Below, one piece after another: positions 1 through 64,000 of a stretch of DNA of 64,000 bases; within the stretch, counting starts at the first letter, position 1; each line of letters opens with the position of its first letter. Under the pieces are notes generated by a model. It saw nothing but the letters and a program-made list of their open reading frames with translations, searched no databases and was not told the DNA's origin. The stretch is from Streptomyces sp. NBC_00775. GTDB taxonomy: Bacteria > Actinomycetota > Actinomycetes > Streptomycetales > Streptomycetaceae. A program made the position numbers and the translations under genes. The stretch is from positions 9,362,001 to 9,426,000 of the forward strand of contig NZ_CP108938.1 in NCBI RefSeq assembly GCF_036347135.1, written 5' to 3'.

Positions 1-94
1 GGGTGTCCTCGGCGTCGAGCAGCCCCGCGTCGTCCTGTACCTCGGATCCGTCGGGCTGGTAGACGTCGTCTCCCCATCCGTCGGCGCTGTTCAC
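1..94 (-). CDS. DUF5709-family protein, N-terminal part only
   Basis: The first 31 codons of a minus-strand gene that leaves the window on its left side. It starts with GTG at 94. The peptide is acidic and begins VNSADGWGDDVYQPDG, followed by a DDAGLLDAEDT stretch. This YQPDGS...DDAG...LDAEDT pattern is what I remember for DUF5709 proteins of Streptomyces, small conserved acidic proteins of unknown function. The rest of the gene is not visible, so the family call rests on this short stretch. The 266 bases between it and the next gene would hold its promoter; I see no clear -10/-35 there. Confidence 0.6.
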   Translation of the reverse strand, partial: MNSADGWGDDVYQPDGSEVQDDAGLLDAEDT

Positions 95-360
95 GGCTAC
101 CTCCAGGGGGTGCGGGCGGGGTCCGGTGCCGCCGCACTGGACGGCGGCGCACGGGCCACTGGACACAGGCGTCACTCCGCGCGAACGGGTGGTTCCCGGG
201 AGTCCCCCGAGCCGGTGCCCACATCCAGCCTTCCACCCCCCTTCGGCACCGCGCAACGCCACACGGTCCGATGTGGGACGGGCATGCCCACGGATACAGG
301 CCCGGGGCGCCGGTGCGACCGCTCCCACGTGTGAGCGCGGACCGCACCGGCAGCGCTCGC

Positions 361-2142
361 TCACCCGTGCCAGGACCGCCACAGCGCCGCGTACGCACCC
401 TCCGCCGCGACCAGCTGGTCGTGGCTGCCCAGCTCGCTGATCCGGCCGTTCTCCACGACGGCGATGACATCCGCGTCATGCGCGGTGTGCAGCCGGTGCG
501 CGATGGCGACGACGGTGCGGCCGTCGAGGACACGCGCCAGTGAGCGCTCCAGATGGCGTGCCGCGCGCGGGTCGAGGAGCGAGGTCGCCTCGTCCAGAAC
601 CAGCGTGTGCGGATCGGCCAGCACCAGCCGGGCCAGCGCGATCTGCTGGGCCTGGGCCGGGGTGAGCGCCACCCCGCCGGAGCCGACCTCGGTGTCCAGG
701 CCGTCGCCGAGGGCCCGGGCCCAGCCGTCCGCGTCGACCGCGCCGAGCGCCGCCCACAGCTCGGCGTCGGCGGCGCCGGTCCGGGCGAGCAGCAGGTTGT
801 CGCGCAGGGAGCCCACGAAGACGTGGTGTTCCTGGTTGACCAGGGCCACGTGGGAGCGGACCTCCTCGGCGGGCATCCGAGACAGTTCGGCGCCGCCGAG
901 CGTGATCCGGCCGTCCCGGGGCGCGTAGATCCCGGCGAGCAGCCTGCCCAGCGTGGACTTGCCCGCGCCGGACGGGCCGACCAGGGCGAGCCGGGTGCCG
1001 GGCGCGACCTCCAGGGAGACCTCGCGCAGCACGTCCACTCCGGCCCGGTAGCCGAAGTGCACCCGGTCCGCGTGGACGTCGCGCCCGTTCGGGGCCACGG
1101 CCGGATCGCCCGCGGCCGGCTCGATGTCCCGGACACCGACAAGGCGGGCCAGCGAGACCTGGGCGACCTGCAGCTCGTCGTACCACCGCAGGATCAGGCC
1201 CACCGGGTCGACGAGCATCTGTGCGATGAGCGTGCCCGTCGTCAGCTGGCCCACACCGATCCAGCCCTGGAGGACGAAGACCCCGCCGATCATCAGGACC
1301 GAGCACAGCACCGTCACATGCGTGAGGCTGACGACCGGGAAGAGGACCGACCGCAGCCAGAGCGTGTACCGCTCCCATGCCGTCCACTCCTTGACCCGGC
1401 GGTCCGACAGGTCGATGCGGCGTTCGCCCAGGCGGTGCGCCTCGACCGTACGCCCGGCGTCGACCGTCTCGGCGAGGACGGCGGCGACAGCGGCGTACCC
1501 GGCGGCCTCCGAGCGGTAGGCGGACGGCGCGCGCTTGAAGTACCAGCGGCAGCCGACCACCAGCAGCGGCACGGCGACCAGCACGGCGGGGGCGAGCGCC
1601 GGCGCGGTCACGGCGAGTCCGCCGAGCAGCAGCGCCGCCCACACCACACCGATGGCCAGCTGCGGCACCGCCTCGCGCATCGCGTTGGCGAGCCGGTCGA
1701 TGTCGGTCGTGATGCGGGACAGCAGATCGCCGGTCCCGGCCCGCTCCAGGACGCCGGGCGGCAGCCCGACCGACCGTACGAGGAAGTCCTCGCGCAGATC
1801 GGCCAGCATCCGCTCGCCGAGCACGGCCCCGCGCAGTCGTACCGCTCGTACGAACACGGCCTGGACGACGAGGGCGACGACGAACAGCGCGACGGTGCGC
1901 TCCAGATGGAGCTCGCGCGCGTGGTCCGAGACCCGCTCGACGACCGAGCCCAGCAGATAGGGCCCGGCCATCGAGGCGACGACGGCCACGGTGTTGACGG
2001 CGACCAGGAGCAGGAAGGCCCTGCGGTGCCGTTGGAACAGTTCGGCCACGTAGGCGCGTACGGTCGCGGGCGCGCCGACGGGCAGGGTGTTCGCCGTCGT
2101 CGGGGCGGCCGGGTCGTACGCCGGTGGCGCCACGCCGATCAT
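361..2142 (-). CDS. ABC exporter, half-transporter B (canonical Walker A, degenerate signature)
   Basis: A 593-residue fused transmembrane/ATPase half-exporter. The first 320 or so residues hold the membrane segments of an ABC type-1 exporter. The ATPase domain follows, with an intact Walker A (GPSGAGKST, about residue 386) and Walker B (TLVLDEAT). The signature motif is LTPAQAQQ instead of LSGGQ. The partner gene immediately upstream has the opposite defect, so the two should form a heterodimer with one working and one degenerate ATP site. The ATG at 2142 overlaps the TGA of the partner by four bases (ATGA), which implies translational coupling. The substrate cannot be read from the sequence; drug or peptide/lipid export is usual for the family. 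Confidence 0.85.
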   Translation of the reverse strand: MIGVAPPAYDPAAPTTANTLPVGAPATVRAYVAELFQRHRRAFLLLVAVNTVAVVASMAGPYLLGSVVERVSDHARELHLERTVALFVVALVVQAVFVRAVRLRGAVLGERMLADLREDFLVRSVGLPPGVLERAGTGDLLSRITTDIDRLANAMREAVPQLAIGVVWAALLLGGLAVTAPALAPAVLVAVPLLVVGCRWYFKRAPSAYRSEAAGYAAVAAVLAETVDAGRTVEAHRLGERRIDLSDRRVKEWTAWERYTLWLRSVLFPVVSLTHVTVLCSVLMIGGVFVLQGWIGVGQLTTGTLIAQMLVDPVGLILRWYDELQVAQVSLARLVGVRDIEPAAGDPAVAPNGRDVHADRVHFGYRAGVDVLREVSLEVAPGTRLALVGPSGAGKSTLGRLLAGIYAPRDGRITLGGAELSRMPAEEVRSHVALVNQEHHVFVGSLRDNLLLARTGAADAELWAALGAVDADGWARALGDGLDTEVGSGGVALTPAQAQQIALARLVLADPHTLVLDEATSLLDPRAARHLERSLARVLDGRTVVAIAHRLHTAHDADVIAVVENGRISELGSHDQLVAAEGAYAALWRSWHG

Positions 2143-3926
2143 GCGCTCTCCTCGATTTCTTCCAGTGCTTCCAGAACGTCGTCCAGGGCGGCCTCGTCCT
2201 CGGTCTCCCGGGTCACCACGGCCCGGTAACGCGGTTCGCCGCGCACCAGTTCGCGGTGCACGCCGACCGCCGCGACCTCGCCCTCGTGGACCAGCACGAC
2301 CCGGTCCGCGTGGTCCAGGAGCAGCGGAGAGGAGGTGAAGACCACCGTCGTGCGCCCGGCGCGCAGGGAGCGCACGCCGTCGGCGATCCGGGCCTCGGTG
2401 TGCGAGTCGACGGCGGACGTCGGCTCGTCCAGGACGAGTACCTCGGGGTCCGTGAGCAGCGAGCGGGCGAGCGCCAGACGCTGGCGCTGGCCGCCCGACA
2501 GGGAGCGTCCGCGTTCGGTGATCCGGGCGTCCATCGGGTCCTCGGCGTCCAGCGACCCCTGCGCCAGCGCGTCCAGGACGTCGCCGCACTGCGCGGCGGC
2601 CAGGGCGTCCTCGGCGGTGACGAGACCGGACGCGGGGACGTCGAGCAGCTCGCGCAGCGAGCCGGACAGCAGCACCGGGTCCTTGTCCTGGACGAGGACG
2701 GCGCTGCGGGCGGAGTCCAACGGCAGTTCGTCCAGCGGTACGCCCCCCAGGAGCGCCGAGGTGCCCTCCTCGGAAGGGTGCCCGCCCAGCCGCTCGGCCA
2801 GCAGCCCCGCCGTGTCCGGGTCCCCGCACACCACGGCGGTGAGCCGGCCGGAGGGCGCCAGCAGCCCGGTCGAGGGGTCGTACAGATCGCCGCCCGGCAC
2901 CTCGGCCGCGCGAGATCCGTCGCTGTCCATCGCTCGTTCGAGGGACAGCACCCGGGCGGCCCGCTTGGCGGACGGACGCGAGAAGGAGTACGCCATGGCG
3001 ATCTCCTCGAAGTGCCGCAGCGGATAGGTGAGCAGCATGACGGCGCTGTACACGGTGACCAGTTCGCCGACCGTGATCTTGCCGTCGCGGGCCAGATGCA
3101 CGCCGCGCCACACGACGGCGATCAACAGCAGACCGGGCAGCAGTACCTGGATCGCGCTGATCAGCGACCACATCCGGGCGCTGCGCACGGCTGCCCGGCG
3201 GACCTCCTGGGAGGCACGGCGGTAGCGGTCGAGGAAGAGCTCCTCGCCGCCGATGCCGCGCAGTACACGCAGGCCCGCGACGGTGTCCGAGGCCAGTTCG
3301 GTGGCGCGTCCGGCCTTCTCGCGCTGGAAGTCGGCGCGCCGGGTGGCGCGGGGCAGCAGCGGCAGCACGGCGAGCGCCAGGACAGGCATGCCCACGGCGA
3401 CGATCACGCCGAGCGCCGGCTGGTAGACGACCAGCGCGACGCAGACCAGCACCACGGTCAGGGCGGCCGCCGCGAAGCGCGACAGGGCCTCCACGAACCA
3501 GCCGATCTTCTCGACGTCGCCGGTGGAGACCGCGACGACCTCGCCGGCCGCGACGCGCCGCGTCAGCGCGGAGCCCAGCTGGGCGGTCTTGCGGGCCAGC
3601 AGCTGCTGGACGCGCGCGGCCGCCGTGATCCAGTTGGTGACCGCCGTGCGGTGCAGCATGGTGTCGCCCAGCGCGATGCCCAAGCCGCAGAGCACCATCA
3701 GCCCGCCCGTCAGGGCGAGCCTGGTGCCGGAGCGGTCGACGACGGCCTGGATGGCGAGGCCGACGCAGAACGGCAGCCCGGAGACGGCCACGAAGTGCAG
3801 CAGGCCCCAGGCGAGGGCCTTGAACTGCCCACCGAGCTGATTCCGGCCGAGCCACCACAGGAATCGGGGACCCGAGCGTGCGTCCGGCACACCCGGGTCG
3901 GGATACGGAAGGTCTTGAATCTGCAT
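2139..3926 (-). CDS. ABC exporter, half-transporter A (degenerate Walker A, canonical signature)
   Basis: A 595-residue half-exporter and first gene of the pair. I start it at the ATG at 3926 (MQIQDLPYPDP), because the longer in-frame extension upstream is low-complexity and overlaps the promoter region of the divergent gene. Membrane segments fill the N-terminal half. In the ATPase domain the Walker A position (about residue 365) reads CGDPDTAGLL, which lacks the GxxGxGKS/T lysine. The signature LSGGQRQRL and Walker B VLVLDEPTS are intact. Together with half-transporter B this makes one canonical composite ATP site (its LSGGQ with B's Walker A) and one degenerate site, an arrangement known from asymmetric heterodimeric exporters. 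Confidence 0.85.
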   Translation of the reverse strand: MQIQDLPYPDPGVPDARSGPRFLWWLGRNQLGGQFKALAWGLLHFVAVSGLPFCVGLAIQAVVDRSGTRLALTGGLMVLCGLGIALGDTMLHRTAVTNWITAAARVQQLLARKTAQLGSALTRRVAAGEVVAVSTGDVEKIGWFVEALSRFAAAALTVVLVCVALVVYQPALGVIVAVGMPVLALAVLPLLPRATRRADFQREKAGRATELASDTVAGLRVLRGIGGEELFLDRYRRASQEVRRAAVRSARMWSLISAIQVLLPGLLLIAVVWRGVHLARDGKITVGELVTVYSAVMLLTYPLRHFEEIAMAYSFSRPSAKRAARVLSLERAMDSDGSRAAEVPGGDLYDPSTGLLAPSGRLTAVVCGDPDTAGLLAERLGGHPSEEGTSALLGGVPLDELPLDSARSAVLVQDKDPVLLSGSLRELLDVPASGLVTAEDALAAAQCGDVLDALAQGSLDAEDPMDARITERGRSLSGGQRQRLALARSLLTDPEVLVLDEPTSAVDSHTEARIADGVRSLRAGRTTVVFTSSPLLLDHADRVVLVHEGEVAAVGVHRELVRGEPRYRAVVTRETEDEAALDDVLEALEEIEESA

Positions 3927-4125
3927 GACGTCCCAGTGGCTCGTGTCAGGGGGTGGCGGGAGCCGCGGTTTTCGGCAACCGGCCGGCCGTGAAGGCCGGC
4001 AACAAACCGTGAAAGGTTCGCGTCGCAGCGTGGTCGGAGGCAAACGATTTTTCGCCGCAGGGCATGGATTCGGCCCCACCGTCGGCGAATGGCCGGGAAG
4101 CAGATGGTGGGCGATTGGTGCGACT

Positions 4126-4920
4126 ATGTGCCGTATGCGAAAGAACAGGATGGGCCGCGTACGAAAGAGCGGCGCGATGCGTGCGGGGCTCGCCGCGGCG
4201 GCTTGTGGTGTCCTTGTCGTCGCTCTGTCGGCCTGCGGTGGCCAAGGCGGCGGGGGCGCGAGCGCGAATGGGAGCGGGACGAAGGGCACCGGAGGGCCCG
4301 GCGGCCATGCCGGCCACTCCCCGCCGCAGACCGTCGACCTGACACGCATCCCTGACGTCGGCGACCGGTTGCAGCAGCGGATCCCGCCCGCCTCCCGCCA
4401 GGTCGTCGCGGTCTACGGCGAGGGCAAGAACTCCGCCGACTCCACCGTCGTCCTGTACACGAAGTCCGGTTCCACCTGGGACGAGACCCGTAGGTGGCCG
4501 GCGCACAACGGGACCAGAGGCTGGACCACCGACCACCACGAGAACGACAAGCGCAGCCCCGTCGGGGTGTTCACGCTCACCGACGCGGGCGGAGTGCTCG
4601 ACGACCCGGGTGCCCTGCTCCCGTACGACCAGTCGGAGACCTATCAGGCGCCGTACGACTGGGCCGAGTCGCACTGGCACGACTTCGACTACGTCATCGC
4701 CATCAACTACAACCGCCGCGTGGGCGCCCCGCCCGAGGACCCGCACCGCCCCCTGGGGCAGTCGAAGGGCGGCGAGATCTGGCTGCACCTGGACCACGAC
4801 AGCGGCACGTCCGGGTGTGTGACCGTGTCCGAGTCGGCCATGGAGTATCTGCTGCGCACGCTCGACCCGGATCAGCATCCTGTCGTGGTGATGGGGGACA
4901 GGGTGGATCTGAACGCCTAG
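4126..4920 (+). CDS. L,D-transpeptidase-like (YkuD) lipoprotein
   Basis: About 264 residues. An arginine/lysine-rich N-terminus leads into a hydrophobic stretch ending in a lipobox (ALSAC, Cys about 37), so it should be a membrane-anchored lipoprotein. A Gly/Ser/Ala-rich linker follows. The C-terminal domain resembles the YkuD catalytic fold: a late His, then SGTSGCVTVS around residue 228, matching the His...S-x-G-C active site of L,D-transpeptidases. Many streptomycete relatives are annotated simply as L,D-transpeptidase-domain proteins of uncertain substrate. The start is uncertain: ATGs at 4126 and 4135 are both possible and neither has a strong ribosome binding site. It diverges from the ABC pair and ends in front of a strong hairpin terminator. 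Confidence 0.7.
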   Translation: MCRMRKNRMGRVRKSGAMRAGLAAAACGVLVVALSACGGQGGGGASANGSGTKGTGGPGGHAGHSPPQTVDLTRIPDVGDRLQQRIPPASRQVVAVYGEGKNSADSTVVLYTKSGSTWDETRRWPAHNGTRGWTTDHHENDKRSPVGVFTLTDAGGVLDDPGALLPYDQSETYQAPYDWAESHWHDFDYVIAINYNRRVGAPPEDPHRPLGQSKGGEIWLHLDHDSGTSGCVTVSESAMEYLLRTLDPDQHPVVVMGDRVDLNA

Positions 4921-4927
4921 TCCTCGT

Positions 4928-4968
4928 GGCGGAACGGGGGCACCACGACGTGGGGCCCCCGTTCCGCC
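4928..4968 (+). terminator. Strong factor-independent-type hairpin
   Basis: Seven bases after the lipoprotein stop codon lies a perfect 14-bp inverted repeat, GGCGGAACGGGGGC (4928-4941) and its complement (4955-4968). The 13-base loop itself contains a CCAC/GTGG pairing. No T-tract follows, which is normal for streptomycete terminators. It should end transcription of the YkuD gene before the downstream secreted protein gene. Confidence 0.75.
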
Positions 4969-5039
4969 CCCGTCCTCGTGCGCGCGCCGTCCCGAGTGCC
5001 CATTGCGGGACGGGTCAACCGCCCCGTAGAACACCGCAC

Positions 5040-6653
5040 ATGAGAAGACGGCTCATCATGTCCATGCTCGCCGGGGTGACCCTCGTGGCGAGCGCCTTCC
5101 TCGGGGCGGCACCGGTCTCGGCCACTCAACTCGCGGACCCTCCCGCCGAGTTCGGCACCGACTGGCACGACCCCCTGACCGCCGCCCCACCGATCGCCGC
5201 GCCCGCCACCAAGTCCTGCGAAGTGACGGTCGCCGAGGCGCAGTTCCGCGACTTCACGCCGTACCAGGGCACGTACGCGCCGCCGAGCGGTTGCGGTGAC
5301 CGCTGGAGCAAGGTGGTGCTGCGGCTCGACGGCAAGGTCAAGGGGCGGCAGTTCGACCGGCTCGGCTATCTGCACATCGGCGGGGTCGAGATCTTCCGCA
5401 CGTCCACTCCGGAGCCCTCGCCCGACGGCATCGAGTGGTCCGTCGAGAAGGACGTGACCCGCTACAGCGACACCTTCCGGCAGAGCCGCGACGTCGAGAT
5501 GCTGATAGGGAACGTCGTCGACGACACGTACACCGGAGTCCTCGACGTCAAGGCCACGCTCACCTTCTACGCCGCCGAACAGCCCGCCAAGCCGGCGGCG
5601 GCCACCCCCGACCGGGTCCTCACCCTCCAGGACGGGACCCTCACCACACCGCGCAACAGTGAGCGCATCGTCGCCGAGGTGTACGCGACCGGGTCCGGTG
5701 GCGGCTGCGAGGAGTTCTGGTATCTGACGGTGCCGGACTCGGCCCCGTACTCCTGCCAGGCGGACAACGGTCCCTACCGCGAGGTGCAGATCAAGGTCGA
5801 CGGTCAACTCGCCGGTATCGCCGAGCCGTTCCCGACCGTGTGGACCGGCGGCTGGTCCAACCCCTTCCTCTGGTACGTGATTCCGGGCCCGCGCGCCTTC
5901 GACGTCAAGCCCATCGAGTACGACCTGACACCCTTCGCCGGGCTCCTGAACGACGGCCGTCCGCACCGGGTCGACGTCTCCGTCGTGGGCGTTCCCCAGG
6001 GGCAGACCGGCTGGAGCGCCCCGGTCAACGTCCTCGTCTGGCAGGACGCGAAGAGCGAGCACGTGAGCGGCGCGCTCACCGAGGTCAAGGCGGGCGACCT
6101 GGCCAACTCGTCGACGTACACGCCCGGTTCGGAGAACCGCCTCGACACCGAGGGCGGGCATGGGCTGACGGTCTCCGGGTACGTCGACACCTCGCACGGC
6201 CGCGTGAAGACCACCGTCCGGCGGGTGCTGGCGAACACCTCCGTGCACCGCTGGACGGACGGTGAGAACACGGACGGGCTCAAGGCGACCTGGACCGACG
6301 ACGAGACGGTCACCGTCGACGGACGAGGGCCGGCCAGGACGACGCGCACCCAGCGCACGTACGCGATGGACGGCACGACGACTCTCGGCGCGGACGACCG
6401 GCTGCGGACCGTCCTGACGCTCGGCGACCGGGCGGCCGTGGTGGAGACGCGCGGCGGGCGGCGCACCGCGTGGTCCCGGCTCGACGACACCTATACGGGC
6501 GATGCCACGTATACGGCGAACGTGCCGCGGGACCAGCGTCATGCGGTCGCAGCGACGAGCGAGCGCTATCGGCTGTACGGCTCAGCCGGGTGCTACGACC
6601 GGAAGGTGACCACCGTGCAGGGCGTGCTGACGGAAGACCGCAGCAACTGCTGA
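5040..6653 (+). CDS. Secreted peptide-N4-asparagine amidase A (PNGase A)-family protein
   Basis: 537 residues. The N-terminus MRRRLIMSMLAGVTLVASA followed by a short hydrophobic run and a VSA cleavage-like site is a classical Sec signal peptide, so the protein is exported. The mature part shows the eukaryote-like PNGase A pattern: a Cys-bearing first domain with RFDRLGYLHIGGVEIFRTSTPEP-like sequence (5349-5415), then VEKDVTRYSD, a DVEMLIGN-VVD stretch, and a second domain with GGGCEEFWY and the YREVQIKVDG motif. Family members remove N-glycans from glycopeptides; catalysis is not proven for bacterial ones. It begins about 120 bases after the preceding gene, beyond a terminator, so it is likely a single-gene unit. 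Confidence 0.75.
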   Translation: MRRRLIMSMLAGVTLVASAFLGAAPVSATQLADPPAEFGTDWHDPLTAAPPIAAPATKSCEVTVAEAQFRDFTPYQGTYAPPSGCGDRWSKVVLRLDGKVKGRQFDRLGYLHIGGVEIFRTSTPEPSPDGIEWSVEKDVTRYSDTFRQSRDVEMLIGNVVDDTYTGVLDVKATLTFYAAEQPAKPAAATPDRVLTLQDGTLTTPRNSERIVAEVYATGSGGGCEEFWYLTVPDSAPYSCQADNGPYREVQIKVDGQLAGIAEPFPTVWTGGWSNPFLWYVIPGPRAFDVKPIEYDLTPFAGLLNDGRPHRVDVSVVGVPQGQTGWSAPVNVLVWQDAKSEHVSGALTEVKAGDLANSSTYTPGSENRLDTEGGHGLTVSGYVDTSHGRVKTTVRRVLANTSVHRWTDGENTDGLKATWTDDETVTVDGRGPARTTRTQRTYAMDGTTTLGADDRLRTVLTLGDRAAVVETRGGRRTAWSRLDDTYTGDATYTANVPRDQRHAVAATSERYRLYGSAGCYDRKVTTVQGVLTEDRSNC

Positions 6654-6683
6654 GACCGCAGCGACTGCTGAGCGGGAATGGTG

Positions 6684-6720
6684 CCTCTGTTCCATGATTT
6701 ACATGGACGTGACACAGAGG
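6684..6720. promoter_or_regulatory. Nested inverted repeat upstream of dctA
   Basis: Outer arms CCTCTGT (6684-6690) and ACAGAGG (6714-6720) enclose an inner pair TCCATG (6691-6696) and CATGGA (6702-6707). The whole is one symmetrical 37-base element about 90 bases before the dctA start. It could be an operator for a dimeric regulator or a hairpin ending transcription of the upstream gene. The AT-rich centre favours an operator. Confidence 0.45.
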
Positions 6721-6806
6721 TATCCGGCGGCACGGGGAACTCCTCAATAGTGATCAGCGCGGAAGCGCTTTTCCGCATACCAGAAGTCCCCCTGGAGGAG
6801 TCCCCC

Positions 6807-8271
<1,465 letters not shown>

Positions 8272-8279
<8 letters not shown>

Positions 8280-11201
8280 CCGATTCAGGACGGGTCGCGC
8301 GCTCCAACTCCAGCAGTACGGAGTAGTAGCCGCGGCCCGTCGCGTGGTCCATCCCCACCTCGCACATACGGTTCGCCGAAAGGTGCGCGTCGAAGGGGCG
8401 CGAGCCCACGAACGCGGCCTCCTTGCGGGTGGCCGACTCGGTGAGCTCCTTGTGGAGCATGCCGCGGTCGCCCGCGAAGGCGCAGCACCCGGCGTCGTCC
8501 GGAACGACCACCTCCTCGGCGCAGGCCTCGGCGACCGCGCGCAGCTGTGCCTCGTCGCCCAAGTGGCGCATGGAACAGGTGGGGTGGAGCACCGCGGAGC
8601 CGACCCTCCGGAGCACGGTGAGGTGGGGGAGCAGCTCGTCGGCGGCCCACACCAGGGAGTCGACGACCGTCAACTCGGCGTGCAGCTCGCGGTTGTCGGC
8701 GGTCAGATACGGCACGACCTCGTGCGCGAGGCCGAGCGTGCAGGACGAGGCGTCCACGACGAGGGGCAGTTTGCCGCCCGCCGTCCACCCCCAGGCGGCC
8801 TCGACGATGCGATTGGCCATGACGGCGTTGCCCGTGTCGTACCCCTTGGAGTGCCAGATCGTCGCGCAGCACGTCCCCGCGACATCGTCCGGAATCCAAA
8901 CCGGCCTCCCCGCGCGCGTGGACACCGCGACGACGGCCTGGGCGAGCGACACGTCCCCAGGGCTGGCGAAGATGCGGTTGACGCAGGCCGGGTAGTAGAC
9001 GGCGGTGGCTCCCACGCGCGCGGTGCGGGGCAGTTTCGCGGAGGCCGCTCCCGGGATTCCCGGCAGCCACTCGGGCACGAGATCCGGCCGTACCGCCTTG
9101 CGTGCCGCGCGCGTCGCGGCGCCCGCCCATCGCTCGCCGATCCGGTCCGCGGCGGCCACGGCCCGCCGCGCCGCCGCCTCGACCACCCGGAAGTTCCGCG
9201 CGGCGAGCGCCGCCGCCTTCTCCTCGCGCGGCGAGTGCCGTGCGTGCCGGAAGCCCTTCATCAGCGCGCCCGTGTCGATGCCGACCGGGCAGGCGAGCCG
9301 GCACGTCGAGTCGCCCGCACAGGTGTCCACGGCGTCGTATCCGTACGCCTCCAGGAGGCCGTCCTCGACCGGGGAACCGTCGGGCTGGCGCATCATCTCC
9401 CGGCGCAGCACGATCCGTTGGCGCGGCGTGGTCGTCAGATCCTGGCTGGGGCAGGTCGGTTCGCAGAAGCCGCACTCGATGCAGGGGTCGGCGATCGGCT
9501 CGACCCGCGGAATCGTCTTGAGGCCCCGCAGATGCGCGAGCGGATCACGGTCGAGTACGATGCGCGGCGCGAGCACCCCGTCCGGATCGATCACCCGCTT
9601 CGTCCGCCACATCAACTCCGTCGCCCTTTGGCCCCATTCGAGCTCCAGGAACGGCGCGATGTTCCGGCCCGTGGCGTGCTCGGCCTTCAGGGAGCCGTCG
9701 AAGCGCTCGACCGTCAGTCGGCAGAAGTCGTCCATGAAGGAGGCGTACCGCGCGACATCGGCCGCCCGGGACGCGTCGAAGGCGAGCAGGAAGTGCAGAT
9801 TGCCGTGCGCGGCGTGACCCGCGACGGCCGCGTCGAAGCCGTGCCGCGTCTGGAGTTCGAGCAGTGCCGCACAGGCCTCCGCCAGCCGTTCCGGAGGCAC
9901 CGCGAAGTCCTCGGTGATCAGCGTGGTCCCGGACGGACGCGCACCGCCGACCGCTGTGACGAACGCCTTGCGGGCCTTCCAGTAGCCCGCGATGGTCTTC
10001 GGGTCTCGGGTGAAGGCGTTCGTCACCGAGGCGACGGGGGAGACCAGCGCGAGCCCCTTCAGCACTTCGAGGGCCGCTTCCTCGTACGCCTCCTGCCGGG
10101 ACGCGTCCGGAGCGCGGAACTCCACCAGGAGCGCCGCCGTCGACCTGGGCAGTGCGGCCCAGTCCGCTGGTACGCCCTCGACGCTCACCGAGGCGCGCAG
10201 CGTGTTGCCGTCCATCAGCTCGACGGCGAGCGCGCCCGCCTCGTTGAACAGGGGCACGGCGCCGGCCGCGGCCGGCAGCGAGGGGAAGAAGAGCAGCCCG
10301 GTGGTGACACACCGGTCCAGCGGCAGTGTGTCGAAGACGACCTCCGAGATGAAGCCGAAGGTGCCCTCGGAGCCCACCATCAGGCCGCGCAGGATCTCGA
10401 CGGGTGTCGAACCGTCCAGGAACGCGTCCAGGCGGTAGCCGTTGGTGTTCTTGATCGCGTACTTGGCGCGGATGCGGGCGACCAGTTCGGGGTCGGACTC
10501 GATCTCCGCCTTGAGCTTCATCAGCCCGGCGCACACGGCCGGCTCGGCATGCGCCAGCTGTTCGTCGGCGTCCGGCTTCGCCGTGTCCACGACCGTGCCG
10601 GTCGGCAGCACGATGGTGAGGGAGGCGAGCGTGCGGTACGCGTTCCGGGTAGTGCCCGCCGTCATACCCGAGGCGTTGTTCGCGACGACCCCGCCGACGG
10701 TGCAGGCGACCGCGCTCGCCGGGTCGGGCCGAGCACGCGTCCGTGCCGGGCGAGCGCGGCATTGGCGCGGGCGACGGTCGTACCGGGCCCGATGCGGGCC
10801 CGCCGGCCGCCGTCCAGGACCTCGACGCCGGTCCAGTGCCTGCGCACGTCGACGAGGATGTCCTCGCCCTGCGCCTGGCCGTTCAGTGAGGTCCCGGCCG
10901 CGCGGAAGACCACCTCGCGGCCCTTCCCGTGCGCGTACGACAGCACGGCCGAGACGTCGTCGATGTCCTCGGGGACCACGACGACCCGGGGGACGAAGCG
11001 GTAGGGGCTGGCGTCGGAGGCGTACCGGACGAGGTCGGAGATCCCGGTGAGCACCTTGTCGGCGCCGAGCAGCGCGATCAGGTCGCCGCGCAGAGGCTCG
11101 GGCGTACCCCCGGCACGGTCGTCGGGGACCCGGTCGGGCGAGGGGGCCTCGGGGCGCGCGGCGGGGCGCAGGGCATCCGGCTCCGGCTCCAGCAACGGCA
11201 T
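8272..11201 (-). pseudogene. FAD-binding and Fe-S-binding D-lactate dehydrogenase-type oxidoreductase, frameshifted
   Basis: This would be a 976-residue protein, but it is split by a missing base near 10,725. The N-terminal frame starts at ATG 11201 (after AGGAG) and holds the first half of the FAD_binding_4 domain up to HGRVLGP. The next frame resumes with DPASAVACTVGGVVANNASGM. Adding one G restores both. The rest carries the FAD-oxidase C domain, a four-cysteine cluster CIECGFCEPTCP (about residue 570), a second cluster CAGDSTCRLACP, and CCG-type cysteine motifs (GTCCATIWHS, GCCAFAGD) near the C-terminus. This layout belongs to Dld-type D-lactate or glycolate dehydrogenases. Dicarboxylate uptake by dctA next door fits organic acid use. 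The defect may be real or a sequencing error. Confidence 0.8.
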
Positions 11202-11221
11202 CGCGCACCACTCCTACCGAT

Positions 11222-11677
11222 TCAGCAGCGGTGCTCCATCCTGGGCGCGCCGTCCACCAGGGTGTCCAGCAGCCCGCCGAGCACCTCGCGCTGCTCGTCC
11301 GTCAATGGAGCCAGGATCTCCTCCGCGGCCGACCGGCGCGCGCCGCGCAGCTCCCGCAGCGCCCTGCGTCCGTCGTCCGTGACCTCGATGCGGATCACGC
11401 GCCGGTTGGTGGGGTCGGGGACCCGGCGCACCTTGCCGCTCGCCTCCAGGCCGTCGACCAGGGAGGTGACGGCGCGGGGCACCACTTCCAGGCGCTCGGC
11501 GAGATCGGCCATGCGGGGTGGCGAGCTGTAGTGCGCGAGGGTGCGCAGCAGCCGGGACTGGGCCGGTGTGATGCCCAGCTCGCGCTGCTCCAGATGGCGC
11601 TTCTGGATGCGGTGCACGCGGCGCGTCAGCCGCAGTAGCTGCTCGGCCAGCAGGCCGTCGGCATCGGGGGTGGTCAT
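11222..11677 (-). CDS. MarR-family transcriptional regulator
   Basis: 151 residues starting at ATG 11677. The central part contains the winged helix of MarR proteins: an RMADLAERLEVVPRAVTSLVD recognition region (about 11483-11545), then the wing with DPTNRRVIRIEVTDDGRRAL. It ends 20 bases before the dehydrogenase gene on the same strand and may be co-transcribed with it. It diverges from an ABC exporter gene, with an inverted repeat between the two starts. By analogy with MarR/efflux pairs it probably represses the exporter and itself, released by an unknown ligand. Confidence 0.85.
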   Translation of the reverse strand: MTTPDADGLLAEQLLRLTRRVHRIQKRHLEQRELGITPAQSRLLRTLAHYSSPPRMADLAERLEVVPRAVTSLVDGLEASGKVRRVPDPTNRRVIRIEVTDDGRRALRELRGARRSAAEEILAPLTDEQREVLGGLLDTLVDGAPRMEHRC

Positions 11678-11701
11678 GCGGGAACAATATCAGGATGCAG
11701 T

Positions 11702-11726
11702 TCATTGTGAGTATAGGTAACAATGA
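11702..11726. promoter_or_regulatory. Probable MarR operator between divergent genes
   Basis: Perfect inverted repeat TCATTGT (11702-11708) and ACAATGA (11720-11726) with an 11-base centre. The centre read on the minus strand includes TATACT, a good -10 sequence for the MarR gene. A repressor sitting here would block its own promoter and that of the divergent exporter. It is one of the few AT-rich spots in this neighbourhood. Confidence 0.65.
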
Positions 11727-11821
11727 GCTAAGCTCCGCCAATCGTCATTTCCTCGCTCGCCCCAGCGTCACTGGAGCGAGCGACACTTCTGTCCCTGTCA
11801 CCTCACTCCTGTAGGAGCCCA

Positions 11822-13621
11822 TTGCGTCCCGACGAACCCACCTGGACCCCGACATCTGCCGACGCGGAACAGCCGCGGCAGGTGCGCCGCATCCTGAAAC
11901 TCTTCCGCCCCTACCGGGGCCGCCTCGCGATCGTCGGCCTGCTGGTCGGCGCCGCGTCCCTCGTCTCCGTCGCCACGCCCTTCCTGCTGAGGGAGATCCT
12001 GGACGTCGCGATCCCCCAGGGCCGCACCGGCCTGCTGAGCCTGCTCGCGCTCGGCATGATCCTCAGTGCCGTCCTCACCGGCGTCTTCGGCGTGCTGCAG
12101 ACCCTCATCTCCACCACCGTCGGCCAGCGCGTCATGCACGACCTGCGCACCGCCGTCTACGGCCGGCTCCAGCGCATGTCGCTCGCCTTCTTCACCAGAA
12201 CCCGCACGGGTGAGGTCCAGTCGCGCATCGCCAACGACATCGGCGGGATGCAGGCGACCGTCACCTCCACCGCCACCTCGCTGGTCTCCAACCTGACCAG
12301 TGTGGTCGCCACCATCGTCGCGATGATCGCCCTGGACTGGCGCCTCACCGCCGTCTCGCTGCTCCTGCTGCCGGTGTTCGTGTGGATCAGCCGCCGCGTC
12401 GGCAACGAACGCAAGAAGATCACCACCCAGCGCCAGAAGCAGATGGCCGCGATGGCCGCCACGGTCACCGAGTCGCTCTCCGTCAGCGGCATCCTGCTCG
12501 GCCGCACGATGGGCCGCGCCGACTCGCTCACGAAGTCCTTCGCGGAGGAGTCCGAGAGTCTGGTCGACCTCGAAGTGAGGTCGAACATGGCGGGACGCTG
12601 GCGGATGTCCGTCATCGGCATCGTCATGGCCGCCATGCCCGCCGTCATCTACTGGACCGCGGGCATCGCCTTCCAGCTCGAGGGTTCCTCGATATCGATC
12701 GGCACGCTCGTCGCCTTCGTCTCGCTCCAGCAGGGCCTGTTCCGGCCGGCGGTCAGCCTGCTCTCGACGGGTGTCCAGATCCAGACCTCGCTCGCCCTCT
12801 TCCAGCGCATCTTCGAGTACCTCGACCTGCCCATCGACATCACCGAGCCCGAGCGCCCGGTCCACCTCGACCAGGTCAAGGGCGAGATCCGCCTCGAGGG
12901 CGTCGAGTTCCGCTACGACGACAAGAGCGGCCCGATCCTCGACGGCATCGACATCACCGTCCCCGCGGGCGGCAGCCTCGCCGTCGTCGGCCCGACCGGC
13001 TCCGGCAAGTCCACGCTCAGCTATCTGGTGCCGCGGCTGTACGACGTCACGGGCGGCCGCGTCACGCTTGACGGGGTCGACGTACGCGACCTGGACTTCG
13101 ACACGCTCGCGCGCGCGATCGGCGTCGTCTCCCAGGAGACGTACCTCTTCCACGCCTCGGTCGCCGAGAACCTGCGGTTCGCCAAGCCGGACGCCACCGA
13201 CGAGGAGCTGTACGCGGCGGCTCGGGCGGCCCAGATCCACGAGCACATCGCGTCCCTGCCCGACGGGTACGACACGGTCGTCGGCGAGCGCGGCCACCGC
13301 TTCTCCGGCGGTGAGAAGCAGCGCCTCGCCATCGCCCGTACGATCCTGCGCGACCCGCCGGTGCTCATCCTCGACGAGGCGACCAGCGCCCTGGACACCC
13401 GTACGGAGCACGCCGTCCAGGAGGCCATCGACGCCCTGTCGGCCAACCGCACCACGCTCACCATCGCGCACCGGCTGTCCACCATTCGGGGTGCCGACCA
13501 GATCGTGGTCCTCGACTCCGGTCACACCGTCGAACGCGGCACGCACGAGGAGCTGTTGGAGCAGGAAGGGCGCTACGCCGCCCTTGTCCGCCGGGACGCC
13601 CAACTGGAGCCGACAAGATGA
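11822..13621 (+). CDS. ABC exporter (fused membrane and ATPase domains)
   Basis: 599 residues, TTG start at 11822 behind a GTAGGAG ribosome binding site. The membrane domain occupies about residues 30-320. The ATPase domain has all motifs intact: Walker A GPTGSGKST (about 389), Q-loop SQETYLF, signature FSGGEKQRL (about 493), Walker B LILDEAT (about 516) and the IAHRLSTI switch His. As no partner gene lies next to it, a homodimer is likely. The divergent MarR regulator with an operator in between suggests inducible export of a toxic compound. The substrate is unknown. Confidence 0.85.
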   Translation: MRPDEPTWTPTSADAEQPRQVRRILKLFRPYRGRLAIVGLLVGAASLVSVATPFLLREILDVAIPQGRTGLLSLLALGMILSAVLTGVFGVLQTLISTTVGQRVMHDLRTAVYGRLQRMSLAFFTRTRTGEVQSRIANDIGGMQATVTSTATSLVSNLTSVVATIVAMIALDWRLTAVSLLLLPVFVWISRRVGNERKKITTQRQKQMAAMAATVTESLSVSGILLGRTMGRADSLTKSFAEESESLVDLEVRSNMAGRWRMSVIGIVMAAMPAVIYWTAGIAFQLEGSSISIGTLVAFVSLQQGLFRPAVSLLSTGVQIQTSLALFQRIFEYLDLPIDITEPERPVHLDQVKGEIRLEGVEFRYDDKSGPILDGIDITVPAGGSLAVVGPTGSGKSTLSYLVPRLYDVTGGRVTLDGVDVRDLDFDTLARAIGVVSQETYLFHASVAENLRFAKPDATDEELYAAARAAQIHEHIASLPDGYDTVVGERGHRFSGGEKQRLAIARTILRDPPVLILDEATSALDTRTEHAVQEAIDALSANRTTLTIAHRLSTIRGADQIVVLDSGHTVERGTHEELLEQEGRYAALVRRDAQLEPTR

Positions 13622-13664
13622 CGATATGCCGGGTTTGGTGGCATTAGCGGGTTAACGTGCCCGC

Positions 13665-14591
13665 ATGCAGATGAACACTCCGCCACGGAGCACGATTCGA
13701 CTGACGCGACGGGGCCGGGTCGCCCTCATCACGACCGGAGCCGTCGTGGCGGCCACCGCCGTGGCGGTGCCGCTGCTGACGATGGGAGGCGGCGAGGTCG
13801 CGCAGCCGACGTCCCTCGTCATCCCGGAGGGCTGGCGCTCCGGCCAGGTCTACGAGGCCGTCGACAAGGCCCTCCGGTTGCCCGCGGGCACCACCAAGAA
13901 GTCCCTCGGGAAGGCCAACCTGAAGCTGCCGAACGACGCCGAGGGCAACCCCGAGGGGTACCTCTTCCCGGCGACGTATCCGCTCGACAAGAAGGCGACT
14001 CCGGAGTCGCTGCTGTCGTACATGGTCAACACCGCGAACCTGAAGTTCAACGGGACCCCGGTCGCCGCCGGGGCGCAGCGCAACGCGATGAACGTCTATC
14101 AGGCGGTCACCATCGCGAGCATCGTCCAGTCCGAGGCGGCGACCAAGGCGGACATGGGCAAGGTGGCCCGGGTCATCTTCAACCGCCTGGAGCGGGGCAT
14201 GCCGCTGCAGATGGACTCCACCATCAACTACGCGCTGAACCGCTCCACCCTGAACACCAGCCAGAGCGACACGAGGATCAACAGCCCCTACAACTCGTAT
14301 CAGCGGATGGGTCTGCCGCCCACGCCGATCGCCAACCCCGGCGAAGAGGCGATGCGCGCCGCGATCACGCCGACCCCGGGCGACTGGCTGTACTTCGTGA
14401 CGGTCAAGCCGGGCGACACCCGCTTCACGGCCAGCTACGAGGAACACCAGCGGAACGTCGCCGAGTTCAACCAGATCCGCAGCAGCGCGTCTCCCGCCGC
14501 CCCTGTCACCGGCACTGCCACCGCCTCCACAGCCTCCACCGCTCCCACTGCCTCGACTGCCTCCACCGCTTCCGTCACCGCCCCTCGCTGA
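13665..14591 (+). CDS. MltG/YceG-like endolytic transglycosylase-family protein
   Basis: 308 residues. One membrane segment near residues 22-42 anchors it, with the rest outside. A short N-terminal LysM-like part leads into the YceG core, where IASIVQSEAA holds the catalytic Glu (about 157), followed by VIFNRLERGMPLQMDSTINYA and the SPYNSYQRMGLPPTPIANPG signature. MltG enzymes cut nascent glycan strands and so set peptidoglycan chain length. This copy is shorter than the usual MltG and has an Ala-Ser-Thr repeat tail (TASTAST...). It is probably a paralogue of the housekeeping gene. It ends only 16 bases from the convergent flavoprotein gene. Confidence 0.78.
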   Translation: MQMNTPPRSTIRLTRRGRVALITTGAVVAATAVAVPLLTMGGGEVAQPTSLVIPEGWRSGQVYEAVDKALRLPAGTTKKSLGKANLKLPNDAEGNPEGYLFPATYPLDKKATPESLLSYMVNTANLKFNGTPVAAGAQRNAMNVYQAVTIASIVQSEAATKADMGKVARVIFNRLERGMPLQMDSTINYALNRSTLNTSQSDTRINSPYNSYQRMGLPPTPIANPGEEAMRAAITPTPGDWLYFVTVKPGDTRFTASYEEHQRNVAEFNQIRSSASPAAPVTGTATASTASTAPTASTASTASVTAPR

Positions 14592-14607
14592 GCCGGCGTA
14601 CCGGACA

Positions 14608-15696
14608 TCACGCGGCGGTCGGCACCCCCGCCAGCAGCCGCCTGATGTCCCGTACCGCCGCGCGTCCGGCCCGGTTGGCGCCGATGGTGCTGGCCGAGGG
14701 GCCGTACCCGACCAGATGGATGCGCGGATCGGCGACCGCGCGCGTCGCCTCGACGCGGATGCCGCCGCCCGGTTCGCGCAGCCGCAGAGGTGCCAGATGG
14801 TCGATGGCGGCCCGGAAGCCGGTCGCCCACAGGATGACATCGGCGTCCACGTGACGGCCGTCGTTCCATTCGACGCCGTCGGGCGCGATCCGGTCGAACA
14901 TCGGCTGCCGGTCCAGCACGCCGTCGGCCAGTGCCTGCCGGATCGCGTCGTTCAAGGGCAGCCCGGTGACCGAGACGACACTCTTGGGCGGCAGCCCCTG
15001 ACGGACCCGCTCCTCGACGAGCGCGACAGCGGCCCGGCCGAATTCCTCGGTGAAGGGACCCTCACGGAAGACGGGCGGACGCCGCGTCACCCACGTGGTC
15101 CCGGCGGCGTACGGGGCGATCTCCATCAGATGCTGGGTGCCGGACGCGCCGCCGCCCACGACGACCACCCGCTGTCCGGCGAAAGCTTCGGGACCGGGGT
15201 ACTGCGCGGTGTGCAACTGCCGCCCCCGGAAGGTCTCCTGGCCCGGATAGCGCGGCCAGAACGGCCTGTCCCAGGTGCCCGTCGCGTTGATCAGCGCCCG
15301 CGCCGACCACGTACCGTCGTCCGTCTCGACGAGCAGCCGCCCGCCCTCGCCCTCGCGTACGGCCTTCACCTCGACCGGCCGCCGCACCCGCAGGTCGAAG
15401 GTGCGCTCGTAGGTGTCGAAGTACTCCGCGATGACCTCGGAGGACGGGCGCGCCGGGTCCGCGTCCGTCAGTTCCATGCCGGGCAGGGAGTGCATCCCGT
15501 GCACTTTGCCGTACGTCAGCGAGGGCCAGCGGAACTGCCAGGCGCCGCCGGGACGCGGCGCGTGGTCGAGCACCACGAAGTCCCGCTCGGGCTCGAAACC
15601 GCCCCGCCGCAGGTGAAAGGCGCTGGACAGGCCGGCCTGTCCAGCGCCTATGACGACGACGTCGACTTCGCGCGCTCGTACCCCGGTGTTGTTCAC
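14608..15696 (-). CDS. FAD-dependent NAD(P)-binding oxidoreductase (flavin monooxygenase-like)
   Basis: 362 residues from GTG 15696 (VNNTGVRAREVDVVVIGAGQAG). It has two Rossmann nucleotide sites: VIGAGQAGLSSAFHL for FAD close to the N-terminus, and VVVGGGASGTQHL for NAD(P)H in the middle. A late ATG motif (LWATGFR) is typical of flavin monooxygenase-type enzymes. No substrate can be named. A longer in-frame ORF runs upstream, but that extension lacks similarity to the family. No clear ribosome binding site precedes the GTG. The gene lies next to the sulfonate operon on the same strand, 95 bases downstream of it. Confidence 0.75.
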   Translation of the reverse strand: MNNTGVRAREVDVVVIGAGQAGLSSAFHLRRGGFEPERDFVVLDHAPRPGGAWQFRWPSLTYGKVHGMHSLPGMELTDADPARPSSEVIAEYFDTYERTFDLRVRRPVEVKAVREGEGGRLLVETDDGTWSARALINATGTWDRPFWPRYPGQETFRGRQLHTAQYPGPEAFAGQRVVVVGGGASGTQHLMEIAPYAAGTTWVTRRPPVFREGPFTEEFGRAAVALVEERVRQGLPPKSVVSVTGLPLNDAIRQALADGVLDRQPMFDRIAPDGVEWNDGRHVDADVILWATGFRAAIDHLAPLRLREPGGGIRVEATRAVADPRIHLVGYGPSASTIGANRAGRAAVRDIRRLLAGVPTAA

Positions 15697-15790
15697 GCAT
15701 CTACTAACCGGACCGGGGTCCGGGATCTTCCCGGAGGATGTCCGCCGGTGAGCCGTTTCGACGAGTGATGAGTCACCCGACGCGTCTCCG

Positions 15791-16948
15791 TCAGCGGCCA
15801 CTCGCGACGAGCAGGGGCGCGCCACCTCCCACGGCCGCCGCGCGGGGCAGCAGCCCCCGCGCCGCCAGATCCGGAATCACTCCCTCCCCGAACCAGTACG
15901 CCTCCTCCAGATGCGGATACCCGGAGAGCACGAAGTGCTCGACGCCCAGCGCGTGGTAGTCCTCGATCCGGTCGGCGACCTCGGCATGGCTGCCCACGAG
16001 GGCGGTGCCCGCGCCACCGCGCACGAGCCCCACACCCGCCCACAGGTTCGGAGAGATCTCCAGCCGGTCGCGGGAGCCGCCGTGCAGCGCCAGCATGCGC
16101 TGCTGGCCCACTGACTCGCTGCGTCCGAGCGCCGACTGCGCGGCCGCGATCGTGTCGGCGTCGAGGTCGTCGAGCAGCCGGTTCGCCGTCGACCAGGCCT
16201 CGGCCGACGAATCGCGGGAGATGGTGTGCAGCCGGACACCGAAGCGAACCGTGCGCCCCTCACGGTCGGCGAGCGAGCGAATCCAGTCGATCTTCTCCTT
16301 GACCTGGGCCGGAGGCTCGCCCCACGTCAGATAGACGTTCGCGTGCCGGGCCGCGACCGGCCCCGCGGCCGCCGACGAACCGCCGAAGAAGATCTCCGGC
16401 AGCGGATCGGGCGGCAGCGCCGTCAGCCCGCCCTCGACCTGGTAATGGGCGCCTTCGAAGTCGTACGGCTGCCCGCTCCACACCCCGCGTACGACCGACA
16501 GGAACTCATCCGTACGCGCGTACCGCTGATCGTGTCCGAGATGGTCGCCGAAGCGCCGCTGTTCCGCCGAGTCGCCGCCGGTGACGACGTTCAGGAGCAG
16601 TCGGCCGCGCGTGATGCGCTGGTACGTCGCCGCCATCTGTGCCGCGAGCGTCGGCGAGATGACGCCCGGCCGGAACGCCACCAGGAACTTCAGCCGCTCG
16701 GTGTGCTGGGCCAGCGCCACCGTGGTCAGCCAGGCGTCCTCGCACCAGGTGCCGGTCGGAGTGAGCACCGCCTCGAAGCCCAACTGCTCGGCGGCCTTGG
16801 CGATCTGGGCCAGATACTCGATGTCGGGCGCGCGGACCCCGCTGACCGGCCGGGCGCGGTCGATGTCGTTCGAGGCGTACGCGTGCCGGTCGACGAGGGT
16901 ACGGCCGTCGCCGCCGGTCGGCAGGAACCAGTGGAGATGGACGGTCAT
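15791..16948 (-). CDS. ssuD: FMNH2-dependent alkanesulfonate monooxygenase
   Basis: 385 residues, last gene of the ssuCBAD operon, ATG at 16948 overlapping the ssuA stop by four bases. It is a bacterial luciferase-fold monooxygenase. MTVHLHWFLPTGGDGR at the start and FLVAFRPGVISPTLAAQMAAT, RLLLNVVTGGD and EIFFGGSSAAA motifs match SsuD. The enzyme uses reduced FMN and oxygen to split alkanesulfonates into aldehyde and sulfite, supplying sulfur when sulfate is scarce. No ssuE flavin reductase lies in the operon, so the FMNH2 must come from elsewhere. Confidence 0.88.
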   Translation of the reverse strand: MTVHLHWFLPTGGDGRTLVDRHAYASNDIDRARPVSGVRAPDIEYLAQIAKAAEQLGFEAVLTPTGTWCEDAWLTTVALAQHTERLKFLVAFRPGVISPTLAAQMAATYQRITRGRLLLNVVTGGDSAEQRRFGDHLGHDQRYARTDEFLSVVRGVWSGQPYDFEGAHYQVEGGLTALPPDPLPEIFFGGSSAAAGPVAARHANVYLTWGEPPAQVKEKIDWIRSLADREGRTVRFGVRLHTISRDSSAEAWSTANRLLDDLDADTIAAAQSALGRSESVGQQRMLALHGGSRDRLEISPNLWAGVGLVRGGAGTALVGSHAEVADRIEDYHALGVEHFVLSGYPHLEEAYWFGEGVIPDLAARGLLPRAAAVGGGAPLLVASGR

Positions 16949-17979
16949 GAGGATTCCTTGAAGACGCGGGGCGTGGTCGTGGACGGCGGCAGACTGCCGT
17001 TGAACCGGGTGTCCACGAAGTCGGCGAAGTCGACCTTGCCGGGGATGAGCTTCAGGCCGGTGAAGGTGTCCGCGATCGCCTGCTCGGAGGCGATGAGCGG
17101 CTTGTCGACGGCGACCGCGATACGGCTGGCGTTGGTCCGCTTCACCGAGGCCAGCGCCACCTCGTACGGCAGCCCGGTGTCCTTCGCCCACACCTTGGCC
17201 CACGCCTCCGGGTGGTCGTAGACCCAGTCCTGGGCCCGCCGCAGCCGCTCCAGATAGTCCTTGACGGCCGCGGCCTTCTTCGTGTCCTTCAGCGCGCCCG
17301 GCGCCGCCACCTGGAAGTTGAGCCCGTTGACCACGCCGTCGCCGTCCGTCAGGATCCGGCCCTGCTTGGCCCCCAGCACCTGCGAGGTGTACGGGTCCCA
17401 CACCGCCCACGCGTCGACCTTTCCGCTGGTGAACGCGGCCAGCGCGTCGGCGGGCTGGAGATACTTCACCTTGACGTCGCTCAGCGTGAGCCCGGCCTCC
17501 TTGAGCGAGGCGATCAGCTGATAGTGCGCGGACGAACCCTGCGCCACGGCGACGGACTTGCCCTTGAGCTCCTCGGGCTTCTTCAGCGACGAGTTCTTCG
17601 GTACGAGGATGGCCTCGCCCTTGGACGTGCCGTGCCAGGCGGCCACCACGGTGATCTTGGAGTTGGCGCCGGCCGCGAAGACGGGAGGGGTGTTGCCGAC
17701 GCCGCCGATGTCGACGGCCTTGGCGTTGACGGCCTCCAAGAGTGGCGGGCCGGACGTGAACGTCGACCACTTGATCTTGTAGTCGAGGTTCTTGAGCTCT
17801 CCGGCGGCCCGCAGCACCGCCTCCGAACCACCCTTCTGGTCACCGACGTTGAGCGTGAGGGACCCCTTGCCGTCGGTCCCGGCACCCGCGGCGGTGTCGG
17901 CCGCCGAGTTCCCGCCGCAGGCGGCGAGCAGCAGGGCCAGGGGAAGGAGCAGGGCGGCGGGGGCGAGGCGTCGTCGCAT
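16945..17979 (-). CDS. ssuA: Aliphatic sulfonate ABC transporter, substrate-binding lipoprotein
   Basis: 344 residues from ATG 17979. The signal peptide MRRRLAPAALLLPLALLLAAC ends in a lipobox with Cys21, so it is a lipid-anchored binding protein on the outer face of the membrane. The mature part follows the SsuA/NMT1 pattern: VGDQKGGSEAVLRAAGEL, DIGGVGNTPPVFAAGA and AWAVWDPYTS. It captures alkanesulfonates for SsuBC. A 100-base gap separates it from ssuB upstream; it overlaps ssuD downstream. Confidence 0.87.
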   Translation of the reverse strand: MRRRLAPAALLLPLALLLAACGGNSAADTAAGAGTDGKGSLTLNVGDQKGGSEAVLRAAGELKNLDYKIKWSTFTSGPPLLEAVNAKAVDIGGVGNTPPVFAAGANSKITVVAAWHGTSKGEAILVPKNSSLKKPEELKGKSVAVAQGSSAHYQLIASLKEAGLTLSDVKVKYLQPADALAAFTSGKVDAWAVWDPYTSQVLGAKQGRILTDGDGVVNGLNFQVAAPGALKDTKKAAAVKDYLERLRRAQDWVYDHPEAWAKVWAKDTGLPYEVALASVKRTNASRIAVAVDKPLIASEQAIADTFTGLKLIPGKVDFADFVDTRFNGSLPPSTTTPRVFKESS

Positions 17980-18079
17980 GGTGGTTCCGTTCGTTGGGCT
18001 GAACCGAGGGAGTGATTCAGCGGGGTCGAACTCGGGGATGTTCGGCCGGGGTTGAACTGAGGCTTTGGGGCGGGGGAGT

Positions 18080-18835
18080 TCAGGCGGCCTCGGCGGCGGT
18101 GTCGACGCCGAGCCGTTCCAGCAGTGCGGCGCGCAGTGCGGCGAACCGGGGGGCGGCGATGTCACGCGGGCGGTCCAGCTCGACCTCCGTCTCGTACGCG
18201 ATGACGCCGTCGTCCATCACGAGGACGCGGTCGGCGAGCAGTACCGCCTCCTCGACGTCGTGGGTGACCAACAGGACGGCGCAGCCCCGGCGTTGCCAGA
18301 GTTCGCCGACGAGTCGCTGTGCCTTGATCCGGGTCAGCGCGTCCAGCGCGCCGAACGGCTCGTCGAGCAGCAGCAGATCGGGCTCGCGGACCAACGCGCG
18401 GGCCAGCGAGGCACGTTGGGCCTCACCGCCGGAGAGCGTCTTGGGCCAGGCGCCCGAGCGGTGGCTGAGACCGACCTCGGTCAACGCCTGTTCGGCGACG
18501 GCACGTCCGGGCTTGCCGGGCAGACCGAGCAGCACGTTGCGCCACACCTTCTTCCACGGCATCAGCCGGGGTGCCTGGAACGCGACGGCCTTGCGCCGCG
18601 GGACGAGGACGGTGCCCTCGATGTCTCGGTCCAGCCCGGCGAGGATCCGCAGGAGCGTGGACTTGCCGCAGCCGCTGCGGCCGAGCAGGGCCACGAACTC
18701 GCCCGGCCTGACGTCAAGTTGGAGGTCGTCGATGACGGCGCGGCCGTCGAAGGAGCGGGTCAGCCCCGCCACGCGTACGGCCGCGGCGGGGGCCTTCCGG
18801 GCGGTGGTCACCGGCCCGTGAACGTCGGTCGCCAT
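18080..18835 (-). CDS. ssuB: Aliphatic sulfonate ABC transporter, ATP-binding protein
   Basis: 251 residues. Walker A GRSGCGKST at 52-60, Q-loop FQAPRLMPW, signature LSGGEAQR at 134, Walker B LLLLDEP at 154 and the switch His in VTHDVEEA are all present. The family pattern is that of the nitrate/sulfonate/taurine importer ATPases. The start overlaps the end of ssuC by 28 bases. It energises sulfonate import through SsuC. Confidence 0.87.
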   Translation of the reverse strand: MATDVHGPVTTARKAPAAAVRVAGLTRSFDGRAVIDDLQLDVRPGEFVALLGRSGCGKSTLLRILAGLDRDIEGTVLVPRRKAVAFQAPRLMPWKKVWRNVLLGLPGKPGRAVAEQALTEVGLSHRSGAWPKTLSGGEAQRASLARALVREPDLLLLDEPFGALDALTRIKAQRLVGELWQRRGCAVLLVTHDVEEAVLLADRVLVMDDGVIAYETEVELDRPRDIAAPRFAALRAALLERLGVDTAAEAA

Positions 18836-19695
18836 TGCAGCAGCAGCCTTTCGAGGGTGCGGACGACGAAGTCGGCGAGCAGGCCGAGGAAGGCGTAGAC
18901 GATCAGGCAGACGACGATCACGTCGGTCCGCAGGAAGTCCCGCGCCTGGACCATGAGGAAGCCGATCCCGGCGTCAGCGTTGATCTGCTCGGCGAAGACG
19001 AGCGCGAGCCAGGCGATGCCGAGGGAGTAGCGCAGCCCGGTCAACGCCCCGGGCAGCGCGCCCGGCAGCACGACATGCCGGACGAGCCCCCATCGCGAGA
19101 GTCCCAGCGACTCCCCGGCCTCGATCAGCTGGGAATCGACGCCGCGGATGCCGGCGTACACATTCAGATAGAGCGGGAAGGACACGCCGAGCGTGATGAT
19201 CGCGATCTTCGGGGCCTCGCCGATGCCGAACCAGATGATGAACAGCGGGATCAGCCCGACGAACGGCACGGTTCGCAGCATCTGGACGCTCGCGTCCACG
19301 AGGTCCTCACCGATGCGGAACAGCCCTGATATCAGGGCGAGTCCGGTACCGACGACGGTGCCGAGCAGCAGGCCGACCGCGACGCGCTGCAACGAGACGC
19401 CCATCGCGTTCGGCAGCGCCCCGTCCGCGATCAGATCACTGCCGACCCTCGCGATGGTGCCCGGCGAGGCAAGGACATCGGAGGCCAAAACTCCCGTAGC
19501 GCTGAGGAGTTGCCACAGAGCGAGCAGCAGGACGGGGCCGGAGGTCCGGCGCAGCCAACGGGGGACCCGGGTGCGGCGCGTGGAGGCGGGGACGATGGGT
19601 TCGAGGTCGGGCGACGCCTGCGAGGGCTCGCCGTCCTTGAATATATCGGAAATATCGGGCTCGGACGAGCCGGGCGGGGCATGGCTGATGCTCAT
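18808..19695 (-). CDS. ssuC: Aliphatic sulfonate ABC transporter, permease
   Basis: 295 residues, first structural gene of the operon. I start at ATG 19695 (MSISHAPPGSS), behind GGAG, although an in-frame ATG 60 bases upstream exists. After an unusually long polar N-terminus of about 60 residues come roughly six membrane segments. The EAA loop that contacts the ATPase reads EAGESLGLSRWGLVRHVVLPGALPG-like (residues about 188-212). It forms the channel of the importer with SsuA and SsuB. Expression should depend on the leader peptide about 150 bases upstream. Confidence 0.86.
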   Translation of the reverse strand: MSISHAPPGSSEPDISDIFKDGEPSQASPDLEPIVPASTRRTRVPRWLRRTSGPVLLLALWQLLSATGVLASDVLASPGTIARVGSDLIADGALPNAMGVSLQRVAVGLLLGTVVGTGLALISGLFRIGEDLVDASVQMLRTVPFVGLIPLFIIWFGIGEAPKIAIITLGVSFPLYLNVYAGIRGVDSQLIEAGESLGLSRWGLVRHVVLPGALPGALTGLRYSLGIAWLALVFAEQINADAGIGFLMVQARDFLRTDVIVVCLIVYAFLGLLADFVVRTLERLLLQWRPTFTGR

Positions 19696-19844
19696 GAGTG
19701 CTCCACGGGGAGGAGAGCGACCGGAGAGGGGTACGCCATGGCGCCGCCGCGTCATGAACTCAGCGTGGGATCACATGAGATCGGACGCGCGGGTGGGCGG
19801 AGCGCAGGCGAGGAGAAAAGGAGGAAAGCGAGGGTGGAAGGGCG

Positions 19845-19913
19845 TCAGCAGCCGCGGCGACACGCGGCGGAGGCCACCCGCAGCAGGTCGATGTGACCGC
19901 GCGTGGTGAGCAT
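19845..19913 (-). CDS. 22-residue Cys-containing leader peptide upstream of ssuCBAD
   Basis: A very short ORF: ATG at 19913, TGA at 19845-19847. Its core HIDLLRVASAAC followed by RRGC matches the small leader peptides I know upstream of sulfur and cysteine genes in Streptomyces (SRxHIDLxRVxSAxC pattern). It lies in the 5' leader of ssuC, 150 bases before that start, and ends in two cysteine codons within its last five. In such leaders, ribosomes slow at Cys codons when charged tRNA-Cys is short, and this changes expression of the operon. No good ribosome binding site precedes the ATG, and the predicted transcript start is only about 16 bases upstream. Confidence 0.72.
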   Translation of the reverse strand: MLTTRGHIDLLRVASAACRRGC

Positions 19914-19935
19914 GGCTGAACGCAACATGCGGCAG

Positions 19936-19965
19936 AAGCTAGCCAGCTGGTGCGCGTACGGTCAA
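19936..19965 (-). promoter_or_regulatory. Predicted promoter of the ssu leader-operon transcript
   Basis: Read on the minus strand: TTGACC (19965-19960), an 18-base spacer, then TAGCTT (19941-19936). Both boxes match the vegetative HrdB consensus well (TTGACn, TAgnnT). Transcription would start around 19929, giving a short untranslated stretch before the leader peptide ATG at 19913. Most of the 420 bases between ssuC and the YjbQ gene is leader region; the rest shows nothing further. Confidence 0.55.
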
Positions 19966-20116
19966 TGGTGTCTCGCGGACTGGACCTTTCGTATCACGGT
20001 ACGGGCGGGGCGGTCGGGGTGCGGATCCCGAAGCATGTGCCGTCGATCGGGCGTGACCCCCGATGTGCGGGCCGTCGATCGGGCGTGGAACCCCACGTAT
20101 GGGCGAGGATTGGGGC

Positions 20117-20545
20117 ATGTCCGATGCCTTCACCACCCGTGTCCTGAACGTCGCCACCGGTTCGTCGGAGACGGTCGTCGATCTCACCCGTGACTGTGAG
20201 GCCTTCCTCCGGGAGGCGGCGGCCGGCCGCGACGGCCTCCTGAACGTCTTCGTCCCGCACGCGACCGCCGGAATCGCGATCATCGAAACCGGCGCCGGCA
20301 GCGACGACGACCTCCTCGCCGCCCTCCACTCCCTGCTCCCCGCGGACGACCGCTGGCAACACCGCCACGGCAGCCCCGGCCACGGCCGCGACCACGTACT
20401 GCCGGCGGTCGTGCCGCCGCACGCGACGTTGCCGGTGGTGGGCGGGCGGCTGGAGTTGGGGACGTGGCAGTCGGTGTGCCTGGTGGACACGAACAGGGAT
20501 AATTTTGAGCGAAAGGTTCGCTTTACCTTTCTTGCCGGCTCCTGA
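20117..20545 (+). CDS. YjbQ-family protein (UPF0047, secondary thiamine-phosphate synthase-like)
   Basis: 142 residues from ATG 20117. It has the conserved core of the family: NVFVPHATAGIAIIETG, then HRHGSPGHGRDHVLPAVVPPHATLPVVGG and LGTWQSVCLVDTNRDN. E. coli YjbQ has weak thiamine-phosphate synthase activity; the physiological role is unsettled. The last 15 codons switch to A/T-rich codons (GAT AAT TTT, CGC TTT ACC TTT CTT) unlike the rest of the gene, right where a tRNA fragment and transposase remnant begin. This suggests a recombination point at the 3' end that kept the reading frame. Confidence 0.85.
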   Translation: MSDAFTTRVLNVATGSSETVVDLTRDCEAFLREAAAGRDGLLNVFVPHATAGIAIIETGAGSDDDLLAALHSLLPADDRWQHRHGSPGHGRDHVLPAVVPPHATLPVVGGRLELGTWQSVCLVDTNRDNFERKVRFTFLAGS

Positions 20546-20552
20546 TCTCACT

Positions 20553-20578
20553 CCTGGGTTCGAGTCCCACCCGCCCCA
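20553..20578 (+). tRNA. tRNA 3'-end fragment (T-arm and acceptor half only)
   Basis: The stretch contains CTGGGTTCGAGTCCCAC, a T-arm with the invariant GTTCGA loop, followed by CCGCCCCA, an acceptor-stem 3' half with discriminator base. No anticodon or D arm lies upstream, so it is not a functional tRNA. Fragments like this are left at one end of elements that integrate into tRNA genes (att core). A matching full tRNA is not in the window. Confidence 0.6.
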
Positions 20579-20597
20579 ACTGTGCAGGTCGGCCTCT

Positions 20598-20699
20598 GAG
20601 GAACGAACCCGCGCGGTCGCGACCCGTTACGACAAGAGGGCCTACGTCTTTCACGGGACGGTCACCATCGCCTCGATCCGACTCTGGCTCCGCGCGTGA
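20598..20699 (+). pseudogene. C-terminal remnant of an IS5-type transposase
   Basis: The reading frame ends TRYDKRAYVFHGTVTIASI then RLWLRA and a stop. This is the usual C-terminal tail of Streptomyces IS5-family DDE transposases. Nothing of the catalytic core remains upstream, where the tRNA fragment sits instead. It is a decayed insertion sequence end and marks past mobile-element activity at the border of the accessory stretch. Confidence 0.65.
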
Positions 20700-20712
20700 G
20701 GTTCCCTCGCTC

Positions 20713-21195
20713 CTACTCCAGCATGCGTTCCGCGTCATTCGGGACCCAGGGAAAGGGCACGTCGGGCCACCGTGCAGCGGCCCACGCGTCGAGATCGACA
20801 GCGAGGACGGCATCGATGAAGAGTTGAGGCGGTCGGTAGCCGTGGGCGGTGATGTAGTGCGTGATGAGGAACGGAGCAGCGTAGGCGATGCCGTCCTCGC
20901 CCGGGATCCGCACCTCCCCGTTGCCCGCTGGAGCCAATTCCTCGGGACACAGGTCACACTCGTGCAGCCCCAGGCAGACGTTCATCCACTGGACCTCCTG
21001 AACAGCCTCCAGCTTCTCCACGAACGCCGTGGGGACCGTTCCTGCCGAGTACGGTTTGCCGGCCTCCAGCCACCCGATGTTCAGGCGGGTGTACGCCGGG
21101 CGGTACCAGAGCGTGTAGAAGCCCGACTCCCCGTCCGTGAAGGCATCCTCGTCCTGGTAGTCGTACTCGCTGAGATCTTCGTAGAACACCCGCAC
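20713..21195 (-). CDS. DUF7919-like protein of unknown function
   Basis: About 160 residues. I start at GTG 21195 (VRVFYEDLSEYDY); an ATG at 21243 would add 16 residues. The pattern YEDLSEYDY...LNIGWLEAGKPYSAGTVPTAF...CLGLHECDLC...GNGEVRIPG then YAAPFLITHYITAHGYRPP is the one I recall for DUF7919. The two Cys pairs with the conserved His (GLHECDLC) could bind a metal. No function is known. It sits alone between the transposase remnant and the HxlR gene, in the accessory stretch. Confidence 0.65.
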   Translation of the reverse strand: MRVFYEDLSEYDYQDEDAFTDGESGFYTLWYRPAYTRLNIGWLEAGKPYSAGTVPTAFVEKLEAVQEVQWMNVCLGLHECDLCPEELAPAGNGEVRIPGEDGIAYAAPFLITHYITAHGYRPPQLFIDAVLAVDLDAWAAARWPDVPFPWVPNDAERMLE

Positions 21196-21327
21196 ATCAT
21201 CGCCGCACCACTTCGTTGAGGCCCGCGCGATTCCACGACCCATCGGACACGGCCTGGCGGGTGGGAACGGCTCTCGCCGTGACGGACTCGGCGGGCATAC
21301 CCGGGGCCAAACCCGCGCCCGCCCCCT

Positions 21328-22212
21328 TCAGCGCCCCTCCGCCATCCGCCGTACCACCGTCAGCGCCTCGCGCACTGCCCCCGGGATGTCCGTCACCGGG
21401 AAGCGCGCCAGGCGCACCACGCGTTCGCGGTCCACCACCAGCACCGCCCGCTTCAGCCGCAGTGCCTGCCCGGCGCGGAATACTGGTAGCCGCAGAGCGG
21501 CGGCGAGGCGCAAGTCGACGTCTGAGAGCAGGGTGAAGGGGATGCCCTCCTCGACCGCGAACACCCGCTGCTCGTCGGGGCGTTGAGTGCTCACGCCGCG
21601 TACCTCGGCGCCCGCCGCGCGGAAGTCGTCGTACGCGTCCCGGAACAGCCGGTTTTCCAGCGTGCAGCCGATGGCACCCGGGATGTCGGCCCAGCCGTCC
21701 GGCAACGGGCCGGGGCGACCGGTCGCCGGGTAGCAGAACAGGACGGTGGTCGCGGCCTCGGCCACCGGGTCCAGCGGCTCACCGTCCCGGTGCCCCGGCA
21801 GTTCGAGGCGCGGCAGCCACTCGCCCACCAGGCCCGCCACCCGCCGCGCCTCGGCACTCTCCTCGTCGGCCGTGCCGCTCAGTGAGCCGTCGCCGAGCAG
21901 CCAGCGGTCCGCCCAGTCCTGCATCGAGAGCAGCACGGGCAGCAGCCCCCGTCCGCTCTCCGTCAGTCGGTACTCGTACCGCACCGGGCCGCTCTGATAC
22001 GGAACCTTCTCCAGGACCTCCGCCTCCACCAGGTGCGCAAGGCGCTCGGTCAGCACCTTGCGGGAGATCCCCAACTCCTCCTGGAGCGCGTCGAACCGGT
22101 GGTGCCCGCGTGCGGTCTCCCGCACCAGGAGCAGGCTCCACCAGTCGCCGACCACCGCCGCCGCCTGCGCGATCGCACAGGCGGCGTCCCGCTCGGGCAC
22201 CGACCTGACCAT
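21328..22212 (-). CDS. HxlR-type winged-helix regulator fused to a redoxin-like domain
   Basis: 294 residues from ATG 22212. Residues 10-105 are an HxlR DNA-binding domain (CAIAQAAAVVGDWWSLLLVRE, RFDALQEELGISRKVLTERL, YEYRLTESGRGLLPVL). From about residue 130 the protein continues as a thioredoxin-fold, peroxiredoxin-like domain (LELPGHRDGEPL, TTVLFCYPATG..., DIPGAIGCTLENRLFRD, VRGVSTQ, FTLLSDVDLRLAAALRLPVF). The AhpC-type position reads IPGAIGCTLE, with a single Cys. A redox-sensing repressor is an attractive guess. It diverges from an MFS exporter with a perfect inverted repeat between them. Confidence 0.82.
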   Translation of the reverse strand: MVRSVPERDAACAIAQAAAVVGDWWSLLLVRETARGHHRFDALQEELGISRKVLTERLAHLVEAEVLEKVPYQSGPVRYEYRLTESGRGLLPVLLSMQDWADRWLLGDGSLSGTADEESAEARRVAGLVGEWLPRLELPGHRDGEPLDPVAEAATTVLFCYPATGRPGPLPDGWADIPGAIGCTLENRLFRDAYDDFRAAGAEVRGVSTQRPDEQRVFAVEEGIPFTLLSDVDLRLAAALRLPVFRAGQALRLKRAVLVVDRERVVRLARFPVTDIPGAVREALTVVRRMAEGR

Positions 22213-22272
22213 GGGTCTCCTGTCTTGCGGATACAGCATCCAGCCTTCGAAACCATCTTGCGCCCTGTGGTC

Positions 22273-22289
22273 AGTTCCGGATAGGAACT
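22273..22289. promoter_or_regulatory. Probable HxlR operator
   Basis: Perfect inverted repeat AGTTCC-ggata-GGAACT between the divergent HxlR-redoxin gene and the MFS gene. A further AGTTCC half-site lies at 22315-22320, closer to the MFS start. Spacing and position are right for control of both promoters. Confidence 0.6.
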
Positions 22290-22342
22290 CAATCGCAACC
22301 AAGTAAGTTCCCAAAAGAGACTCGCTGGAGGATGGGCGTCGC

Positions 22343-23599
22343 ATGAGCGAGACACCGACGGTCCCGGAGCACGATCGCCGCAGCACCCACCACGCGACCT
22401 CGCCTCCGACCGTCTTCTGGCGCTACTGGGCCGCTGCCACCGTCAGCAACGCGGGCACCGCCGTCACCGCCCTCGCTCTACCCCTGGTCGCCCTCACAGT
22501 CCTCGACGCCACCGCGCTCCAGGCCGCCCTGCTCGCCGCCGCCGGACAGATCTCCTGGCTGCTGCTCAGCCTCCCGGCCGGAGTGATCGCCCAGCGCGTC
22601 CCGCTCCGCCGCCTCCAGGTCACCCTCGATCTCGTACGGTTCGTCGCCGTCGGATCCCTCCCGCTCGCCTGGTGGCTTGGCCGGCTCAGCTACCCGCACC
22701 TGTTGCTCGCCGCTCTGGTCACCGGCGCCGCGACCGTACTCTTCGACATCGGCAACTCGACCTTTCTGCCCGCCATCGTCCCGGACCGGCAGCTCGCCGC
22801 CCGCAACAGCCTGATGTCCGGCACGCACGCCGTCACCGAGACCGGAGGGCCCTCCGGGGGCGGCCTCCTCGTGCACGCCACGGGCCCGGTCGGCGCGCTC
22901 CTCGTGGACGCGGCCAGCTACCTGCTCTCCGCCGTGCTGCTGCGTACCCTCCCCGAGCGCCGTCCCGCCGCCCGCACCGGCGACGGCGCCCTCCGGCTGA
23001 TCCGCGAGGGCTGGACGTACGTGACGCGGCACCCAGTGATGCTGCCCTGCATGCTCTGGGCCACCGCCACCAACTTCGTCTGCGCCGCCCTGGTCGCCCT
23101 CACACCCCTCTACCTGGTCCGTGAGGCCGGACTGACGTCCGTCCAACTCGGCCTGGTGCTCGCCATGGACGGAATCGGCGCGCTCGCCGGATCCGCCGTG
23201 GCGGTCCGGCTGACCCGGCGGTTCGGCACCGCCCGTGGGGTCGTCGGGACCGCGCTGGCCGGCGGCGCCGCCGCCCTGCTGGCCCCGCTGACCACGTCCG
23301 CAGGCGACGCATACTGGTTCGCCCTGGGCAACGCCGGCTTCGCCTTCGGCGTCGTCATCGGGTCGATCACCACCCGCACCCACCGCCAGACCGAGTCCCC
23401 GCCCGAGCTCCTCTCCCGTGTCATGGCCACCGTCCGCTTCGTCTCCTGGGGCGCCCAGCCGCTCGGCGCCCTCACCGCCGGCCTGCTCGCCACGTACATG
23501 GGGACGCACGCGGCCCTCTGGACGGTATGCACAGCCGCGCTTCTGCCGCCGCTGTACCTGCTCGCGGTCCCGGTGGGCCGCCGCCGGGACTTCGCCTGA
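22343..23599 (+). CDS. MFS transporter, efflux type
   Basis: 418 residues, ATG 22343 behind GGAGGATGG. About 12 membrane segments. The pattern (NAGTAVTALALPLVALTVLDATAL, then FLPAIVPDRQLAARNSL) matches the MFS_3/enterobactin-exporter-like group, which exports drugs and siderophores. The divergent HxlR-redoxin regulator and shared operator suggest it is induced by a redox-active or electrophilic compound. The substrate itself is not readable. Confidence 0.85.
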   Translation: MSETPTVPEHDRRSTHHATSPPTVFWRYWAAATVSNAGTAVTALALPLVALTVLDATALQAALLAAAGQISWLLLSLPAGVIAQRVPLRRLQVTLDLVRFVAVGSLPLAWWLGRLSYPHLLLAALVTGAATVLFDIGNSTFLPAIVPDRQLAARNSLMSGTHAVTETGGPSGGGLLVHATGPVGALLVDAASYLLSAVLLRTLPERRPAARTGDGALRLIREGWTYVTRHPVMLPCMLWATATNFVCAALVALTPLYLVREAGLTSVQLGLVLAMDGIGALAGSAVAVRLTRRFGTARGVVGTALAGGAAALLAPLTTSAGDAYWFALGNAGFAFGVVIGSITTRTHRQTESPPELLSRVMATVRFVSWGAQPLGALTAGLLATYMGTHAALWTVCTAALLPPLYLLAVPVGRRRDFA

Positions 23600-23628
23600 C
23601 GCGGTCCTGGAGTCGGCGTTTAGAGAGG

Positions 23629-23985
23629 TCAGTCCGGCGGCTGGATCACATCAATTGAGCCGCTGCGTTCCATGAACGACTCAAGGGACGCCCGGTTCGC
23701 GGTGGTCAACTCGATCTCGTCTCCGTCCTCATTTCGCAGGAGGACCTTTACAGCGCGGCGCCGGGTGATCCACCGCTCCTGCAGCGACTGCAACGCGTCC
23801 ACCAGCCCGACGATCCCGCCGATCACCGCGAACACTGTGAGCGGATCCACCACCCTGGCACGCGGCCAGCGCCGCACGGACACCCCGTGGCGCGGATCCT
23901 GCAACACGTCCTCGACTGCCCGCACGTCCTCCTCGGCCAGCGAGTGGACCTGCAGCTCGATGGTGATGCTCACAGGTTGTCCCAT
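23629..23985 (-). CDS. Small partner of the CHAT protease, EACC1-like
   Basis: 118 residues. The ATG at 23985 directly follows the TAG of the CHAT gene (TAGATG), so the two are translated together. Layout: a beta-strand start (SITIELQVHSL), a short acidic helix, a central hydrophobic region (FAVIGGIVGLVDALQSL, about residues 52-68), a basic patch (RRRAVKVLL), then a strand with RNEDGDEIELT and a final helix. This resembles the effector-associated constant component (EACC1) proteins encoded beside CHAT and other effectors in actinobacterial conflict systems. I assign it by shape and neighbourhood, not by a firm motif. Confidence 0.55.
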   Translation of the reverse strand: MGQPVSITIELQVHSLAEEDVRAVEDVLQDPRHGVSVRRWPRARVVDPLTVFAVIGGIVGLVDALQSLQERWITRRRAVKVLLRNEDGDEIELTTANRASLESFMERSGSIDVIQPPD

Positions 23986-26637
23986 CTAGTTGGCAACGGG
24001 TTTGTCGAGCGCCGGAGCGCCGAGATAGGAGTAGGCGGCCCAGTTCTCGACCTCGGTCGTTGGCTTCAGTTGTCGCTGAACACGGTTCACCGCCTCCTGC
24101 GGACCGACACCGGCGCCGAGGTGGCCGTAGAGCTCGGTCATAAAGGCCGAGGCCACGTCGTCGTAGATGGGCCACCGGCTGGCTATGATGCCTCGGGCTC
24201 CGGCCTTGATCAGGCTTCCAGTCAGGCCGGCGCACTCGTTCATCGGCCCGTATGAAGTCAGCCCGGAGGAGCAGGCGGAGAGCGTGACGATCGGCGCCTG
24301 CGGGAATCGGACAGCGCTCAGCTCCGCCGCGGAGACGCGCTTCGAGTCACGCTCGTGGTCCGCGTCGAAGTAGAGGAAAGAGCGATCGGGCTCGACCGGG
24401 TCGAAGGTTCCGTGACAGGCGAGGTGGATGATGCTGTATGTGCGGCTGAGTGCGTTCAGCACATCAGCCTTCGTTGCGCGGGTGCCGTCGATGACGTCCA
24501 CATTCCCTGGCAGCAGGCGGGTGATGGCAGCCACCTCCTCGGCTGTCCGGGGCAGGTCGGATCCGCCGTATGCCACCACGAGCGCCGGGGAGGCGCTGCC
24601 ACTGGCCGCGGCTGCGATCCCGGCGAGTTCGCCACCGACTGAGAGCGATGGCAGGTAGCAGATCTCAAACGAGTCCAGCAGCACCGAACCCTCGACCGCT
24701 GTCGCCTCGTACGGCAGGTGGTTGAGCCATCCTGGTGCGCTGATCGCCAACTTCTTGATCTTTGCCGAGCGGAGCAGGGCAGCCAACTCGTCAGTGAAGA
24801 GGTGATTGAGCTGCCGGCACGAGCGTAGGAGATGCCGGGAGCGGAAGACGCCAGGGTCCAGGTTGTGACCCTTGGCGATCCCTATGAGGCGCTCTTCATT
24901 GATGAGCGACTGCCGCGACTCGAACCTCCAGTCGGTGCCGGCGCGGTACAACACGATGGCGGTTATCCACCCTCTGGCGGCCGTAAGAACACAGATTGCT
25001 GTGTCCACGGGCCATCGCGCGAGGTCCAGCCGCTCCAACGCCCGGTCGACCAGCGGGGTCGACGTCGTCGCCTCCGCCACTCGGAGCTTCACCTTGCGGG
25101 CGGCTGCGGTGACTTCCTTGCGTAATCCCTCCGCCGGCCGCGCGGAGGTCGGCTGCCGCAGCCACGCGGGGGGCCTGCCGAGTATTTGGCGGATGAACCT
25201 ATTGCGCGCTGCCGTATCGGCGCGGGCGGCAACGTCCACCGTCGATGCGTATGCATTGCGGAGGTTGGCCGCGCGCGTCGTCTCCAGCGCCTCCAACGCA
25301 GACCGATGCCGTCCGGCCTCCGCGCGCAGACGTGCCAGAGAGTCGAACGCGCCGCAGAATTGGTTTGCGGCGAGGGTAACTGCTGCATTGGTCCGGGCCG
25401 CAAGTAACTCTTGCTGTGCGATGCCGGCGGCGTCCTTCACATACCCCAGCGCCTCATCCCGTCGGCCACGATGCTCACTGAGATCAGCTAGTTGCATCAG
25501 AATCAGGTAAGGATCGCGCATTCGCCGGACGTTGGGAAGCGATGCCAGCAGGTCCTGCTCGGCGGAGGAGGTCCACTCAGCGGCGTCCGGCTGCGTCCTC
25601 CCGCGATTGCGCAGCATGACTGCGGTGGCACGTGACTCTTGTGCACCGGCCCGCATGTGCTCTGGCAGTGCCGGTTCGGCTATGGCCAGGTTCAACTGCC
25701 TGATGGACAAGTCCAGGTCGGCCTCGCTTGCCGAGCCTACTTTGAGGAGGTCCCCCAAGGTATGCCGCACCCGTGCCACCTGGAGTCGCACGTTCTCGGA
25801 GTCATCGCATGACTCCAGGTAGTAGGCCAGTGAGCTCTCTGCGGCCTCTATGCCCATCGCGCGAACCTTGTTGAGCCCGCCAACTACCACCAGCTCAGGT
25901 TGGTTACGAGCCGCCAGACTGTACGCGTCCATCGCGACGTTGTGTTCCAACGCGGCTCTTACGAAGGGCGGATGGTCCCCGACGGTAATCTCCATGGCCT
26001 TGGTCAGCGCCTTCAGGCCGGCCTCGAAGAGGGCCGTGTGCCGGTAGAACTCGTTCAGGTAGACGGCTTCGATATTGGCGATGACCCAGTCGGACGACTC
26101 GGGGTATTCATTGCATGCCTGCAGGCGGTGGGCGAAGCGGATGGCAGGCACCAGATAATTCGGCCCGTCGCTCCTGTACTGCATCAAGCCTTCCAACTCG
26201 GCTGTGATGGCTTGCGCGTCGCTCTCCGGGGCGTGCCCCCAGACATGATCGCGGGTCGCCCCCAGCAGGCTGATGTTCTTGAATCGGCCGGGCAGCCGCA
26301 GGCTCGAGTCGACCAGCACGTACTTGGTGGAACCACACTCGGTGCAGCTGATCGCTTGGAGGATGCCCCTCTGCTCCACGACCCACCGGTGACCGCACTC
26401 GGAACAGCGTAGGTCCATCCGTAAGGCATGGATGACCAGCGACATCCGGCCCCCGTCCTCAGCCGGACACGCCTGACCCTCATAGTCCTTCGGGGTCAAG
26501 AAGTTGACCGCTGGGTTGAATCGCCATTCCCAGCCGCAAGCGTCGCAGCGGAAGTAGGCCTGCGCGTCGAATGACAGCCCGGGAAGCACCTCGGGGTTGA
26601 GGAACTCAGCTGGCAGCAGGTTCGCGAACGCTTCCAC
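23986..26637 (-). CDS. CHAT-domain protease with N-terminal zinc ribbons
   Basis: 883 residues, GTG start at 26637 after a GGGGAG ribosome binding site. The N-terminus has Cys pairs: CDACGWEW at 31-34 with ACPAED at 57, then CSECGHRW at 78-81 with SCTECG at 98-101, looking like two zinc ribbons, the first incomplete. Residues about 130-560 are largely helical and TPR-like. The C-terminal 300 residues form a CHAT caspase-like protease with the catalytic His in HLACHG (about 742) and Cys in VTLSACSSG (about 789). CHAT proteins act in bacterial self/non-self conflict, cutting partner proteins when triggered. The helical region probably senses or scaffolds; zinc ribbons may contact nucleic acid. 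Codon use is less GC-rich than in neighbouring genes. Confidence 0.85.
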   Translation of the reverse strand: MEAFANLLPAEFLNPEVLPGLSFDAQAYFRCDACGWEWRFNPAVNFLTPKDYEGQACPAEDGGRMSLVIHALRMDLRCSECGHRWVVEQRGILQAISCTECGSTKYVLVDSSLRLPGRFKNISLLGATRDHVWGHAPESDAQAITAELEGLMQYRSDGPNYLVPAIRFAHRLQACNEYPESSDWVIANIEAVYLNEFYRHTALFEAGLKALTKAMEITVGDHPPFVRAALEHNVAMDAYSLAARNQPELVVVGGLNKVRAMGIEAAESSLAYYLESCDDSENVRLQVARVRHTLGDLLKVGSASEADLDLSIRQLNLAIAEPALPEHMRAGAQESRATAVMLRNRGRTQPDAAEWTSSAEQDLLASLPNVRRMRDPYLILMQLADLSEHRGRRDEALGYVKDAAGIAQQELLAARTNAAVTLAANQFCGAFDSLARLRAEAGRHRSALEALETTRAANLRNAYASTVDVAARADTAARNRFIRQILGRPPAWLRQPTSARPAEGLRKEVTAAARKVKLRVAEATTSTPLVDRALERLDLARWPVDTAICVLTAARGWITAIVLYRAGTDWRFESRQSLINEERLIGIAKGHNLDPGVFRSRHLLRSCRQLNHLFTDELAALLRSAKIKKLAISAPGWLNHLPYEATAVEGSVLLDSFEICYLPSLSVGGELAGIAAAASGSASPALVVAYGGSDLPRTAEEVAAITRLLPGNVDVIDGTRATKADVLNALSRTYSIIHLACHGTFDPVEPDRSFLYFDADHERDSKRVSAAELSAVRFPQAPIVTLSACSSGLTSYGPMNECAGLTGSLIKAGARGIIASRWPIYDDVASAFMTELYGHLGAGVGPQEAVNRVQRQLKPTTEVENWAAYSYLGAPALDKPVAN

Positions 26638-26884
26638 TGTGCTCCCCGATCAAGCCTCGACGACCACCAACGCCAACATAGTGCCGGATACGGGCATGAA
26701 GTGCCAGGAAACCCCGCGCCCGTACGAGACTGTCAATTACCAACCACAGTCGGGCACTTCCTCCCGTGAGCGCGGAATCGGTGTACACCACGGCTCGCCG
26801 CCCAGCCATGTCTGATCAAGCCCTTCATCAGACGGCGCGCGACGGGGCCGACGCCGTTTGAGCCCACCCGTGGACACAACGGAC

Positions 26885-29092
26885 TCAGGAGACGGGCTGG
26901 GGCTCCTTCTGGTCCGTCGCCGGAGCCTTCTGAAGGCTGGTCCCCTCGATGTCGAGGTCGGGCAGGATCCTGTCCAGCCAGGCCGGCAGCCACCAGGCGC
27001 CCCGGCCGGCGAGGGCGAGCACCGCGGGTACGAGCGTCATGCGGACGGCGAAGGCATCGATGGCCACTCCGACGGCCAGGGCGAACGCGATGGGCTTGAT
27101 CAGGGAGTCGTCCAGCGGGAAGAACCCGGCGAAGACAGTGAACATGATCAGCGCGGCCGCGGTCACGACGCGCACGCTGTGACGTGCGCCGTCGATGACC
27201 GACTGGCGGGCCCGCCGGGTGTGGGCCCATTCCTCGCGCATCCCGGACACGAGGAACACCTCGTAGTCCATGGCCAGTCCGAAGAGCACGCCGATCAGGA
27301 TGATCGGCAGGAAACTGCCGACGGGGCCGCTGTGCGGCACGTCGAGGACGTCGGCCAGCCAGCCCCACTGAAAGACGGCGACGACGAGGCCGAGCGAGGC
27401 GCCCACCGAGAGCAGGAAGCCGACGGCGGCCTTGACGGGGATGACCAGAGATCGGAAGACGACCATCAGCAGGAGCAGGCTGAGGCCGACGACGATGGCG
27501 ACGAAGGGCAGCAGGGAGTCGCTGAGCCGGTTGGAGACGTCGATGTTGACCGCGGTGGTGCCGGTGACTGCCACAGAGGCACCCGTGGTTTCACGGATGT
27601 CGGGCGCGGCCTTACGGATGTCGCCGACGAGTTGGCCGGTGCGGACGCTGTCCGGGCCGGAGGCGGGCAGGACGGTGATGACGCTCTGAGCCGGGTCGCT
27701 GGTGGGCTGGGGTGGCAGGACGGCCTTGACGTTCTTGAGGGTCGACAGCTTCTGGGCCACCTGGGCGCCGGCCTGTGCGCTCGCGGCAGCCGTGCCGTGC
27801 TTGGTCTCGGCCAGTACGAGGAGCGGGCCGTTGAAGCCGGGACCGAACTTGTCGTTGATCGTGTCGTAGGCCTTGCGCTCGGTGGAGGCGTGCGGGGCCG
27901 AGCCGTTGTCGGGAAGAGCCAGGCGCATGTCCGTGGCGGGCAGGGCGAGGGTCACCAGGATGCCCGCCACCGCGAGCACCGTCAGCAGAGGCTTGGCGAT
28001 GACCCGCTTGGTCCAGCGGGTGCCCATGGTGGTGCGGTCGGTGGAGCCCTCGGTGTCGGCGGCCCGCCGGGCGGCGCGGCTGCCGGGCTTGGGGATGAGC
28101 CGGGAGCCGGCGAATCCCGCGATGGCGGGGACGAGGGTGATCGCGGCCAGCACGGCGATGAGTACGGCTCCGGCGGCCCCGAGACCCATGGTGGTCAGGA
28201 ACGGGATGCCGATGACGCTCAGTGCGGCGAGCGCGATGATCACGGTGGTGCCGGCGAAGACCACGGCGCTTCCGGCCGTGCCGGTGGCCAGCGCGATGGA
28301 TTCCTTGGGGTCGGTTCCGCGGGCCAGTTGCTGTCGGTGGCGGGAGAGGATGAACAGGACGTAGTCGATGCCGACGGCCAGGCCCAGCATGAGGGCGAGC
28401 GTGACGGCGGTGGAGGAGATGCTGGCCGCGGGCGCGAGAGCGAGCAGCCCGGCCAGTCCCACCGCCACACCGATCAGCGCGGGCAGCAGCGCCATGCCGG
28501 CGGCCGGCAACGACCCGAACGTGACGACCAGGACGAGCAGGGCCACGGCCACGCCGATGATCTCCGACGGGCCGACGTGGACGCCTTTGCTGCTGTAGAC
28601 GGACCCGCCCACCGACGTCTTCAGCCCGTTCTTCTCCGCCGCCTTGGCCATGTCCTCGATCGCGTCCACCGATGAGGTACGGACCTGAGCGTTCTGCACG
28701 GGGTACTGGAGCTGGATGATCGCCGTGGTCCGGTCGGCCGAGACGGCGCCGGAGGTGCTGGGGTCGACGACGTCGCTGACCTGGGGAGCCTTCTCGGCTT
28801 CCGCCACGCTCTGGGCGATGGTCGCGGCGTAGGGGGCTTCGGTGACCTGGTGGCCCTTGGGAGCGGTGAAGACGATCTGGGCGCTCGCGCCCGATGCTTC
28901 CGGAAGGGTCTTGCTCAGACTGTCCAACGCACGCTGGGACTCGGTGCCGGGCACTGCGAAGCGGTCGTCGAGCTTGCCGCTGAAGAGGCTGACGCACGTG
29001 ATGAGCGCGGCCAGGACGAAGAGCCATATACCCAGGACGAGCTTTCGGTGCCGGTAGGCGCTGTGGCCCAGCCGGTGGAGCAGGACGGCCAT
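26885..29092 (-). CDS. MMPL-family (RND) transporter
   Basis: About 735 residues, ATG 29092 (MAVLLHRLG) preceded by AGGGAG; an in-frame ATG at 29140 is less likely. It has the repeated RND plan: one membrane segment, a large outside loop (FSGKLDDRFAVPGTESQRALD), then a membrane block, and the same again after residue 390. The motifs GIDYVLFILSRHRQQL and GLAMDYEVFLVSGMREEW carry the proton relay Asp-Tyr residues. Such proteins export lipids or drugs using the proton gradient. The upstream region carries an operator also found in front of the TetR gene. Confidence 0.85.
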   Translation of the reverse strand: MAVLLHRLGHSAYRHRKLVLGIWLFVLAALITCVSLFSGKLDDRFAVPGTESQRALDSLSKTLPEASGASAQIVFTAPKGHQVTEAPYAATIAQSVAEAEKAPQVSDVVDPSTSGAVSADRTTAIIQLQYPVQNAQVRTSSVDAIEDMAKAAEKNGLKTSVGGSVYSSKGVHVGPSEIIGVAVALLVLVVTFGSLPAAGMALLPALIGVAVGLAGLLALAPAASISSTAVTLALMLGLAVGIDYVLFILSRHRQQLARGTDPKESIALATGTAGSAVVFAGTTVIIALAALSVIGIPFLTTMGLGAAGAVLIAVLAAITLVPAIAGFAGSRLIPKPGSRAARRAADTEGSTDRTTMGTRWTKRVIAKPLLTVLAVAGILVTLALPATDMRLALPDNGSAPHASTERKAYDTINDKFGPGFNGPLLVLAETKHGTAAASAQAGAQVAQKLSTLKNVKAVLPPQPTSDPAQSVITVLPASGPDSVRTGQLVGDIRKAAPDIRETTGASVAVTGTTAVNIDVSNRLSDSLLPFVAIVVGLSLLLLMVVFRSLVIPVKAAVGFLLSVGASLGLVVAVFQWGWLADVLDVPHSGPVGSFLPIILIGVLFGLAMDYEVFLVSGMREEWAHTRRARQSVIDGARHSVRVVTAAALIMFTVFAGFFPLDDSLIKPIAFALAVGVAIDAFAVRMTLVPAVLALAGRGAWWLPAWLDRILPDLDIEGTSLQKAPATDQKEPQPVS

Positions 29093-29225
29093 GACGAACT
29101 CCCTAGGACGGTGGGGTCCCGCACGCCCGAGCGCAGTCATGGGCGGGGGAAGCGGAGGGGACTCCGGTCGGACACCGCGGCCGCGTGATGAGCGGCAGAC
29201 GCTGACGGCGCCTTGATCGATAGAC

Positions 29226-29268
29226 CGACTTTATCACTTGCTCAAGTCGAACGACTCGGTCGTTCGAC
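29226..29268. promoter_or_regulatory. TetR-type operator cluster upstream of MMPL
   Basis: Two overlapping symmetrical elements. CGACTT-N12-AAGTCG spans 29226-29249. GTCGAACGA-ctcgg-TCGTTCGAC, a perfect 9-bp repeat, spans 29246-29268. The first has the same arms and spacing as an element in front of the TetR gene at 30422-30445, which ties this promoter to that regulator. Confidence 0.7.
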
Positions 29269-29269
29269 T

Positions 29270-29784
29270 ATCACAGAGGTCACTCTCGGTAAAAGACCAG
29301 TTCGCGGTGTATTTGCAGGTGACGGAATCGGGCGACCTTGTCTCATGACAAAGTCTTCTGTGTGTGACCCGTGCGCATGGCACCCAAGCGGTGCTTCGGG
29401 CGCACCGTCCTGGCCCGCATCGCACAGGTGGCGTGCAAGGTGCCCCCGGCGGAGGCGTGGGAAGCCTCGAACGCCGTGAAGGGGGCGGCATGCCCTATGA
29501 AACCCGGCTGTGCAGGCCGGGAGGCTTACTGCCGCCGCAGCCGCAACCAGCTGTTCCAGCGGCCGCCTTCGGCAGGCTCGTGAAGGAAGGGCGTGGCCGC
29601 CTGCGGGAAAACCGTTCTGGCAGGCGGACGGCCCGCGTGGCTTGGTCTGCTGCGGGGAGGGGCATCCATCCGTGAGATGTTCGGCAACGGCCGGCCCGGC
29701 GGTGAACCGGGCGTGCTCACTGTGTTTCTCGGTCGGCGACCGGGCTCGGGTGCACGTGCGCCGTACGAATGCGCCCGGTCGCCG
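29270..29784. other. Hairpin-rich region without a convincing gene
   Basis: No ORF here has believable coding character. There are several strong hairpins: CCCGGC/GCCGGG (29503-29521), CCGCCTGC/GCAGGCGG (29597-29627) and GCCCGG/CCGGGC (29694-29713). From GTGCG at 29371 the text reminds me of the 5' part of bacterial group II introns, but no domain V or intron ORF is present. It may be a truncated intron or another structured RNA. Confidence 0.3.
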
Positions 29785-30408
29785 TCAGCTCGCAGGCACG
29801 GCCACCAGCTCCAGCCGGCCGCCGGCCATGGCCACCACGGCGGACACGAAGGCCTGGAGGCAGGTGTGCTCGGCCTCCTCGTCGGGGTGGGAGAGGTGCT
29901 GCAGGGTGAGCCCGTCGAAGCCGGCGAGGAAGAACCGTGCGATCGTCTCCGCGGGTTGGGCCAGGGGCTGGCCGGTGCGTTCGGCCGCCTCGGTGACCAG
30001 CCTCGCCGTCACTTCGGTCACACCCCGGTAGTGGCTGTCGAGGGCCTCGCTCAGGGCGGGGGTGCGAAGCGCGAACATGGTCAGTTCCGTGAGGAGCTGA
30101 TGGCTGGCGGGCTGCTCACGCACCGTCCGCCACAGGGCGGCGGCCAGCGTGCTGGCCGTCTCCTCGAATCCGGCGTCGGCCGGCGCGGCCTGCTCGACCT
30201 GGGTGATCAGATCCTGGGTGAGCTGCTCCATGACGGCGCGGTACAGCCCTTCCTTCGTGCCGAAGGTGTAGTGCACCGTGGCCTGGGCCACCCCCAGCTC
30301 GGCGGCGATGGCACGGGTGCTCCCGGCCGCGACTCCTTCCCTGGTCATGAAGTCGATGGCCGCTTTGATCAGCTGAGGGCGGCGCTCGGCCGCGGGAACG
30401 TGAGCCAT
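29785..30408 (-). CDS. TetR-family transcriptional regulator
   Basis: 207 residues from ATG 30408. The N-terminal HTH reads RRPQLIKAAIDFMTREG, TRAIAAELGVAQATVHYTFGTKEGLYRAV, the TetR signature. The rest is the variable helical ligand domain. It is divergent from the monooxygenase operon (30597) and lies about 0.7 kb from the MMPL gene on the same strand. Shared operator sequences in front of it and of MMPL suggest it controls itself, the transporter and possibly the monooxygenase operon. Confidence 0.85.
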   Translation of the reverse strand: MAHVPAAERRPQLIKAAIDFMTREGVAAGSTRAIAAELGVAQATVHYTFGTKEGLYRAVMEQLTQDLITQVEQAAPADAGFEETASTLAAALWRTVREQPASHQLLTELTMFALRTPALSEALDSHYRGVTEVTARLVTEAAERTGQPLAQPAETIARFFLAGFDGLTLQHLSHPDEEAEHTCLQAFVSAVVAMAGGRLELVAVPAS

Positions 30409-30421
30409 GACCTCATCGTAC

Positions 30422-30462
30422 CGACTTAGTCCTGCGAACAAGTCGTCCGAACAAGTCGGACG
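30422..30462. promoter_or_regulatory. TetR operator cluster upstream of its own gene
   Basis: CGACTT-N12-AAGTCG at 30422-30445 has the same arms and spacing as at 29226. It overlaps CGTCCGA-acaag-TCGGACG, a perfect 7-bp inverted repeat (30444-30462). CGAACAAGTCG also occurs twice in tandem (30435 and 30448). The cluster lies between the TetR start and the monooxygenase operon. Confidence 0.7.
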
Positions 30463-30596
30463 TCGCGCACACGGATGCCGTGGCCGCGCGGCCGCTGAGG
30501 TCCGGTCCGTGGCCGCGCAGGTCAGTTCCCGCTGAACGACGGGTGAATACGTTTCCTCAAACGCCCGTGAAGCGGGATGAACGAGGAGGCAGGCCT

Positions 30597-31943
30597 GTGC
30601 AGGAAAGCCAGTTGGATACGTGCGTGATCGGGGCGGGACCTGCCGGGCTGGCGGTCGCCAGGGCCCTGGGGGAGCGGAATCTGCCGTACACGCATCTGGA
30701 GCGGCACGCCGGGCCCGGCGGTATCTGGGACATCGACAACCCCGGCAGCCCGATGTACGAGTCCGCTCATTTCATCTCCAGCAGAACCCTGTCGGGGTTC
30801 GGCGGATTTCCGATGCCCGACCACTTCGCGGACTACCCGCCCCACCGCCAGATTCTGTCGTACCTGCGGTCCTTCGCCGACGCCTACGGGCTGACCGAGC
30901 GCATCGAGTTCGGCGTCGAGGTCGAGAACGTCGAGAAGAACGCGGACGGCACCTGGACGGTCACCCGGGCCGACGGGCGGGAAAGCGTGCACGGGCAGGT
31001 CGTCGTGTGTACGGGCTCGCAGTGGCACCCCAACATCCCCGAACTGCCGGGGGAGTTCAGCGGAGAGGTCCGGCACACCGTCGGCTATCGCAGCGCGGAG
31101 GAACTGCGGGGCAAGCGGGTCCTGGTCGTGGGCGCGGGCAACTCCGGCTGCGACATAGCCTGCGACGCGGCCCGAACCGCGGACCACGCGGTGATCAGCA
31201 TGCGGCGCGGGTACTGGTTCATCCCCAAGCACCTGTTCGGCCGGCCGGTGGACACCATCGCCAACAGCGGGCCGCATCTGCCGATGTGGCTGGCGCAGCG
31301 GGTCTTCGGTGCCCTCCTGCGGATCATCAACGGCGACCCGACGCGGCTGGGGCTGCCGAAGCCGGACCACAAGCTGTTCGAGACCCACCCGGCCATCAAC
31401 TCGATGCTGATCCACCACCTCCAGCACGGCGACATCACCGCCAAGCCCGGGATCGCCCGCACCGAGGGCCGGACCGTGCACTTCACCGACGGCACGAGCG
31501 ACGACTTCGATCTCGTTCTGCTGGCCACGGGTTACGTCCACAAAGTGCCGGTCGCGCAGCGGTACTTCGGCGACGAGCAGCACCCGGACCAGTACCTGTC
31601 GTCGTTCTCGCGCGAGCACCAGGGCCTGTTCGGCGTCGGCTTCGTCGAGACCAACTCCGGCGCGTACCAGCTCTTCGACGCCCAGGCGCAGCTGATCGCC
31701 GGGTACCTCCACGACGCGCGGCACCGGCTGCCGAACGCCGAGCGGTTCACCCAAAGGATCCGCGCCGACCGCCCGGATCTTTCCGGCGGGCTGAAGTTCG
31801 TCGACTCGCCCCGCCACACCGGTTACGTCGACAGCGGGGCCTTCGTGAAGTACCTGGGCAAGGTCGCGGGCGAGATGGGTTGGCGTACCGAGGGCCAGCC
31901 GCCGCCCGTGCGGTCCCTTCGACCCGCGGAGGTGACGGCATGA
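30597..31943 (+). CDS. Flavin-containing monooxygenase
   Basis: 448 residues, GTG start at 30597 after GAGGAGG. FAD site IGAGPAGLA (11-19), the FMO fingerprint FSGEVRHTVGY (about 153-163, FxGxxxHxxxY) and the NADPH site VVGAGNSGCD (about 178-187) are all present, with a late LLATGY. FMOs oxygenate nucleophilic N or S atoms or, in some branches, ketones (Baeyer-Villiger). It is the first gene of an operon with an SDR and an aldehyde dehydrogenase, a set that could carry an alcohol or ketone through oxidation to acid. The substrate is unknown. Confidence 0.85.
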   Translation: MQESQLDTCVIGAGPAGLAVARALGERNLPYTHLERHAGPGGIWDIDNPGSPMYESAHFISSRTLSGFGGFPMPDHFADYPPHRQILSYLRSFADAYGLTERIEFGVEVENVEKNADGTWTVTRADGRESVHGQVVVCTGSQWHPNIPELPGEFSGEVRHTVGYRSAEELRGKRVLVVGAGNSGCDIACDAARTADHAVISMRRGYWFIPKHLFGRPVDTIANSGPHLPMWLAQRVFGALLRIINGDPTRLGLPKPDHKLFETHPAINSMLIHHLQHGDITAKPGIARTEGRTVHFTDGTSDDFDLVLLATGYVHKVPVAQRYFGDEQHPDQYLSSFSREHQGLFGVGFVETNSGAYQLFDAQAQLIAGYLHDARHRLPNAERFTQRIRADRPDLSGGLKFVDSPRHTGYVDSGAFVKYLGKVAGEMGWRTEGQPPPVRSLRPAEVTA

Positions 31944-32818
31944 GCGGGTTCGGCTTCACCGACAAGGTCATGCTGGTGACCGGCGGCGCGGGCGGCATCG
32001 GCAGTGCGCTGTGCCGTCGCTTCGCCTCCGGCGGTGCTCGCTGCATCGTCGTCGACATCGACGACGCCCGCGCCATGAAGGTGGCCGCGGACCTTCCCGG
32101 CGCCGGGCATACGGGCATCGGCTGTGACCTGATGGACCGCGCCCAGGTGGAGCGGTTGTTCGAGCTGGTCGCCGACTCCTACGGCCGCCTCGACGTGCTC
32201 GTCAACAACGTGGGCATGACCAGTGCGGAACGCTTCGACGTCCGCAGCGTCGAGAGCATCGAGCGGGAGATCAGCCTCAACCTGACCTCTCCGCTGGTCG
32301 CGACCCGGATCGCCATTCCTCTTCTCATGGCTTCCCGGGACGCCCGGGTGGTCACCACGGTCTCCCTCGGCGGGATCTTCCCGCTGGGCGAGACCCCGAT
32401 CTACACCGCCTCCAAGTTCGGACTGCGTGGCGCGATGCTCGCCATCGGGCTCGACCTCAGGAGCAAGGGCATCCTGGCCGGGTCGGTGCTCCCTTCGGCG
32501 ACCGACACCCGGATGCTGCGTCAGGAAGCCGTGGACGGCGGGAACTCCATGCAGTTCCAGGACCGGCCCCAGCAGCCCGCCGACGTGGTCGCGGCCGTGG
32601 TGAGCCTGCTGGACAAGCCCCGACTGGAGGCCTACCCCCGGCCCGGTGAGTCCCGTCTGGTGCGGTTCGCGATGCTCATGCCGAACCTGCTGCCCCGGGT
32701 CTTCCCGCTGTTCCGCAAGCGCGGTGACCGCGGCATGGCCCGCTATCTGGAGGAACTCCGCAGACGCGGACTGGCCCGCCGGACAGAGGGGCGCTGGGAG
32801 CTGGTGGAGGAAGCATGA
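31940..32818 (+). CDS. Short-chain dehydrogenase/reductase
   Basis: 292 residues, ATG overlapping the monooxygenase stop (ATGA). Classical SDR: TGGAGGIG nucleotide motif at 14-21, NNVG near 90, and the catalytic Tyr155-x3-Lys159 in YTASK. The Ser before it sits in VTTVSLGG. A C-terminal extension of about 50 residues, rich in Arg and Leu, is hydrophobic in its first part (FAMLMPNLLPRVFPLF) and may touch the membrane. It probably oxidises an alcohol or reduces a carbonyl in the pathway of its operon mates. Confidence 0.85.
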   Translation: MSGFGFTDKVMLVTGGAGGIGSALCRRFASGGARCIVVDIDDARAMKVAADLPGAGHTGIGCDLMDRAQVERLFELVADSYGRLDVLVNNVGMTSAERFDVRSVESIEREISLNLTSPLVATRIAIPLLMASRDARVVTTVSLGGIFPLGETPIYTASKFGLRGAMLAIGLDLRSKGILAGSVLPSATDTRMLRQEAVDGGNSMQFQDRPQQPADVVAAVVSLLDKPRLEAYPRPGESRLVRFAMLMPNLLPRVFPLFRKRGDRGMARYLEELRRRGLARRTEGRWELVEEA

Positions 32819-34227
32819 CCACGAACGAGACGCTGCAGGTCGTCAACCCCGCCACTGGGGAGCCGATCACCAGCCTGCCCGCAGCGAGCGCCGACGACGT
32901 CGCCAAGGCCGCCGAGCAGGCGCGGCGGGTCCACGACGCCGGGGTGTGGTCGCGGCTGCCGGTCCGGGAGCGCGGCGCGGTGCTGCTGCGATTGGCCGAC
33001 CTCATGGAACGCGACGCCGAGATCCTCGCCCGGCTGGACAGCGAGGACGCGGGCAAGCCGATCACGGAGTGCCGTACGGGCGACGTACCGGGCGCGATCG
33101 AGTCGATCCGCTGGTTCGCCGAGGCCGCCGACAAGGTCTTCGGCCGCCTCGCGCCGAGCGGCCCGGACGCTCTCGGCCTCATGAGCCGGGAACCGGTCGG
33201 GGTCGTCGCGGCGATCCTGCCGTGGAACTACCCCCTTGCGATGACCGCGTGGAAGGTCGGACCGGCGCTGGCGGCGGGCAACTGCCTCCTGGTCAAGCCC
33301 GCCGAGGCGACCCCGCGTTCGGCCCTGCACCTGGCCGCACTCGCCGCCGAGGCAGGCCTGCCCGACGGGGTGCTCACGGTACTGCCCGGGTACGGCCAGG
33401 AAGCCGGCGCGGCCCTCGCTCGTCATCCCCTCGTGGGGGCGCTCTCCTTCACCGGGTCCACCGCGACCGGTCGCCGCATCCTCAAGGCCGCCGCCGACAG
33501 CAACTTCAAGCGCGTCTCGCTGGAGATGGGCGGCAAGAGCCCCCAGGTGCTGATGGCCGACGCGCTCTCCTACGGGGACGAGCTCATCGACAACATGATC
33601 GAGGCCGCGTTCCTGACCATGGGGCAGAACTGCACGGCCGGCTCCCGGGTTCTGGTTCACCGCAGTATCGCCGAGGAGGTCCTGGAGCGGTTCACGGCCG
33701 CGGCGAGAGAGCTCGTCATCGGCGATCCGGCCCACCCGCGCACGCGGATGGGGCCGCTCATCAACCACGCCGCCTTCGACCGGGTCGCGGGAGCCGTGGA
33801 GGCCGCCCGGGCCGGCGGAGCCCAGATCCACACCGGGGGACTGCCCCACGGGCTGCCTCCGCGCGGCGCCTACTACCCGCCCACCGTGATCACCCGCGCC
33901 CCCGACGGCAGCGACGTCCTCACCAAGGAACTGTTCGGCCCCGTCGTCACCGTCCAGACCTTCACCTCCGAGGACGAGGCGGTACGCAGGGCCAACGCCA
34001 CCGAGTACGGGCTCGCCGCCTCGGTCTGGACCCGCGACCTCGACACCGCGCTGAGGCTGGCCCGGGGCATCGAGACCGGCGTGGTCTCCGTCAACGCCTA
34101 CAGCGAGGGCGACATCACCACCCCTTTCGGCGGTTGGAAGCAGTCGGGCTTCGGCGGAGCGGAGAAGTCCACCGACGCCTTCGACCAGTGGACCCGGGAG
34201 AAGACGATCTGGATCCGCACCCGCTGA
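32815..34227 (+). CDS. NAD(P)-dependent aldehyde dehydrogenase
   Basis: 470 residues, start overlapping the SDR stop (ATGA). All family residues are present: PWNYPLAM with the catalytic Asn, the SFTGST nucleotide motif, Glu237 in LEMGGKSP and nucleophile Cys273 in GQNCTAGSR, then KELFGPVV. It resembles betaine/aminobutyraldehyde-type dehydrogenases. As the third gene it would oxidise the aldehyde made by the dehydrogenase before it. It is followed by a convergent AraC regulator 17 bases away. Confidence 0.87.
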   Translation: MTTNETLQVVNPATGEPITSLPAASADDVAKAAEQARRVHDAGVWSRLPVRERGAVLLRLADLMERDAEILARLDSEDAGKPITECRTGDVPGAIESIRWFAEAADKVFGRLAPSGPDALGLMSREPVGVVAAILPWNYPLAMTAWKVGPALAAGNCLLVKPAEATPRSALHLAALAAEAGLPDGVLTVLPGYGQEAGAALARHPLVGALSFTGSTATGRRILKAAADSNFKRVSLEMGGKSPQVLMADALSYGDELIDNMIEAAFLTMGQNCTAGSRVLVHRSIAEEVLERFTAAARELVIGDPAHPRTRMGPLINHAAFDRVAGAVEAARAGGAQIHTGGLPHGLPPRGAYYPPTVITRAPDGSDVLTKELFGPVVTVQTFTSEDEAVRRANATEYGLAASVWTRDLDTALRLARGIETGVVSVNAYSEGDITTPFGGWKQSGFGGAEKSTDAFDQWTREKTIWIRTR

Positions 34228-34244
34228 GCCCGCTGACCTCGGCC

Positions 34245-35318
34245 TCACAGGCGATCCGCACGCATCCGCTCCCGCAGCTGGACCGGGGAGGTGCCGTGCC
34301 AGCGGCGTACCGCGCGGCGCAGCGCCCGTTCGTCGGAGAATCCCGCACGGCGGGCGATGTCGCGCAGTGTCAGTTCCGGGCGGAGCAACAGCTGTTCGAC
34401 GCGCTCCCGGCGCACTCCCTCGACGAGTGCCTCGTACGTCGTGCCGCAGTCGGCCAGCCGACGGCGCAGCGTCCGCTCGCTCGTCGCATGCCGCCGCGCC
34501 TGTTCGGCGAACGAAGGCACCGCCGGGAGGCCCTGCGCGACGGAGATCTCCAGCACCTCCAGCAGATCCTGCTGGTCACGGCGGGAAGCCATCTGCGCGT
34601 CGAGCGTCTCCAGCGTCGACGCGTAGCTCACCGGATCCCGGCCGGGCATCCGGGTACGGGCCCACGCGGGGTCGATGACCATGCGGTTGGTGGGGGTGCC
34701 GAAGCGGACCGGACAGCGGAACAGGGCGTCGTACAGGTCGAGTTGGCGCGGAGGCGGCAACGAGAACTCCACCGCCCTCGGTGTGAAGGCCGGATCGACG
34801 GCCAGCCTGGACAGGGTGACCACGGAGGCGAACGCCTCCTCGCTCAGGAAGGAAGCCACGGCCGGGTCCATGGCGGGATCGGGAAGATCGGCGCGCAGCA
34901 CGAAGGCCTCGTCCTCTTCACCCCCACCGGCCGACCACACCACCATCGCCCCGGACAGGTTCTGGTACCTCACCCCGGTTTCGATGGCGAGCTGGAGCGT
35001 GTCGTCGGCCATCAGGGCGAAGCCGAGCAGGCCCCACGCGGTCAGGTGCTGCGCCGAGCCGACCTTCAGCCCCAGGCGCTCGTCGCCGGTGAGCTCCAGC
35101 GCACGCCGGATCACCGCGCTGCCCTGCCGGTACGACACCCGCAGCGCGGCGGAGCGCATGACCGTCTCGTCCAGTCCCATCTGCCTCAGCAAGGGCCGCA
35201 GATCGACGCCGCGCTCGTCGGCGACCACGACGAGATAGCGCAGGATGTTCGGCTGGATCGTCGCCGACGTGCTGCGGCTGGTCCCGGGAGAGTCCGCCGG
35301 GCCGGGGTCAAGGGACAT
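34245..35318 (-). CDS. AraC-family regulator with OruR-type ligand domain
   Basis: 357 residues from ATG 35318 (MSLDPGPAD), a GTG nine codons earlier being possible. Residues about 25-215 form the arabinose-binding-like domain of OruR/ArgR-type regulators (LRPLLRQMGLDETVM, RLGLKVGSAQHLTAWGLLGFAL). The C-terminus has two HTHs (SERTLRRRLADCGTTYEALVEGVRRERVEQLL and TLRDIARRAGFSDERALRRAVRRW). It is convergent with the monooxygenase operon, whose end lies 17 bases away, and divergent from an MFS gene. Regulation of either is plausible. Confidence 0.83.
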   Translation of the reverse strand: MSLDPGPADSPGTSRSTSATIQPNILRYLVVVADERGVDLRPLLRQMGLDETVMRSAALRVSYRQGSAVIRRALELTGDERLGLKVGSAQHLTAWGLLGFALMADDTLQLAIETGVRYQNLSGAMVVWSAGGGEEDEAFVLRADLPDPAMDPAVASFLSEEAFASVVTLSRLAVDPAFTPRAVEFSLPPPRQLDLYDALFRCPVRFGTPTNRMVIDPAWARTRMPGRDPVSYASTLETLDAQMASRRDQQDLLEVLEISVAQGLPAVPSFAEQARRHATSERTLRRRLADCGTTYEALVEGVRRERVEQLLLRPELTLRDIARRAGFSDERALRRAVRRWHGTSPVQLRERMRADRL

Positions 35319-35525
35319 CGCACTCACCTTCTCCTCGGCGACCACCGTAGGCAGCGGGCATCGCCGGTCGTGCTCATTGGCCCCCGAAGTCCCCTGTACG
35401 GCCCCTGGCGTCCTGAGCCTGCCTTCCGCGCCTGGCTACGGTTTCGGCAACCCGCACGGCATCCGACTCGCTGGTCCCCGACCACTCACCCCAGCGCACA
35501 CAGGAAATGAAGGCGCGACAGCATC

Positions 35526-36731
35526 ATGTCCCTCAATGCTCCAGCTCGGCCGGGTGCCGGGCACCCGGTCTCCAGGAAGGGCGCCCGAAGGGGCGCGACC
35601 CTCGCGTTCGCCGCGCAAGGGGTGTCCGTCGCAGCCGTGTACACGACGGTCCCCGCTGTCACCGAACACCTGAACCTGGCCCCGCTCCTGACGACCACCC
35701 TCATGGTCGCGGTGGCGCTGATGGCAGGGGGCGGCAGCTTCCTGGGTCTGGCCGCGATCCGACGCGCCGGTCCCGTCGCCACGATCCGCGGGGCCGTGCT
35801 GACGGCCGCCGCCACGCTGGTGCTGATCGGGTGGGCCGCCGACGAGACGACCGTCATCTGCGCGTACATCCTCTTCGGGCTCGCTGTCGGTGCCCTCGAC
35901 GTCGGGGTCAACGCCCGGGCAGCGGCGATCGAACGCGCCTACGGCCGCAGCATTTTCGGCTCCTTCTACATGGCATGGAGCGTGGGTGGCGCGGTCGCGG
36001 CCCTGCTCACTGCCGGGGCCGCCCGGCTGGAGTGGCCCGTAGCCGTCGGCCTGAGCGTTCAGGCATGCACCGTGCTGCTCCTCGCCGTCTGCATACGCAC
36101 GCACGCTCTCCCCTCCTCCTCCGCGGGACCGCCGGACACCGTCGCGCAGCTGCCGCTGGGGCGCCGCCTGTGGACCCGGCTCATCCCGTTCGGCCTGGTA
36201 CTCCTCGTCGTCTACGTCGTCGACTCCACCGTCTCGGCCTGGTCGGCGGTCTACCTGCGCCAGACCCTCGCCGCGTCCCTCACCGTCGCGCCGCTGGCGT
36301 ACGCGGCCTACCAGGCCGGCACAGTCGTCGGCCGCGCCGCCACCGACCGCCTCGTGCAACGGTTCGGAGCGGTCGCCGTCGTCCGCACCGCGGCCCTGCT
36401 GGTCGCGGGCGCCCTGGCAGGCATGGCCGCAGCGCCGAGCTGGCCGTTCGCCGTTCTCGCGGCCGGGGCGGTGGGCCTGGGAGCGTCCGTCCTGGCTCCG
36501 CTGTGTCTGGCCTCCGCCGCGCGGCTGCGTCCCGCTGCCTCGGAGGCGGTCCTGGCACGCCTGAACCTCTTCAACTACGTCGGCGTCATCACCGGTGGCG
36601 CGGTGAGCGGACTCCTCGGCTCCACCGGCCAGTTCCGTCTCGCCTACGCGGCACCGGCCGCCCTGGCGGTTCTTCTCCTGGTCGCCGCCCGCCATTTCAG
36701 TGCGGGTCGTGGCCGCTTGTCCGGCCTGTAG
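35526..36731 (+). CDS. MFS transporter
   Basis: 401 residues, about 12 membrane segments. It matches the MFS group with GALDVGVNARAAAIERAYGRSIFGSFYMAWSVGG (around residues 123-157), seen in sugar/fucose-permease-like and efflux carriers of actinomycetes. It diverges from the AraC regulator. The 180-base gap between them has no clear operator. Substrate not readable. Confidence 0.83.
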   Translation: MSLNAPARPGAGHPVSRKGARRGATLAFAAQGVSVAAVYTTVPAVTEHLNLAPLLTTTLMVAVALMAGGGSFLGLAAIRRAGPVATIRGAVLTAAATLVLIGWAADETTVICAYILFGLAVGALDVGVNARAAAIERAYGRSIFGSFYMAWSVGGAVAALLTAGAARLEWPVAVGLSVQACTVLLLAVCIRTHALPSSSAGPPDTVAQLPLGRRLWTRLIPFGLVLLVVYVVDSTVSAWSAVYLRQTLAASLTVAPLAYAAYQAGTVVGRAATDRLVQRFGAVAVVRTAALLVAGALAGMAAAPSWPFAVLAAGAVGLGASVLAPLCLASAARLRPAASEAVLARLNLFNYVGVITGGAVSGLLGSTGQFRLAYAAPAALAVLLLVAARHFSAGRGRLSGL

Positions 36732-36939
36732 GTCAGCCGTCAGCGGGCGATCTCAGGGTTGGTGAGATGCGTACGTCTCCGCCTCGCGTCGGCCACAGTT
36801 CGACAGAACCCTGCAACGCCCACACCGACGGGGGTCGTAACCGTCCGACACCATTTGGCGCCCAGAGTAGTCACCATGCCCGTCGGTAGCACCTATTGGA
36901 CAATTACCATAAAAGGCGCACAGTCCTAGCCAGGCACGG

Positions 36940-39381
36940 ATGTGCTCGAGGTGGAGAATGCGCGACATCACCTTCCGCGGCGTCGGTGAGTCCCCGGAGC
37001 CCGGGGGCGAAGCGGAAGCCCTGCTGGACGCCCGCGCGCGAGTGGCGGCCTGGGGGCCGGGAGCCCGGAAGATGCTCGGCTACACGGTGCGGGAGATCCT
37101 CGGCCATCGTGCGGACGAGCTCCTCCACGACTCCGCTGATGCGGCGGACATGCTCCAGCGGTGGGACAAGGGCGTTCGTCGGGCGTCCCTGGTGTTGCGG
37201 CAGCGCAGCGGGGAGCCGCTGGAGGCCGAGGTCTGGGTGCGCTCCCTCACCTCCGTCAATGGTGAACGTCAGTGGCTCGTTCAGGCGGTTGGCGCGGAGG
37301 TGTTCCGCACATACGAGTTCGGGCGTGCCCTGTTGAAGGGACTGTTCACCGACTCCCCGTTCCACATCGATCTCTTCGACAGGGAGCTTCGGTTCGTCGC
37401 TCAGAACCTCACGGAGCGACGCGCCGGAGTGTTCCGGGGGACCGCGTACTCCGGACACACGATGCGCGAGATGGCCCCGATGGGCCTGCTGGACATCGAT
37501 GCCCTGGAGGCGCGGCAGCGGCGCGTGCTGGAGACCGGCGAGGCCCTCATCGGCACTGAGGTCGTCGGCCACCACATACCCAGTTCGCCGCGCGAGTACG
37601 TGTGGTCCGAGTCCATCCTGCCCCTCAGGAACACGTCCGGGACGGTGGTCGCGCTGGCCCATGTGCTCTCCGACGTGACCCAGCGGGTCCGGTCGCGGGA
37701 GCGGCTGGTGCTGGCGAACGAGGCCGCCACCCGGATCGGCACCACCCTGGACCTCTGGGGCACGGCCCGGGAACTGGCCGAGGTCGCGGTGCCCCACTTT
37801 GCCGACATCTGCCACGTCGACCTACTGGACTCCGTCTTCCCCGGTAGGGAGCCGGCCGGCGACCGGCGGCAGCGTCCCCCGCTGCTCCGCCGGGCCGCAT
37901 GCAGCGGAGCAGCCGAAGACTTGGGTCCGGGCGGGGCCGGGCCGATGGTGGGCGACCACGACGCGCGCGCGACGGCGCCCGGCTCGCCGTTCCTCGACGC
38001 CCTTGCGAAAGGCGAGTCCATCCTCCTTGCGGACGAGCAGCTGCGCACGTGTACCGCCGCAGTCCTCCCACGGCGGTCGCCGGACGGCGGGACGGAAGTC
38101 CATTCCTGGCTTCTCGTCCCCATGCTTGCCCGGGACCTCGCGCTCGGCACCGCCGTCTTCATGCGCTCCCGCAGTCCCCGCCGGTTCGAGCCCGACGACG
38201 TGCTGCTGGCCGAGCAGATCGTGACCCGCGCGGCGGTATGTGTCGACAATGCCAGCCGGTACCACCGGGAGCGGACGACGGCACGGACCCTCCGGCGGAG
38301 TCTGCTCCCCCAGCGGCTGCCGTCGCCGTCGGCGGCGCGGACGGCGTCCCGGTATCTGCCGGCGAGCGAGCACACAGGGCTGGGCGGCGACTGGTTCGAC
38401 GTGATCCCCCTGTCCGGCGCACGGGTGGCGCTCGTGGTGGGCGACGTGGTCGGACACGATCTGCAGTCCGCCGTGACCATGGGCCGCCTGCGCAGCGCCG
38501 TACGCACGCTCGCGGATCTCGATCTGTCCCCCGAAGAGCTCCTCATCCATCTGGATGACCAGATGAACCGCTTCCTCGACGAGCGCGGCGACGAAGGGTC
38601 CCTGGTGACGGGAGCGACCTGTCTGTACGCGGTGTACGACCCGGTGTCGCGCCACTGCCACCTGGCACGCGCTGGTCATCCGCCACCTGCGGTGGTGTCG
38701 GTGGACGGCGGTGTCGACTTCGTCGACCTGCCCGGCGGCCCGCCACTGGGCCTGGGCGGTGTCGTATTCGAAGAGCGTGAGATCACCCTGAGCGATGGGG
38801 ACCTCCTCGTCCTCTACACCGACGGACTGCTGGAATCTCGTGAACAGGATCTCGACACCGGGTTGTCCCGCATGCGGGACACCCTCTCCCGCACTCCTGT
38901 GTCGGCCACTCCGCAGGAGGTGTGCGACACGTTGATCCGTGAACTGCTTCTGCCGGGCCGTCACGACGACGTGGCCGTCCTGGCGGCCCGGATGAGCGGC
39001 CTGGCTCCGGACAGTCATGTCACCTGGGAGATCGAGGCGCAGGAGAAGATGGTCGGCCAGGCGAGGGACCTGACGGCACAGCAGATGGCGTTGTGGGGGC
39101 TGGAGGAGGAGTCGTTCACCACCGAGCTGATCGTCAGTGAGCTGGTGACGAACGCGATGCGCCACGGCGGCGAGCCGATCACGCTCCGCCTCATTTGGGA
39201 CCACAACCTGATCTGCGAGGTGTCGGACGGCAGCAGCACCTCCCCCCACGTGAGGCGGGCCCAGGACACGGACGAGGGCGGACGCGGTCTCTACCTCATC
39301 ACCCAGCTCACGCAGAACTGGGGGACTCGGTACAGCGAACGGGGTAAGACCATCTGGGCCGAGCAGCCACTTCCCAGCTGA
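36940..39381 (+). CDS. PAS-PAS-GAF-SpoIIE phosphatase with anti-sigma-type kinase domain
   Basis: 813 residues from ATG 36940; ATG 36958 behind AGGTGGAG is an alternative. Order: PAS (about 20-115), PAS (125-245), GAF (255-440), a PP2C-type SpoIIE phosphatase (455-680, with GGDWFDVIPL, LVVGDVVGHD, AGHPPPAVV, LYTDGLLESR, GRHDDVAVLA metal motifs) and a HATPase (690-810) with the N box ELVTNAMRHGG. This combines sensor, phosphatase and RsbW-like kinase in one chain. Such proteins reset anti-anti-sigma factors in stress and development signalling. It stands alone. Confidence 0.86.
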   Translation: MCSRWRMRDITFRGVGESPEPGGEAEALLDARARVAAWGPGARKMLGYTVREILGHRADELLHDSADAADMLQRWDKGVRRASLVLRQRSGEPLEAEVWVRSLTSVNGERQWLVQAVGAEVFRTYEFGRALLKGLFTDSPFHIDLFDRELRFVAQNLTERRAGVFRGTAYSGHTMREMAPMGLLDIDALEARQRRVLETGEALIGTEVVGHHIPSSPREYVWSESILPLRNTSGTVVALAHVLSDVTQRVRSRERLVLANEAATRIGTTLDLWGTARELAEVAVPHFADICHVDLLDSVFPGREPAGDRRQRPPLLRRAACSGAAEDLGPGGAGPMVGDHDARATAPGSPFLDALAKGESILLADEQLRTCTAAVLPRRSPDGGTEVHSWLLVPMLARDLALGTAVFMRSRSPRRFEPDDVLLAEQIVTRAAVCVDNASRYHRERTTARTLRRSLLPQRLPSPSAARTASRYLPASEHTGLGGDWFDVIPLSGARVALVVGDVVGHDLQSAVTMGRLRSAVRTLADLDLSPEELLIHLDDQMNRFLDERGDEGSLVTGATCLYAVYDPVSRHCHLARAGHPPPAVVSVDGGVDFVDLPGGPPLGLGGVVFEEREITLSDGDLLVLYTDGLLESREQDLDTGLSRMRDTLSRTPVSATPQEVCDTLIRELLLPGRHDDVAVLAARMSGLAPDSHVTWEIEAQEKMVGQARDLTAQQMALWGLEEESFTTELIVSELVTNAMRHGGEPITLRLIWDHNLICEVSDGSSTSPHVRRAQDTDEGGRGLYLITQLTQNWGTRYSERGKTIWAEQPLPS

Positions 39382-39483
39382 CGGTCGGGCGTGCGCCATC
39401 CTGCCCCTCGCTGTCGCGACGAGAGGCCGATGAGCTCGAAGCTGTTGCCCTCGAAGGGCATGGCTCGTGGAGCGCCGCCGGCT

Positions 39484-40821
39484 TCAAGCGTAGGCGTCCT
39501 CGACGGTGACTCGGCGCACTGTGCGCAGCGTCGACCGGAGGCTGTCCAGGTCGGTCGAGCCCAGAGCGAGGCGGATCGCCTGGGGTGTGTGCGGCGAGGT
39601 GGTGAACGGTTCGGCCGTGGATACCGAGATGTGCTGACGTGCGAGGGTGGCGGTCAGGCGGTCGGCGCGTGCGTCGTCGGGCAGCGGCAGCCAGGTGAAG
39701 TAGGACGAGGGGTGGCCGACGAGTGGTAGGCCTGCCAGCTCCTGTCTGGCGATTGCTTGGCGGGCCTTGGCGTCGTCTCGTTTCTGCGCTTCCAGGTGGT
39801 CCACCGTGCCGTCGTCGAGCCAGCGGCAGGCGATGGCGGTGGTGAGGGCCGGGGTGTTCCAGGTGGTCGCCCGGATCGCGCGTTCGAGAGACGGCACCGT
39901 GGAGGGCGGGGCGACGACGAAGCCGACCCGGAGGCCGGTGGCGATGCTCTTGGACAGTCCGGAGACGTAGACGGTGATGTCCGGCGCGGTCGCTGCCAGC
40001 GGCGGTGGAGGGTTCTCGGCCAGGTAGGCGTAGGAAGCGTCTTCGATGATGAGCGCGCCGTGGTGTCGGGCGATCTCGATCAGGCGGGTGCGGTCGGTTG
40101 CCGGCATGACCCAGCCCAGCGGGTTGTGCAAGGTGGGCATGGTGTAGACCGCGCGCACCGGGCGGGTTACGCACAGCTTCTCCAGGGCGTCGAGATTCGG
40201 TCCGTCGGCGGTTGCGGGGATGGGCGCCAGGTCGAGATGAAAGGCATGCGCGAGCACCTTGAAACCCGGGTAGGTGAGAGCGTCGACCGCGACGACGTCG
40301 CCGGCGTTGAGCATGGCCATGACGGTGATGGCCAGGCCGTGCTGCGCGCCGTTGGCGATGAGGATCCGGTCCGCGTCGGTGGTGATGCCCCGGCGTCTGA
40401 GGTGTCGTGCGATCGAGGCTCTGTCCTGGGGGCGCCCTCGGTGTGGCTGGTAGCGCAGCAGGGTGTCGAGGTCGCCGGAGGTGGCCACCTCTCGCAGCGC
40501 CTGCCGAAGGAGATCGGCCTGCCCGGGCAGCGACGGATAGTTGAAGTTGAGGTCGACCGCGTCCGTGGCGACGACCTGCTGGTCGATGCCGTGGCCGGCG
40601 GGAACCGCGATGTCGCGCACGAACGTGCCGCGGCCCTGTTCGCGGCTCACCAGCCCCATGCTTTCCAGCTCGGCGTACACCCGGGTCGCGGTCACCACGG
40701 CGATGCCCTCACGGGCGGCGAGCCCGCGGTGCGTCGGCAGCCGTACGCCCGCGGCGAGCCGCCCGGTCCGGATGTCGGAGGCGAGCGCGTCGACCAGCGT
40801 TTTGTACCGCGGGGCTGCCAT
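39484..40821 (-). CDS. MocR-type regulator: GntR HTH with aminotransferase domain
   Basis: About 445 residues. An ATG at 40839 is possible, but I prefer 40821 (MAAPRY): TACAAT, a good -10, ends seven bases before it, so the message would be nearly leaderless. The GntR winged helix occupies residues 1-75 (LASDIRTGRLAAGVRLPTHRGLA, VTATRVYAEL). The rest is a type I PLP domain with YTMPTLHNPLG, IIEDASY and the PLP Lys in SGLSKSIATGLRVG. MocR regulators bind PLP or amino compounds and usually control a divergent gene, here a DJ-1 protein, by direct repeats in between. Confidence 0.86.
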   Translation of the reverse strand: MAAPRYKTLVDALASDIRTGRLAAGVRLPTHRGLAAREGIAVVTATRVYAELESMGLVSREQGRGTFVRDIAVPAGHGIDQQVVATDAVDLNFNYPSLPGQADLLRQALREVATSGDLDTLLRYQPHRGRPQDRASIARHLRRRGITTDADRILIANGAQHGLAITVMAMLNAGDVVAVDALTYPGFKVLAHAFHLDLAPIPATADGPNLDALEKLCVTRPVRAVYTMPTLHNPLGWVMPATDRTRLIEIARHHGALIIEDASYAYLAENPPPPLAATAPDITVYVSGLSKSIATGLRVGFVVAPPSTVPSLERAIRATTWNTPALTTAIACRWLDDGTVDHLEAQKRDDAKARQAIARQELAGLPLVGHPSSYFTWLPLPDDARADRLTATLARQHISVSTAEPFTTSPHTPQAIRLALGSTDLDSLRSTLRTVRRVTVEDAYA

Positions 40822-40873
40822 GCACCGGATTGTATCCATGACAATTCTTTGACTGTCCTGTTCGCGGGTCCTT

Positions 40874-40925
40874 ACCGTCGGAACCCACCGTCAGAACCCA
40901 CCGTCAGAACCCACCGTCAAAACCC
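40874..40925. repeat. Four tandem 13-bp repeats, probable MocR operator
   Basis: ACCGTCAGAACCC occurs four times in a row without gaps (40874, 40887, 40900, 40913), the outer copies with one changed base each. It fills the space between the divergent MocR and DJ-1 starts. MocR proteins such as PdxR and GabR are known to bind direct repeats, so this is the likely binding site. Confidence 0.75.
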
Positions 40926-40952
40926 GCCTACCCAGCCGGAAGGACAGCCGCC

Positions 40953-41579
40953 GTGCCGCACATCGCCATCCTCACCTTCGAGGGCTACAACGAGCTCGAC
41001 TCCCTGATCGCGCTCGGTGTGCTCAACCGCATCAAGAACGACGACTGGCGCGTCACCATCGCCACCCCCAGCCCCAAGGTGACGTCGATGAACGGGGTGG
41101 TCATCGAGCAGATGTCCACCCTTGAGGAGGCGTGCGCCGCCGACGCCGTCATCGTGGGCAGTGGCATCGCCACCCGCGAGGTCGTCGAGGACCCGGCGAT
41201 CATGGACATCCTGCGCCGCCTGGACCCCTCGCGCCAGCTCATCGCGGCCCAGTGCTCCGGCGCGCTCGTGCTGGCCAAGCTCGGCCTGCTGGGCGGCATC
41301 CCCGCCTGCACCGACCTGATCACCAAGCCCTGGGTCGTCGCCGCCGGCGTCGAGGTACTCAACCAGCCCTTCTACGCCAAGGACAACATCGCCACCGCCG
41401 GCGGCTGCCTGGCCTCGCACTACCTCGCGGCCTGGATCATCGCCCGCCTCCAGGGCAAGGAGGCCGCCGACGGCGCGCTGCACTATGTCGCCCCGGTCGG
41501 CGAGAAGGAGGAATACATGGAGCGCGCCTGGCGCAACATCACCCCCTACCTGCCGGCTGCCGCACCGGCGCTCGTCTGA
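40953..41579 (+). CDS. DJ-1/PfpI-family protein
   Basis: 208 residues, GTG start after an AAGGA. The fold signature is clear: HIAILTFEGYNELDS with the conserved Glu, and the nucleophile Cys101 in AAQCSGALVLAKLGLL. Family members include isonitrile hydratases, proteases, deglycases and chaperones. The INH-like pattern (GGCLASHYLAAWIIARL) favours isonitrile hydratase-like. A divergent MocR regulator and direct-repeat operator suggest small-molecule-controlled expression. Confidence 0.83.
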   Translation: MPHIAILTFEGYNELDSLIALGVLNRIKNDDWRVTIATPSPKVTSMNGVVIEQMSTLEEACAADAVIVGSGIATREVVEDPAIMDILRRLDPSRQLIAAQCSGALVLAKLGLLGGIPACTDLITKPWVVAAGVEVLNQPFYAKDNIATAGGCLASHYLAAWIIARLQGKEAADGALHYVAPVGEKEEYMERAWRNITPYLPAAAPALV

Positions 41580-41624
41580 ACAACCCGTCGCGAGCAGCGA
41601 CCGGCCAGGCAGCCATGACCGCCG

Positions 41625-42785
41625 GCGGCCGCCTCGACCGGAGGCGGCAGTCTGCCGACCCCGAACGCCACCGAGACCGGCAGCCCGGCCCGGCCGGCGA
41701 GCAGCGGCAGTGCGGCGCCGAGCCCACCGGCGGTAAGGCTCTGCGGCCTGACCCCCTGTGCGAACTGGGCGAGTTCGCGCAGGGCGGTGGCCACCTCGGC
41801 CCGCACCTCCGCAAGCACAGCGCGCAGTTCGTCACCCGCCTCGGTCTCAAGGGCGGCGAGGTGGAGCCCCGCCTGGGCGAGGTGGCGTTGCGCACCCGTG
41901 GCCAGCTCCGCCTCCTGCGCCCGCCGCTGGGCGTCGGCCGCCTCCACGATGCGGCGGCGTGACGCGGCGAGCCCGGCCGTGCGGGCGCGGACTTCCGCCC
42001 TCATCCGCGCGTTGGTGACGGCCAGGCGCAGCGCCGCGGTGGCCCCGTCGACCAGCTTCGGGTCGTCCAGTACCGGGGTCGTGGATGAGTACGGCGACGG
42101 GCTCCCCGTCGTTCTCGACAGCCGTTGCCACCCGTCCTGTGGTGCGCCCGTCGACCTCGAGTCGACGGCCGGTCTCGTCGACGTACGCATGCTGCCACGG
42201 CACCCAGTAACCCAGCGTCAGGCCGGGATCGCCCAAGGCCCGGGCCAGTTGGGCCTGTAGTCCCGCGGTGTCCGTGCGCCGACCGAGCTGCGTGACGAGG
42301 TCGGAGACGGTGGCCTCGGTCCAGCGCCCGTACAGCAGATCCACCGTCAGCCAGATCACCACCAGGCAGACGGCCGCGTCGTAGACCAGCACGACAGCGC
42401 GGTCCGCGCCCCACTCCAGCAGCACGTTGGCGCTGCCCAGGGCCAGCACGCCGGCGAAGACCAGCGCGGCGGCCAGCGCCGACCGCCCTGCCCTCCTGGC
42501 GGGTCCCGACGTCCGGGCGAAGACGTCGTGGGCTGCCGCGACGAAGAGAGCCGACAGTCCCACGGTCAGCCACGGCGTCCGTGCGAAACCCTCGTAGACC
42601 GCCGCCGCATAGGCGGCGAGGACCACGACAGCGGCCGGCCGCCGGTGCAGCCGCCCGATCGGACAGGACAGGTGCAGATGGACCAGCGGTCCCCGGTGGA
42701 GGAACACCAGGCCGGGAAAGACGCTGCCCAGGAACCAGCACGCCCCGGCCATCGCCATGAGCGGGCCGACATGCGCGCGACGACT
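41625..42785 (-). pseudogene. Sensor histidine kinase remnant (membrane and dimerisation part)
   Basis: Reading down from about 42785, one frame has the start of a streptomycete sensor kinase: VGPLMAMAGACWFLG, FLHRGPLVHLHLSCPIGRL, several membrane segments, then GYWVPWQHAYVDETGRRLE. At about 42075 the frame breaks after AVLIHDP and resumes in the next as VLDDPKLVDGATAALRLAV, followed by the dimerisation helices (RAEVATALRELAQFAQGVRPQSL). It stops at PPVEAAA near 41625, just where the ATP-binding domain should begin. Start and kinase domain are lost. It is not functional. Confidence 0.72.
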
Positions 42786-43220
42786 CCCGCACGCCGGCTG
42801 GACCTGGCCGAGGCGGAGCTCGAACAGGCCGTCTCCGAGCTCAGACGGCTGGCGCGCGGACTCCACCCTGTCCTGCTGAAGGAGGCCGGCCTTGCCGTCG
42901 CCCTCGAAGCACTGGGGCAAACCCGAGACCTTCGCATCGATGATGTCCCGCGCGTGCGCTACTCCGACGTCCTGGAATCCACGGTGTACCTGGTGGTGGC
43001 TCGGATGAGCGAGAGCAGGTCAACGAGGGGCTCCGTCGACAGTCGTGACGGACAACTGACCGCCTGCGTCACGGTGAAAGGCCGGCTGCCGGACCTCACC
43101 GACCTTGCCGATCGGATCACCACACTCGAAGGGGAGCTCATCCACCACACCGAACAGGACGAGACTCGGGTGACTGCCCGGCTTCCCCTGCGCAGCACGG
43201 GCCGGCTCACGCGCGGTTGA
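42771..43220 (+). pseudogene. Sensor histidine kinase remnant (kinase end), opposite strand
   Basis: The frame from ATG 42771 reads LEQAVSELRRLARGLHPVLL, a dimerisation helix, then ESTVYLVVAR, the start of a HATPase, and ends with DRITTLEGELIHHTEQDE and RVTARLPL. The N box and much of the ATP lid are missing, so the HATPase cannot be active. It is head to head with the other kinase remnant and meets it at about 42780. I read it as a degraded fragment joined by inversion or deletion. Confidence 0.6.
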
Positions 43221-43266
43221 GCCTCCCGGGATGAACGTCAAGACGTGCAGGCCGCCCAGGTTTCCT

Positions 43267-45108
43267 TCAGGTGTTCCCGTTCCTCGGGATCTGCTGCTCG
43301 AACCAGACGACCTTGCCCCTGCTGAGCCTCGTCGCCCCCCAGCGCAGGGCGAGTTGATCGACGAGGAACAGGCCACGGCCGCCTTCGTCGCCTGGTGCCG
43401 CCCGCCGCATCCGGGGCACCTGCGGCGAGTCGTCGGTCACCTCGCAGCGGAGTACGTCGGTGCGGAGCAGGCGCAAGGCGATGGGGCGTGAGGCGTAGCG
43501 TACGGCGTTCGTCACGACCTCGCTGACCATGAGTTCCGTCGAGTCGAGCAAGGATTCCAGGCCCCAGCGGCGCAGTGCCCTGCGGGTCAGGCGGCGTGCC
43601 TGTCCCGCGGTCAGCGGGTGGGGGTCGAGGTACCAGTATCCGACGCTGTCCGGAGGGAAGCCCTCGAACCGGGCGGTGAGCAGCGCGATGTCGTCGTCCC
43701 GGGCGCCCGGGGCCATGGTCCCCAGGAGCTGGTCGCACAGGAGCTCCAGTGAGGGGGCGGCGTGCCCGTGCAGGGCGGCTTGGAGATGGGTGCGCAGGGC
43801 CTCGATGCCTGTTCCCACGTCCGTGTCGCGGGACTCGACGAGGCCGTCGGTGTACAGCAGCAGGGTCGCTCCGGTGGGCGCGGCCATCTCCACGGATTCG
43901 AAGGCGACGCCGCCGACGCCGATCGGTGCGCCCGGTGGGATGCGCAGCACCTCCGCTTGGCCGTCCGGGTGCAGGAGGACCGCGGGCGGATGGCCGGCGC
44001 TCGCCATGAGCAGCCGGTGCGAGATCGGGTCGTAGATCGCGTAGAGACAGGTCGCGATGTGGTCGCTGCCCAGGCGCAGGGCCTGCTCGTCGAGGTGGTG
44101 CATGACCTCGTCCGGAGGCAGGTCGAGTCCGGCGAGGGTCTGCACGATCGTGCGCAGCTGGCCCATGATCGCGGCCGAGGTCATGGAATGACCCATGACA
44201 TCGCCGACGATCAGCGCCACGCGGTTGCCGGACAGGGGGATCGCGTCGTACCAGTCGCCGCCGACCTGGGCGGTCTTCGAGGCGGGCAGGTAACGGCTGG
44301 CCAGCCGGACGCCGGTGGGCTCGGGCAGTGACGACGGGAGCATGGTGTGCTGCAAGGTGTCCGCCACGGAGGCCTCGTGTCCGTACATCACCGCCTTCTG
44401 GACGCCGATGGCGGTGTGTGTCGCGAGCTGTGAGGCGACGAGCAGGTCGTCACCGGTGAAGGCGAGCCGGTCGGGCCGGCGCAGCAGCACGACGGTGCCT
44501 ACGACGTGGTGGCGGCCGTGCAGCGGGGCGATGATCTGGCTGCGGCCCGGCGGCAGCATCCCTGGCGCCTGCGCCACGGGCCCGAGCAGCTCGGCGACCG
44601 CGAGCGCGACCCCCGGTGTGTCGCCGAACGCCGGCCGCCCGGCCAGGAGCAGCCTGGCGAGGCGGCCGCCCGTGACCGGATGCACGCGCTCGGCGACATC
44701 CGAGCGCAGGGGAAGGCTCTTCAGCCCGGCTGTCCGTGTCCGTTCGGTGTCCGCGAGCTCCGGCGCGCTGTCGATGCTGTGCAGATGCAGGGCGACGGGC
44801 GCGGCCGACTTCTCGTCCCCGACGGGCAGCGGATCCTGCAGATGGATGATGATCGAATCCGCGAACGCGGGAACGGCTGCCCGGCGCAGTTCCCGGAGCG
44901 TCTCGTCCAGGTCCATCCCGCGGGCGATCCGCCGAGTCGCCACGTCGAGATACCGAAGCCGGTCGGTCTGCGGCCCGGTGCTGCCTGTCACCGCGTCCTG
45001 TCGTCCACGGCGGCCGGGGGAGGGGTGCCCGTGGTGCTCCGTCACGCCTTTCGTTCCATCCAGTCGTGTCACAGGTCCGCCCGTGCCGGCTCGCGCGTTC
45101 TCAGTCAC
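43267..45108 (-). CDS. GAF-SpoIIE phosphatase with anti-sigma-type kinase domain
   Basis: 613 residues from GTG 45108, overlapping the methyltransferase stop by eight bases. Domains: GAF-like (about 55-235), SpoIIE phosphatase (250-470: GGDWYDAIPL, LIVGDVMGH, SAGHPPAVL, LYTDGLVESR, ARDDDIALL) and a HATPase (485-610) with EVVTNAVRYAS and DEGGRGLFLVDQL. It resembles the gene at 36940 without its PAS domains. It likely tunes an anti-anti-sigma switch. The join to a methyltransferase gene is unusual. Confidence 0.85.
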   Translation of the reverse strand: MTENARAGTGGPVTRLDGTKGVTEHHGHPSPGRRGRQDAVTGSTGPQTDRLRYLDVATRRIARGMDLDETLRELRRAAVPAFADSIIIHLQDPLPVGDEKSAAPVALHLHSIDSAPELADTERTRTAGLKSLPLRSDVAERVHPVTGGRLARLLLAGRPAFGDTPGVALAVAELLGPVAQAPGMLPPGRSQIIAPLHGRHHVVGTVVLLRRPDRLAFTGDDLLVASQLATHTAIGVQKAVMYGHEASVADTLQHTMLPSSLPEPTGVRLASRYLPASKTAQVGGDWYDAIPLSGNRVALIVGDVMGHSMTSAAIMGQLRTIVQTLAGLDLPPDEVMHHLDEQALRLGSDHIATCLYAIYDPISHRLLMASAGHPPAVLLHPDGQAEVLRIPPGAPIGVGGVAFESVEMAAPTGATLLLYTDGLVESRDTDVGTGIEALRTHLQAALHGHAAPSLELLCDQLLGTMAPGARDDDIALLTARFEGFPPDSVGYWYLDPHPLTAGQARRLTRRALRRWGLESLLDSTELMVSEVVTNAVRYASRPIALRLLRTDVLRCEVTDDSPQVPRMRRAAPGDEGGRGLFLVDQLALRWGATRLSRGKVVWFEQQIPRNGNT

Positions 45109-45781
45109 GCCGCCTGCAGCAGAGGAAGAGCTGTTCCTCGGGCGGGACGTCGGCGACCGCGGGGGCGTAGGTGTAGGAGGTCTCCTTGACGATCTCGAAG
45201 CCTCCGGTCTCGAGGACAAGGCGGAGGTCCTCCAGCAGGTAGCCGGAGACCCGGATCGTGTGTCCGAGGAACGGGATCTCGAAGTCGTCCACGTCGGCTT
45301 CCACCATCGAGAGGACGAACAGGCCGCCGGGAACCAACAGGTGGTGGATCGTGCGCAGTGCGAGGGGAATCTCTCCGCGCGGCAGCATCAGCAGCGAGAA
45401 GAAGGCCGCAACGGCGTCGAAGCGGCCCAGGTCGTGGCGGCCGCCCGGTCGCAGGTCGGCGAGGTCCAGCTGGTGGAACGTGGCTTCCGGGACGTACTCC
45501 CGGGCGAGTTTCACCATCCCACCGGACAGATCGACGCCCACGAGCTCGAAGCCCGCGTCCGTCAACTGGCGTGCGGTAGGCACTCCGGTGCCGCAGCCGA
45601 GGTCGAGCACGCGGGATCCCGCCGGGAGGGATGCGATCAGCCATTCGCCCGCGGAAATCTGGCCCTCCTTGTGGGGGAAGGCCTCGTGGTAGCGGTCGCC
45701 GATGGCGTCGAACGCCTCGGCCTGACCCGTACGGTCGAGCCGCAGGGTCTCGTCATCGGTCCCATGGTCACTGCTGGTCAC
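45101..45781 (-). CDS. SAM-dependent class I methyltransferase
   Basis: 226 residues from GTG 45781, seven to eight bases after GAGAGGT. It has the Rossmann methyltransferase motifs: VLDLGCGTGVPTARQL (SAM binding), FELVGVDLSGGMVKLAR, and FDAVAAFFSLLMLP. The end has CCRRRD with two Cys. The target is unknown. Overlap with the phosphatase gene suggests one transcript. A longer in-frame N-terminus up to 45904 exists but has no family support. Confidence 0.82.
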   Translation of the reverse strand: MTSSDHGTDDETLRLDRTGQAEAFDAIGDRYHEAFPHKEGQISAGEWLIASLPAGSRVLDLGCGTGVPTARQLTDAGFELVGVDLSGGMVKLAREYVPEATFHQLDLADLRPGGRHDLGRFDAVAAFFSLLMLPRGEIPLALRTIHHLLVPGGLFVLSMVEADVDDFEIPFLGHTIRVSGYLLEDLRLVLETGGFEIVKETSYTYAPAVADVPPEEQLFLCCRRRD

Positions 45782-45941
45782 GAAAGTTACCTCTCGTTGC
45801 ACACGGTGGATTGTCCCATAATCAGGCACAATCGGGCGGGTTCGCTGGAGAGGGGAGGGCCTCGCCCGCCTGTCCCGGCCGGTCTCCCGGCGAGCGGTCG
45901 GCAAGATCGCCGTCTACGGCCGGCGGGCTACGCTGACCGTC

Positions 45942-47342
<1,401 letters not shown>

Positions 47343-47361
47343 CCCCGGGACAATCGTCGCC

Positions 47362-48096
47362 ATGACCGACGGTATGGACGACGCCGAGAGCCGCCTCGCC
47401 AGGATCGAGCGGCTGCTGGAGAGCCGCGAGCGCGAGGTGGCACCCGCGTGGCGCCGGGCGACGCGGGGTGAGTCGCGCTGGGCGGTGTCCGCCGTGATCC
47501 TGGTGGCGGTCGCCCTCCAGCTGGTGCTCCCGCACCGGCTCACGCTCCATCCGTACTGGGCGCTGCCGGTCCTGGAGCTGGTGCTGCTGGCCGGCCTGAT
47601 CGCCGCGAACCCCCGGCGGGTCGAGCCCCGGACCCGGTGGCTGCGGTGGCTGGACCTGGCCCTGATCTGCGTGATCAGCCTGGCCAACGGCTGGGCGGCG
47701 GACCAACTGGTGGCGGGCCTGGTGAACGGCACCGAGGGGAAGGACGCGGGGCCGCTGCTGCTGACCGGCGGCGGCATCTGGCTGACGAACGTCATCGTGT
47801 TCGCCCTCTGGTACTGGGAGTGGGACCGCGGCGGACCGATGGCACGGGCCCGCGGCCACCATCAGTTCCCCGACTTCCTCTTCGTACAGATGCAGAGCCC
47901 GGACACCGCCCCGCCGGACTGGGAGCCGGCGTTCCTGGACTACCTGTACCTGTCGTTCACCAACTCCACCGCCTTCAGCCCGACCGACGTGATGCCGCTG
48001 TCGCGCTGGGCCAAGATGCTGATGATGCTGCAGTCCTCGGTCTCGCTGGTGATCGTGGTCCTGGTGGTCGCCCGGGCCGTCAACATCCTGCATTGA
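47362..48096 (+). CDS. Putative membrane protein (DUF1345-like)
   Basis: 244 residues. An N-terminal charged coil (ESRLARIERLLESREREV) precedes about five membrane segments. The end, YLYLSFTNSTAFSPTDVMPLSRWAKMLMMLQSSVSLVIVVLVVARAVNIL (spread over residues 194-243), looks like a two-segment ion-channel pore module without the selectivity TxGYG, matching the DUF1345 pattern I know. It starts 19 bases after lpdA. Function unknown; transport of small ions is a guess. Confidence 0.7.
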   Translation: MTDGMDDAESRLARIERLLESREREVAPAWRRATRGESRWAVSAVILVAVALQLVLPHRLTLHPYWALPVLELVLLAGLIAANPRRVEPRTRWLRWLDLALICVISLANGWAADQLVAGLVNGTEGKDAGPLLLTGGGIWLTNVIVFALWYWEWDRGGPMARARGHHQFPDFLFVQMQSPDTAPPDWEPAFLDYLYLSFTNSTAFSPTDVMPLSRWAKMLMMLQSSVSLVIVVLVVARAVNILH

Positions 48097-48186
48097 CAGA
48101 GCGGGCGGGGGACATCCGGCGCGCGCGATCGGCCCGGAGCTGGTCTGCTGGTTCGAGGGGCCGTCGCACTCGTCCCGGAGAGACAC

Positions 48187-49212
48187 ATGACTACCTATCG
48201 AGTTGCCCAGGTGACCGCCGTCGGCGGGCCGTTCGAGATCACTGAGCGTGAGGTGCCGCGGCCGGGCCCCGGCCATGTACGGATCGCCGTGGAGGCCTGC
48301 GGGATCTGCCACAGCGACTCCTACTTCGTGAATGCCGGCCTGCCGGGCGTCCGGTTTCCGGTGGTTGCCGGGCATGAGATCGCCGGGAGCATCGAAGAGC
48401 TCGGCGAGGGCACGCAAGAACGAGGCTGGCGGGTGGGAGATCGAGTGGCGGTGGGCTGGTTCGGAGGCAGCTGCGGCTACTGCGAGCCTTGCAGACAGGG
48501 CGACTTCATCGTGTGCGAGAACCTCAAGGTCCCCGGGTGGGCCTATGACGGGGGCTTCGCCGAGGCGGTGATCGCGCCGGCCGACGCCTTGGCCCGGATT
48601 CCCGACGCGCTGACGGCGAGCGACGCGGGGCCCATGGCCTGCGCGGGTGTGACCACGTTCAACGGGCTGCGGCGCAGCTCCGCCCAGCCGGGCGATCGGG
48701 TCGCCGTACTCGGCATCGGCGGACTCGGCCACCTGGGCGTGCAGTACGCGGTCGCCATGGGCTTCGAGACGGTGGCGATCGCCCGGGGAGCCGGCAAGGC
48801 CGACTTCGCCAAGCAACTCGGCGCTCACCACTACATCGACAGCACGGGAGACACCGCCGTCGCGGACGCCCTGCGGTCTCTCGGCGGTGTCAAGGTCGTG
48901 CTGGCCACCGCCGGCAGTTCCGATGCCATCACGGCGACCATGGACGGGCTGTCGCACCGTGGTGAGCTGGTGGTCATCGGGGTGGCTCCCGAGCCACTGG
49001 GGATCAGCCCGCTCCAGCTGCTCATGAGCGGCAAGGTCGTCCGCGGCCACCCGTCGGGCACCGCGCAGGATGTGCAGGACACCATGGCGTTCAGCGCCCT
49101 GCACGGCATCCGCCCGACCGTCGAGACCGTCCCGCTGGACCAGGCCGACGAGGCGTATCAGAAGATGCTCTCCGGCACGGCCCGCTTCCGGATGGTGCTC
49201 ACCACCCGCTGA
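48187..49212 (+). CDS. Zinc-dependent alcohol dehydrogenase
   Basis: 341 residues, ATG 48187 after GGAGAGA. MDR family with zinc ligands: Cys38 in ACGICHSD, GHE at 62-64, and the four structural-zinc Cys in CGYCEPCRQGDFIVC. The nucleotide site is VLGIGGLGHLGVQYA. It is like the AdhA/AdhP group that oxidises ethanol and other primary alcohols with NAD. The alpha of GRxTNYxGxx is replaced by YRVAQVT. It stands alone, 90 bases after the membrane protein. Confidence 0.85.
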   Translation: MTTYRVAQVTAVGGPFEITEREVPRPGPGHVRIAVEACGICHSDSYFVNAGLPGVRFPVVAGHEIAGSIEELGEGTQERGWRVGDRVAVGWFGGSCGYCEPCRQGDFIVCENLKVPGWAYDGGFAEAVIAPADALARIPDALTASDAGPMACAGVTTFNGLRRSSAQPGDRVAVLGIGGLGHLGVQYAVAMGFETVAIARGAGKADFAKQLGAHHYIDSTGDTAVADALRSLGGVKVVLATAGSSDAITATMDGLSHRGELVVIGVAPEPLGISPLQLLMSGKVVRGHPSGTAQDVQDTMAFSALHGIRPTVETVPLDQADEAYQKMLSGTARFRMVLTTR

Positions 49213-49274
49213 CGTACGCGCCCCCGTCGCACACTCGCAGGACGCGAGCCCAACCGCTGGGTAGTCTCCCAGAC

Positions 49275-49721
49275 ATGCGGATCTCCGTTTCCTCGGACAT
49301 GGACGAACCCGTGGCCCGCTCCCTTGTCGCGGAGCTGCGCAGCCGTGGCCACGAGGTGCGGACGCATGGGGCGCTGCGCCCCGGGGACGACCCGCGGTGG
49401 GCGGCATGCTCGGAGGCGGCGGCCCGGGAGGTCGCCGCCGGGACGTCGGACCAGGCGATCGTGTGCTGCTGGACCGGCACCGGCGCGTCGATCGCCGCGA
49501 ACAAGGTGCCAGGGGTACGAGCGGCCCTGTGCACGGACGCGTACACGGCGGACGGCGCCCGCCGCTGGAACGACGCCAATGTGCTGGCGCTCAGTCTGCG
49601 GCTGACGTCCGAGCCGCTGCTCAAGGAGATCCTTGACGCCTGGTTCGCCGCCCGGGCCAGCGAGGACGCCGACGACCGGGAGAACATCGCCCACGTCGGA
49701 CGCCTCGACCTCGGGGGATAG
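49275..49721 (+). CDS. RpiB/LacA/LacB-family sugar-phosphate isomerase
   Basis: 148 residues. The pattern ISVSSDMDEPVARSLVAELRSRGHEV, IVCCWTGTGASIAANKVPGVRAALCTDAYTADGARRWNDANVLALSLRLT (residues 62-110, split) corresponds to RpiB, in which the Cys-x-G/W-TG-x-G loop forms the active site. The Cys in VCCWTGTG is present. Substrate could be ribose-5-phosphate or another pentose/hexose phosphate. It follows adh by about 60 bases. Confidence 0.8.
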   Translation: MRISVSSDMDEPVARSLVAELRSRGHEVRTHGALRPGDDPRWAACSEAAAREVAAGTSDQAIVCCWTGTGASIAANKVPGVRAALCTDAYTADGARRWNDANVLALSLRLTSEPLLKEILDAWFAARASEDADDRENIAHVGRLDLGG

Positions 49722-49764
49722 CGGGCCCCAGAGCCGTGGAACCCCGCTGCCCCGTTGCCGGGCT

Positions 49765-50964
49765 TCAGGCGGGCCGTGCCGCGCCGTGGATCGCCGACTC
49801 TCCGGCGAAGAAGATCGACTCCTCGCGAAGGTAGCCCCCCTGGCTCGGCGCGTGGATCATCATGCCGTCGCCGATGTAGAGGCCGACGTGGCTGACGTCG
49901 CCGTAGAAGAAGATCAGGTCGCCGGGTCGGATGCTGGCGAAGGGGATCGCCGTGCCGGTGACCGCCTGCTCGTACGCGGTGCGCGGGAGTGCGACTCCGG
50001 CGGTCTTCCAGGCGGCCTGGGTCAGGCTGGAACAGTCGTACGAGCCCGGTCCGGTGGCGCCCCAGACGCACGGTCTGCCGATCTGTTCACGGGCGAAGGC
50101 CAGTGCCCTCGCGGCCTTCCTGCCGTACTCGGAGTCCGGTGCGCTGTCCGCGCCGAACGGCATGCTCGTGTCGAGCAGCATGCCCCCGGCGAGGGATGTG
50201 TCGGTGCCGAGGGCGGCCGATTGCGGTGTCTGCCATTCCTCCGTGGCCTGGCGGCCGGCCCATGCCTCGGAGGTGGGCCACGCGTCCTCGGCCGGCCGGG
50301 AGGCGATCGCGGCGATGGGCGTGCTCCGCTGTGCGGCGATGTGCCGGGTGAGCAGGTCGCGGGCCTTGGCGAGCTTCTGCTGGATCTGCTCCTTGGAGGT
50401 CTTCAGCGAGGGCTGCCGGGGCTCGATGGCCGGTGCGGGCAGGGCCTTGGTGACTTCCTGCCGTGTCTCCGGTGCGGCCGGCAGCGCGGGGACGGCCCTG
50501 GCGGTCAACTCCGCCACAGGACCGGCGGCCCTCGCGGCGGCGGGACCGGCGGTCAGTTCCGGGACGGGCCCGGCGGTCAGTTCCGGGACGGGGCCGGCGG
50601 TCAGTTCCGGGACGGGTCGGCCGGCCGCCTGCCGCCCACGGTCGGTGGGTCCGTTCTGCGGGCGTTCCGCCGGGCGGGCCGGCATTCTGTCGGCCGGGAG
50701 CCTGGCCGGCACGGTGGGACCCAGCCGCGTGCGCGCCACGTCGAACCACTGCCTGGTCACGTCGTCGACGGCGGGATCGGTGCGCCTGCGCCCGTTGTCC
50801 GCCGCCGGGTTGACGCGCCCCCACGTCCCCGTGGACGTCGCACGGGTCGCGTTGTAGTTGCCGGTGGCGGTCTCGGCCTGGTCGTAGAGGGCGCTGATCC
50901 GCTGCCGGACCTCTTCTTGGCTAGGCCCGTCCGCCGCGCGGGATGTGGCTTGTTCCGGCGCCAT
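49765..50964 (-). CDS. NlpC/P60 (C40) peptidase with Pro/Ala-rich linker, no signal peptide
   Basis: 399 residues from ATG 50964. The C-terminal 130 residues form a C40 peptidase: Cys about 310 in YDCSSLTQAAW, His in VSHVGLYIGDG, and MIHAPSQGG. These enzymes cut peptidoglycan stem peptides. The first 280 residues are low-complexity with three PVPELTAG repeats and a helical stretch (KEQIQQKLAKARDLL). No hydrophobic signal or twin-Arg motif is visible at the N-terminus, which is odd for a wall enzyme. It may be exported by another route or cut elsewhere. Confidence 0.8.
   Translation of the reverse strand: MAPEQATSRAADGPSQEEVRQRISALYDQAETATGNYNATRATSTGTWGRVNPAADNGRRRTDPAVDDVTRQWFDVARTRLGPTVPARLPADRMPARPAERPQNGPTDRGRQAAGRPVPELTAGPVPELTAGPVPELTAGPAAARAAGPVAELTARAVPALPAAPETRQEVTKALPAPAIEPRQPSLKTSKEQIQQKLAKARDLLTRHIAAQRSTPIAAIASRPAEDAWPTSEAWAGRQATEEWQTPQSAALGTDTSLAGGMLLDTSMPFGADSAPDSEYGRKAARALAFAREQIGRPCVWGATGPGSYDCSSLTQAAWKTAGVALPRTAYEQAVTGTAIPFASIRPGDLIFFYGDVSHVGLYIGDGMMIHAPSQGGYLREESIFFAGESAIHGAARPA
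50546..50617 (-). repeat. Three 24-bp repeats encoding PVPELTAG
   Basis: A 24-base unit with GGTCAGTTCC at 50551, 50575 and 50599 (plus strand) repeats three times almost exactly inside the C40 peptidase gene. It codes for the eight-residue linker unit PVPELTAG. A degenerate fourth unit (PVAELTAR) follows about 30 bases away. Confidence 0.85.
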
Positions 50965-51274
50965 GGGAGACGCGCTCCTTCCGTGTTCCGCCTACCGAGT
51001 TAGCTGTCGGGTTCGGGCGGACGGTTCCGGAAGGTATGCCCTACGGCCCTTGCCCTGCTGGGCAGTTGGGCCGATTCACCCCAAGTTCGGTTGGGTCCCC
51101 GGCTCCGGCTGCCACGGAGGCGCACCGGACTCGGCGGAGGCCGCGCGACCCGGCGAGGTTCGCCGGAGGGAGTCGTGTTGCCTGTCGCCAACCTAGCCAA
51201 TTTGTGTGGCTCGCGTGAAGATTGAAGCGCGAAGTGTCCGATATGTATTTGTGACCTTCGTCGTACTGGCTGCC

Positions 51275-54200
51275 TCAGTAGACATCGCGGACGTAGCGTT
51301 TGTCGGCCGCGAGCTGCTTGACGAACGCGGCGGCGCCGTCCTCGTCCAGACCGCCGTGCACGACGGCGATGTCGCGCAGCGCCCGGTCGACGTCCTTGGC
51401 CATACGGGAGGCGTCACCGCAGACATAGAAGTGGGCGCCGTCCTGGAGCCAGGACCACAGTTGGGGGCCGTGCTCGCGCATGCGGTCCTGGACGTACACC
51501 TTGGTGCGCCGGTCGCGGGAGAAGGCCGTGTCCAGGCGAGAGAGGGTGCCGTGGGTGAGGTGGGCGGTGAGTTCGTCCTCGTAGTAGTGGTCGGTGGCGC
51601 GGTGCTGTTCACCGAAGAACAGCCAGTTGGGGCCGTGGTGGCCGAGCGCGCGTCGCTCGTCGAGGAAGCCCATGAAGGGGGCGACCCCGGTGCCGGGGCC
51701 CACCATCACCATCGGCGTGGTGGGGTCGGCGGGTGGCCGGAAGTGCGGGGACCGCTGGACGAAGACCGGTACCGGGCTGTCCGGTTCGGCGTCCGCGAGG
51801 AACGGGGAGCACACGCCCTGACGGAGGCGGCCGTGCAGGCTCTCCCAGCGGACGACGGACACCGTCAGCGAGACCAGGTGGGGATCGGTGAGCGGGCTGG
51901 ACGAGATGGAGTACAGCCGCGGTTGCAGTCGCTTGAGCGCGTCCGTCCATTCCTGCGCGGTGGCCCGCACCGGAAGCTCGGTGAGGACGTCGACGGTCTG
52001 CCGGCCCCAGCACCACTTCGCGAGTTCGTCCTTGTTGTCGGGACGCAGCAGCTTCTTCAACTCGCGCGGGTCATGGACGCGTTCGCTGATGAAGCGCAGC
52101 ACGTCGGGGGTGACGCGGGTGATGTCCAGGTGCTCGCTCAGGGCTTGGCGCAGAGCGACCTCACCGACACCCGCGACCTCCACGGTGGCGGCCGGGTCGA
52201 GGCCGGTGACGGCCAGCAACTCGCCCACCAGCTCGGGGTGGTTGACGGGACGTATGCCGAGTGCGTCACCGGCCTCGTACGTCAGCGGTACGTCGCTGTC
52301 GCGGGTGTCGAAGGTGAAGCGCCGTACCTCTTTGCCCGCCCCCGGCCGGCTCAGCAGCCGGTTGCCGGTGAGGCGTGCGGTGACCGGGGCGGGCTTCCGT
52401 GAACTCCGGGAGGGCGCGGGGGCGAGTGCCGGCGCCGCCACGGGGGCGGGGGTCAGCGCGGTGAGGACCTGGTCCAGCCAGGCCCGCGCCGAAGGCTCGT
52501 AGTCCGGTTCGCAGTCCGTGCGGGGCGCCAGACGCACCGCGCCCAGCTCGTCCAGACGCTGGTCCAGGCGGCGGCCGTGCCCGCAGAAGTCGGCGTAGGA
52601 GGAGTCGCCGAAGGCGAGGACCGCGTACTGCCTGCCGGCAAGGCTCGGGGTGTCGTGCGAGGCCAGGGAGTCCCAGAAGGAGGAGCCGTTGTCGGGGGCG
52701 TCTCCGTCGCCGAAGGTGCTGGTGATCAGGAGCAGACCGGCGGCAGGCGGCAGCGCGGCGAGATCGGCGTCGTCCATGCCGACGAGGCTGGCCCGGTGTC
52801 CGGCCGAGGCGAGCCGCTCGGCGGTGGCCGCCGCGAACTCCTCGGCGTTGCCGGTCTGCGACGCCCACAGGACGACGATCTCGCGTCCCTCGGCGACGGA
52901 CGTGCGGGGCACGGAGACCGCGGCGGGCTCGGCGCGGGAGTACATGCCGGCCAGCACGCCGTTGACCCACAGAGCGTGGCCGGGGCTGAACGGCGCCGTC
53001 GGCGGGAGCACCGGCACGCCGGGGGCGCCCGCGTCGATACCGGCGAGGAATCCGACCAGATAGGTGCGCTCGGTCTCGCTCAGCACGGGCGGCGGCGGGG
53101 CGGGGTCCAGGCCGAAGGCGATGGCCGCCGCGCTCGGCACCACGGCGCCGGGCGCGGTAACGGGGACCGTAACCGGGACGGGCACGTCGGCCCGCGCGGG
53201 CACCTCGGCCGGCACGGCGGCCCGCGTGGCCACCTTCGCCAGCGACACCGCGCACACCTTGAACTCGGGCTGGAACGAGAGCGGGTCGACGGCATCGCTG
53301 GTCACGGCGTTGACGCTCAGATACTCGCCGAACAGGTCGTTCCAGTGGAACGGGGCGAAACAGTTTCCCGGCCGGACCCGGTCCGTCACCACCGCGGGGA
53401 GCACGGCCCGGCCGCGCCGGGAGGCGACCTCCACCGAGTCACCGTCGCGGATGTCCAGCACCTGGGCGTCGTCCGGGTGCAGTTCCACGAACGGGCCCGG
53501 ATTCAGCTTGTTGAGCTTGGCGACCTTGCCCGTCTTCGTGAGGGTGTGCCACTGATGCTGCACCCGCCCGGTGTTCAGTACGAACGGGTAGTCGTCGTCC
53601 GGCATCTCGGCCGCCGGAAGGTGCGGGCGGGCGTGGAAGACGGCTCGGCCGCTCGGCGTGGGAAAGAACAGGCGGCCGTCCTCGGCGACGTACCTGACCG
53701 GGTTGCGGTCGGGCCCGTCGTCGGACGCCGCGGGCCACTGCACGGAGGTGGAGCGCAGCCGCTCGTAGGACACCCCGCGCAGGTCGTAGCCGGTCTTCGG
53801 GTTCCAGGCGCGCTTGATCTCCTCGAAGACCTCCTCCGCGCTGTCGTAGGAGAAGCCCTTCTCGTACCCCATCTCGCGCGCGACAGCCGCGATGATCCGC
53901 CAGTCCGCCATGGCTTCGCCGGGCGGCTCCACCGCGGGCCGGGCGAGGGTGAGGTTGCGCTCGCTGTTGATGAGGACGCCCTCGGTCTCGGTCCACAGCG
54001 CTCCGGGCAGGATCACATCGGCGTACGCGTTGGTCTCGGTGTCGGCGAACACGTCCTGGGTGACGACGAATTCGGCCGCCTCCAGGCCTTCGATCACGGT
54101 CTTGCGGTTGGCGACCGAGGCGACGGGGTTGGTGCAGATGATCCAGCAGGCCTTGATGTGGCCGTCGGTCATCCGCTGGAACATCTCCACCGTGCCCTGG

Positions 54201-55366
54201 CCGACGCCGTCCTTTCGGATCGAGCCCGGAGGCAGCCCCCACAGCTCCTCGGTGAACGCCCGCTCCTCGTCCACCAGCACCGAGCGCTGGCCGGGGAGAC
54301 CCGGTCCCATGTAGCCCATCTCGCGGCCGCCCATGGCGTTGGGCTGGCCGGTCAGGGAGAACGGGCCGCTGCCCGGGCGGCAGATCGCGCCGGTGGCCAG
54401 ATGGAGGTTGACCAGGGCGTTGGTGTTCCAGGTGCCGTGGGTGGACTGGTTCAGACCCATGGTCCAGCAGCTCATCCACTCCCCGGCCTCGCCGATGAGC
54501 CGTGCCGCCTCGCGGATGTCCCGCTCCGGGATGCCGGTGATCTCGCTGACCGTGTCCGGCGGGTAGTCGGCGAGGAACTCCGGCAGCGCCTCCCAGCCCT
54601 CGGTGTGCGCGGCGATGAACTCCGCGTCCGTGTGCCCGTTCTCGTACAGCAGACGCAGCAGGCCGTTGAGGAGCGCCAGGTCGGTGCCGGGCCGGATCTG
54701 CAGGAACAGATCGGCCTTGTCGGCGGTGGCGCTGCGCCGCGGGTCGACGACGATCAGTTTGGCCCCGGCCTTCTTGACCCGGTCCATCATCCGCAGGAAG
54801 AGGATGGGGTGGCAGTCGGCCATGTTGGAGCCGATGACGAAGAAGACGTCCGCGCGTTCGAAATCCTGGTACGAGCCGGGCGGACCGTCCGCGCCGAGCG
54901 AGAGTTTGTAGCCGGTGCCCGCGCTGGCCATGCACAGCCGTGAGTTCGACTCGATCTGATTGGTGCGCACGAAGCCCTTGGCCAGCTTGTTCGCCAGATA
55001 CTGCGCCTCAAGGCTCATCTGCCCGGACACATAGAACGCGAGCGCGTCCGGACCGTGCTCGTCGACGACCGCCCGCAGCCGCCGCGCCGTCTCCCTGATC
55101 GCCGCGTCCACACCGACGGGCGCCGGCTCCTCCTCACGCCGCTCCCGTACGAGCGCCGTGGTCAGCCGTCCGGGGGCGGCCAGCATCTCCGCCGTGGTGG
55201 CGCCCTTGGTGCACAGCCGGCCGAAGTTCGCGGGGTGCGCCTTGTCGCCGGACGCCTTGAGGACCGTACGCCGCCCATCGGGCCCCATACCGATGTCGAG
55301 CACCATGCCGCAGCCGACACCGCAGTACGAGCAGACCGTGCGCACCTGCGTCGCGGTCGTGGTCAC
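51275..55366 (-). CDS. Fused assimilatory nitrate reductase with flavodoxin-FAD/NADPH reductase domain
   Basis: 1363 residues from GTG 55366. N-terminal molybdopterin enzyme: 4Fe-4S cluster CSYCGVGCG (13-20) with a fourth Cys in RLCTKG, Mo-bis-MGD domains to about 690, ending with the dinucleotide-binding domain ([15 protein letters not shown]). From about 800 a flavodoxin domain ([24 protein letters not shown]) and, to the end, an FAD/NADPH domain ([38 protein letters not shown]). One chain carries electrons from NADPH via FAD, FMN and Fe-S to Mo and nitrate. Known in Streptomyces as a bifunctional nitrate reductase/flavoprotein. GlnR control is likely. Confidence 0.88.
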
Positions 55367-55417
55367 GGGCGATCCCTCTCGTCACTGGATGCGTCCACCC
55401 GACCGTACGAAATGCCC

Positions 55418-55433
55418 ATTACGTGCGCGTCAC
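55418..55433 (-). promoter_or_regulatory. Possible GlnR box upstream of the nitrate reductase
   Basis: On the minus strand it reads GTGAC-GCGCAC-GTAAT, close to the GlnR pattern gTnAC-n6-GnAAn. Another GTAAC lies about 20 bases upstream. It is 50 to 70 bases before the start. Weak by itself; nitrogen control is expected for this gene. Confidence 0.3.
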
Positions 55434-55510
55434 ACGAGATGATCATCAGCGGTTACGTGCCTCACACACCCGCTGTCGGGGGTGTGTGAGGAGTGGGGGT
55501 GTGCGCCAGA

Positions 55511-55535
55511 ACCTCATAAGTCAGGCTTATGAGGT
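55511..55535. promoter_or_regulatory. Perfect 10-bp palindrome between nas and fprA
   Basis: ACCTCATAAG-tcagg-CTTATGAGGT, perfect over 10 bp on each side with a 5-base centre. It lies 90 bases before the fprA start and 145 before the nitrate reductase start, with a -10-like TAGGAT at 55561. The AT-rich arms favour a regulator site over a terminator. The regulator is not recognised. Confidence 0.6.
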
Positions 55536-55625
55536 CATAGATCCAGCCCGGCTACTGACTTAGGATTGCCTTAGTTTAGGCTTCCCGGCGAGTACTCCTG
55601 ATCATCGCTCGAAGGGAACCTGATC

Positions 55626-56990
55626 ATGCCTCGCCCCCTGCGGGTAGCCATTGTCGGAGCCGGCCCCGCCGGGATCTACGCCGCCGACGCGTTGCTGAAG
55701 TCCGCAGTGGCCGTCGAGCCAGGCGTCTCCATCGACCTCTTCGAGCGGATGCCGGCCCCCTTCGGACTGATCCGCTACGGCGTCGCGCCCGACCACCCCC
55801 GGATCAAGGGCATCGTCACGGCCCTGCACCAGGTGCTCGACAAGCCGCAGATCCGCCTCTTCGGCAATGTCGACTACCCCCGCGACATCAACCTGGACGA
55901 CCTGCGCGCCTTCTACGACGCGGTGATCTTCTCCACCGGGGCGACGGCCGACCGGGCGCTCGACATACCCGGCATCGACCTCGACGGCTCGTACGGCGCG
56001 GCGGACTTCGTCTCCTGGTACGACGGGCACCCGGACGTGCCGCGCACCTGGCCGCTGGAGGCGGAGAAGGTCGCCGTCCTCGGCGTCGGCAATGTCGCGC
56101 TCGACGTGGCGCGCGTCCTGGCCAAGACCGCGGACGAGCTGCTGTCGACCGAGATCCCGCCGAACGTCTACGACGGTCTCAAGGCCAACAAGGCCCTGGA
56201 AGTCCATGTCTTCGGCCGCCGTGGTCCGGCGCAGGCGAAGTTCAGCCCGATGGAGCTGCGGGAGCTGGACCACTCCCCGAACATCGAGGTCATCGTCGAC
56301 CCCGAGGACATCGACTACGACGAGGGCTCGATCGCGACCCGCCGGGGCAACAAGCAGGCCGACATGGTCGCCAAGACCCTGGAGAACTGGGCCATCCGCG
56401 ACGTCGGCGACCGCCCGCACAAGCTGTTCCTGCACTTCTTCGAGTCGCCGTCCGAGATCGTCGGCGAGGACGGCAAGGTCGTCGGCCTGCGCACCGAGCG
56501 CACGGCCCTGGACGGCACGGGCAACGTCAAGGGCACCGGCGAGTTCAAGGACTGGGACGTCAGCGCGATCTACCGCGCCGTGGGTTACCTGTCCGACAGC
56601 CTGCCCAAGCTGCCCTGGGACGTGGAGTCGGGCACGGTTCCGGACCAGGCCGGCCGGGTCATCGAGGAGACCGGCGAGCACCTTCAGTCGACGTACGTCA
56701 CCGGCTGGATCCGGCGCGGCCCCGTGGGGCTGATCGGCCACACCAAGGGCGACGCCAACGAGACGGTCGCCAGCCTCCTGGACGACCACGCGAACGGCCG
56801 TCTGCACGCGCCCACTTCGCCCGCCCCGGAGGCCGTGGACGCGTTCCTCGGCGAGCGCGACGTCCGCTTCACCACGTGGGAGGGCTGGCACCGCCTGGAC
56901 GCCGCGGAGAAGGCCCTCGGCGAACCGCAGGGCCGCGAGCGCGTCAAGATCGTCGAGCGCGAGGACATGCTCGACGCCAGCGGCGCCTAG
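55626..56990 (+). CDS. fprA: Ferredoxin/adrenodoxin-type NADP+ reductase
   Basis: 454 residues. FAD site VAIVGAGPAGIYAADAL at 8-24, APFGLIRYGVAPDHP (the family signature), NADPH site VLGVGNVALDVARVL and HVFGRRGPAQAKFSPMELREL follow. The end has YVTGWIRRGPVGLIGHTKGDANETV. The closest known relatives are mycobacterial FprA and adrenodoxin reductase. It passes electrons from NADPH to ferredoxin for P450s or for assimilatory enzymes. A TTAGG...TTAGG stretch at 55560-55580 could be an iron (DmdR) box; the match is partial. Confidence 0.87.
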   Translation: MPRPLRVAIVGAGPAGIYAADALLKSAVAVEPGVSIDLFERMPAPFGLIRYGVAPDHPRIKGIVTALHQVLDKPQIRLFGNVDYPRDINLDDLRAFYDAVIFSTGATADRALDIPGIDLDGSYGAADFVSWYDGHPDVPRTWPLEAEKVAVLGVGNVALDVARVLAKTADELLSTEIPPNVYDGLKANKALEVHVFGRRGPAQAKFSPMELRELDHSPNIEVIVDPEDIDYDEGSIATRRGNKQADMVAKTLENWAIRDVGDRPHKLFLHFFESPSEIVGEDGKVVGLRTERTALDGTGNVKGTGEFKDWDVSAIYRAVGYLSDSLPKLPWDVESGTVPDQAGRVIEETGEHLQSTYVTGWIRRGPVGLIGHTKGDANETVASLLDDHANGRLHAPTSPAPEAVDAFLGERDVRFTTWEGWHRLDAAEKALGEPQGRERVKIVEREDMLDASGA

Positions 56991-57050
56991 CCCAGGCTTG
57001 CCAACTCGCCCAGTCCTGCCGACTCCGCCCGATGAACAAAGGCGGAGCAA

Positions 57051-57093
57051 CCGGGGGAGAGCACGGTGCGGAAACGCCCGTGCTCTCCCCCGG
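57051..57093 (+). terminator. Hairpin terminator after fprA
   Basis: Perfect 16-bp inverted repeat, arms CCGGGGGAGAGCACGG (57051-57066) and its complement (57078-57093), 11-base loop. It lies 60 bases after the fprA stop and 95 before the next start. Clear terminator, no T-tract. Confidence 0.78.
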
Positions 57094-57187
57094 TCGTCGT
57101 AGATTTCCGGGAGAAGCTGTCGATCCGAGCGCGTCCTGTTCGACGCCTGGGTGAGAGCCGGAAACGACGAACCCAAGGAGCACGGCC

Positions 57188-57817
57188 ATGCCCAAGCTGC
57201 GTGTACACAACCTCACGGTCTCGCTGGACGGCTTCGCCGCAGGTCCGCGGCAGCGGCTGGAGCACCCGCTCGGCGAGGGCTTCGAGGGGTTTCACGAGTG
57301 GATGTTCGCCGCGATGCGGGACGCCGCCGACGGTAAGACGGGCATCGACGTCGAGTACGTGGTGCGCGGCGAGGAGAACATCGGCGCCACCATCATGGGG
57401 CGGAACATGTTCGGGCCCCAGCGCGGACCGTGGCAGGACGAGTCGTGGAAGGGGTGGTGGGGCGACAATCCGCCGTACCACAACGACGTGTTCGTGCACA
57501 CGCACCACCTGCGGCCCTCGCTGACCATGGAGGGCGGGACCACGTTCCACTTCACCGACGAGCCCATCGAGACGGTGCTCGGGCGGGCGTACGAGGCGGC
57601 GGCGGGCAAGGACGTCCGCATCGGTGGCGGAGCGGCCACCATTCAGCAGTACCTGCGCGCCGGGCTGATCGACGAGCTGCACCTGGCCATCGTTCCGGAA
57701 CTCCTCGGCAGGGGTGAGCGCCTGTTCGACAACCTGGGGGACGGGATCGACGGCTACCGGGTCGCCGAACTGGTCGGTTCGCCGGCCGTCACGCATGCCC
57801 GGCTGGTCCGCCGCTGA
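57188..57817 (+). CDS. Dihydrofolate reductase-family (RibD C-terminal) protein
   Basis: 209 residues, ATG 57188 behind AAGGAG. RibD/DHFR-like fold: LTVSLDGFAAGPRQ, ATIMGRNMF, then VRIGGGAATIQQYLRAGLIDELHLAIVPELLGRGERLF (spread over residues 137-176). These proteins reduce pyrimidine or folate-like compounds, but most of this branch is uncharacterised and often annotated as deaminase/reductase. No signal peptide. It is convergent with the TetR gene 54 bases further. Confidence 0.82.
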   Translation: MPKLRVHNLTVSLDGFAAGPRQRLEHPLGEGFEGFHEWMFAAMRDAADGKTGIDVEYVVRGEENIGATIMGRNMFGPQRGPWQDESWKGWWGDNPPYHNDVFVHTHHLRPSLTMEGGTTFHFTDEPIETVLGRAYEAAAGKDVRIGGGAATIQQYLRAGLIDELHLAIVPELLGRGERLFDNLGDGIDGYRVAELVGSPAVTHARLVRR

Positions 57818-57871
57818 CGCATTCCCGGCGGATGCCCCTCAGTCGTTTCAGTCATTCCCAGCGGGTGCACC

Positions 57872-58480
57872 TCAGTCGTCTCCGGCGGGTGCGACCGGTC
57901 CCGGCGCCCCCGCCCGCAGCCCGTCCATCACGAGGTCCAGCAGACGGGCGGCGCGCGGTTGCCAGGCGCTGTGCGGGTCGATCTGCCAGAGTCCGGCGAT
58001 GGCCAGGACGAAGTCGTCGGGGGACACCCCCGGGCGGATGGTGCCCGCCTCCTCGTTCGCCTTGAGCAGGAGAGCGACGGCCGAGGACACCGGGCCGTGA
58101 CCCATCCTGGTCAGGGTGCCGCGCGGAGTGCTGGTGGTGGTGGCCGTGCGCAACGCGTCAGCCAGGCCGGCCTTGGCCATGGCGTACTGGGCGAGGCGGT
58201 TCATCCACTCCCGCAGGGCCTGGTCCGGCGGGTGGGTTTCCAGCAGCTGTGCCGCGGTGTCGGCGACCTGCTGCACCTCGTAGCGGTAGACCTCCAGGAC
58301 GAGTGCCTCGCGGTTGGGGAAGTTGCGGTAGAAGGTCCCCTGGCCGACGCCCGCCTTCTTCGCGATCGCACTCAGCGGGGCGTCCGCCGAGCACGTCAGT
58401 TCACTGAGCGCCACTTCCAGGATGCGCTCGCGATTTCGTTGCGCGTCGGAGCGCAGGGGGGCGTCCTTCTCGGGGGCCAC
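57872..58480 (-). CDS. TetR-family regulator of the paoABC-type operon
   Basis: 202 residues from GTG 58480, preceded by AAGGAGG. HTH: QRNRERILEVAL, SAIAKKAGVGQGTFYRNFPNREALVLEVYRY. The rest is the SCO-type TetR C domain with a helical ligand pocket. It is divergent from the aldehyde oxidoreductase operon. Two copies of an 18-bp operator lie between, one of them inside the operon promoter, so it should repress the operon and itself. Confidence 0.86.
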   Translation of the reverse strand: MAPEKDAPLRSDAQRNRERILEVALSELTCSADAPLSAIAKKAGVGQGTFYRNFPNREALVLEVYRYEVQQVADTAAQLLETHPPDQALREWMNRLAQYAMAKAGLADALRTATTTSTPRGTLTRMGHGPVSSAVALLLKANEEAGTIRPGVSPDDFVLAIAGLWQIDPHSAWQPRAARLLDLVMDGLRAGAPGPVAPAGDD

Positions 58481-58520
58481 TTGTCCTCCTTCCGGAACGA
58501 CGGCCGGTCCGCCCTTGCTA

Positions 58521-58538
58521 AGCGGACAGCGGTCCGTT
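58521..58538. promoter_or_regulatory. TetR operator copy 1
   Basis: AGCGGACAGCGGTCCGTT: two inverted half-sites (AGCGGACA and the complement of AACGGACC). The second copy is 30 bases on. It is nearest the TetR start and should serve autoregulation. Confidence 0.72.
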
Positions 58539-58545
58539 AGGTTCA

Positions 58546-58574
58546 TTGATAGCGGACAGGTGTCCGTTTAGAGT
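58546..58574 (+). promoter_or_regulatory. Promoter of the oxidoreductase operon with TetR operator copy 2 in the spacer
   Basis: TTGATA (58546-58551), a 17-base spacer, then TAGAGT (58569-58574), a good vegetative promoter. The spacer consists almost wholly of operator copy 2, AGCGGACAGGTGTCCGTT (58551-58568). A bound repressor would cover both promoter boxes. Confidence 0.72.
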
Positions 58575-58734
58575 CCACTCTAGTGGCTGTCAAGCTCCGT
58601 GCACATGGCCGGAACCGATTGCCGACCGGCATTCTCGCGCACCGGCTGCTTTTCAAGCCGCCGTGGATCTCCCATTCGACACGGATCTCCCATTCGACTT
58701 CGACGCGCACCTCGAACGCGAAAGAAGGCTGATC

Positions 58735-59346
58735 ATGGCCCCAGCCCCCTCATCGACGTACAGCGCCATCACCCTGAACATCAACGGCGAGAAGTACACG
58801 CTTCCCGTCGACCACCGCACCACCCTGCTCGACGCGCTGCGCGAGCAACTCGATCTGACCGGTACCAAGAAGGGCTGTGACCAGGGGCAATGCGGCGCCT
58901 GTACGGTGCTGCTCGACGGGCGCCGGGCGGTGTCCTGTCTGCAACTCGCGGTCGCCGCCGAGGGGCGCGCGATCACCACCATCGAGGGCGTGGCGGACGA
59001 CGAGCGGCTGCATCCGGTGCAGCAGGCCTTCCTCGACCTCGACGGCTACCAGTGCGGTTACTGCACGCCGGGGCAGATCTGTTCGGCCCTCGGCGTCATC
59101 GAGGAGCACGCGGCGGGCTGGCCGAGCGCCGTGACCGCCGATGTCCGGCCCGAAGCGGGCGCTCCACCGCTTACCGCCGAGGAGATCCGCGAGCGGATGA
59201 GCGGCAACCTGTGCCGCTGCGGCGCGTATGTGTCGATCGTCCGGGCGGTGGCGCGAGCGGCGGAGGCCCAAGCGGCAGAGCCTCACGTGGCCGAGGTCGA
59301 GGCCGAGGCCGAGGCCGGGATCGGCGCCAAGGGGGCGGCGGCATGA
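58735..59346 (+). CDS. Aldehyde oxidoreductase, 2Fe-2S subunit
   Basis: 203 residues, ATG 58735 after GAAGG. Plant-type 2Fe-2S domain with Cys48, 53, 56 and 68 (GCDQGQCGACTVLL...SCLQL) and a second 2Fe-2S cluster in CGYCTPGQ and CRCGAY. It passes electrons from the Mo subunit to the FAD subunit. The PaoA/YagT type in bacteria normally has a twin-arginine signal, which is lacking here, so it is cytoplasmic. The acidic Ala/Glu tail is unusual. Overlaps the next start (ATGA). Confidence 0.86.
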   Translation: MAPAPSSTYSAITLNINGEKYTLPVDHRTTLLDALREQLDLTGTKKGCDQGQCGACTVLLDGRRAVSCLQLAVAAEGRAITTIEGVADDERLHPVQQAFLDLDGYQCGYCTPGQICSALGVIEEHAAGWPSAVTADVRPEAGAPPLTAEEIRERMSGNLCRCGAYVSIVRAVARAAEAQAAEPHVAEVEAEAEAGIGAKGAAA

Positions 59347-60335
59347 GGGAGTTCGGCTACGAGCGCGTCCTCGACGTCTCCGGCGCGGTCGCCCTGCTCG
59401 GCGACGACCCCGAGGCGCGTCTCCTCGGCGGCGGCACCAACCTCGTCGACCTGATGAAGGCCGGTGTGGAGCGGCCGACCCGGCTCATCGACGTACGTGA
59501 ACTGCCCCTGGACCGGATCGAGTTCACTCCCGACGAGGGTCTGCGCATCGGCGCCACCGTCACCAACAGCGATCTGGCGGCCCATCCCGAAGTGCGGCGC
59601 CACTACCCGGCGTTGGCGCAGGCCGTCCTGGCCGGAGCCTCGGGGCAGCTGCGCAACATGGCCACGGTCGGCGGTAACCTGCTCCAGCGCACCCGCTGCG
59701 GCTACTTCACCGACCTGGCGAAACCGTGCAACAAGCGTGCCCCCGGCAGCGGTTGCCCCGCCATCGAGGGCGAGCACCACAACCACGCGATCCTCGGCGC
59801 CTCCGCGCACTGCGTGGCCACGCACCCCTCGGACATGGCGGTCGCGCTCACCGCCTTCGACGCCGTGATCTCGTACGAAACGGCCGACGGGCCGGGCGAG
59901 TTGGCGCTCACCGACTTCTATCTGCCGGTGGGTGATACCCCGCATCTGGAGACCGCGCTGCCGCCCGGTGCACTGATCACCGGCGTCACGCTGCCGCCGG
60001 CCCCGGTGGCCGCCCACTCGCGGTACCGGAAGGTGCGCGAGCGCGCCTCGTTCGCGTTCGCGATCGGCTCGATCGCGGCCGCGCTCGACGTCCAGGACGA
60101 CGTCGTACGCGAAGTGCGCCTCGCCTTCGGGGCGGTGGCATCCCGGCCCTGGCGGGCCAGGGCGGCCGAGCGGGTGCTGACCGGCGGCCCGGCGAGTGCC
60201 GAGACGTTCGCGGCCGCCGCGGACGCCGAACTGGCGGCCGCGAAGCCCCTGCCCCACAACGGATACAAGGTGACGTTGACGCGCAACCTCGTCGTGGCCG
60301 TGCTCACCGAACTCGCCGAGGAGGCCGCCCGATGA
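59343..60335 (+). CDS. Aldehyde oxidoreductase, FAD subunit (PaoB/YagS-like)
   Basis: 330 residues. FAD site LLGGGTNLVDLMKAGV and GNLLQRTRCGYFTDLAKPCNKRAPGSGC, in which several Cys can hold an additional 4Fe-4S cluster, as in PaoB; HCVATHPSDMAVAL completes it. This distinguishes it from the xanthine dehydrogenase type. It passes electrons to a soluble acceptor. Start overlaps the previous stop and the end overlaps the next start, both ATGA. Confidence 0.86.
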   Translation: MREFGYERVLDVSGAVALLGDDPEARLLGGGTNLVDLMKAGVERPTRLIDVRELPLDRIEFTPDEGLRIGATVTNSDLAAHPEVRRHYPALAQAVLAGASGQLRNMATVGGNLLQRTRCGYFTDLAKPCNKRAPGSGCPAIEGEHHNHAILGASAHCVATHPSDMAVALTAFDAVISYETADGPGELALTDFYLPVGDTPHLETALPPGALITGVTLPPAPVAAHSRYRKVRERASFAFAIGSIAAALDVQDDVVREVRLAFGAVASRPWRARAAERVLTGGPASAETFAAAADAELAAAKPLPHNGYKVTLTRNLVVAVLTELAEEAAR

Positions 60336-62455
60336 CGACCAGCACCGAAACCACGGCGGTGACGAGGGCCGTCGGCACCGCGCACACCCGCGTGGAGGGC
60401 CTCGCCAAGGTCACCGGAGCGGCGCGCTACGCCGGAGAAGTCCCCGACCCCGAACTCGCGCACGGCTGGATGGTGTTGTCCACCGTGGCACGCGGCCGCG
60501 TCCGCGCGGTGGAGGACGCCCCGGTCCTCGGAATGCCCGGTGTCCTCACCGTCCTGCACCACGGGAACGCCCCGCGTCTCGCCGGGAACTACATGAACCC
60601 GTTCGGCCTGCCCGACCCGGTTCTTCAGCTCTTCCAGCACGACCAGGTGCCGTACGTCGGCTGGCCGGTGGCCCTGGTCGTCGCCGAAACACCCGAGCAG
60701 GCCAGGGAAGCGGCCGAGGCGCTGGTGGTCGAGTACGACCAGGAGCCGCACGACGTCGCGTTCTTCGCCGGACGCCCCGGGATGTACACACCTGAGGGCT
60801 CGGCGCAGGGAAAGGGCGACCTGGAGGCCGAACTCGCCTCGTCCGCCGTGGTCGTGGACGCGGAGTACACCACACCGGAAGAGCACCACAGCCCGATGGA
60901 GCCGCACGCGGCGACGGCGCGCTGGGACGACGGCCGGCTCGAAGTGGTGGACTCCAACCAGGGCAGCAGGTTCGTGGCGGACGAGCTCGCGCAGCTGTTC
61001 TCGCTCGACCCGGGCTCGGTGCGGGTGCGCTCCGAACACATCGGCGGCGCCTTCGGATCCAAGGGGACCCGCCCGCACCTGGTGCTCGCGGTGATGGCGG
61101 CGACGGTTCTGCACCGACCGGTCCGGGTCGTGACGACCCGCCGTCAGATGTTCTCGCTCGTCGGCTACCGAAGCCCCACGGCGCAGCGCGTCAGGCTCGG
61201 CGCCGACGCCGACGGGCGGCTGCGCGCGCTCGACCACCAGGCGGAGTGTCTGACCTCGACCGTGTATGAATTCATCGAGCGCAGCGCCGATTACGGACGT
61301 CCGGTGTACGACGCGGACGCGCACCACACCGTCAACCGTGCCGTACGGCTCGACGTGCCGACGCCGACCTGGATGCGCGCCCCGGGCGAGGCGCCGGGCT
61401 CGTTCGCGCTGGAGTCGGCGCTCGACGAACTCGCCGAGAAGTGCGGCATCGACCCCATCGCGCTGCGCGTGCGCAACGAACCGGCCGTGGGGCCCCTGTC
61501 CGGACTGCCGTTCAGCAGCCGCAATCTCCTCGCATGCTTCGAGGAGGGCGCCCGCAGGTTCGGCTGGGCGGACCGTGACCCGCGTCCCGGTGTCCGCCGC
61601 GAAGGGCGCCTGCTGCTCGGCACCGGCACGGCCGCGGCCGCGTTCCCCACGCTCTCGGCCCCGTCCACGGCGGCCGTGACGGCGGAGGCGGACGGCACCT
61701 TCACGGTACGGATCACCGCCAGCGATGTCGGGACCGGCGCACGCACCGCGCTGACCCAGGTCGCCGCCGACGCGCTGGAGGTGGCAACGGGGCGCATCCG
61801 GATGCGGATCGCGGACAGCGACTTCGGTCCGGCGATCATCGCCGGCGGCTCGATGGGCACCCGTTCCTGGTCCTGGGCCATCATCGCGGCGGCACGGGAA
61901 CTACGGGAGAAACTGGTTCCGGGCGGCGGCATTCCGCCCGAGGGAATCACCGTACGGTCGAACACGGCCGAGGCCATCGGCGCGCTGACGAACAAGGAAC
62001 GGCACACCTTCGGGGCGCAGTTCGCCGAGGTCGCCGTGGACGTCACCACCGGCGAGGTCCGCGTACGGCGCATGCTCGGGATCTTCGCCGCGGGCCGGAT
62101 CGTCAACCCGCTCACCGCGCGCGGCCAGTTCATCGGCGGGATGACCTGGGGTCTGTCCATGGCGCTCCACGAGGAGGCGATCCGGGACCAGGCCTCCGGC
62201 GGGCACGTCGGCGCCGACCTCGCGGGCTACCACTTCGCCGCGCATGCCGACGTACCGGCCATCGAGGCGGACTGGGTGGACGACCCGGACCCGGACGACC
62301 CGGTCGGGATCAAGGGCATCGGCGAGATCGGGGTGGTGGGAGCCGCGGCGGCCATCGCCAACGCCGTCTGGCACGCGACCGGCGTACGCCACCGGAACCT
62401 GCCGATCCGGCCCGATCGCGTCCTGCTGGGGGCTGAGGGAGCCCGGGGTGCTTGA
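60332..62455 (+). CDS. Aldehyde oxidoreductase, molybdopterin subunit (PaoC/YagR-like)
   Basis: 707 residues. Ald_Xan_dh_C domains: TRVEGLAKVTGAARYAGEV, HHSPMEPHAATARW, GGAFGSKG, MRAPGEAPG, and the catalytic Glu in GIKGIGEIG (about 664). It binds molybdopterin cytosine dinucleotide and hydroxylates aldehydes to acids. It pairs with the Fe-S and FAD subunits. With PaoC as relative, aromatic or other toxic aldehydes are the expected substrates. Confidence 0.87.
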   Translation: MTTSTETTAVTRAVGTAHTRVEGLAKVTGAARYAGEVPDPELAHGWMVLSTVARGRVRAVEDAPVLGMPGVLTVLHHGNAPRLAGNYMNPFGLPDPVLQLFQHDQVPYVGWPVALVVAETPEQAREAAEALVVEYDQEPHDVAFFAGRPGMYTPEGSAQGKGDLEAELASSAVVVDAEYTTPEEHHSPMEPHAATARWDDGRLEVVDSNQGSRFVADELAQLFSLDPGSVRVRSEHIGGAFGSKGTRPHLVLAVMAATVLHRPVRVVTTRRQMFSLVGYRSPTAQRVRLGADADGRLRALDHQAECLTSTVYEFIERSADYGRPVYDADAHHTVNRAVRLDVPTPTWMRAPGEAPGSFALESALDELAEKCGIDPIALRVRNEPAVGPLSGLPFSSRNLLACFEEGARRFGWADRDPRPGVRREGRLLLGTGTAAAAFPTLSAPSTAAVTAEADGTFTVRITASDVGTGARTALTQVAADALEVATGRIRMRIADSDFGPAIIAGGSMGTRSWSWAIIAAARELREKLVPGGGIPPEGITVRSNTAEAIGALTNKERHTFGAQFAEVAVDVTTGEVRVRRMLGIFAAGRIVNPLTARGQFIGGMTWGLSMALHEEAIRDQASGGHVGADLAGYHFAAHADVPAIEADWVDDPDPDDPVGIKGIGEIGVVGAAAAIANAVWHATGVRHRNLPIRPDRVLLGAEGARGA

Positions 62456-63632
62456 CATCGCCGACGAGCTGAACCGGTGGGTCGGGGAGGGCCGGGACTT
62501 CGCCGTCGCCACCGTCGTGAGCGTCGGCGGCAGCGCGCCGCGCGGTCCCGGCGCCGCCCTCGCCGTCGACAGCCACGGCACGGCCATCGGCTCGGTGTCC
62601 GGAGGCTGTGTCGAAGGGGCGGTGTACGACCTGTGCGTCCAGGCGCTCCAGGACGGCACGACGGTCCTCGAACGCTTCGGCTACAGCGACGAGGACGCGT
62701 TCGCGGTGGGCCTGACGTGCGGCGGGGTGATCGAGGTGCTGGTCACACCGGTACGGGCGGCCACCTTCGTACGTGCGGACGCACCCGTGTTCGCGGCATG
62801 GCTGGCCGCCGCCGCCCGGGAGGAGACGGTGGCTCTCGCCCGGGTGGCCCGGGGGCCGGCCGAACTGCTGGGCAGGGCGCTCCTGGTTCACGCCGACGGG
62901 TCGTACACGGCGTACGAAGGAGGCCTCGGCGACTCGTACGACGGGGCTCTCGTCCATCGCCCGGAGCTGGACCGGACCGCCGCCGCGGAGGCCCACGCGA
63001 TGCTGGACGCGGGGCGCACCGGCACCGTCGAGATCTCCGAGGACGGATCGGGCTGCCCGGGCGGCGTGACGCTGTTCGTCGAGTCGAGCGTGCCGCCGCC
63101 CCGGATGATCGTCTTCGGCGCCGTGGACTTCGCGGCGGCGCTGGTACGGGCGGGCAAGTTCCTCGGCTATCACGTGACCGTGTGCGATGCCCGTTCCGTC
63201 TTCGCCACGCGCGTCCGCTTCCCCGAGGCCGACGACATCGTGGTCGACTGGCCGCACCGCTACCTCCGGCGCACCGAGACCGACCATCGCACCGTCCTGT
63301 GCGTGCTCACCCATGACGCCAAGTTCGACGTTCCCCTCCTGGAGACGGCCCTGCGCCTGCCCGTCGCGTTCGTCGGCGCGATGGGCTCCCGCCGCACCCA
63401 CGAGGACCGCAACCGCCGACTGCGCGAAGTCGGCGTCACGGAGCGGGAGCTGGCACGCCTGCGGTCACCCATCGGACTCGACCTCGGCGCCCGTACACCT
63501 GAGGAGACCGCCCTGTCGATCGCGGCGGAGATCGTCGCGGCCCGGCGGGGCGGGTCGGGCGCTCCGCTGACCGGTGCGGGGACGCCGATCCACCACGACC
63601 GGGTGACGCTGTCGGCGACCGCAGTCGGATGA
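62448..63632 (+). CDS. XdhC-family molybdenum cofactor maturation protein
   Basis: 394 residues, GTG 62448 overlapping the Mo subunit stop by eight bases. N-terminal XdhC_CoxI domain (VVSVGGSAPRGPGAALAV, SVSGGCVEGAVYD) and C-terminal Rossmann XdhC_C domain (MIVFGAVDFAAALVRAGKFLGYHVTVCDARSVFATRVRFP, residues about 220-260). It binds the cofactor, helps its sulfuration and inserts it into the partner enzyme. This places all the special maturation help in the same operon. Confidence 0.86.
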   Translation: MLDIADELNRWVGEGRDFAVATVVSVGGSAPRGPGAALAVDSHGTAIGSVSGGCVEGAVYDLCVQALQDGTTVLERFGYSDEDAFAVGLTCGGVIEVLVTPVRAATFVRADAPVFAAWLAAAAREETVALARVARGPAELLGRALLVHADGSYTAYEGGLGDSYDGALVHRPELDRTAAAEAHAMLDAGRTGTVEISEDGSGCPGGVTLFVESSVPPPRMIVFGAVDFAAALVRAGKFLGYHVTVCDARSVFATRVRFPEADDIVVDWPHRYLRRTETDHRTVLCVLTHDAKFDVPLLETALRLPVAFVGAMGSRRTHEDRNRRLREVGVTERELARLRSPIGLDLGARTPEETALSIAAEIVAARRGGSGAPLTGAGTPIHHDRVTLSATAVG

Positions 63633-63702
63633 CTCCTGCGGAATGACCCCGCACACCGCAGTCTGGAGGTAGGGATTCGGAGCTGGAGTTCTGGAGGTCG
63701 GC

Positions 63703-64000
63703 ATGAGCACGATGCACGCGGTACGCGGTCACCGTCGCGGCGGGCCGGAGGAGCTGACGTACGAGGTCGTACCGCGTCCCGAGGCGGGCGCGGGGGAGGT
63801 GCTGGTCGCCGTGCGGTCGGCGTCGATCACGTTGGGTGAGCTCGCGTGGGACGCGACCTGGACCGACAGCTTCGACGGCAGCGGCAGCCCGCGCACGCCG
63901 ATCATCCCCTCCAAGGAGGTCTCCGGGATCGTCGCGCGGGTGGGCCAGGGGGTGACCGACTGGGACTTGGGTGACGAGGTGTACGGGCTGATCCCCTTCA
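63703..64000 (+). CDS. Quinone oxidoreductase/zinc-type alcohol dehydrogenase-like protein, 5' part
   Basis: ATG 63703 behind CTGGAGG; the gene leaves the window. The first 99 residues have the MDR start: LTYEVVPRPEAGAGEVLVAVRSASITLGEL (split), then PIIPSKEVSGIVARVGQGVTDWDLGDEVYGL. No catalytic-zinc Cys is at the usual place, which points to the QOR branch. The rest is not seen. It is 70 bases after xdhC and may belong to the same operon. Confidence 0.75.
   Translation, partial: MSTMHAVRGHRRGGPEELTYEVVPRPEAGAGEVLVAVRSASITLGELAWDATWTDSFDGSGSPRTPIIPSKEVSGIVARVGQGVTDWDLGDEVYGLIPF

Follow-up and report, generated by a model that had tools for sequence, protein, structure and literature searches.

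CATRA systems are caspase-dependent ternary systems. They and the EACC2/TRADD-N systems are predicted conflict systems in which a caspase-family peptidase is combined with constant components (PMC8195603). A simpler arrangement is 'System 4' of Kaur et al. (2020), a predicted two-gene conflict system of EACC1 and a caspase, in which EACC1 was predicted to sense and to activate the caspase (PMC7159879). In Craspase of the type III-E CRISPR systems, Csx29 is reported to control the sigma-factor inhibitor Csx30 and not cell death. DdvA (PDB 8rot) is, by its title, a CHAT-domain transmembrane anti-sigma factor. Among the open papers listed by literature searches, no account was found of a zinc-ribbon head on a CHAT protease or of a CHAT protein with EACC1.

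A coupled pair of genes

All coordinates refer to the window, a stretch of 64,000 nucleotides from Streptomyces sp. NBC_00775. Two intact ORFs of 883 and 118 amino acid residues abut stop to start on the minus strand, in the positions given by an earlier sequence-only reading.

23986 to 26637, minus strand: gene 1, intact ORF for an 883-residue protein with a putative zinc-ribbon-like head, helical repeats and a CHAT protease domain (PF12770); a full-length relative with 40% identity is found in genome G122
23629 to 23985, minus strand: gene 2, 118-residue EACC1-like small protein; EACC1 is its only Pfam match, and the family profile finds EACC1 genes adjoining C14-type caspases
26638 to 26884, minus strand: presumed promoter region, 247 bp without an assigned gene that separate gene 1 from the MMPL ORF upstream

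Gene 1 starts with GTG, immediately preceded by a Shine-Dalgarno-like GGGGAG, and its TAG (23988-23986) is followed without a gap by the ATG of gene 2 (23985-23983). Gene 2 has an alternative GTG start at 23973 (codon 5, 23973-23971) that would yield 114 residues. Most homologues start at the residue aligned with codon 5, so translation may in fact begin 12 nt downstream. When the region upstream of gene 1 was scanned for sigma-70-type promoters, no consensus match was observed. A mechanically called ORF (26733-27368) overlaps the presumed promoter region.

The codons of the pair had been described as less GC-rich. GC3 was 0.79 in gene 1 and 0.84 in gene 2, compared with 0.82-0.93 in selected neighbouring ORFs, so that a clear reduction is seen in the large gene only and the small gene falls within the range of its neighbours.

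The large protein is a predicted CHAT protease

25018 to 26229, minus strand: TPR-like middle region of helical repeats (residues about 137-540), modelled by AlphaFold2 as paired helices
24019 to 24825, minus strand: CHAT protease domain (PF12770), residues 605-873
24412 to 24414, minus strand: codon of the catalytic His742 (HLACHG motif), invariant in 20 aligned CHAT proteins and aligned with Csx29 H615
24271 to 24273, minus strand: codon of the catalytic Cys789 (SACSSG motif), invariant in the same 20 proteins and aligned with Csx29 C658
26335 to 26547, minus strand: zinc-ribbon-like module, residues 31-101 (C31, C34, C57, H70, C78, C81, C98, C101), with weak Pfam matches below the cut-off

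The C-terminal domain was matched by PF12770 with an E-value of 8.6e-49 and 167 bits (cut-off 24) over residues 605-873 of 883, and both proposed catalytic residues were found in their motifs. The long helical middle that had been read from the sequence appeared in the AlphaFold2 model as paired helices, with a block of pLDDT about 65-95 at residues 200-460 and low values before 180 and at 465-525. Fold matches to the model include TPR chains, and Pfam gave no TPR match on the protein. With the whole model, Csx29 and separase were among the top matches. By its sequence, the large protein is a predicted cysteine protease of the CHAT type. Its His/Cys dyad is intact, and its layout of repeats plus protease resembles that of Csx29 and separase.

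The amino-terminal cysteines are spaced as in zinc ribbons, with C-x2-C pairs at 31/34, 78/81 and 98/101 plus C57 and H70, in the window protein and in its relative in G122. Zinc-ribbon-type Pfam matches were weak and all below the cut-off in both proteins, the best one in the window protein covering residues 65-109, and the zinc-ribbon-type NCBIfam matches of the window protein were likewise all under the cut-off. AlphaFold2 modelled the module with low confidence (residues 1-33 and 35-72 below pLDDT 50). The spacing hints at a putative zinc-ribbon-like head.

The large protein shares with Csx29 the order of helical repeats followed by CHAT and the equivalent catalytic His and Cys positions. 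It differs in its zinc-ribbon-like head and EACC1-like partner, and its score with the Csx29 model was 24.5 where the cut-off is 300. General Pfam annotation of part of the neighbours brought up no Cas7-11 gene. Compared with the transmembrane DdvA, the large protein contains no 19-residue stretch with a mean hydropathy above 1.58.

The small protein is related to EACC1

EACC1 (PF19953) was the sole Pfam match of the small protein, with 15.4 bits against a cut-off of 23.6. The best score among the seven members of the small-protein family, which includes five further homologues with 57-83% identity, was 21.1 bits, and the cut-off was reached by none. When the family was aligned to EACC1 with hhalign, a probability of 90 was obtained, compared with at most 1% for shuffles. 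The family profile in turn recovered five small genes located 5' of C14-type caspases. In Pfam, four of them score above the cut-off for EACC1, and for the fifth, L053, no match to that family is given at all. In a midpoint-rooted tree, the family grouped with the caspase-linked small genes with an ultrafast bootstrap of 100. The kinship to EACC1 suggested from the sequence is supported by profile, hhalign and tree, which point to a diverged relative of EACC1. Two other matches of the profile were rejected as chance: one is an unrelated membrane protein (G985) and the other a long frame without sense (G156).

The central hydrophobic region noticed earlier in the small protein was localised as follows.

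23794 to 23853, minus strand: residues 45-64 (VVDPLTVFAVIGGIVGLVDA), a hydrophobic segment that includes Gly-Gly; mean hydropathy 1.89 over the best 19 residues

The residues D47, P48, T50 and G56 are invariant across the seven sequences. In six family members the best 19-residue stretch had a mean of 1.75-2.13 and the glycine pair was present; the stretches of 32 canonical EACC1 proteins average 1.67. The AlphaFold2 model, of low confidence (mean pLDDT 68), placed the segment as a strand and a helix of an alpha/beta fold. System 4 EACC1 has a single transmembrane helix bearing a patch of small residues; the hydropathy and the glycine pair of the family would agree with such a helix, the modelled split would not. 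A fold search with this model, which is too weak for use, gave no match at E<=0.001.

Comparison with System 4

System 4, which is mainly actinobacterial, and the window pair both consist of two genes, one for a small EACC1-type protein with a glycine-holding central hydrophobic segment and one for a peptidase of the caspase superfamily that carries an additional, variable part. In System 4 the EACC1 gene is located 5', whereas in the window and in G122 the protease gene comes first. The peptidase of System 4 is N-terminal and followed by a variable C-terminus, whereas CHAT is C-terminal, behind the zinc-ribbon-like head and the repeats. A C14-type caspase adjoins EACC1 in 29 of 32 canonical loci sampled, and a match to the window CHAT domain was found in none of the 32. 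Because of the reversed order, the CHAT domain in place of C14 and the C-terminal position of the protease behind the head, the window pair is a variant of the EACC1-caspase theme of System 4 and not a member of it. With the CATRA and EACC2/TRADD-N systems the pair has the caspase-family peptidase in common; their families were absent among the Pfam and NCBIfam matches of both window proteins at E<=0.1.

Distribution and genomic setting

The survey of 391 other Streptomyces genomes revealed the full-length large protein in one, G122, with 40% identity. There, the small gene adjoins the CHAT gene in the same order, in different surroundings, and 7/7 N-terminal cysteines and H70 are kept in this single relative. 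Since the pair was found in two genomes only, the conserved order rests on n = 2. The earlier reading had named two refuting outcomes, a small gene that is not conserved beside CHAT genes and Cys pairs that are not kept among homologues; on the strength of this one relative, neither occurred. Searches of protein databases with the CHAT protein scored only the 8000 candidates with the most words in common; they returned CHAT-domain matches alone, with the query itself missing, and are uninformative on rarity. An extra match from a class-level search (G590) was rejected because it lies in another reading frame, across unrelated cell-wall genes.

This very sparse and site-shifting distribution fits an accessory conflict module better than a housekeeping or stress switch, in which the protease and its partner would respond to a metal, redox or envelope signal and cleave or sequester a regulator. 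Csx29 and Csx30 offer a precedent for such a switch, and DdvA may act likewise. Pfam scans of a subset of the window and G122 neighbours brought no sigma or anti-sigma gene to light, and we regard a regulatory role of this kind as rather unlikely.

The flanks of the pair were compared with genome G011. The right flank matches from 26925, and the counterpart of the left flank, which reaches to about 20,560, is found on a different contig. As two contigs are involved, a synteny break is shown, but not an insertion or a clean empty site. The position beside this break and the rarity of the pair would agree with a decaying or neutral accessory gene pair that has no present function. Against this, both ORFs are intact, the active-site and N-terminal Cys residues are retained at 40% identity across the whole 870-880 residues of the large protein, and the small protein has the five additional homologues; decay is very improbable.

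A tRNA fragment and a transposase remnant had been noted close to the pair, and neither was borne out. Rfam detected no tRNA at E<=1 in the 12-30 kb part of the window; the one gene found by ARAGORN within the window is tRNA-like and located at 14801, 9 kb off the pair. The region 26630-26950, when searched against plasmid DNA, gave no match. Searched by tblastn, 72,556 plasmid records gave no hit for the small protein; 144 of them match a part of the large protein, and in none is 80% of it covered. These counts speak against a toxin-antitoxin-like unit, in which the CHAT protease would be the toxin and the small protein would inhibit it directly, or with these roles exchanged, and in which selection would favour mobility and persistence and not defence. 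The tight coupling of a large enzyme gene to a small-protein gene, the patchy presence and the lower GC3 of the large gene agree with such a unit. The relatives of the small protein, however, adjoin C14-type caspases in the other order as a 'constant component' (PMC7159879), unlike a typical antitoxin. Overall, a toxin-antitoxin function is unlikely.

Phage sequences searched with the large protein by tblastn and IMG/VR scanned with the small-protein profile gave no match. PADLOC recognised no defence gene among 10 ORFs of the window and 8 of G122. In this analysis, the large protein matched BovA (E 8.3e-9) through the shared CHAT part and, weakly, Cas12f (0.0063) over the zinc region, and the small protein had no match. 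A mad3 match (E 3.2e-30) of the window ORF 18080-18835 was rejected, as it reflects a shared ATPase domain and Pfam assigns ABC_tran.

A possible latent protease module

The pair may be a latent two-gene protease module of the conflict or abortive-defence type, a variant of the EACC1-caspase pairs; we put this forward tentatively, as the likeliest reading though one just short of probable, with function, trigger and substrate inferred. The CHAT protease would be made in a latent form. Its zinc-ribbon head, perhaps with the repeats, would sense an invader-derived or stress ligand, for example a nucleic acid or a protein. The EACC1-like partner could keep the protease close to the membrane, or bind it in a complex that is inactive, and license it. 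Upon the trigger, CHAT would cut one specific protein, either the partner or a protein of the cell, and the cleavage would stop growth or switch a response, as in an abortive-defence or altruistic-death module. With a protease that has a Csx29-like active site and one small partner, the pair is a minimal set for direct activation tests.

That an EACC1 relative adjoins a CHAT protease, with the gene order reversed, suggests a broader role of EACC1 as a regulator of proteases with the caspase fold. It is conceivable, if on balance doubtful, that operons in which CHAT comes first and an EACC1-like gene follows make up a branch of their own, so far unrecognised, within the caspase-family immunity of bacteria. 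A separase/Csx29-like repeat-CHAT protease would then have replaced the C14 caspase, with inversion of the gene order, at least twice: once in the zinc-ribbon type with the head as sensor, and once in a second CHAT-first type (L106, L109), in which a TPR-CHAT protein of 1155-1163 residues is encoded with a partner of 161-173 residues. The source genome itself holds a second CHAT operon with another, weaker EACC1-like 3' gene.

Organisation of the gene pair

The two genes form a real, intact and rare module. The identity of its parts is well supported, and a function is proposed for it as a hypothesis.

26637-23986, minus strand: gene 1, an ORF of 883 residues with a GTG start and GGGGAG just upstream
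23985-23629, minus strand: gene 2, an ORF of 118 residues, the ATG of which abuts the TAG of gene 1 (gap 0)

Codon 5 of gene 2 (GTG, 23973-23971) aligns with the first residue of most of its relatives, so that the true start may lie 12 nt downstream of the ATG. The MFS gene on one flank is convergent and the upstream neighbour, a co-oriented MMPL gene, stops 247 bp short of gene 1, so that genes 1 and 2 may be transcribed as a unit of their own. The GC3 was 0.79 for gene 1 and 0.84 for gene 2, compared to 0.82-0.93 in the neighbouring ORFs picked. The window is located at 9.36-9.43 Mb of the 11.1-Mb single-contig genome. The region around the pair (window about 20560-26925) is a variable stretch containing DUF7919, HxlR/peroxiredoxin and MFS genes and the CHAT pair. 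The two flanks sit apart in the genome G011, where both bordering blocks are conserved on separate contigs. At 14801-14884 on the plus strand, ARAGORN predicted a tRNA-Cys (anticodon aca) that had no Rfam support.

Conservation of gene 1 and of the gene order

A search with gene 1 in 392 genomes of the genus gave a match of some kind in 257. Among the matches listed, best first, only the CHAT domain or its vicinity was covered, save in the source genome and in one other, G122. The G122 relative is 40% identical across the full length (residues 4-876), and 39 nt beyond it lies a 119-aa gene related to gene 2 (36-37% identity), flanking genes being of the PhzC-PhzF family and a heme oxygenase (Pfam), which differ from the surroundings in the window. 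The protein database held five further homologues of gene 2 (57-83% identity) on contigs of 553-3099 bases, and the conserved order of a CHAT gene followed by the small gene is therefore supported by two genomes, that of the window and G122.

All seven N-terminal cysteines of the gene 1 protein and H70 are conserved in the G122 relative, in spite of an identity of just 36% (39/109) in the N-terminal region. Five of the nine other cysteines are also conserved (549, 607, 741, 789 and 802), four of these within the CHAT domain. Searched against 394 class genomes, a profile of residues 1-380 detected the source genome alone, one chance match aside; against 395 relatives it detected only the source genome and G122. 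The two sets overlap.

The small protein is related to EACC1

For all seven members of the small-protein family (gene 2 and its homologues), EACC1 (PF19953) was the sole Pfam family at E<=0.1, with 14.5-21.1 bits (gene 2, 15.4), all below the cut-off of 23.6. When 32 EACC1 stretches of this genus were compared with the family alignment by hhalign, a probability of 90 and an E of 1.5e-6 were obtained over 36 columns; column-shuffled controls (n=40) reached at most 1%. A profile of these stretches ranked the G122 small gene first and that of the window second among 1705 frames at 38 CHAT loci.

The small-protein family profile was searched against 296 genomes of the phylum and 266 of the genus and gave seven matches besides the source genome and G122. 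Five of them (G965, G120, G001, G229 and G033) are small genes immediately 5' of a C14-type caspase frame, which is split in two in G001; the matches in G985 and G156 are probably due to chance. The Pfam EACC1 cut-off was exceeded by four of the five (27.8-40.6 bits); the G965 gene had no Pfam match, and its adjoining gene is a Pfam C14 caspase. In the alignment, the family and the caspase-linked genes share a hydrophobic stretch followed by W..RR and, after it, a hairpin with a DGDE-ELT-like sequence. The tree grouped them with an ultrafast bootstrap of 100 (midpoint root) and a FastTree support of 0.78, and the family's own clade was unevenly supported (61 and 0.99). These comparisons give good support for an EACC1-like gene 2 protein. 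Upstream of the G965 pair of distant EACC1-like gene and C14 caspase are genes for a subtilisin-like protease and a hydrolase-like protein, named by sequence inspection, which possibly belong to a larger conflict locus.

Comparison with the EACC1-caspase System 4

In the predicted conflict system termed System 4, the EACC1 gene lies 5' and the 3' gene encodes an N-terminal caspase-superfamily domain with up to 50 kinds of C-terminal domains (Kaur et al. 2020, PMC7159879). The main text of that paper, supplements aside, nowhere uses the term CHAT; 'caspase superfamily' might in principle include it. We sampled 33 EACC1 loci, 32 of which were readable (L082 yielded no ORF in the automated search and was left out). 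A C14-type caspase frame was found within about 1.5 kb at 29 of the 32, and a match to the window CHAT domain at none, in a single-sequence search at E 1e-4 that a distant CHAT domain could escape. The window pair resembles System 4 in its parts list. However, its protease gene comes first, whereas System 4 starts with EACC1, and its protease is a C-terminal CHAT domain instead of an N-terminal, mostly C14-type peptidase. By these defining features, as read from the sequences, the pair is not a member of System 4.

Recurrence of the pairing

The region downstream of 79 CHAT loci was examined: 28 loci (L003-L030), 40 further down the match list, nine of the source genome, G122 and L109. These were chosen by likeness to the window CHAT domain or by genome and are not a random sample; 77 were counted, as L040 ran off (78 readable) and L109 had entered via its partner. 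The ORFs tried had at least 60 aa, a GC3 above 0.75 and a start between -40 and +150 nt. An EACC1-like ORF (E<=1e-4 in that small set) was observed at 3/77 loci, namely the window, G122 and L037 in the source genome. The 173-aa L037 partner, with EACC1 as its only Pfam match (E 0.012, sub-cut-off), is encoded 1 nt behind the gene of a 1155-aa TPR-CHAT protein that had no zinc-ribbon match. One of 100 other genomes searched, G081, holds a 35% relative of this partner, 34 nt behind an 1163-aa CHAT gene; it matched neither Pfam nor the EACC1 profile. A profile of both partners aligned to EACC1 with a probability of 46 (40 shuffles, maximum 3), which is only suggestive of kinship, and did not match the window small-protein family (probability 2). 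A recurrent pairing of CHAT with EACC1-like proteins is thus possible.

A second type of CHAT operon was seen at L106 (source genome, G000:C1:7148000-7156500) and L109 (G081). It encodes a helical-looking protein of 380-399 aa, with sub-cut-off TPR matches in the L109 copy, a TPR-matching CHAT protein of 1155-1163 aa, and a protein of 161-173 aa that combines a hydrophobic segment with a tail resembling EACC1.

Proposed mechanism and function

At the sequence level, the module has an intact protease, a conserved zinc-ribbon-like head and a coupled EACC1-like partner. In Csx29, the TPR-CHAT protease of type III-E CRISPR, the active site is described as misordered until its partner Cas7-11 binds target RNA. 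By analogy, the window protease would be latent and switched allosterically. The zinc-ribbon head would act as the sensor; N-terminal zinc ribbons are described for the DO-GTPases of other predicted conflict systems (PMC7159879). The EACC1-like partner would position or hold the protease. For System 4, EACC1 was proposed to be a membrane sensor and caspase activator (PMC7159879). The hydropathy of the small-protein stretch (1.75-2.13 in six family members, against a canonical EACC1 mean of 1.67) fits a membrane step, but a low-confidence model of gene 2 (mean pLDDT 68) folds the stretch into an alpha/beta fold, which makes this step doubtful.

Because of the kinship with predicted conflict systems, phage defence would be the likeliest purpose. 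However, no full-length match was obtained in the phage and plasmid sequences searched, and PADLOC scored only an ABC-transporter ATPase among 10 window and 8 G122 ORFs.

Other small genes behind CHAT

At L005, L007, L009 and L019, a gene for a CRCG-motif protein of 168-176 aa overlaps the CHAT stop codon; the one copy scanned (L007) had no Pfam match. These proteins are possibly a further CHAT-partner family. A protein of 222-235 aa with an MTEIRLHDVEL-like beginning is encoded downstream of CHAT at L024, L029, L115, L118, L129 and L138, overlapping the CHAT stop at five of the six loci; the only copy scanned (L029) was likewise without a Pfam match. At L023, the gene overlapping the CHAT stop encodes a protein of 189 aa that contains an ACAECGH motif and matches CBS weakly.
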